DNA from: a virus
Virus record (IMG/VR): IMGVR_UViG_3300033143_002316
Coordinates: 1-26,810 of that record
Length of the DNA stretch: 26,810 nucleotides
Direction: 5' to 3' (one strand)
Shown: positions 1 through 26,810 of the stretch, piece by piece
Layout: each line of letters starts with the position of its first letter
Numbering within the stretch: the first letter of the stretch is position 1
The notes under the pieces: model-generated
The model's input: only the letters and a program-made list of their open reading frames with translations
What the model was told of the DNA's origin: nothing
The model's database searches: none
Translations under genes and position numbers: made by a program

Positions 1-25
1 ATTCGGGTTACGGAGAAACTTACTA

Positions 26-598
26 ATGGTTGCCATGAAGGATATTGAGACCCGTTCCTATGGTTCAATCTTCCCACTTTATTTTTACGGGGTTACTAAA
101 ATCCTCAAACCTCTTGTTTGTGTTGAATTAGGTACTTACGCAGGCAACTCCGCTTATTACATCGCCGCCGCTTTAAAAAGTAATCACAGGGGGAACCTTT
201 ACTGTTATGACTTGTGGGATAGTTACGCCTTCCACCATGTATCTAAAGTAACAGCAAGAAGGAACCTCGTTGGATTACCTGTAGCTTTAATCCAGAAGAA
301 CGCCTTCGATGTTTACCGAGATTACTGTAACAACTCCGTAGACCTCTTAAGTGTAGACTTATCTAACGATGGTGATGTCTACAGACGTATTTTGACAGAC
401 TGGTACAAAAAATTAACCAAAGATTCCGTCGTTCTCTTAGAGGGTGGCTCCTCTCAGAGGGACAAGGTTTCCTGGATGACTAAATTCAAGAAGACTCCCA
501 TTAAGACAGTTTTTGAAGATGATGATCTTAATAAGAAGTACGAGTTTGATATCATCCACACCTTCCCATCCCTAACGACTGCGAGGAAACGATGCTGA
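26..598 (+). CDS. Class I SAM-dependent methyltransferase, sugar type
   Basis: Predicted Rossmann-fold methyltransferase of the Methyltransf_24-like kind. The SAM-binding motif I is VELGTYAGNS at about residues 33-42. A later DLLSVDLSNDGD stretch followed by VVLLEGGSSQRD resembles the strand 4/5 region of enzymes that methylate sugars or polyketide-linked sugars. The exact acceptor cannot be read from sequence. The ATG at 26 follows a GGAGA site (12-16), but the frame is open to the window edge, so a longer N-terminus is possible. It overlaps the next gene by 7 nt (ATGCTGA), which suggests coupled translation with the DegT-type aminotransferase. Sitting just before the portal, it forms the first sugar-gene pair of the window. 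The family call is fairly sure; the substrate is unknown. Confidence 0.72.
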   Translation: MVAMKDIETRSYGSIFPLYFYGVTKILKPLVCVELGTYAGNSAYYIAAALKSNHRGNLYCYDLWDSYAFHHVSKVTARRNLVGLPVALIQKNAFDVYRDYCNNSVDLLSVDLSNDGDVYRRILTDWYKKLTKDSVVLLEGGSSQRDKVSWMTKFKKTPIKTVFEDDDLNKKYEFDIIHTFPSLTTARKRC

Positions 599-1653
599 AC
601 TTGTTCGAGCCCTATGTTCCTAATGAAGCGTTGACAGAAGTAAATGAGACGTTGCAGGGCAGGTGGATAGGCCAGTCGAACAAGGTCAATCAATTCGAAG
701 ATAAGTTCTCAAAGATGTTTGGTGTCAGGTATCCTGTTTCATTAAATTCAGGTACGGCTTCGTTAGAGTTAGCCTACGACCTTTTAGACCTCGGACCTGG
801 TGATGAGGTCATAACAACTCCCTTCACATGCACAGCTACGAATATTCCTTTATTACGCCGTGGCGTCAAACTCGTGTTTGCAGACATCCTTGCGACAACG
901 ATGAACATAGACCCGAAGGACGTCAAGAGGAAGATGACCCACAAGACGAAGGCAGTTGTTCAGGTCCATGTCGGGGGGATAGGTGCGGATGTCGGGAAAC
1001 TAAGAGTACCAGTAATAAGTGACGCCTGTCAGGCTTTAGGTATTTTTAAGGGAGACTTCACCTGTAACTCTTTTCAAGCCATTAAACATATCACCACGGG
1101 TGACGGTGGGATGTTGACCTGTCCTGATGACAAGACTTATAAAGCAGCTAAGTTAAAAAGATGGTTTGGTATAGACAGGGAAAAGAAAGAAGAGAATAAC
1201 TGGCAATGTTACAAAGACCGTAAGATGGTCTTCGACATTGAGGTCTTAGGTTACAAGTGGCATATGAATGATATTGCCGCTGGTATGGGTTTAGCGGGTC
1301 TTCTACACTACTGTGAAGTTATAAGGTACAGGAGGCAGTTATTCAATCTATACAAACGAGAGCTTTCCTCCGTGCCAGGTATCAAACTGATAGACGGAGA
1401 ACTCAATACTTACTGGCTCTGCACCGCTTTAGTGGAGAGGCGGGACGATTTCGCCAAGATGCTTTACGAGAAGGAAGTGGACACGAACATCGTCCATATG
1501 AGGAATGATATATACAAGATTTTCGGAGGGAAGAGGCAGGACCTTCCCGTAATGAATATGCTGGAGGAGAATTACATTTGCCTCCCGCTCCATATGAACG
1601 TCACGGAAGAGGACGTTTTAAGGGTTTGTGAAAACATACGCAGAGGATGGTAG
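592..1653 (+). CDS. DegT/DnrJ/EryC1/StrS family PLP aminotransferase
   Basis: PLP-dependent fold-type I aminotransferase of the DegT/StrS family, which normally aminates a nucleotide-linked keto-sugar. Visible marks are the N-terminal RWIGQS (24-29), the NSGTASLELA cofactor-phosphate loop (52-61), GPGDEVITTPFT (68-79), the Asp of SDACQALG (D144, pairs with the pyridine nitrogen) and SFQAIKHITTGDGG, where K165 is the expected Schiff-base lysine. At 353 residues it is close to the usual 360-400. All core residues look intact, so it should be active. No sugar dehydratase or nucleotidyltransferase partner is in the window; the host or another part of the phage would have to supply the keto-sugar. 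It overlaps the upstream methyltransferase and ends 1 nt before the portal start. Confidence 0.9.
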   Translation: MLNLFEPYVPNEALTEVNETLQGRWIGQSNKVNQFEDKFSKMFGVRYPVSLNSGTASLELAYDLLDLGPGDEVITTPFTCTATNIPLLRRGVKLVFADILATTMNIDPKDVKRKMTHKTKAVVQVHVGGIGADVGKLRVPVISDACQALGIFKGDFTCNSFQAIKHITTGDGGMLTCPDDKTYKAAKLKRWFGIDREKKEENNWQCYKDRKMVFDIEVLGYKWHMNDIAAGMGLAGLLHYCEVIRYRRQLFNLYKRELSSVPGIKLIDGELNTYWLCTALVERRDDFAKMLYEKEVDTNIVHMRNDIYKIFGGKRQDLPVMNMLEENYICLPLHMNVTEEDVLRVCENIRRGW

Positions 1654-1654
1654 C

Positions 1655-3799
1655 ATGGCAAAGATAAAGAGCAGACAAGATAAGGCTGGGGACAAACCGA
1701 TTAAACAGCCTCCCGTCATTAACGACTTGTTCGATCATTTTTCAGACATGGTCTACGAGGCGATGGACCAGACAGATGTGTGGGCTGGTAAGCAGGAAAA
1801 GTGGCACAATATGAGGATGCGGATTAAGCCTGCAAAGACTTTCCCTTTCCCTGGCTGTGCTAATCTCCGCCTACCTACCATAGAGACAAAACTCCGTAAG
1901 ATAAAAAGCCAGTTGGTTAAAATCATCTTCGGTGTTCGCCCTGTCGTCCAGGCTATCCCTGGACCTTCGGGGAGTCTTGAAACAGCCATGAAGATTGAGA
2001 AGTGGCTCGACCACCTCATCATGGACAAAATGAACTTCAAGTCTAAGGGTATTATCGCCATAGACCAGTCTATCGAAAAGGGCTTTTATCTATTAAAGCC
2101 TTATTGGAAACAAGAGATAACGACCCGCATAGAAGAATACTCCTTTAAAGACTTATCCATGCAGGAAGTCCGTCAACTTTACGGTCCTCAGACAACCCCT
2201 GAGATGATTAAGAAAGAACTTATCAACCGTTTAGAAGTTGATATGAATGACCTCGTTGCCACGGAGAATGATAAAGAACTAGACCGTGTCTTAGGTGAGA
2301 TTCTTCAGGGTAAAGATAAAATAAAAGCAGAACTAAAAGACGTCCTCTGTAACTACCCTGACGTTGCCTTAGCGAGCCCTGAATACGTTTACGTCCCTTC
2401 GGACAGCGGATGGAACCCTCAAGACTCTCGTATGCTTACGCATGAGTTCTTCCTACCCTATGATACGGTTGTAAAGAACGTAGAGGCGAAACAGTGGTCT
2501 CAGGATGCCGTAGACTCTATATGGGCATGGAAAGACTTATTAGCGGATCAACTCGTTCTTTCTGAAATAGCTAAGGATACGAGAGAAGGTATTGACAGAC
2601 TAAACAACCCCTCAAGGTTGGTTCGTATCTGGGAGACGTATGCTTGGTATGACTTAAATGATGACGGAGAAGAGGAGAAGTGTCTCTTTACCTTCGCACC
2701 TGACTTCGGGGTTACTTTGAGAAAGATAACCCTTCCCTTCAATAACGGGAAGTTCCCCTTTGTTAAGTTAGTCAATGAACTCTGTGATGACAGGTGGTTC
2801 TCCCACCGTGGTCTGCCAGAAATGATTGAAGACTTAGTTAAAGAAGTCGACACTCAGCATAACCAGAAGATAGACTCTCAGACTCTTCGAAACGCCCCGA
2901 TGGTTACTTACAGGGCGGGGATAGTCAATCCCAATCTTATCAAGTTCGTTCCGTCTCAGGCCATACCTAGACAGTCGCCTGATGATATAGTCTTTATGAA
3001 CAATACGAACCTGAACGCAGAGTTCTCTTATAAAGACGAGCAGATGATACTAGAGATGAAGATTGAGGAACTGATAGGTCAGATAGACTTTGGTCTTCAG
3101 TCTATGGTCAACCGTAGACAGCCCAGAACCGCCTTTGAGGTGGGTCAGCAGGGTCAGTCGGCACAACTAGTCTTTAGTCTGGATGCCGATACATACACCG
3201 AAGCCTTCTCAGAGCTCTTTTCTATGGTTTGGGACTTGTGGTGTCAGATGGGTAACGACCAGGAAGAGTTCATGTATTTCGGTCAGGACGGTTGGGAGAA
3301 AATCAGACTCACCCGTGAAGAAGTACAGGGTAAGTACAAAATCAAGATTCGGGGTAATGACCAGAACTTCAACCCTGAATCCCGCCGTCAAAAGGCTGGC
3401 TTGATTATGGAGAACTCTCTCAATCCTATCGCCCTTCAGAGCGGAATCGTCCAGCCTCATAATTTGTACAATGTATTCAAGAAGTTCTACCAGACACTCG
3501 ACGAAGCGGGATGGGAAGAGTATATCACCGACCCTAGGAAACTACAGCCGCCTCCTCCGCCTCCTCCTGATATTAAGTTCAAGCCCGAACACCTGACTCC
3601 CGCTGAACAAGCTGGCGTTAAGAAGAAGATGAACATAGAACCAGATGTCCAAGGTATGCAAATGTTAAAGGCTGACGAACAAGCAAAGGAGAACCTGGAT
3701 GCCGAAGAGCAAAAAGCAGGTATCGTCAAGCAAATCTCAGAAGCCATTGCAACAACCGAAGACATCTCCTCGGAGGAGAACCTCCCCCCAAGTCAGTAG
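1655..3799 (+). CDS. Phage portal protein
   Basis: Portal subunit: forms the ring at one capsid vertex through which DNA is packaged and ejected. The N-terminal region has the typical pattern KTFPFPGCANLRLPTIETKL (about 55-74), then a long mixed alpha/beta body, ELIGQIDFGLQSMVNRRQPR and ARTAFEVG-like sequence near 490-515, and a C-terminal seven-proline run near residue 632 followed by an acidic, Gln/Glu-rich tail. I prefer ATG 1655 (714 residues), preceded by AGAGG at 1642-1646; a GTG at 1628 lies inside the preceding gene and has no such site. Length fits P22/SU10-type portals (about 650-750). The scaffold and capsid genes downstream support the call. The terminase would be expected to the left of the window. 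Confidence 0.88.
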   Translation: MAKIKSRQDKAGDKPIKQPPVINDLFDHFSDMVYEAMDQTDVWAGKQEKWHNMRMRIKPAKTFPFPGCANLRLPTIETKLRKIKSQLVKIIFGVRPVVQAIPGPSGSLETAMKIEKWLDHLIMDKMNFKSKGIIAIDQSIEKGFYLLKPYWKQEITTRIEEYSFKDLSMQEVRQLYGPQTTPEMIKKELINRLEVDMNDLVATENDKELDRVLGEILQGKDKIKAELKDVLCNYPDVALASPEYVYVPSDSGWNPQDSRMLTHEFFLPYDTVVKNVEAKQWSQDAVDSIWAWKDLLADQLVLSEIAKDTREGIDRLNNPSRLVRIWETYAWYDLNDDGEEEKCLFTFAPDFGVTLRKITLPFNNGKFPFVKLVNELCDDRWFSHRGLPEMIEDLVKEVDTQHNQKIDSQTLRNAPMVTYRAGIVNPNLIKFVPSQAIPRQSPDDIVFMNNTNLNAEFSYKDEQMILEMKIEELIGQIDFGLQSMVNRRQPRTAFEVGQQGQSAQLVFSLDADTYTEAFSELFSMVWDLWCQMGNDQEEFMYFGQDGWEKIRLTREEVQGKYKIKIRGNDQNFNPESRRQKAGLIMENSLNPIALQSGIVQPHNLYNVFKKFYQTLDEAGWEEYITDPRKLQPPPPPPPDIKFKPEHLTPAEQAGVKKKMNIEPDVQGMQMLKADEQAKENLDAEEQKAGIVKQISEAIATTEDISSEENLPPSQ

Positions 3800-4091
3800 T
3801 CTTCAGGATTTAATCAATAAGTGTCAGATGGTTGTTGATTCTCTGGAGAGTAATCCTGGGTGGTTGGCTGTAGTGGATGATTTTAACGAACAACGCTGGC
3901 GTCTTGATGACACTTGGCAGAACGTCTCAGACGATAAGGCGTGGTTTGAATACCGTGTTACAAAGTTAGCAGTAATGAAAGTTCTGAATCTCGTTGATGA
4001 CTACAAGAACGATATGAAAGTAGCACTAGACCAGAAATACAAAGAGGATAACCCTGATAAGGTTATTCAGAAAGACTACCAGGAGGGTTGA
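3699..4091 (+). CDS. Small protein downstream of portal, start uncertain
   Basis: Unrecognised protein. The C-terminal 90 residues look like a real folded, charged alpha-helical protein (SLQDLINKCQMVV, then WLAVVDDFNEQRWRLDDTW and WFEYRVTKLAVMKVLNLVDD). The first 37 codons overlap the portal end in another frame and read as a Lys/Ser/Pro-rich string, so they may not be translated. The next in-frame ATG is at 3828 (giving 87 residues) but lacks a nearby Shine-Dalgarno; a strong GGAGGAG lies at 3772-3778. No GTG or TTG start falls between them. Its place between portal and scaffold suggests a packaging or head-assembly role. The end is sure; the start is not. Confidence 0.6.
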   Translation: MPKSKKQVSSSKSQKPLQQPKTSPRRRTSPQVSSLQDLINKCQMVVDSLESNPGWLAVVDDFNEQRWRLDDTWQNVSDDKAWFEYRVTKLAVMKVLNLVDDYKNDMKVALDQKYKEDNPDKVIQKDYQEG

Positions 4092-4178
4092 ATGGCAAGG
4101 TCCAGAAAAGTAAAGGCGGCAAAGGGGAATTTAGGTCGTAGCGGACGTAACACGGGCAAGGGCAGGAAAAAGGTTTAA
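4092..4178 (+). CDS. 28-residue basic peptide
   Basis: A very short ORF not usually called by gene finders. It reads MARSRKVKAAKGNLG then RSGRNTGKGRKKV: 12 of 28 residues are Lys or Arg, with Gly and Ser between, and there is no acidic residue. Support for translation is good: AGGAGGG (4081-4087) is the strongest ribosome site nearby, its ATG directly follows the TGA of the previous gene, and its TAA is 1 nt before the next ATG. Composition suggests a nucleic-acid-binding, disordered peptide, perhaps packaged with DNA or used in head assembly. No family is recognised, and the function is inference from charge and context. Confidence 0.6.
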   Translation: MARSRKVKAAKGNLGRSGRNTGKGRKKV

Positions 4179-4179
4179 T

Positions 4180-4602
4180 ATGGACGACATCACGTTATTG
4201 GCAAACATCATCTACGGAGAAGCTGCTGATCAGAAGCAGGACGTTATGGAGATGGTCGGTTCCACAGTCCTGAATAGAGTATCAGCGAATCGTGCTAATG
4301 AGTTCGGGGTCTCTATTGAAGAGGTCGGGCAAAAGGGTTACTACGCCGTTAAGAATCAGAACGAGCCTTACAAACAAGCTGTGTCAGGTAAGTTTAAAGA
4401 TGAGGTGGCAGAGGAAGCCTATAAGAAAGCCTATGCCGTGGCGTCAGGTCTTTACAAGGGTACTATTGAATTAAGGAAAGGGCAGTTCTTCTTTAAGCCC
4501 GATGAAGAGAAGAAACTCCGTAAGGCAGGCAAGAAGGTATTTGATTTCAAGCAAGTGAAAGAAGAAGGAATTGTGGGCGAGTATAACGTCTACGGATATT
4601 AA
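4180..4602 (+). CDS. SleB-like cell wall hydrolase
   Basis: Resembles the Hydrolase_2 (SleB/CwlJ) family of peptidoglycan-cleaving enzymes, often lytic transglycosylases. The N-terminus TLLANIIYGEAADQ carries the family's IYGEA motif with the expected catalytic Glu at residue 14, then MVGSTVLNRV (25-34). At 140 residues it is about one catalytic domain, without signal peptide, membrane segment or cell-wall binding domain. It lies between head genes rather than beside a holin. That suggests a virion-associated muralytic enzyme used at infection, or a lysis enzyme released by other means. The family call is good; virion location is inference. The start is clear because the gene follows the basic peptide by 1 nt. 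Confidence 0.8.
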   Translation: MDDITLLANIIYGEAADQKQDVMEMVGSTVLNRVSANRANEFGVSIEEVGQKGYYAVKNQNEPYKQAVSGKFKDEVAEEAYKKAYAVASGLYKGTIELRKGQFFFKPDEEKKLRKAGKKVFDFKQVKEEGIVGEYNVYGY

Positions 4603-4632
4603 CCGCCTTCCAAGGCGTAAAAAGGGAGAGTT

Positions 4633-5499
4633 ATGGAAGAGAATCAGGATGTAAACGTGGAGCCATCCACCACGGAAGAGGGTGTACAAGAACCCGTAGA
4701 GGAGACTACGGAGCAGACCACCCCTGCTGAAGAAGAAACTCCTGAACAGCCTGAAGCGACTCCCGAAGTCGTTAAACCCCAGGGTGAAGTAGATGAGATG
4801 GGCGTCCCGTATAAAAACCGCTACATGGAAATGAAGCGGAAGTACGACGAGGTCAATGCGAATCTACCATCAGTAGTGCAAGAGGCCGTTCAGAGAGCCA
4901 TACCCCAGCAACCGCAAGCACAACCTCAGTATACGGAAGAACAGCTTATTCAGTACAAGAACGAATCCGATGATGCCCGTGCGAAAGCTTGGGCGGAAAT
5001 GGAACTGCGTAAGATAGACGACCGTAAAGCGGAGCAGAAGTTCAGGACAATCGTTGAAGAGAGAGACACGAAGTTAAGGAAGGAACAGGAAGCTAATATG
5101 GCTTTCCAGACCGTCCGTAATAAATACTCCGTTGCTTTCAATCAAGACGGTTCCCCGAACATGAGCCACCCGCTCACACAGATGACTGTGCAGAGATACA
5201 ACTCTGACCCTGCTCTGAAAAATGACAGTAGGGGTTTGTTAAAGGCGGCTGACATGGCTTTTGCAGATTATGTGTTACAACAATCGCCTCACATGGCGAA
5301 ACAACAAAAACAACTCAAGCGTCAAGTTAAGAGGCTTGAGAAAGCAACCCTTACAGAGGGCGGTGGACAGTCTGTTATTCAGTCCAAGAAGAATCCCCTG
5401 GCTCAGGCTAAGGCGGAGTTCGCTTCCAAGAAGTTTAATTCTGAGAAAGACCTTCAGAAGGTCACTAAGGAACTTCTAAAGGCGAGGAAGATGGTCTAG
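4633..5499 (+). CDS. Capsid assembly scaffolding protein
   Basis: Scaffold that guides capsid assembly and is lost before or during packaging. There is no sharp catalytic motif; the call rests on position directly before the major capsid gene and on composition. Residues 1-50 are acidic and Glu/Thr/Pro-rich. A Gln/Pro-rich stretch lies near 88-100. A long charged helical segment likely to form a coiled coil spans about 100-160, and the C-terminus is basic (KDLQKVTKELLKARKMV), as expected for a capsid-binding tail. The length of 288 residues fits. Start ATG 4633 follows GGGAG at 4624-4628. A short perfect inverted repeat (4604-4617) lies in the upstream gap and is not a convincing terminator. 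Confidence 0.78.
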   Translation: MEENQDVNVEPSTTEEGVQEPVEETTEQTTPAEEETPEQPEATPEVVKPQGEVDEMGVPYKNRYMEMKRKYDEVNANLPSVVQEAVQRAIPQQPQAQPQYTEEQLIQYKNESDDARAKAWAEMELRKIDDRKAEQKFRTIVEERDTKLRKEQEANMAFQTVRNKYSVAFNQDGSPNMSHPLTQMTVQRYNSDPALKNDSRGLLKAADMAFADYVLQQSPHMAKQQKQLKRQVKRLEKATLTEGGGQSVIQSKKNPLAQAKAEFASKKFNSEKDLQKVTKELLKARKMV

Positions 5500-5526
5500 C
5501 GGGTTGCATAGCAAAAAGGAAATAGA

Positions 5527-6432
5527 ATGGCAAGTTCAACCACTTATTACACAGATGAATCCGTAAGGGAAGACCTTTTGGACCTCATCACTAATATCAC
5601 GCCCACAGAGACGCAGTTGATGTCTGGTCTTCAGACGACTTCTGCATCATCGGTGCGGCATGAGTGGCTTGAAGATACCCTCGAAGCAGCCAAATTCAAC
5701 TTCTATGTTGAAGGTGCAGACGCTTCCTACGCCGTTACGGACCCCACAAGGGACATAAACTACTGTCAGATTATCAGACAGGGTTTCTCCGTTTCGGATA
5801 CGCAGGAAAGTGTTGACCACGCTGCTTTTGCTGACAGAAAAGCGTATGAAGCTGCAAAGGCGATGAAGGTTTGGAAGAATGATGCTGAGTATTCCATTCT
5901 TTTGAACTCGCTGAACTGCGGTTCTGCGTCTGTTGGTAGAACGATGAAGGGCATCTACAACTGGATTGTGGCTACTAACGTTACGAACCAGTCCGGCACA
6001 TCACTCTCGGAAAGCAACCTGCTTGATTATCTCGCTGAAGTTTGGGCGTATGGCGGGGAGATTGACGAAGTGTATGTAGGCGGAACACTCAAGAGACGTA
6101 TTGACGGCTTCACAGCTAACTCGACTAAGAATGTAAATTCTAATGACAGAAGGCTCGTTAATGCGGTCGATGTTTATGAATCGTCCTTTGCCCCATTGGT
6201 GAAGGTGTTCTTGCACCGTTATGTTGATACTGCGGCACAGGGTATTGATTCGACGACGCACGATATCATTGGTATCGATAGTGACAAGTATGCCGTTTCT
6301 TATCTCCGTAAACCCTACATGAGGGATTTATCGAAGATAGGCGACGCTGAAAGAGCTGAAATCGTTGGTGAAATCACCCTCGAAGACAGGGCAGGCGGAA
6401 AGTGTGCCTTCCTGGGTCATCAGCACTTCTAG
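5527..6432 (+). CDS. Major capsid protein, SU10/DUF5309 type
   Basis: Main shell protein, expected HK97 fold. The N-terminus (YYTDESVREDLLDLITNITP, residues 7-26) followed by TETQLMSGL and HEWLEDTLE is the pattern I know from the DUF5309 or SU10-like capsid family. Later parts DEVYVGGTLKRRIDGF and AVDVYESSFAPLVKVFLHRY (middle) and a C-terminal GEITLEDRAGGKCAF also fit. At 301 residues it is in the normal range (300-350). AAAGGAAA before ATG 5527 gives a good ribosome site. No protease gene or cleavable N-terminal delta region is visible; the separate scaffold gene takes that role. High confidence from both sequence pattern and order (portal, scaffold, capsid). Confidence 0.9.
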   Translation: MASSTTYYTDESVREDLLDLITNITPTETQLMSGLQTTSASSVRHEWLEDTLEAAKFNFYVEGADASYAVTDPTRDINYCQIIRQGFSVSDTQESVDHAAFADRKAYEAAKAMKVWKNDAEYSILLNSLNCGSASVGRTMKGIYNWIVATNVTNQSGTSLSESNLLDYLAEVWAYGGEIDEVYVGGTLKRRIDGFTANSTKNVNSNDRRLVNAVDVYESSFAPLVKVFLHRYVDTAAQGIDSTTHDIIGIDSDKYAVSYLRKPYMRDLSKIGDAERAEIVGEITLEDRAGGKCAFLGHQHF

Positions 6433-6803
6433 GAATCAAGGCTTTCTGGGTTGAGCCTATCAACCCAGACCCCTTTATGGCTAAATGGCACAAAACTAAA
6501 GACAGGGAAGAAGCCTACCGTAACATGATAAACATGTGGCTTACGGCTGATCCTGAAAATATGAAAGTCTGCCGACAAATAATCGTGCAGAACAAGGAAC
6601 GTCGTTCTTTGACACACAACTCTTTCGGAGCCTCAAAAGAGAATCCCAAGGATATACGGTTGGGTCTCTCTCTACCTCCAGGATTGTATTACGTCCTTCA
6701 GGGTTTAGAGAGGATGCACAAGAAAGAGTTCATGACTACCAAAGAAGACCTCTGGTGGTTCGCCAGGCGATTTCCACAATTCACGATTGCAGAGAGGATA
6801 TAA
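6402..6803 (+). CDS. Small protein after capsid gene, start uncertain
   Basis: Unrecognised protein that looks real: it has a regular alpha-helical pattern (REEAYRNMINMWLTADPEN, then IRLGLSLPPGLYYVLQGLE and EDLWWFARRFPQFTIAERI). Two starts are possible. GTG 6402 lies inside the capsid gene 5 nt after AGGCGG and gives 133 residues with a 31-nt overlap. ATG 6477 gives 108 residues without a clear ribosome site, but begins where the sequence becomes protein-like (MAKWHKTKDREE). I have listed the longer form; the sequence between the two (KAFWVEPINPDPF) is also plausible protein. Its position just after the capsid gene suggests a head or packaging accessory. No function is assigned. Confidence 0.65.
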   Translation: MCLPGSSALLGIKAFWVEPINPDPFMAKWHKTKDREEAYRNMINMWLTADPENMKVCRQIIVQNKERRSLTHNSFGASKENPKDIRLGLSLPPGLYYVLQGLERMHKKEFMTTKEDLWWFARRFPQFTIAERI

Positions 6804-6806
6804 TTC

Positions 6807-9089
6807 ATGAAGTTAGCTTTAGCTATAATTGCGAAGAATGAAGTTGACCAGTTGAACCGTATCATTAGAGACTATGGTAAATACTTCGACGAAATAGCTA
6901 TTGCCTATGATGACCCCATTTGTGAGCAGGTTAAGGGGGATAAGGTCAGTCTCTATAAGTACGAGTGGTGTGATGACTTCGCCCACAAGAGGAACTTCCT
7001 TGCTGACAAGATAAAGAGTGACTTCTATCTTCGCCTCGATACGGACGATGAGATTATAAACCCAGAACTTCTTCGTGAAAGTTTCACAGCCTCGGCAAAG
7101 CAGGGGTTCACTGAAATCTTCATGATGTATTATTACGCTTTTGATAAGAATGGACAGTGTAATTCAAGGCATTGGCGTGAGACCATCATTAAGAATGACG
7201 GGAACCTCTACTGGAATAAGGCTATCCATGAGAACCTTCTCCCTCTAGTTCCCAGGAAAAGAATCTCAGGCAAGGAGACGAAGGTATGGTTGGTCCACAA
7301 GTGTTCCCACGAAGAGCATCTCAAATCAGCGGAGAGGAATATCAAACTCCTCCTGAAGGAGTACGAGGAGACGAAGGAGAAGCCCGATCCCAGGACAGTT
7401 GGATACATAGCTCGTATGTACCTTGGTATGGGGAAGTGGAAGGAAGCAATACCGTTCTTTGAACAGTTCTTAAGGACTAGTGGTTGGGGTGACGACAGAT
7501 ATTTTGCTTGGGTTCAACTTTGTGATTGCTACACATTTTTGAATACGTTAGAACCCGCCCTTAACTGTTGTGTGGAAGCCGTTCTCTTACAACCTACCTA
7601 CCCAGATGCTTACTTTAGATTCCTTTCTGTTTACTATGAGATGAAGGAATACGGGAAAGCTATCGAGTGGGGAAGGCTGGGGTTTGCCAAGAAGTCTCCA
7701 GACCATATGTTGAATATGGACGACACTTCTTACACATGGAGACCTACGGCTCAACTGGGTCTTTGTTATATGCAGGTTGGTAAGCTCAAGGAAGGGGTCA
7801 AACTTCTTCAAAGAGCTAACCGACTTTCTCCGAAAGAAAAGAGCATTACAGATGCCCTGCACTTCTTCAAAGACTTAGATAATGAAAACGATATGGTGCA
7901 GTCATATCTGAAGTTGATGAATTTTGTAAAGAAGGATTTGAGGAGCTTTTCTCATCTTGTGAATAGTATTCCAAGAGGTATATCCCACGATGAGAGGTTG
8001 CTTGTAGCAAAGAATGTAATTCTACCAGGGAGGGTCTGGGGTGATAAGTCCATTGTATTTTATTGTGGTCCAGCTTGGGAAGATTGGGTGGATAGTTCAG
8101 TCGTCGGAGGCATTGGTGGGTCAGAAGAGGCTACCATCTATCTATCCAGAGAGTTCACAAAACGTGGATATGACGTCACCATATACAACCAATGTGGAGA
8201 ACTGGCTGGAGAATACAGGGGAGTCAAGTATAAGAACTTCTATGACTTTAATCCCAAAGACAAGTTTAACATCGTCATCTCCTGGCGACATAACATTTTT
8301 GAGAAACGGAATATCAAAGCACGAAAGAAACTGATTTGGCTCCATGACATTCCTGGGAAGAAACAGTTCCTCATGGATGACTCAGAGACATACGACAATG
8401 TTATCGTTCTTTCTCAATTCCACAAAAGCGTGTTAAAGGGCGTCCCAGAAGAGAAGATACTCGTCTCCCGCAACGGTCTTAACATGGCTGACTTTGATAA
8501 AATCAATGAGGAGCGTAATCCTCATAAGATGATATGGGCTTCTAGTTACGATAGGGGCTTACAGCCGTTCCTAAAGTTCATCTGGCCTCAAATAAGAAAA
8601 GAAGTCCCAGATGCAGAACTAGGTATCTTCTACGGTTGGAATACCTACGATGCTATGGTTCTTGAGGGTCGGCGGGATCAGCGTTGGAAGGATGAGATGG
8701 TCCAACTGATGCAACAGCCAGGTATTATCGAACACGGCAGAGTAGGACAGAAGAAACTAGCCAAGGAATATTCTAAGGCTGGTATCTGGGCTTACCCCAC
8801 GAATTTTGAAGAAATTTCCTGCATAGGTGCTATGAGAGCTCAGGTCTGCGGTGCTGTACCCGTGGTTAATAATTACGCCGCCCTGAAAGAGACGGTCAAG
8901 TGGGGTCTTAAGAATCCAGGAGATGTCCACAAGGAAGATACTTATGAACACTATGGTAAAGCCCTTATCTCCCTTCTACTGGACCCAGTCAAACAACAGA
9001 GAATCCGTGAAGAGATGGTAGTTAAGGCTAAGGATACATTCTCCTGGACGGGGGTGGCTGACGCATGGGAAGAGAAACTCTTTTCGTAG
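6807..9089 (+). CDS. Three-part glycosyltransferase: GT2, TPR, GT4
   Basis: A 760-residue protein with two sugar-transfer domains. Residues 1-110 are a GT-A (GT2) domain beginning LALAIIAKNE with the metal-binding DTDDE at 78-82. Residues about 185-375 are helical TPR-like repeats (for example YIARMYLGMGKWKEAIPFFE and AQLGLCYMQVGKLKEGVKLL). Residues about 413-760 are a GT-B (GT4) domain with GGIGGSEEA near 435 and SRNGL near 555. In the late GT4 motif FEEISCIGAMRAQ, E669 is kept, but the second Glu expected eight residues on is R677. The C-terminal half may therefore be altered or inactive. Ribosome site AGAGAGG is at 6791-6797. TPR between GTs is known in protein or lipid glycosylation enzymes; the acceptor here is unknown. 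Confidence 0.85.
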   Translation: MKLALAIIAKNEVDQLNRIIRDYGKYFDEIAIAYDDPICEQVKGDKVSLYKYEWCDDFAHKRNFLADKIKSDFYLRLDTDDEIINPELLRESFTASAKQGFTEIFMMYYYAFDKNGQCNSRHWRETIIKNDGNLYWNKAIHENLLPLVPRKRISGKETKVWLVHKCSHEEHLKSAERNIKLLLKEYEETKEKPDPRTVGYIARMYLGMGKWKEAIPFFEQFLRTSGWGDDRYFAWVQLCDCYTFLNTLEPALNCCVEAVLLQPTYPDAYFRFLSVYYEMKEYGKAIEWGRLGFAKKSPDHMLNMDDTSYTWRPTAQLGLCYMQVGKLKEGVKLLQRANRLSPKEKSITDALHFFKDLDNENDMVQSYLKLMNFVKKDLRSFSHLVNSIPRGISHDERLLVAKNVILPGRVWGDKSIVFYCGPAWEDWVDSSVVGGIGGSEEATIYLSREFTKRGYDVTIYNQCGELAGEYRGVKYKNFYDFNPKDKFNIVISWRHNIFEKRNIKARKKLIWLHDIPGKKQFLMDDSETYDNVIVLSQFHKSVLKGVPEEKILVSRNGLNMADFDKINEERNPHKMIWASSYDRGLQPFLKFIWPQIRKEVPDAELGIFYGWNTYDAMVLEGRRDQRWKDEMVQLMQQPGIIEHGRVGQKKLAKEYSKAGIWAYPTNFEEISCIGAMRAQVCGAVPVVNNYAALKETVKWGLKNPGDVHKEDTYEHYGKALISLLLDPVKQQRIREEMVVKAKDTFSWTGVADAWEEKLFS

Positions 9090-9778
9090 TAACAGTACTC
9101 TGTCGTAACGACTACATCTACTTACAGAACCTCATTCCACAACTTCTTGAGGTGGCTGATAAGGTCATTGTTCTGGACGACTTCTCTAAAGACGGGACGA
9201 AGGAATACCTTGAAAGTTTAGGTCCCAAGTTAGAGTTCTACCAAAGAGAGTTTGATAATTGTGCCAACCAGTTTGACTACGCTCTTCAGAAGGCTCCTAA
9301 AGACAATACATGGGTACTGGATTTAACAGCGATTGAATTACCCACTATAGACTTCTTTAAAAACATACGAAGGTTGTTGGGTGTCTTTGATGAAAAGATG
9401 GTGGACAGGGCTTGGCTGACCGTCTTTCATCTACGGACCGAGAGAACCATTTGTAAGGAGATAGGCGGGGAACTAAGATTGTTTCGTAATGACGCTTGTA
9501 ATAATTGTCGTTTTATGGACGCTCCCCACGAAAGATTAGATGGCAAGTTCGAGGGTAACTGTGTCCCACAGGTCGGTGAGACCTTCGCCTTCGTAAGGTT
9601 CAGGCAGGCTGATCCAAAAAAGATACAAGAATGGCTTACTGATTACGTTGAGAAGGGTATTTACAGTCTGAGAGACCTGAAGAGAAGGCTTAACTATCCT
9701 GCTACAGAACTTCCGATGTTTATAAATTACAGAGTCAATAAAGCACTAAGGGACCACCTTGGGTGGGAAAGTGCCTGA
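9065..9778 (+). CDS. Degenerate GT2-like glycosyltransferase
   Basis: GT-A fold protein related to the GT2 enzymes in this cluster. The N-terminus FVVTVLCRNDYIYLQNLIPQ and VIVLDDFSKDGTKEYLESL are the nucleotide-sugar binding half. Where an active family member would have a WxxxLDADE-like metal site, this one reads TWVLDLTAIELP, so the two Asp of the DXD motif appear to be Thr and Ile while the Glu remains. A histidine near the end (DAPHERLDG) is still present. The protein may be a non-catalytic partner, or bind metal in another way. It overlaps the GT2-TPR-GT4 gene by 25 nt, with GGGGTGG upstream as a possible ribosome site. The family call is fair; activity is doubtful. Confidence 0.7.
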   Translation: MGRETLFVVTVLCRNDYIYLQNLIPQLLEVADKVIVLDDFSKDGTKEYLESLGPKLEFYQREFDNCANQFDYALQKAPKDNTWVLDLTAIELPTIDFFKNIRRLLGVFDEKMVDRAWLTVFHLRTERTICKEIGGELRLFRNDACNNCRFMDAPHERLDGKFEGNCVPQVGETFAFVRFRQADPKKIQEWLTDYVEKGIYSLRDLKRRLNYPATELPMFINYRVNKALRDHLGWESA

Positions 9779-10442
9779 AGTCTCAGTTATTATTCCGTGT
9801 CTTATATTGAATCAGTTCCTTCTATCACTCACGCAAAAGTGTATCGAATCTTTGAGAGCAACGGCAGACGTAGAACTTATCATCATAGACTGTGCCTCTC
9901 CTGTTGGAGGAGATTACTTACAAGAGTCGGCAGATATTTACATCAGGAATAAGCACCGCAAAGGAAGTACGAGGGCTACGAATCAAGGACTTAAGTTAGC
10001 CTCTGGAGATTATCTTTTTATAAGTAACAATGATATTACCTTCTCTGGTAATTGGATTCCGAAGTTGACAGAACTTCTTGATAGACCTGATTGTGGTATT
10101 GCCTGTCCTCACATTAGAGCAAAGAAGGGTCTTTCTTCGACTCCATGGGAAGACAGCACGGCTGACGGTTGTTTGATGTTCACTAAGAAGACTTGGGATG
10201 ACGTCGGGTTCTTTGACGAAGAATACATAAGCTGTGGGGCCTTAGCGGATTGGATATTCCGCATGAACAAGTTTGGGAAGAAAATATTCGTTACTCCTGA
10301 TGTTGTATTCGGACATTATTCATCCCCAACGTTCAGAGAACTTATATCCAGAGGCGAGTGGGATGCTGGTCAGGATGAGATTTTGGGTAGGAACAGATTC
10401 AACGATAAGTGGAGAGATGACCCTGACTTCGTGAGGTTTTGA
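9771..10442 (+). CDS. GT2 family glycosyltransferase
   Basis: Single-domain GT-A glycosyltransferase of about 223 residues. It opens with PEVSVIIPCLILNQ, has the DVELIIIDCAS strand, GSTRATNQGLKLASGDYLF (a helix that packs by the donor site) and the NND metal-binding site in FISNNDITFS (about 86-88). The later GFFDEEYISCGALADWIFRM and FGHYSSPTF are typical acceptor-side elements. I chose GTG 9771, which places Met directly before the conserved first strand; TTG 9759 would add four residues. It overlaps the previous gene by 8 nt and the next methyltransferase by 1 nt. It is a clear paralogue of the GT2 at 10864-11637 (shared SVIIPC, DVEL and GIACPH). Donor and acceptor sugars are unknown. Confidence 0.85.
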   Translation: MPEVSVIIPCLILNQFLLSLTQKCIESLRATADVELIIIDCASPVGGDYLQESADIYIRNKHRKGSTRATNQGLKLASGDYLFISNNDITFSGNWIPKLTELLDRPDCGIACPHIRAKKGLSSTPWEDSTADGCLMFTKKTWDDVGFFDEEYISCGALADWIFRMNKFGKKIFVTPDVVFGHYSSPTFRELISRGEWDAGQDEILGRNRFNDKWRDDPDFVRF

Positions 10443-10909
10443 TGTTTGAAGATATTATAGAACATATTCCCTTCCTTAGAAAACTTGCCCTAGATGTAGA
10501 AGCCAAGAGGATACTTGAACTTGGTGTTTTGAATGGAGGTTCAACAAGTGCCTTCCTGGAGGCGGCGAAAATCTTGAACGCTAAAGTCATAAGTATAGAT
10601 AAGGAAGATTGTTCTCATATTTCTGATTCTCCCTTCTGGGAGTTCCATCAGATAGACGACCTCGATTATGTGTTAGAAGAGCCAGTAGATATTCTATTCA
10701 TTGATACGTCTCATACTTATGACCAGACTTTAGGTGAACTCCGCAAGTTTTCTCCCATGGCGAAAGTTGTTCTGCTTCACGATACGGAGAGTTACCCTGA
10801 AGTAAAGAAAGCAATAAAAGATTATCTTAAAGAAGTTCCTGGAAGATGGACATTTGAAAACAGATGCAACAACAATGGTTTGGGTATCCTTTGGTCAAAA
10901 CATCAGTAA
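10442..10909 (+). CDS. Class I SAM-dependent methyltransferase
   Basis: Compact 155-residue Rossmann methyltransferase. Motif I is RILELGVLNGGSTSAFLEAA (about 23-42), followed by KVISIDKED (acidic residue for the SAM ribose) and DILFIDTSHTYDQTLGELRK, which is the DxSHxYxxxxxDL pattern of Methyltransf_24 and CmcI-like sugar or antibiotic-tailoring enzymes. VVLLHDTE ends the core sheet. Start ATG 10442 is coupled to the preceding stop (TGATG). It sits between two paralogous GT2 genes, so the likely job is O-methylation of a glycan or sugar made by its neighbours. Shorter than most relatives (about 200), but the core is complete. Confidence 0.82.
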   Translation: MFEDIIEHIPFLRKLALDVEAKRILELGVLNGGSTSAFLEAAKILNAKVISIDKEDCSHISDSPFWEFHQIDDLDYVLEEPVDILFIDTSHTYDQTLGELRKFSPMAKVVLLHDTESYPEVKKAIKDYLKEVPGRWTFENRCNNNGLGILWSKHQ

Positions 10910-11637
10910 TCATACCTTGCTGGATTACAGATAAGTTATTACTAGACTTAACTTATCGTTGTGTGTCTTCCGTGAGGGAAGCATCTGATGTTGAATTAGT
11001 CTTAGTCAATAACGGGTCGAAACTTGGGGCAGGGTATCTTAAGGAAGAAGCGGACGTCTATATAGAGAACCCAAAGAATCTTGGTTACGTCAGGGCTATA
11101 AACGACGGCATAAAGTATAGCAGTGGACAGTACATCGTAGCAGGTAATAATGATTACTTCCTCGAAGAGGGATGGGAAGAGGCTCTCGTAGATGTCCTAG
11201 AGACCGTCCCTGATGCAGGTATAGCTTGCCCCCATACAAAGGGAAGTCCAACATTCAATGTCCCGTGGGTCGAGGAAGGAACTCCTGGTGGCTGGTGGAT
11301 GATAAAACGTAGTCTTCAGAAGAGACTCGGTTTATTAGACGAACAGTTTTTCAACGTATTTGCAGATTTTGACTACCTTTGGAGAATGTGGGATAAGACA
11401 GGGAAGAAAGTCTACGCTACTCCTAAGACGACGGCTCAACATTTCGGCGAAGGAACTCTCACTAAATTCCCCCAAAGAGAACATGAACATAACCAAGGAC
11501 AGTGGTTGTTATTAAACAAGTGGAAAGACTTTCCGCATTTTTTGAAATACACAGGGTTCTCAATTACTGAAGACGAAATAGGGGAGTGGTTAGACATCCA
11601 TGCTAAATACAGTCAAAGCACTGACTATACTTCTTGA
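10864..11637 (+). CDS. GT2 family glycosyltransferase (paralogue)
   Basis: GT-A glycosyltransferase, second copy of the type at 9771. Core elements are SVIIPCWITDKLLLDLTYRC, DVELVLVNNGS, NLGYVRAINDGIKYSSGQY and the NND site at about residues 95-97 (VAGNNDYFLEEGW). The later GGWWMIKRSLQKRLGLLDEQ, FADFDYLWRMW and TTAQHFGEGTL fit acceptor-side segments. The listed ATG 10864 lies well inside the methyltransferase gene (46-nt overlap) and has no clear ribosome site; TTG 10891 would start at MVKTSVIIPC, closer to family norms, so the true N-terminus is open. The end overlaps the LicD-like gene by 38 nt. Its likely role is adding a sugar to the same glycan as its neighbours. Confidence 0.82.
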   Translation: MQQQWFGYPLVKTSVIIPCWITDKLLLDLTYRCVSSVREASDVELVLVNNGSKLGAGYLKEEADVYIENPKNLGYVRAINDGIKYSSGQYIVAGNNDYFLEEGWEEALVDVLETVPDAGIACPHTKGSPTFNVPWVEEGTPGGWWMIKRSLQKRLGLLDEQFFNVFADFDYLWRMWDKTGKKVYATPKTTAQHFGEGTLTKFPQREHEHNQGQWLLLNKWKDFPHFLKYTGFSITEDEIGEWLDIHAKYSQSTDYTS

Positions 11638-12385
11638 TTTGAAGAAAGTCCTAGATGCTGTCGGAGTTATGTTCTGGTTGGACGGCGGGACTCTTCTGGG
11701 GGCTTACCGTGAGAACGGATTCATGGAGTCAGATTTTGACATAGATGTAGGTATCTTGGGTGAGGACGATCAACACCTACTCAGCATCAGGGAAGGATTG
11801 AGCGAGCTTGGGTTCGGTAGCTTTCATCTAAAAGAACATCCCTGTGGAAACAAACAACTTTCGTGGGTGAAGGATGGTATACCTGGTGATATTTTTTGTT
11901 ATTATAAACGTGATTCTGTTCGTTTTAGGGTTATGTTTGATATTACGCCAAATAGAACCGTAAGGTTCATTCCGTGTGTGTATCCTTCGTATATCTTTGA
12001 CAAGTTCGGAACAATAGATTTTATGGACTATGGGGTAGAGTTCTTGATGCCTTCACCCGTCGAAGAGTACCTTGAAAGACAGTATGGGGATTGGAAGACG
12101 GACAAGTCTCCAGGTGAGTTCCACTGGCAGACAGACTACAAGTCCATGGATAGGGGCTTTATTATATCCTCGGAGCCCGCGGGCAGGAGAAGGTGGTTTC
12201 TTACGGAAGAACTCCATGCCAGGCAGAAAGACGGGGAATTTTTCATTCCACTCATCAAGGAAGGCTACAAGCTCTACCCGATAGTCGTAGACCAGAATAA
12301 TAATGTCTTAGATGGAAACAAACGGGTATCAGCCTACAGACACTTAGGCGTCCCAATGGTGGAGGGTTATGCAACCATTATATAA
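11600..12385 (+). CDS. LicD-like nucleotidyltransferase with ParB-like C-terminus
   Basis: The N-terminal part (about 1-170) matches the LicD/fukutin-like nucleotidyltransferase fold. FWLDGGTLLGAYRENGF (25-41) is followed by SDFDIDVGI with Asp at 45, 47 and 49, the expected metal-binding set. Such proteins transfer phosphocholine or phospho-sugar groups to glycans. The last 58 residues (204-261) differ: FFIPLIKEGYKLYPIVVDQN, LDGNKRVSAYRHLG and VPMVEGYATI resemble the ParB/Srx-type domain with its DGxxR loop (238-242). Whether it binds nucleotide or only a partner is unknown. Start ATG 11600 overlaps the GT2 gene. The LicD call is good; the ParB-like call is moderate. No choline pathway gene is seen nearby. 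Confidence 0.76.
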   Translation: MLNTVKALTILLDLKKVLDAVGVMFWLDGGTLLGAYRENGFMESDFDIDVGILGEDDQHLLSIREGLSELGFGSFHLKEHPCGNKQLSWVKDGIPGDIFCYYKRDSVRFRVMFDITPNRTVRFIPCVYPSYIFDKFGTIDFMDYGVEFLMPSPVEEYLERQYGDWKTDKSPGEFHWQTDYKSMDRGFIISSEPAGRRRWFLTEELHARQKDGEFFIPLIKEGYKLYPIVVDQNNNVLDGNKRVSAYRHLGVPMVEGYATII

Positions 12386-12560
12386 AGGTTACGAAGATCC
12401 GAACAAGCCTATCATCGCCCTTTGGATGACAAAAAACCTCAGAATAGAGATGATAGAAAATATTCATCTTCATTTTGGTTACGACGGGATTTACAGATTA
12501 GAATTAACACCGAGAGAATTTGAAGCCATGGCTGAGGGTATAGCAAAGGTGGAGGTTTAA
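12369..12560 (+). CDS. Small hypothetical protein, glycan island
   Basis: A 63-residue protein with no family I can name. It starts at ATG 12369, behind GGTGGAGGG (12356-12364 region), inside the end of the LicD-like gene (17-nt overlap), and its stop overlaps the next ATG by 1 nt, so translation is likely. The half IHLHFGYDGIYRLELTPREF followed by EAMAEGIAKV reads as two or three strands then a helix. The same order (His-rich strand, DG turn, strand, helix) appears in the next gene, which suggests distant paralogy. Such small proteins are often found with phage and bacterial glycosylation genes; a regulatory or subunit role is speculation. Confidence 0.7.
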   Translation: MQPLYKGYEDPNKPIIALWMTKNLRIEMIENIHLHFGYDGIYRLELTPREFEAMAEGIAKVEV

Positions 12561-12769
12561 TGGGTAAGGTCAGAAAATTCTTTCACGCTGCTTTAATCAA
12601 TGACTCACCAGACGAACATTGCAATCATTTTCAGATAGAACTTTCTCACGACGGATATCACATCCACTACAGGAACCTCCGCATCGTATTATCCCAGAGT
12701 GAGATGAAAGAATGGAAAACAGCCTTCGAGATATCGAGGCCGAAGATAAAGCATCAGAATTTACTTTAA
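12560..12769 (+). CDS. Small hypothetical protein, glycan island
   Basis: A 69-residue protein, start ATG 12560 after GGTGGAGG, overlapping the previous stop by 1 nt. It reads FHAALINDSPDEHCNHFQIE, then LSHDGYHIHYRNLRIVLSQS and EMKEWKTAFEI: a strand-turn-strand unit with the His-rich HDGYHIHYRNLRI pattern, then a helix. The layout matches the neighbour at 12369. It contains one Cys and six His, but no clear metal site. It closes the first glycan island and is followed after 9 nt by the head-tail connector gene, so it marks the return to virion genes. No function is assigned. Confidence 0.72.
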   Translation: MGKVRKFFHAALINDSPDEHCNHFQIELSHDGYHIHYRNLRIVLSQSEMKEWKTAFEISRPKIKHQNLL

Positions 12770-12778
12770 GGAGAACTC

Positions 12779-13147
12779 ATGCAATACCACGCCCTTGCCT
12801 CCCTTGCTTTTGAGGTCGGTGATATGGTGGGTGATACATCAACCGCCTTTCTCACAAAGACAAAGAGATATTTAAACAACCGTTACGATGACGTCCAGCT
12901 CAGGAGCGGGGCTACCGCTTGGACAGGTGCTTCTTCCGCTACTCTCGGTGATTCAGACATCCCTACCCTCGGTATGGGTAAAATCATCCGTGAAGGGGCT
13001 ACGGCAGACGCCTACTACACAAAGAGGCAGTTCCAGAAAGCCACTACATTTGAACAGAAGTATGAATTTGCTCTTGCTAACTACATTATATCAGGTGATT
13101 ATAACTTATTTGGGACATCAATGGTGAGACATGGCGACTACTCGTAA
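12779..13147 (+). CDS. Head-tail connector/adaptor protein
   Basis: A 122-residue protein with the pattern I associate with small phage adaptor proteins placed after the capsid gene: FEVGDMVGDTSTAFLTKTKR, YLNNRYDDVQLRSG (helical, residues 11-45), then a variable middle and a C-terminal helix (FEQKYEFALANYIISGD). Adaptors form a ring below the portal and join it to the tail. It has the best ribosome site in this part of the window (AAGGAG at 12770-12775). The hub-like gene starts inside its last codons (17-nt overlap). The family name is not certain, but position and length agree with an adaptor. The glycan island separates it from the capsid gene. Confidence 0.68.
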   Translation: MQYHALASLAFEVGDMVGDTSTAFLTKTKRYLNNRYDDVQLRSGATAWTGASSATLGDSDIPTLGMGKIIREGATADAYYTKRQFQKATTFEQKYEFALANYIISGDYNLFGTSMVRHGDYS

Positions 13148-14663
13148 GATTAAAGACGATCCTCAGCTTTTCGTTATTCGGAGAGACTTCTCTGGCGGTT
13201 CCAATACCCGTCAGCATGCCTCCCGCATAGCTGAGAACCAAGTTGAGACTATAGAATCATGGGATATCGGTATCACAGGACAGACGAAGAAAATTCCTGG
13301 ATATACCCTCGTGGAAGACTTAAGTAACGATGCAGGGACAGGAGCGTTTGGTTTCGAGCCTCGTGGCGGAACAAATGAACTCTTAGTTACCCACGGGAAG
13401 AAATTAGAGGGTTGGACAGGAACAGGAACTTTCACGGAACATGACACAGGTTTTGAGGACGGCAAACAAACAACCATCATCAAGGCAACCTGCTCTGGAG
13501 CTAACGGAGACGTCGTTTTAATCGCTAACGACACGGATAACGTCCATCAGATGCTTCAGGATTATACCGTCAGTGACTTAGGCGGTGGGAATGATGACTG
13601 TCCTAAGACGGTTGTACTGACTTCTTATCGTAACCGTGTCTGGGCTCTTAAAGACAATCTATTGTGCTGGTCGGATGCTCTACCCACTACTTACAATGGA
13701 GCCTTCGACAGGACGAGTAATAATTACAACATGACTGTGGGAGATGAGAAAGCCATCATCGGATTAAGAGACTTGGGCTTACTTTGTCTCGGCTCTGACG
13801 CCGTTTACGGTATAAACCCCTCAACGACTCCCGCAGCAACAGACAAGCCTGAAAAGATACTCGACCTAGGTTGTGTAGCAGGTAAGACTGCCGTACAGGT
13901 CGGTGATGATGTTCTCTTCTTAGCCACAGACGGTGTAAGAGGGATATTCAGGACGCAGGTTGACAAACTTCAGATGGGACAGTCCTTCCCGTTGAGTTAT
14001 TCCCTAAAGGAAGAGTTTGAGTCTATTAACTGGACTTACATCTCTAAGGCTTGTGCCATCTACTTTGACAATAAGTATTTCATTGCTTTACCCGTTGATA
14101 GTTCCACCTATAACAATGAGGTCTGGGTTTACTATCCTGCAAGAAACTCTTGGATGGTCATTAAGGGTTGGAATGTCGGGGCATGGGGTAAGGTCAAGAT
14201 AAACAGTGAGGAAAGACTCTATAGTATAGATTCAAACGACGGTGCTGTCTCAAGGATGTGGTACGGGACGAATAACAACACCGTGGCTATCACAGCGACG
14301 TTGACTTGTCGTGAAGAGGACGGTGGACAACCCCTGAAAGAAAAGAACGGCGGGGAACTAGAGTTAGAAGCAGACGCCGCAGGTAGCGGGAACTCACTTG
14401 TTGTTTCTGTAGCAATAGACGGAAAGAACTTCGAGACTCTTGGTTCTATGGACCTATCTTCTGATTCGGCTCCTACCCTGCCCGTGGATCTTCCCTTCTC
14501 ATTGGCGGATAGTTACGTCATAAGAGAGAAGTTCCACCTAGACAGTCTAGGTCCGTGGAGAACTCTACAGTTAAAGATAGTCAACGATGATGACAATACA
14601 GACGACATTGTTTTCTATGGTTACAGCATCATAACATTCGCCGAAGAATACGAAGGAGAATAA
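13131..14663 (+). CDS. Tail hub/nozzle-like protein (gp10-type)
   Basis: A 510-residue, nearly all-beta protein with repeated short strands, no signal peptide and no membrane segment. The N-terminus FVIRRDFSGGSNTRQHASRI, then ENQVETIESWDI and KKIPGY, is the opening seen in phage beta-propeller tail proteins of the P22 gp10 (DNA stabilisation, hub or nozzle) type. Further repeats such as VVLTSYRNRVWALKDNLLCW, GDDVLFLATDGVRGIF and NNEVWVYYPARNSWMVI look like propeller blades. The C-terminal 130 residues form another beta domain. Size (P22 gp10 is about 470) and position right after the connector fit. The role would be extending the portal channel and holding fibres. Fairly sure as a tail structural protein, less as to the exact piece. 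Confidence 0.75.
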   Translation: MATTRKIKDDPQLFVIRRDFSGGSNTRQHASRIAENQVETIESWDIGITGQTKKIPGYTLVEDLSNDAGTGAFGFEPRGGTNELLVTHGKKLEGWTGTGTFTEHDTGFEDGKQTTIIKATCSGANGDVVLIANDTDNVHQMLQDYTVSDLGGGNDDCPKTVVLTSYRNRVWALKDNLLCWSDALPTTYNGAFDRTSNNYNMTVGDEKAIIGLRDLGLLCLGSDAVYGINPSTTPAATDKPEKILDLGCVAGKTAVQVGDDVLFLATDGVRGIFRTQVDKLQMGQSFPLSYSLKEEFESINWTYISKACAIYFDNKYFIALPVDSSTYNNEVWVYYPARNSWMVIKGWNVGAWGKVKINSEERLYSIDSNDGAVSRMWYGTNNNTVAITATLTCREEDGGQPLKEKNGGELELEADAAGSGNSLVVSVAIDGKNFETLGSMDLSSDSAPTLPVDLPFSLADSYVIREKFHLDSLGPWRTLQLKIVNDDDNTDDIVFYGYSIITFAEEYEGE

Positions 14664-14920
14664 TGGAATTTACCAGGCAGACTAAGTTAGACGATGCTTA
14701 CAATGAGATGCACGGCTACAAGCCTGAAGTCTCTTATAAGAGATTGAACAAGAATGTTTACGAGATTCAACTAGTTCACAACGGCGAGACCGTTATCCTA
14801 AAAGAAACAATGAAGGACGGGATGACTGATTTCGTTACCCTCACACACGGCGAGGATGTGTCTAGTATTAAATCAATGTATGAAGGCGAAGTAGAAGCCA
14901 ACAAAATTCTGAAAGGTTAA
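14663..14920 (+). CDS. Small hypothetical virion-region protein
   Basis: An 85-residue protein, start ATG 14663 overlapping the hub stop (TAATG), with GAAGGAGA just upstream as ribosome site. It is mostly strand-forming and highly charged (RLNKNVYEIQLVHNGETVIL, then KETMKDGMTDFVTLTHGEDV). The C-terminal helix is acidic. No motif is recognised. Its position between hub and fibre genes suggests a tail accessory, chaperone or adaptor for the fibre. Confidence 0.68.
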   Translation: MEFTRQTKLDDAYNEMHGYKPEVSYKRLNKNVYEIQLVHNGETVILKETMKDGMTDFVTLTHGEDVSSIKSMYEGEVEANKILKG

Positions 14921-14923
14921 GTC

Positions 14924-15733
14924 ATGGGAGTTTTAGGAAAAGGAAAAACATTCGGAGCCACGGAAGAGGTAACGGCTGCCAAACTCCATGCTCTTATAGA
15001 CGATGGGACGGTTACGGCAATCAAGACGGCAGATATTTCTGCTCTTCAGATTACAGACGCTTTGATTGCCAGTGTCGGTGGTTCTAAGATAACTAGTGTA
15101 ACAGACGTTCCTGCGGGTGCTGGGGCTCTACCCATAGCTAGTGGTGGGACTAACGCTACTACTGAAGCGGCGGCAAGGACAGCCCTTGGCTTAGATACAA
15201 TGGCTACGCAGGCCTTGGGTGCAGTCAATATAGACGGTGGGACGATAGACGGTATCACAGACCTTGCCGTTGCAGACGGTGGGACAGGTTCTTCCACCGA
15301 AGCTGATGCAAGAACGGCACTTGGTTTAGTCATAGGAACTGATGTATTGGCTCCCGATGGTGACGGAAGTTCTCTAACGGGTGTCACAGCAATGACACAG
15401 GAAAATGACACAGATACGGGGACAACTTTTCAAACAGTAGAAACTACGTTTTTAAGTCAAGCTAAAACCTGTACGGCTGGTAAAACTATATTTGTTATAT
15501 ACACAGGTTATTGTCTTGTGGGTGAGGCGGAAGAACATACATTCAATCTGAAACATGGTTCGACAGTTCTCCAGACATATACAGAAACTCCGCTCAATGG
15601 AGCTAAGATTGTTCTTGCTATGAGTGGGATAGTTACGGGTCTTAGTGGTTCAGTTACTTTCATTGTAACTGGAATAAAAGCTACTACTGGTACTTCGACT
15701 GGTTATGGGAAACTCACCGTTTTAGAATTTTAA
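14924..15733 (+). CDS. Tail fibre protein
   Basis: A 269-residue fibre. Residues 1-30 form a short anchor (EVTAAKLHALIDDGT). The middle holds two near-identical repeats, GGTNATTEAAARTALGLDT (74-92) and GGTGSSTEADARTALGL (119-135), a hallmark of trimeric phage fibre shafts. The C-terminal 110 residues are a beta-rich head domain rich in Thr and Gly, with VETTFLSQAKTCTAGKTIFV and LSGSVTFIVTGIKATTGTST. No chaperone or enzyme motif is seen. The role is receptor contact or attachment to the tail hub. The following ORF shares the anchor motif VTxxKLHxLxDD, suggesting that fibre genes here arose by duplication. Confidence 0.84.
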   Translation: MGVLGKGKTFGATEEVTAAKLHALIDDGTVTAIKTADISALQITDALIASVGGSKITSVTDVPAGAGALPIASGGTNATTEAAARTALGLDTMATQALGAVNIDGGTIDGITDLAVADGGTGSSTEADARTALGLVIGTDVLAPDGDGSSLTGVTAMTQENDTDTGTTFQTVETTFLSQAKTCTAGKTIFVIYTGYCLVGEAEEHTFNLKHGSTVLQTYTETPLNGAKIVLAMSGIVTGLSGSVTFIVTGIKATTGTSTGYGKLTVLEF

Positions 15734-15749
15734 GAATTAGAGGATAAAA

Positions 15750-15937
15750 ATGGCAGCGTTACTAATACCAAGCTACATACTTTGGTAGATGACTCTACAT
15801 GGGCTATAGCGGATCAGGTGGTAGGAGACATAATCTATTTCAATGGCACTGCTTGGATCAGATTAGCCAAGGGAACAGCGGGACAGGTCTTGACAATGAA
15901 CGCAGGAGCTACAGCACCCGAATGGAAAACGCCCTAG
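15750..15937 (+). pseudogene. Second tail-fibre fragment, frameshifted near start
   Basis: From 15752 on, the frame ending at TAG 15935-15937 reads GSVTNTKLHTLVDDSTW, then ADQVVGDIIYFNGTAWIRLA and GTAGQVLTMNAGATAPEWKT: clear tail-fibre sequence, about 60 residues. It lacks a usable start in that frame; an ATG at 15750 with AGAGGA upstream (15739-15744) lies one base out of frame and ends after 12 codons. Adding one A at about 15755 would join the ATG to the fibre frame (MASVTNTKLH). So this is a decayed small fibre gene, a sequence error, or a recoded gene. It shares its anchor with the fibre at 14924 and overlaps the next gene. Confidence 0.6.
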
Positions 15938-16305
15938 CTAAGGATTTAACAGACTTCCTCTGGAAGTATTGTACTTACCGACACGCACATAAAACTAAAA
16001 GTCAATTATTGGATGAAGTGACGCTTCATCTAAAGTATAAAACCATAGTCTGTTTAGAAGACGAGAAAGGGTTGGTTGGTGTTTGTCGATTTAATATAAT
16101 AGATTTGGTTGAAGCGACTATTTTTGATGCAGCAATACGTCCAGACAAGAGAAATAAGTCCGTGCTTCAAGAACTGCTCATATTGGGCTTGAAGTTGTAT
16201 CCAAATATTAAGCAAGTAAGATTCGAGAGTGCAAACAAAGACGAGAGTTTTGTAACACCCGTAAGTTTGATATTGAAAAAGGAGTCCTGTAATGGCAAAA
16301 AATGA
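15922..16305 (+). CDS. GNAT-like acetyltransferase or fibre-region protein
   Basis: 127 residues from ATG 15922; the frame is also open upstream from ATG 15799, but that part is the shadow of the fibre fragment. Sequence such as YKTIVCLEDEKGLVGVCRFN followed by IFDAAIRPDKRNKSVLQELL and ILGLKLYPNIKQVRFES resembles the core of small phage GNAT-fold proteins (strand, a substitute for the RxxGxG loop, helix, strand). The usual Q/RxxGxG/A acetyl-CoA loop is only partly kept (RPDKRNKSV), so activity is uncertain. It ends 14 nt inside the next gene, whose ribosome site it contains. What it would acetylate is unknown. Confidence 0.5.
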   Translation: MENALAKDLTDFLWKYCTYRHAHKTKSQLLDEVTLHLKYKTIVCLEDEKGLVGVCRFNIIDLVEATIFDAAIRPDKRNKSVLQELLILGLKLYPNIKQVRFESANKDESFVTPVSLILKKESCNGKK

Positions 16306-17014
16306 AGTTTCTACCCCAACTCCACCCCCACAGCCGTCAACAGCAGATGCTACACAGGCTTGGGCTGATTCTTTACCACAGGTTTACCAGACCCAGATGG
16401 AGTATGCTCCCTTACAGGCGGCACAACAGGTCGCTTTGGCACAGCAGTATGCCGCTCCTATGGGTAAAGCTATGTTCGAGGCTCAACAGCAGATGTTCCC
16501 TGAAACCACTGCCCTTCAGGAGCAGTTGGCAGGTCAGGCTTCCCAGGGTATGGAAGCTGGCGTCCCCGACTGGATGAGAGAGCAATATCAAGAGAATATG
16601 AGGGCACAGTTAGGTCCTAACGCCCTTGCAGGTTCAGGTGCTGATTATATGTCCCGTGGTCTCTTACAACAGGGTCAGGACTGGCAGAACTACTATAGAA
16701 ACTTAGGTCTGTCAGTAGCAGGAAGACAGCCCTTAGCCCAGCCTCAGACTCCAGGCACTACGGATTATATGAGCAACTTCACGCCTACAGCTAACATGAA
16801 CTATATGGGCAACACCTATGGTAACTACTCCAACGCCTACTCAAGCATGTACGGTGCTAACGCTCAGTTACAGGGTAGCCAGAATCAGATGATGGGTCAA
16901 ATGGTTGGTGGTGCTCTCGGCGGTGCAGGTTCGTGGTTAGGTGGATTGGCTCAGGCTGCTCCTGCTGCTGCAAGTTCTCTGAGGTTTAAAAAGAACATAA
17001 AAACATGGGCTTAG
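16292..17014 (+). CDS. Gln/Met-rich virion protein, N-part of S74-domain protein
   Basis: A 240-residue protein rich in Gln, Ala, Met and Gly, with helical Gln-rich segments (LQAAQQVALAQQYAAPMGKA), a Tyr/Asn-rich part (NYMGNTYGNYSNAYSSMYGA) and a Gly/Ala-rich hydrophobic stretch GGALGGAGSWLGGLAQAAPA. It ends SSLRFKKNIKTWA, which is the start of a Peptidase_S74 (intramolecular chaperone) domain: Ser followed five residues later by Lys, as in the SxxRLKxNI motif. The rest of that domain lies in the next ORF, one base out of frame. A frame change at the A run 16999-17003 would give a 318-residue protein. Ribosome site GGAG 16281-16284. Likely a virion (ejection or fibre-like) protein. Confidence 0.72.
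   Translation: MAKNEVSTPTPPPQPSTADATQAWADSLPQVYQTQMEYAPLQAAQQVALAQQYAAPMGKAMFEAQQQMFPETTALQEQLAGQASQGMEAGVPDWMREQYQENMRAQLGPNALAGSGADYMSRGLLQQGQDWQNYYRNLGLSVAGRQPLAQPQTPGTTDYMSNFTPTANMNYMGNTYGNYSNAYSSMYGANAQLQGSQNQMMGQMVGGALGGAGSWLGGLAQAAPAAASSLRFKKNIKTWA
16999..17014 (+). other. Candidate frameshift site in S74 gene
   Basis: A run of five A (16999-17003), followed by CATGGGCTTAG, sits exactly where the S74 domain changes frame. The 0 frame reaches TAG 17012-17014. Reading back one base after the AAA codon enters the frame that holds the rest of the domain. One extra A would also restore a single frame. The run is short and lacks the strong A AAA AAG heptamer, so programmed shifting is possible but not the best explanation. 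Confidence 0.45.
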
Positions 17015-17247
17015 GATTAGACGTATTAAGAAAACTAAGAGTAGTAGAGTTCGACTGGAAAGAGAATGATATTCACGAGGTCGGGCTCATAGCTGAAGAA
17101 GTTGAGAAGGTAATCCCTGAAGCCGTTCATAAAAGAAACGGGATAGTTGAGGGGTTAAAGTTCCTTCCGCTTATAGCTGTCCTTGTGAAAGCAGTGCAAG
17201 AATTAGATAAAAAGGTGAACTCAAATGGCAAAGAAAAAAAGAAATGA
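17005..17247 (+). CDS. C-terminal part of Peptidase_S74 domain
   Basis: 80 residues that continue the S74 chaperone domain begun in the previous ORF: GLGLDVLRKLRVVEFDWKEN, HEVGLIAEEVEKVIPEAV and LKFLPLIAVLVKAVQELDKK. These are the conserved core strands and final helix of the domain that folds trimeric phage proteins and then cuts itself off. The catalytic Ser lies in the upstream ORF, so alone this piece cannot cleave. Translation could start at its own ATG 17005, but no ribosome site is visible there and the domain would be incomplete. Joined by a -1 shift, the reading is KKNIKNMGLGLDVL, which fits the family better than either ORF alone. It overlaps the next gene by 23 nt. Confidence 0.75.
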   Translation: MGLGLDVLRKLRVVEFDWKENDIHEVGLIAEEVEKVIPEAVHKRNGIVEGLKFLPLIAVLVKAVQELDKKVNSNGKEKKK

Positions 17248-18418
17248 ACTCCAGAGTCTAGTAGCCCACCTCGCCATGGGTATAGGTGGCGGTCTGACTG
17301 GGCAGAATTATCTGGGTAACTTCCAAAAGATTGAATTTGAGAAGTGGAAAGAGGAGAATGATCCCCGTGTCAAGGCCCAGAGAAATATGGCTCGGATGAA
17401 TGAGCTTAAATTAAAGAAGGAATTGGACATACCTTTCACTGAAGAAGATAATGCTTACCTTACATCTCAGATGGGAACACCCGCCGGAGCCCCAGATGGA
17501 CAAGTTATGCCTGGTACAGTTTCAGGAGCAGTTCCGATTCGTCCTACAATGGGTCCTCAAGGGATTGGTGAATCTCCAAGTATTTACCTAGGTGGAGCTC
17601 AGTGGGAACCAACAAAGGTAGAAGAGGGTCTTCGTGGAAATATGAAGGTTAAGGAGTGGGGTAAATCTTCCAGATTGCAGGCTGGTGAGGCTGTATCAAA
17701 GGCAGTTTCCACTCAAGAAGCAAAGGAAGCAGCAAAGGCCGGTAGAGACTATATGCGTGTTAGCTCAACTACTGACACGAACTTAAACGCTCAGTTTGCT
17801 TTCGCCGATGAGCAGTTCAAGTTGACTGGGACGAAACCTGGTGATTTCCTTGGATTGATTTCACAATTAACACCTCCACAGATTAACCAGTTCAAGGAAG
17901 CATTTGAAAGTTCATCGAAGGAAGCATCAGCTACCATTGCGAGAGCTCTTATTCCTAATATGAGAGCCATCCAGGGTGCTAAGATGTTCAAACAGTCAAC
18001 AGCTAACGTAGGTGCGACAACTGAAGCAAGTATCTCAAATGTCGTTACTACTATGGGCAACGTCTTCGGGTCAGCCCTGTCTCAGAACGCTGAGGGTATA
18101 CTCAACACCGCTACAGACCCTAAGACGGGGAAACTCTTGTCTCAGCTTCCAGCTATTTCCACGAAGGGTGAGAGGACACGAACTCAGGCCATCAATGACT
18201 TGAAGAGAGAGTTTACAAAAAGACTTGAGTTGCAGTATTACTTCTCATCTTATCAGACTAATCCCAATATCCTTTCAAGGAAGGGTATTGCCCGAATGAA
18301 AGAACTCATTCCAAAGAAACAGAAGTTCTCTAGCATGAGAGAAGCTGAGAAGGCAAACCTACCTGTAGGTGCTGTATTTATGGTGGGTAATAAGATGGGT
18401 ATAAACGAGGAAGAATGA
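17225..18418 (+). CDS. Probable DNA-ejection/internal virion protein
   Basis: A 397-residue mostly helical protein with no family I can name. It has a basic N-terminus (MAKKKRNELQ), a Gly-rich hydrophobic turn (AMGIGGGLTGQNYLG), a Pro/Gly-rich middle (about 83-125) and long helices (QFKEAFESSSKEASATIARA; TRTQAINDLKREFTKRLELQ). The C-terminus FSSMREAEKANLPVGAVFMV plus GNKMGI is a pattern I have seen at the ends of phage internal proteins. Its place between the S74 protein and another ejection-type protein suggests part of the set injected with DNA in short-tailed phages. AAAGGTGA before ATG 17225 is the ribosome site. The function is inference from context. Confidence 0.6.
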   Translation: MAKKKRNELQSLVAHLAMGIGGGLTGQNYLGNFQKIEFEKWKEENDPRVKAQRNMARMNELKLKKELDIPFTEEDNAYLTSQMGTPAGAPDGQVMPGTVSGAVPIRPTMGPQGIGESPSIYLGGAQWEPTKVEEGLRGNMKVKEWGKSSRLQAGEAVSKAVSTQEAKEAAKAGRDYMRVSSTTDTNLNAQFAFADEQFKLTGTKPGDFLGLISQLTPPQINQFKEAFESSSKEASATIARALIPNMRAIQGAKMFKQSTANVGATTEASISNVVTTMGNVFGSALSQNAEGILNTATDPKTGKLLSQLPAISTKGERTRTQAINDLKREFTKRLELQYYFSSYQTNPNILSRKGIARMKELIPKKQKFSSMREAEKANLPVGAVFMVGNKMGINEEE

Positions 18419-18419
18419 T

Positions 18420-19766
18420 ATGGCTCTGAAAATTCTACATGATACTGAAGAGGAAGTTACTAAGAAAACTTCCCTCAAACTCCTAGATGATCCCACTGGA
18501 AGAAAGACTGAGCTTGGTGATGCCTGGCGTCTACCTACAACAGAGGAGTGGACTCAGAGAGGTTTGAAGCCTTGGCAAGCTGCTGGGCTGAGGACTATCT
18601 CCCAGTTGTCGTCTCCTATAGCTAAGGGTTTTGATACTGCTCTTCTCGGATTACCTGAGAGAGCCCTCCGTGAATACGGGAAGACAATACCATCTACAGA
18701 GATACCTGCTTCATTCAATAAGCCGACTGGTAGAGATATCGCTCCTATACTTGATAAAGTTGCTCAGACGGCTGGGTTTATTAAGGGTGTTGGTATGAAG
18801 GGTGGGGCTAAACTCGGCACAGCGGCTACGAAGGGTTTACCATCAGCAACTATCGGACAGAATGTAGCCAAGGGTTCATTGAAGGGTGCAATTACACTGG
18901 GTGTGGCTAGTGGTGCTTACACATCACCTGAAGAAGCATTTGATGATTGGAGGGCTCGTGGTGGACGGACTGCTGCTGGTGCTGTTGGCGGTGGCGTTTT
19001 TGGTGCTTTCAGTGGTGCGGCAGAACATCTGATAAAAACGCTGTCTAATACAAGTATTATGGACCTTGGTAAAGGAATAAGAAAATCTCAGGGTGACTTC
19101 TCTAAAAAGATGAAAGCCGTGTTTGAGAAGGCTCTTTATAAAAACTCCCTAAAGTACCCTGGAAGAAAAGTTGATATATCTAAACAGTTAGAAAGCCTGC
19201 CTCGGAAGATGGAAGATTCGAGGAAGATGAAGTCACTCGTCAACGCTTCCCCGAAGTTAAGAAAAGCGATAAATCAGAAGGGTGAGCTCAGTCTCAAACA
19301 AACTCAAGACTTGGTTAATGAATTGAAGGAAACTGTTTCTCAGGCGAAGTTGGCTGGAAGAAACGTAAGGCCCTCCGACAGGGAGATTATGCAGTTCATT
19401 GGTCAGATACAGGCTGCAAAACACACTACCTTCCCTGCAATGATTAAGACGGACGCTTGGTACGGGAGGGCGAAGGCACAGACGGGCCTTCTTGAGAAGT
19501 TTACCAAGTTAGGAAATACAGAAGTAGGCTTCAGGTCTGTCCTACGCAACCCAGCTACGCAAGAAGCCCTCAAGAAAATAATGACACCTGAGATCTATGA
19601 GAGTGTCAAGCAGACAGCCTTAGCACAAACAGTCAGCAAGGGTGCTTTAAGAGTTGCTGATTACGCTGTCAGGTATGGAATCATCTATAGTCTCATCCAC
19701 AATTTAATCGGTAAAATGAGCCCTGGCGACGATTTCGGTAGTGACCCAACTAATACTGGTATTTAA
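18420..19766 (+). CDS. Probable DNA-ejection protein with Gly/Ala membrane-like segments
   Basis: A 448-residue protein. Residues about 115-215 hold several Gly/Ala-rich, weakly hydrophobic segments (VGMKGGAKLGTAATKGL; GSLKGAITLGVASGAY; GRTAAGAVGGGVFGAFSGAA) like those in proteins that enter or cross the host membrane during genome delivery. The C-terminal half is helical and basic (SLKYPGRKVDISKQLESLPR; QTQDLVNELKETVSQAKLAG) and ends with another hydrophobic helix (RYGIIYSLIHNLIG). Start ATG 18420, with GAGGAAG upstream, lies 1 nt after the previous stop. The role as an internal or ejection protein is inferred from composition and order. No lytic domain is seen. Confidence 0.6.
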   Translation: MALKILHDTEEEVTKKTSLKLLDDPTGRKTELGDAWRLPTTEEWTQRGLKPWQAAGLRTISQLSSPIAKGFDTALLGLPERALREYGKTIPSTEIPASFNKPTGRDIAPILDKVAQTAGFIKGVGMKGGAKLGTAATKGLPSATIGQNVAKGSLKGAITLGVASGAYTSPEEAFDDWRARGGRTAAGAVGGGVFGAFSGAAEHLIKTLSNTSIMDLGKGIRKSQGDFSKKMKAVFEKALYKNSLKYPGRKVDISKQLESLPRKMEDSRKMKSLVNASPKLRKAINQKGELSLKQTQDLVNELKETVSQAKLAGRNVRPSDREIMQFIGQIQAAKHTTFPAMIKTDAWYGRAKAQTGLLEKFTKLGNTEVGFRSVLRNPATQEALKKIMTPEIYESVKQTALAQTVSKGALRVADYAVRYGIIYSLIHNLIGKMSPGDDFGSDPTNTGI

Positions 19767-19780
19767 TTCTGGAGGCATTA

Positions 19781-20116
19781 GTGGAACAAGAAACCCCCCA
19801 AGTCACACAAGAAGGCGGCGTCCACACCATGACATGGGAGGACGTTCCTATAGACGTCTTTAGGCACTTATCTATAGACTTAGGTACGGTACAAACAAAA
19901 GAAGTTGGTAAGATACGGGACATTTTTAACTGGGCTAAGGAACGGTGTGAAGACCCCACCATGGGGAACATCCTTCTGAGGATCAGTAACATGGAGAACA
20001 AGCTCGGAGCCCCCGCCAGAGACGAGAAGAGATGGGACAAGATGTGGCGGTTCATTAAACTTCAGAAACAGATAGATGACCTTGGTAAGAGACAGCACGC
20101 ACTGAGGAGATATTAA
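19781..20116 (+). CDS. Small helical protein in tail region
   Basis: A 111-residue charged, alpha-helical protein. GTG 19781 is preceded by GGAGG (19771-19775), which decides the start. MGNILLRISNMENKLGAP and then WDKMWRFIKLQKQIDDLGKR form a helix-turn-helix hairpin or short coiled coil, a pattern common in small phage tail-region proteins whose role is not known. It ends directly before the next ATG (TAAATG). There is no membrane segment and no Cys pair. Confidence 0.68.
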   Translation: MEQETPQVTQEGGVHTMTWEDVPIDVFRHLSIDLGTVQTKEVGKIRDIFNWAKERCEDPTMGNILLRISNMENKLGAPARDEKRWDKMWRFIKLQKQIDDLGKRQHALRRY

Positions 20117-20320
20117 ATGGCACTTTGGTTCCCACCGTATCCTAATATTGTTGTTGTAGACACTGCTTCAGAGAGGTCAACTCTCTGGCAGGAAGGGACT
20201 GTCTGCCTTGTTAGGGACACGGGTAGGTGGAGTTTCCTTAAAGACGGAGCGTGGCTTTACATAGGTGATGTTGACTTCATATTAAAGGCTGGCAAAAAAC
20301 TGATATTCGACGGAGATTAA
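20117..20320 (+). CDS. Small beta-rich tail-region protein
   Basis: 67 residues, starting directly after the previous stop and ending directly before the next ATG, so it is part of a packed run. It reads FPPYPNIVVVDTASERSTLW, EGTVCLVRDTGRWSFLKDGA and LYIGDVDFI: short strands with aromatic residues, as in small carbohydrate- or fibre-binding modules (compare the IYFNGTAWIRLA stretch in the fibre fragment at 15750). It may be a tail accessory or fibre head piece. The family is not named. Confidence 0.66.
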   Translation: MALWFPPYPNIVVVDTASERSTLWQEGTVCLVRDTGRWSFLKDGAWLYIGDVDFILKAGKKLIFDGD

Positions 20321-20452
20321 ATGAAGCATAAACATTTAAAAAGTAAGTTCCCATTCTATTGTCCTTACTGCAAGAAGGTGGTTCGTGCAAAGTGTAACCG
20401 AACAATCAACGAGAATGATAACGACGATTCGCATTTATCCGTCTACAAATAA
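20321..20452 (+). CDS. Short zinc-knuckle ORF, probably truncated
   Basis: 43 residues from ATG 20321 (directly after TAA 20318-20320) to TAA 20450-20452. It reads KFPFYCPYCKKVVRAKCNRT, so it has a CPYC knuckle (C14, C17) and a third Cys (C25), but no fourth ligand or second CxxC. The last 15 codons overlap, on the opposite strand, the end of the HNH gene. Small phage zinc-ribbon proteins normally have two knuckles, so the second half may have been lost when the HNH gene arrived. A short ORF with plausible start context and moderate support. Confidence 0.5.
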   Translation: MKHKHLKSKFPFYCPYCKKVVRAKCNRTINENDNDDSHLSVYK

Positions 20453-20861
20453 GACAACGTCTTCCGACCCTTGTTTTACCCCAAAATTCATTTGGTTTAC
20501 TTGGAAGAAGATGCCCGTGAAGGCAATGTGTTTTTCTTGAATTGATGGACGGGGGACTTGAGCCACGAAGAGCATTACTTTTTTGAGTACCAAGTTTTAG
20601 ATGTTTCGGATTACAACAAGCACGATTGTTACAAACTACATGGTCAAGAACAAGCCCACGCTTCCCCTGTGGAAGGGGTTCTATAAGCCAAGCAAAAAGA
20701 AGTCTATGGACCAGCTCTGTCTTTCCTCGGAAATTAAAGACACCATATCCTCTGTTCTTGAGTTTTGCGGCAGTCCAATTCCAACAACCAGTTTTTGGGT
20801 CGAAGGATATTTTGCTTAGAATACGCTTCTGTTCATTCTCAGTAAGGGATACTTTTAGCAT
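20406..20861 (-). CDS. HNH homing-type endonuclease
   Basis: 151 residues on the - strand, the only convincing gene so oriented. The pattern GCWNWTAAKLKNRGYGVF (25-42), VHRLLFAW, LDHVVCNNRACCNPKHLKLG (72-91) is the HNH_3 homing endonuclease fold: D73/H74, N84 and H87 would form the active site and the Cys residues bind zinc. A second zinc finger THCLHGHLL plus RRCLICRR (112-141) is common C-terminally. Free-standing HNH genes act as selfish elements that cut DNA lacking them. It sits between the small tail genes and the second glycan island. It has its own extended -10 promoter and seemingly no leader. Composition is not obviously different from neighbours. Confidence 0.9.
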   Translation of the reverse strand: MLKVSLTENEQKRILSKISFDPKTGCWNWTAAKLKNRGYGVFNFRGKTELVHRLLFAWLIEPLPQGKRGLVLDHVVCNNRACCNPKHLKLGTQKSNALRGSSPPSINSRKTHCLHGHLLPSKPNEFWGKTRVGRRCLICRRINANRRYHSR

Positions 20862-20867
20862 AGATAA

Positions 20868-20876
20868 ATTATACCA
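20868..20876 (-). promoter_or_regulatory. Extended -10 promoter for HNH gene
   Basis: On the - strand the nine bases TGGTATAAT form a perfect extended -10 element (TGn followed by the consensus TATAAT). Only six bases (TTATCT) separate it from the HNH ATG, so transcription would begin at or next to the start codon and the mRNA would be nearly leaderless, with no Shine-Dalgarno. No good -35 box is seen at the usual distance, which fits an extended -10 promoter. A host-type sigma factor would be used. Confidence 0.55.
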
Positions 20877-20890
20877 TATGTGGGAGTAAA

Positions 20891-22327
20891 ATGCCAGACC
20901 TTTCTTTTATTATTCCAGCCCGCAATGAAAAATATCTGGAAAAAACAATTCATAATATTTTAGAGAATATTCGTGGCGACTCGGAAATACTTGTTGTTCT
21001 TGACGGCTATTTACCAGACCCTAAAATAGAGACAAATACCGATAGAGTTACGTTCTTTCATTTTCCTGAATCCATAGGTCAGAGAGCCGCCATAAATTAT
21101 GCTGTTAAACAATCAAAGGCAAAATTCATTTGCAAACTTGACGCTCATTCTGCTATAGACGAAGGTTTCGATGTTAAAATGATGGCTGAGTGTCAACCAG
21201 ACTGGACCATGGTCGGACGTATGTACAATCTTGACGTCTCGACCTGGAAGCCCAAACTCCACAAGAGAACGGACTATATGTATATCAGTAGTCCACGGGT
21301 TGAGAAGCCTTTTCGGTCTACCTACTACGGTTCTAAACAACCCCGTAATAATATAATGATAGACGATATTATGGACTGTATGGGGCCCTGTTTCTATATG
21401 CACAAAGACCGTTTCTTAGAGTTGGGTGGTATGGACGAGGGACACGGTGGATGGGGGCAGATGGGCATCGAGGTCGCCTGCAAGGCTTGGCTGTCCGGCG
21501 GTTCAATGAAAGTAAATAAGAAGACTTGGTTCGCCCACTACTTCAGGGGTGGAAAGACAGGAGAAGGCTTTCCGTATAAACTCCGTGGTAGTGACCAAGA
21601 GAAAGCCCGTAAGTATTCAAGAGATTTGTGGCTCAATGATAAGTGGCCTTTAGCCAAACGTAAGTTCCAGTGGATGATTGATAAGTTCGACCCGCCTGAT
21701 TGGACAGAGAATGATTTAACCATTGTCTATTATACGGCGAACCTCGTAGAGAAAGGTATTGAGTATTCAGTCTTAAGGTCTTTAAGGAAGCACGGCTACC
21801 CCATAGTCAGTGTCTCTCAAAAACCTATGGACTTAGGCAAGAACATAGTAGTTCCTAAAGAGAGGTCGTTAGAGAACATCTACAGACAGGTCTTGATAGG
21901 GGCGAAATTAGCCACTACTAAATACGTTGCTCTTTGTGAAGACGATTGTTTATACACTCCTAAGCATTTCAGGTTCCGCCCTAAGAAGCCTTTTGGGTAC
22001 AATTTAAACAGATGGCTCCTCCACCTCAACGATAATATCTTCACCTACAGACGAGGATCTATTCTTAGCCAGTGTATCGCCGACAGGGAAGTCTTAATTA
22101 AGTGCCTAGAGGCGGGTGACAGGAACAAGGAGATGGGACTCAAAGATAATTACGAGTATGAGAACTTTGAGACTGAGGAACCTAATCTGGTCATCTGTCA
22201 CAAAAAGAACATAACAGGCAGAAGGTTCTGGGGGAAGGACGCCGAACCCAAAAAGGAACTAACGAACTGGGGAACGTCACAGTATTGGGTTGATAAATTC
22301 GAGAGGCGTCGTGCAAAAACTTCGTAG
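20891..22327 (+). CDS. Two-domain glycosyltransferase, GT2/GT27-like N-domain
   Basis: A 478-residue protein. The N-terminal GT-A domain (1-260) begins LSFIIPARNEKYLEKTI, has the metal site DAH (84-86) in ICKLDAHSAIDEGFD, and a later acceptor segment ELGGMDEGHGGWGQMGIE with CKAWLSGG and TWFAHYFRGG. The DxH and GGMDE...WG pattern recalls GT2 and GT27 enzymes such as polypeptide GalNAc transferases, but target proteins cannot be read. From about 275 a second module begins (LTIVYYTANLVEKGIEYSVL) with ALCEDDCLY near 350 and EPNLVICHKKN, probably another GT-A-like domain. GGGAG at 20882-20886 is the ribosome site. It opens the second glycan island and overlaps the next gene's start. Confidence 0.85.
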   Translation: MPDLSFIIPARNEKYLEKTIHNILENIRGDSEILVVLDGYLPDPKIETNTDRVTFFHFPESIGQRAAINYAVKQSKAKFICKLDAHSAIDEGFDVKMMAECQPDWTMVGRMYNLDVSTWKPKLHKRTDYMYISSPRVEKPFRSTYYGSKQPRNNIMIDDIMDCMGPCFYMHKDRFLELGGMDEGHGGWGQMGIEVACKAWLSGGSMKVNKKTWFAHYFRGGKTGEGFPYKLRGSDQEKARKYSRDLWLNDKWPLAKRKFQWMIDKFDPPDWTENDLTIVYYTANLVEKGIEYSVLRSLRKHGYPIVSVSQKPMDLGKNIVVPKERSLENIYRQVLIGAKLATTKYVALCEDDCLYTPKHFRFRPKKPFGYNLNRWLLHLNDNIFTYRRGSILSQCIADREVLIKCLEAGDRNKEMGLKDNYEYENFETEEPNLVICHKKNITGRRFWGKDAEPKKELTNWGTSQYWVDKFERRRAKTS

Positions 22328-23360
22328 TCAAGAACCCTGTATACACGGTCATCCCTACAGCATAGAGGGTATCTTGAGGGATTTGGAGTTCTTCTGGGAC
22401 TACAGGAAGATGAACCGACTTCCGCTCTTTAAGCATTGTTTAGAGTTCTTTCAGGACATCCACGATGGAAAGATAACTGAGCACACGACTGACGCCGACT
22501 TGAAGAAACATCCCTACCTATTGTATTTACTTAGAGGACGTTCTCCTGAAAGTAAGTGTTTAGTTAATATGCGGGACGGGATTAGACTCTATAACAATAT
22601 CAAAGATTTCGGGATGCGTGAACCTCTCGAAGCGTGGAGAGACGAAAAGAGGGGTAAACTAAACATCCACAGAGGACTGAGACGGCTTGCGGTGCTGAAG
22701 GCTTTGGGTCGCCGCAACATCCCTATAAGAGTCTTTAGGGACAGGCGTACCCTTGAACTAATGCAGGGTGATCCCCACGGAGACACTGTTCCTGACGATT
22801 CAATCCACGGGTTAGCCGTCAAACAGTTCGCCAAAGAATCCTTTAGGGGAACGGATAAGTTCTGGATACATAACTACACACCTATTTACGATAAGTATTT
22901 ATCAGACAAGAGAGACAAGTATAAAAAGATTTTAGAGATAGGCGTATCCCACGGCGGGTCTTTACTGTTGTGGCACGACGTCTTCCCGAAGGCCCACATA
23001 TACGGAGTCGATAAAGACATCAGTAGGGCGAGGCTTGTTAAAGGTTTGGACAGGGTCACACTTTTAAAGGGTGTTCAGGGTGATAAGGACTTCTTTAGGA
23101 ACGAGGTCGTCCAGTACGGACTGTTTGATTTAATCGTTGATGACTGTTCCCACAACCCTAAGCATCAGAAAGAGACATTAGAGATTTTATGGAACAGTGT
23201 CAATGATGGCGGGTATTATGTCATTGAAGACCTCTTCTGGCGAGGCACGGAAGACAAGACAGCCCAGAAGAAACTCTTTGAGATGGTCGATTCTATTAAC
23301 GCCCTTGAGGTCGAGTCGGTCAGTTTCTACTACAACCTCTGTCTAATCAAAAGACGATGA
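22311..23360 (+). CDS. ParB-like domain fused to sugar methyltransferase
   Basis: A 349-residue protein with two parts. Residues about 85-145 resemble a ParB-type nuclease-like domain: MRDGIRLYNNIKDFGMREPL, then KLNIHRGLRRLAVLKALG in place of the DGxxR loop, and IPIRVFRD. The C-terminal part (about 180-349) is a class I methyltransferase of the MycE/CmcI (macrocin or demethylmacrocin O-methyltransferase) kind: KILEIGVSHGGSLLLW (206-221), YGVDKD (231-236), DLIVDDCSHNPKHQKETLEI and GGYYVIEDL. The DDCSH motif is a typical metal-binding site for sugar O-methylation. I chose GTG 22311 behind GAGAGG (22301-22306); TTG 22290 would add seven residues. It overlaps both neighbours (ATGA with the next GT). 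Confidence 0.8.
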   Translation: MQKLRSQEPCIHGHPYSIEGILRDLEFFWDYRKMNRLPLFKHCLEFFQDIHDGKITEHTTDADLKKHPYLLYLLRGRSPESKCLVNMRDGIRLYNNIKDFGMREPLEAWRDEKRGKLNIHRGLRRLAVLKALGRRNIPIRVFRDRRTLELMQGDPHGDTVPDDSIHGLAVKQFAKESFRGTDKFWIHNYTPIYDKYLSDKRDKYKKILEIGVSHGGSLLLWHDVFPKAHIYGVDKDISRARLVKGLDRVTLLKGVQGDKDFFRNEVVQYGLFDLIVDDCSHNPKHQKETLEILWNSVNDGGYYVIEDLFWRGTEDKTAQKKLFEMVDSINALEVESVSFYYNLCLIKRR

Positions 23361-24079
23361 AGAAAGTCTCAATAATAATTCCTGTCCTAAACAGCTCGGA
23401 AGTCCTTAGAAGACAGCTTATACATTTTAAGAACATTGGTATACCTGATGACGTTGAGATAATTATTGTAGATGATGGTTCTGATCCCGCCCTCCAAGTT
23501 GACGGGGTCAGGCTTATTAAGACAAACGACAGACGTCCGTGGACATGGGCTCTTGCTCGTAACAAGGGAGCTAAGGCCGCCCTTGGCGAGTACCTCCTAA
23601 TGTACGACGTCGACCACATTATCACCAGAGAGTTACTAGATGCCTGCCGTGCCTTTACTGGAGACAAGATACAGTTTATTCGAGAGTTCGCCGTCATAGA
23701 TGAGAACGGGGTCTTTACACAAGATATAACGACTTTAGTTGCCTACGGCTTTCCTCTGAGTAGGCTTGAACGCAGAGGACTGAAACTCGGACCACTGCCC
23801 AATAACTTTCTGATGCGTAAAGACATCTTCTGGGAGTTGGGCGGGTACTTAGAAGACAGGATTGGCAAGCCCTACCCACAGGGTGAGGATAGACTCTTTA
23901 AGAAAGCGTGGCACGATTACGAGGCTTCCGGCAAAGGTTTAGTTCACCACGAAAGACCTACGATTTATATGTTCCCTAATGGGTACTACTGCGGAGACGT
24001 TGACTATAATCCTTTTGGTCTGTTTCATACTTTAAGCAGAGCCACCAGAAGGAACTCTAAATACAAGAGGACTAAATGA
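23357..24079 (+). CDS. GT2 family glycosyltransferase
   Basis: Single-domain 240-residue GT-A enzyme. Visible elements are VSIIIPVLNSSEVLRRQL (4-21), EIIIVDDGSD (34-43), WALARNKGAKAALGEYLLMY (64-83), the DVD metal site (84-86) directly followed by His, PLPNNFLMRKDIFWELGGY and EDRLFKKAW, where the Glu-Asp is the likely catalytic base region. ATG 23357 overlaps the methyltransferase stop (ATGA), so the two are coupled. It is more distant from the tandem GT2 pair in the first island than those are from each other. Substrate unknown. Confidence 0.87.
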   Translation: MKKVSIIIPVLNSSEVLRRQLIHFKNIGIPDDVEIIIVDDGSDPALQVDGVRLIKTNDRRPWTWALARNKGAKAALGEYLLMYDVDHIITRELLDACRAFTGDKIQFIREFAVIDENGVFTQDITTLVAYGFPLSRLERRGLKLGPLPNNFLMRKDIFWELGGYLEDRIGKPYPQGEDRLFKKAWHDYEASGKGLVHHERPTIYMFPNGYYCGDVDYNPFGLFHTLSRATRRNSKYKRTK

Positions 24080-24258
24080 TAAACCGTGTGGCTCACTTAA
24101 CCAGGAGGAGATTCGTGGAGAACGGATTCGACCTAGAAGCAATGACTAAGATTGAAAAGGAAGCCCTGTGCTACCGTCTCTTGAAGGGAAGGGACGCTAT
24201 AAACGATAAATTAAGACTTGTGCAACAATCAATTCAAGATGAAATAACTGAGGAATAG
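24076..24258 (+). CDS. Small helical protein after second glycan island
   Basis: 60 residues, overlapping the GT2 stop by 4 nt (ATGA) and ending 1 nt before the next ATG. It is all helical and charged (LTRRRFVENGFDLEAMTKIE, then KEALCYRLLKGRDAINDKLR). One Cys; no known motif. Coupled translation on both sides argues that it is real. Role unknown, possibly a fibre or tail accessory. Confidence 0.65.
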   Translation: MINRVAHLTRRRFVENGFDLEAMTKIEKEALCYRLLKGRDAINDKLRLVQQSIQDEITEE

Positions 24259-24259
24259 A

Positions 24260-24685
24260 ATGGCTGAATTACTTGTACGAGCAAAAAATCACTGGATGGA
24301 TGAGTTGACACAAAAAGAAGTTGATGCTTTGCCTGATGGGAATAAAGAGACTTATACGGCCCGTTCTCAAAAGGGTGACATTATCGTTGTCAAACCTGAC
24401 GGCTGGATATGGGGAAAGTCTGAACGTCTGCCAAACTATGTTGTTGTTAAGGTTCCTGGAATGAAGTATGAAGATGCCAAAAAATATGAAGAGTCTTTAT
24501 TGGACACTACTGGAGAAGAACCAATTACGCTCCGCAAGAGAAAGCATAATATTCTAGGAACAGACGTTGATGCAGCTATCACAGCAAAGACGGATACTGT
24601 TGAACTTACTAAATCAGTAACAGAGAGTAAAATAGTCGTAAAGACTGGTGATTCAAAAGAGGTTATTCAACCTAAGGTTATTTAA
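24260..24685 (+). CDS. Hypothetical protein before large fibre gene
   Basis: A 141-residue protein. The N-terminal half is beta-rich and contains KGDIIVVKPDGWIWGKSERL followed by NYVVVKVPGMKYEDA, a layout I have seen in small phage proteins that sit beside fibre genes. The C-terminal third is Thr/Val/Lys-rich and may be disordered. The gene starts with ATG 24260 behind a GAGGAA site (24250-24255 region) and its stop overlaps the fibre start by 1 nt (TAATG). It may be a fibre adaptor or chaperone. No family is named. Confidence 0.66.
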   Translation: MAELLVRAKNHWMDELTQKEVDALPDGNKETYTARSQKGDIIVVKPDGWIWGKSERLPNYVVVKVPGMKYEDAKKYEESLLDTTGEEPITLRKRKHNILGTDVDAAITAKTDTVELTKSVTESKIVVKTGDSKEVIQPKVI

Positions 24686-26810
24686 TGGCACAGTTTCTAT
24701 ATAAAACAGTCAAACCCGCCGATGGTGATTACACTACTCTTGAAGCGTGTATGGCAGATAACGAACAGGACTTAACTGGCGATGGTTGGTTTGATATTGA
24801 AATTGATGGAACATGGTCGAGTCCAGATACAACAGTTGTCAGCATAGACACCTATGTAGCAACCGTTAATGATTATATTAACATCTACACAACTTCTGCC
24901 GCTCGTCACGATGGAACAAGCATCGGTGGGGGTTATACATTAGACATAGAAAGTGACCCAGGAGTAACTGGAACCGTAACAATTACCTCGGTTGATTATG
25001 TTATCATAACGGGATTACTTCTTGTCCCCTTTAACGGTAATAATCAGATTAGTCGTGGGTTTAAGTTCTATAACACGGAAAATACGATTATAGATAAATG
25101 TATCATCTCAAAGGGTTCTTCTAACAATTCAACCTCCTACGGTATGTATAGCGAATCAAATCTACATGCTTCAATAGTGACGATTAAAAATTGCATCATA
25201 GAGAAAATTGCTACGGATGGGGGCACAGCACACGGAATGTGGATTGCTGGTAATGCGGCGAAAACATTCAATATATACAATACAACAATCTATGGATGCG
25301 GGAATTCAGGGATTGAGGTTGATGGAACCCAAACAGTGCTTTGTAAAAACGTAATATCCCATTCAAACGGAACAGATTTTAATGGGTCGTTTGATGGTGC
25401 CTCTGACTATAACTTCTCCAAAGACGACACCGCACCTGAAGCGGCGGGTAATTCTATTTGGGGTGATACAGATGGACTAACCCCAGACTTTGTTGCTGTG
25501 GGAGCAGGTTCAGAGGATTTCCACCTTGAAGCAACATCAGACGCTATCGGAGAAGGTGTTGATTTATCTGGTACTTTTACTGATGATATTGATGGTGATA
25601 CACGTTCAGCGTGGGATATTGGCGCAGATGAATACGTTGTAGCTGGATCAGCGACACCTTCAGCCAGTGTGTCAGCATCTCCGTCGGCCTCAGTTTCGGC
25701 TACCCCCTCCGCCACACCTTCAGCAACTCCTTCGGCTACTCCATCGTCTTCGCCGTCTGCATCGGCCTCGCCATCGGCGTCAGAATCAGCGACACCTTCT
25801 GCGTCTGTCTCGGCTACACCAAGTGCTTCTCCATCGTCAAGTCCATCTGGTGCGGACCCATCCTCATCTCCCTCAGCGAGCCCTAGTGCTACTCCGTCTG
25901 CTTCGCCCTCACCCAGTGCGACTCCTAGCGCAACGCCTTCGGCTAGTCCATCTGCTACGCCGAGTTCCAGCCCAAGTGCAAGTTCTTCACCTTCGGCAAC
26001 ACCTTCGGCAAGTGTATCGGCTACACCGAGCTCTTCACCGTCTCCGAGTGCTACACCTAGTGCCACGCCTTCGGCTTCGGTAAGTGCAACTCCCTCAGCG
26101 AGTGTTTCGGCAACTCCCTCTGCAACGCCGTCAGCAAGTGTTTCAGCGACACCGAGTGCCACACCGAGTGCTTCACCTTCACCCAGTGCTACTCCTTCGT
26201 CTTCACCTTCAGGGACGGCTTCAGCTACTCCCTCATCTTCACCGAGTGCAAGTCCCTCACCGAGTGCTTCAGTCTCAGCCACACCTTCGGCTTCGGTAAG
26301 TGCAACTCCAAGTGCTAGTGTGTCGGCAACACCTTCTGCAACGCCAAGTGGTACGGCAGCTCCAGATAATACCTACCTTGTTTATGATAATGACAGATTG
26401 GAAGTCTATGCGGATGGAGTAATAACAGCAGCCTTTGATGAAGGGGTGTCTAAGTTCGGTGATATCGCAACAAATTACGCAAACTTTGAAACAGACGGGT
26501 TACTTACATTTGAAGGCACAGCAAGAACGACTGTGGATATGTACATCACAGCCAGTGGTATTAAAGCCCCTGGCGGGAACCCTGCCGCTTTTGTTGAATA
26601 TGGTCTTTGCGGAGCATGGGAGTTTGACGACCAAGCCGTAGAAGGAAACCAAGAATCTATAGCAGGGACTTTAAAACTCCCAAGTCAGATGGATAAGTCA
26701 GTAGCACCCGTATTTAAAATAGGTTGGAGTGCTAACGGTGTCAGTCCTGGGATTTGTCAGTGGCAGTTAGAATACTTATATGTCTCTCCGAATGAAGCAA
26801 CAAACGGTGC
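24685..26810 (+). CDS. Beta-helix fibre with long Ser/Ala/Thr/Pro linker, partial
   Basis: The largest single frame at the right side of the window, open from ATG 24685 to the edge (708 codons, no stop). It is partial. Residues 1-320 look like a right-handed parallel beta-helix: FLYKTVKPADGDYTTLEACM at the start, repeated strand-turn units (TIIDKCIISKGSSNNSTSYG; IYNTTIYGCGNSGIEVDGTQ) and a closing SAWDIGADEYV, common at the end of such domains. Residues about 322-558 are a Ser-Ala-Thr-Pro repeat linker. From 560 a globular beta-rich domain (TYLVYDNDRLEVYADGVITA) begins, with more beyond the edge. Probably a receptor-binding fibre or spike. Beta-helix call is fair; linker is certain. Confidence 0.8.
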   Translation, partial: MAQFLYKTVKPADGDYTTLEACMADNEQDLTGDGWFDIEIDGTWSSPDTTVVSIDTYVATVNDYINIYTTSAARHDGTSIGGGYTLDIESDPGVTGTVTITSVDYVIITGLLLVPFNGNNQISRGFKFYNTENTIIDKCIISKGSSNNSTSYGMYSESNLHASIVTIKNCIIEKIATDGGTAHGMWIAGNAAKTFNIYNTTIYGCGNSGIEVDGTQTVLCKNVISHSNGTDFNGSFDGASDYNFSKDDTAPEAAGNSIWGDTDGLTPDFVAVGAGSEDFHLEATSDAIGEGVDLSGTFTDDIDGDTRSAWDIGADEYVVAGSATPSASVSASPSASVSATPSATPSATPSATPSSSPSASASPSASESATPSASVSATPSASPSSSPSGADPSSSPSASPSATPSASPSPSATPSATPSASPSATPSSSPSASSSPSATPSASVSATPSSSPSPSATPSATPSASVSATPSASVSATPSATPSASVSATPSATPSASPSPSATPSSSPSGTASATPSSSPSASPSPSASVSATPSASVSATPSASVSATPSATPSGTAAPDNTYLVYDNDRLEVYADGVITAAFDEGVSKFGDIATNYANFETDGLLTFEGTARTTVDMYITASGIKAPGGNPAAFVEYGLCGAWEFDDQAVEGNQESIAGTLKLPSQMDKSVAPVFKIGWSANGVSPGICQWQLEYLYVSPNEATNG
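25651..26353 (+). repeat. Low-complexity SATPSAS-coding repeat
   Basis: About 700 nt in which nearly every codon is for Ser, Ala, Thr, Pro or Val, built from units SATP, SASV, SASP, SSSP and SPSP in the fibre frame. Codons vary (tcg, agt, tca, tct for Ser), so it is a protein repeat kept while the DNA drifts, not a recent exact tandem copy. It forces long false ORFs in the antisense strand and in the +1 frame. The repeat is Ser/Thr/Pro-rich and lacks charged residues apart from two interruptions (ESATP and GADP). Confidence 0.92.

Follow-up and report, generated by a model that had tools for sequence, protein, structure and literature searches.

Fusions of ParB-fold domains to SAM methyltransferases, including phage proteins with Methyltransf_23 partners, were published in 2025 and read as probable DNA methyltransferases (PMC12704722). 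Such fusions bound ATP, and an R-to-A substitution in the GxxR motif abolished binding; of 28 ParB-fold proteins purified for the published assay, only 11 bound an NTP of any kind, and the choice of nucleotide was, according to the same survey, not predictable from sequence (PMC12704722). The phage protein described here, ParB-MT, resembles these fusions in its predicted ParB/Srx fold joined to a SAM methyltransferase, in the GxxR of its P motif and in its occurrence in a phage. It differs in a helical insert before the core, in partners that across its relatives also include Methyltransf_24, GT2 and LicD, and in a setting of glycan islands rather than DNA methylation. The fusions scanned here also fall below the PF02195 cut-off of that survey, which would therefore miss these copies.

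Three further groups of proteins bear comparison. WbdD, from the synthesis of the E. coli O9a O-antigen (PMC3482155), likewise joins a methyltransferase to a nucleotide-using domain; its kinase, however, has a eukaryote-like protein kinase fold and a coiled coil, whereas the present domain is predicted to be ParB/Srx-like and a kinase activity is only hypothesised. SerK and SbnI share the fold, and the motif DG-x-HR is common to SbnI (DGVHR) and to the related MT-ParB proteins described below, but SerK and SbnI carry no methyltransferase fusion and ParB-MT has neither the Asp nor the His of the motif. The CTP-binding domains of KorB, Noc and ParB are the nearest PDB profile matches, and NHGARR of KorB resembles HRGLRR of ParB-MT; unlike them, ParB-MT is fused to a sugar-type methyltransferase, and no DNA-binding HTH was found after its ParB fold, where Pfam returned methyltransferase families only. 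As for the setting, glycans on virion proteins are known from mycobacteriophages (Freeman et al. 2023, cited in PMC12619734); as reported in that citing source, they lie on capsid and tail-tube C-termini, whereas a Ser/Pro-repeat protein is the candidate acceptor in the present case and ParB-fold proteins are among the enzymes. An earlier note on this DNA had called the fusion the best candidate for an undescribed system. That is too strong for the fusion as a kind, because PMC12704722 already holds ParB-fold/SAM-methyltransferase fusions, ATP-binding ones among them. The glycan-island family looks new: in the open-access papers searched no description was found of this family, of its Methyltransf_24, GT2 and LicD partners, or of the link to Ser/Pro-repeat proteins.

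The window, meaning the whole 26,810-base stretch that was analysed, covers a virus record entirely, and its source is an uncultured tailed phage that encodes a portal protein (phrog_1216) and a major head protein (phrog_1328). The ParB-MT reading frame overlaps the stop codon of the GT2-GT2' gene by 17 nt (Table 1). Residues are numbered here from the TTG at 22290, the numbers of the earlier note being 7 lower.

Table 1. Coordinates of the fusion proteins, their domains and neighbouring genes in the window.
Feature	Position	Strand	Basis or remark
LicD-ParB fusion	11600..12385	+	PF04991 27.6 bits, cut-off 22.6
C-terminal ParB/Srx-like module of LicD, about aa 210-261	12227..12382	+	HMM, hhalign, shuffles, phrog_620
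GT2-GT2', two glycosyltransferase-2-like halves (aa 1-270, 271-478)	20891..22327	+	PF00535 3.7e-17
ParB-MT protein	start 22311 (GTG) or 22290 (TTG), end 23360	+	GAGAGG just upstream of GTG
Predicted ParB/Srx-fold domain, aa 18-152	22341..22745	+	HMM matches, model, fold search, hhalign
C-motif-like loop G108-M-R-E-P112	22611..22625	+	alignments
P-motif-like segment I126-H-R-G-L-R-R132 (GxxR)	22665..22685	+	alignments
Methyltransf_24 / CmcI-MycE-like SAM methyltransferase domain, aa 186-316	22845..23237	+	PF13578, PF04989, phrog_21658
GT2 after ParB-MT	23357..24079	+	PF00535 2.5e-14
Ser/Pro-repeat protein (SATPSASPS repeats)	24685..26808	+	runs past record end

The methyltransferase domain carries the motifs LEIGVSHGG, VDDCSH and VIED. 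It exceeds the PF13578 cut-off (26.8 against 26.3 bits, aa 215-314), shows CmcI-like similarity (PF04989, 1.9e-4, aa 214-331) and is matched by the methyltransferase family phrog_21658 at 1.3e-21; in the related locus L097, PF13578 reaches 34.3 bits. A MycE/CmcI-like methyltransferase after the ParB part, as the earlier note had it, is thus borne out. The ParB part is arranged as a first strand, a helical insert (about aa 36-86), the C-motif helix, two strands, a helix and a strand. Its core shows a non-synonymous difference of 0.26 per site against saturated synonymous sites, and is under purifying selection, as the GT2 parts are.

The ParB-like segment had been placed at residues 85-145; the evidence upholds it and extends the domain to about aa 18-152. 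Among the PHROGs families, the ParB family phrog_6218 matches ParB-MT at 0.0071 (aa 94-152) and phrog_17439 at 0.01, the ParB family phrog_620 matches the LicD protein at 0.0034, and L099, an orthologous fusion with the same order of parts, matches the ParB family phrog_4715 at 2.8e-6. A generic ParB HMM was built from 42 non-redundant phage ParB-like modules, on contigs fetched by a DGN[HK]R DNA pattern, leaving out every glycan-island sequence. It scores ParB-MT at E 0.0068 and the LicD protein at E 3.9e-7, with 0.12 as the best value among all reversed decoys and no other open reading frame of the window doing better than E about 80; none of 5,000 shuffles of either protein reaches the real score. 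When the profile of the window family was compared with PDB profiles, chains of Noc, KorB, ParB and PadC made up nine of the 12 best matches (E 0.03 to 1.8). A two-sequence profile of either window module found no ParB in the PDB, and the de novo TIM barrels that topped the first profile search were repeat artefacts. For PF02195 (cut-off 26.3 bits) no match was listed for ParB-MT, and every fusion scanned stayed below the gathering cut-off, the best (L099) with 15.5 bits.

The predicted structure is compatible with this assignment. A model of aa 8-185 (m0cf929c0d7fe), built from a 32-row alignment, has a mean pLDDT of 78, with ten-residue block means of 84-95 in model residues 41-150, its first strand lying near aa 25-35 with the helical insert between that strand and the core; a single-sequence model of the whole protein reached a pLDDT of 37.6. 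The fold comparison covered the ParB-MT module. Its best PDB matches by Foldseek are KorB (6e-4), Noc, Srx (9e-3), ParB and SbnI (1.1e-2, rmsd of 2.0), with SerK lower, and the first 30 rows returned by VIA all belong to the ParB/Srx/SerK family (Z 4.5-6.7, a modest maximum); over the whole model the best PDB match has a low TM-score of 0.35. Since the 32-row alignment held ParB-like rows, the fold result shows compatibility and not independent proof. Judged by profiles and model together, the ParB part of the window protein is a predicted member of the ParB/sulfiredoxin fold superfamily.

The second fusion in the window, LicD-ParB, is real (HMM E-value above) and recurs in a second phage, L001, with 55% identity; the P motif of its module reads D238-G-N-K-R242. 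That both proteins carry the same module, as had been proposed, holds in part. Both modules are ParB/Srx-like, but their direct comparison is not significant, so that their kinship rests on the MT-ParB proteins as an intermediate. By hhalign, the window-family profile matches the MT-ParB profile at 97.3% (E 2.2e-11, 89 columns including the helical insert), and the LicD module matches MT-ParB at 94.9% (E 4.5e-8). These profile alignments indicate a relationship between the two window modules by way of the MT-ParB family.

Both modules sit on glycan enzymes in glycan islands, as the earlier note had seen, and many more such fusions were found in phages. In the window the GT2-GT2'-ParB-MT chain is divided into two overlapping reading frames. 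The same chain is one polypeptide in L004, L099 and L103 (fused reading frames of 834-920 aa), and L004 and L005 hold GT2, GT2', ParB and MT in a single polypeptide of 798-841 aa; L095 begins in the same way as these and then meets the contig end. The window GT2-GT2' is 62% identical to the fused polypeptides of L004, L005 and L095, and in L004 and L005, as in the window, a GT2 gene comes after the fused gene. In L006 GT2, MT, GT2' and MT-ParB are separate genes. At least four further module architectures occur in phage glycan islands (GT2-GT2'-ParB-MT, MT-ParB, GT2'-MT-ParB and GT2-MT-ParB). MT-ParB is represented by 21 distinct proteins (less than 95% identity to one another), four of which have an extra N-terminal half: GT2' in L120 and L123, GT2 in L171 and L174.

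The association with glycan genes was seen from both directions. With the GT2' half as the sole probe, and thus without ParB, 51 phage loci were fetched. ParB-like modules joined to glycan enzymes are present in 17 of them and in none of the 27 control loci (Fisher test, run with 24 controls, 5e-4); some of the 51 are near-duplicate or re-fetched loci (L100/L101 equal L005/L004, L102 equals L095, L141 equals L006), which leaves fewer independent cases. The MT-ParB probe alone fetched 26 loci, with GT2 in all 26 and GT2' in 24, whereas GT2/GT2' occurs in 0 of 53 generic ParB loci (Fisher 2e-21). Every full-length member seen of the MT-ParB methyltransferase family is joined to ParB, which partly follows from the use of a fusion as probe; the 51-locus GT2' set was fetched without one. 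Metagenomic viral contigs, many of which are fragments and some near-duplicates, are the source of every fusion other than those of the window. The probe alignment A2, which held hand-made variant sequences, served only to fetch L004-L006 and not as evidence.

No bacterial genome yielded a relative in exact-peptide scans that used the window protein or its close alignment as probe, and a scan of viral contigs with the single window protein likewise found none. By tblastn, neither the module nor MT-ParB found a fusion in cultured phages and plasmids, and the 88-aa L006 module gave weak ParB-like matches only; at the MaryV and Mel-JY01 phage loci the methyltransferase is present and the ParB module undetectable. 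A DNA pattern scan returned 31 loci, with the module only in L007 and L034 (known contigs) and in L023/L033, the remaining loci serving as chance controls. L023 (4827-5555, minus strand) and L033 (2117-2845, plus strand) encode a standalone 243-aa ParB-like protein whose C motif is of the same style as in the fusions (IKQNGMTHP) and which has a GNQR, the closest non-fused relative seen.

The conserved residues argue for a working ligand pocket. In the MT-ParB family (23 unique proteins) the only invariant ParB residues are G275, P279, D290, G291, H293 and R294 (L122 numbering), which are those of the C-motif loop and the P motif, while the rest of the module is divergent; the invariance was assessed on MT-ParB sequences, the window's own family having few. 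The Gly and Pro of the C motif are conserved in alignments A4, A11 and A12 and in all 23 MT-ParB proteins, and both G-xx-P and GxxR (G129-R132 in ParB-MT) are kept in all families aligned. The P motif varies otherwise: HRG[LWG]RR in the ParB-MT family, DGxHR in MT-ParB and DGNKR in LicD-ParB. The window motif, HRGLRR, has R128 and R131 where all MT-ParB proteins have Asp and His, and its chemistry may therefore differ from theirs.

We favour the reading in which ParB-MT is a SAM-dependent sugar O-methyltransferase with an N-terminal nucleotide-binding accessory module of ParB/Srx fold, and give this prediction about an even chance of being right. G-M-x-x-P and G-x-x-R would serve the ParB-fold domain in binding its ligand, either an NTP or an activated sugar by its nucleotide part, and the domain would in this way position the substrate for the methyltransferase or gate that enzyme. 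GT2, GT2', LicD and the methyltransferases would together build and methylate a glycan, whose acceptor would most likely be the Ser/Pro-repeat virion-type protein encoded alongside. A nucleotide-binding accessory is preferred to a SerK-like kinase or to pure docking in view of the invariant MT-ParB pocket residues and of the ATP binding of the published fusions. If correct, this reading widens the range of uses known for the ParB nucleotide-binding fold to include glycan synthesis. Of the shared role suggested by the earlier note, nucleotide use or docking, the first fits the invariant MT-ParB residues.

That the ParB-fold domain is instead a small-molecule or sugar kinase of SerK/SbnI type, phosphorylating the glycan end before it is methylated in the manner of WbdD, seems rather unlikely. 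In its favour, the structural matches include the free serine kinase SerK as well as SbnI, both of this fold, D-G-x-H-R is present in 23 of 23 MT-ParB proteins as in SbnI, and WbdD shows that a kinase and a methyltransferase acting on a glycan can be joined (PMC3482155). The Asp and His of this motif, however, are both present in MT-ParB, whereas LicD-ParB has the Asp and the window family has Arg in place of both; the alignment also shows no conserved acid at the position of the SerK/SbnI catalytic Glu (SerK E30, at the end of the first strand), in a region too variable for that position to be placed firmly.

A role in docking or assembly, with the domain keeping the glycan enzymes together after losing nucleotide binding, is still less probable. 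The components are found fused, split or separate (L004, the window and L006, respectively), so that physical coupling seems to matter, and the P motif of the window protein is altered. The invariant MT-ParB residues nonetheless form the nucleotide pocket and not a surface, and the retention of GxxR and G-xx-P in all families likewise speaks against docking.

It is very improbable that the methyltransferase modifies DNA, with the ParB-like part as a DNA-linked domain: the survey does group the phage Methyltransf_23 fusions with predicted DNA methyltransferases (PMC12704722), and weak matches to the DNA methyltransferase family phrog_498 are confined to the ParB part, but the methyltransferase domains match the small-molecule families PF13578, PF04989 and PF13489, and each of the 26 MT-ParB loci is a GT2 island. 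The accessory-module reading offers a specific alternative for the phage Methyltransf_23-ParB proteins as well. Chance likeness of a short segment to ParB, to which the unmet PF02195 cut-off and the non-significant direct match between the window modules might point, is barely credible against the 42-module HMM, the L099 match to phrog_4715, hhalign, the PDB profile matches and the shuffles.

The candidate acceptor is encoded close to the enzymes. Reading frames with (SPSX)n repeats, defined by at least six tandem period-4 S/T-P units, are found in 19 of the 51 GT2' loci and in 20 of the 26 MT-ParB loci, but in none of the corresponding 27 and 53 controls (Fisher 1e-9 and 1e-16, respectively); pooled, the counts are 39 of 77 against 0 of 80, with some contigs shared between the two glycan sets. 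A looser composition rule, tried earlier and then tightened, had given 34 of 51 and 23 of 26 against 1 of 27 and 6 of 53. The rule was formed once the repeats of the window and L006 had been seen; independent tests therefore come from the remaining loci and the controls, and not from these two. All 52 Ser/Pro-repeat reading frames share the strand of the glycan genes; their median distance from these is 43.5 nt, and 40 of the frames are within 500 nt. A concanavalin-A-like lectin domain is present in three of the eight repeat proteins scanned, and the lectin-bearing ones match phage proteins that include a virion structural protein and a baseplate wedge subunit. From this genomic association, the Ser/Pro-repeat protein is plausibly the glycosylation acceptor of a virion O-glycosylation pathway, which provides a concrete candidate and opens to direct test, in these lineages, the way in which phages glycosylate their own virions and the reason for it. 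More tentatively, and with the balance somewhat against it, many uncultured tailed phages may carry out mucin-type O-glycosylation of (SPSX)n on virion lectin-like adhesins by GT2/GT2', capped through ParB-fold-driven phosphorylation or gated methylation. The Ser/Pro-repeat protein of L006 lies at 1969-2652, and many more are found among L096-L174.

Several features of the surrounding genomes were also observed. The major head proteins of L004 (3-836, phrog_267) and the window (5527-6432, phrog_1328), whose glycan cassettes are related, differ in family, which suggests that the cassette moves between phage lineages. HNH-type endonuclease-like genes lie just upstream of GT2 in the window (20406-20861, minus strand), L004 (1728-2255, minus strand) and L095 (2663-3379, plus strand), on the strand opposite GT2 in two of these three related phages; the gene is possibly a homing element. 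L005 (4640-4672) is without the last part of the methyltransferase domain found in L004 (4640-4801), the gene being otherwise near-identical, which reflects either an assembly junction or a natural truncation. Positions 6807-9089 of the window encode a 760-aa protein with a GT2-like start, TPR repeats and a GT1-like end, which is conserved in L001 and L002 and adjoins the head protein gene.
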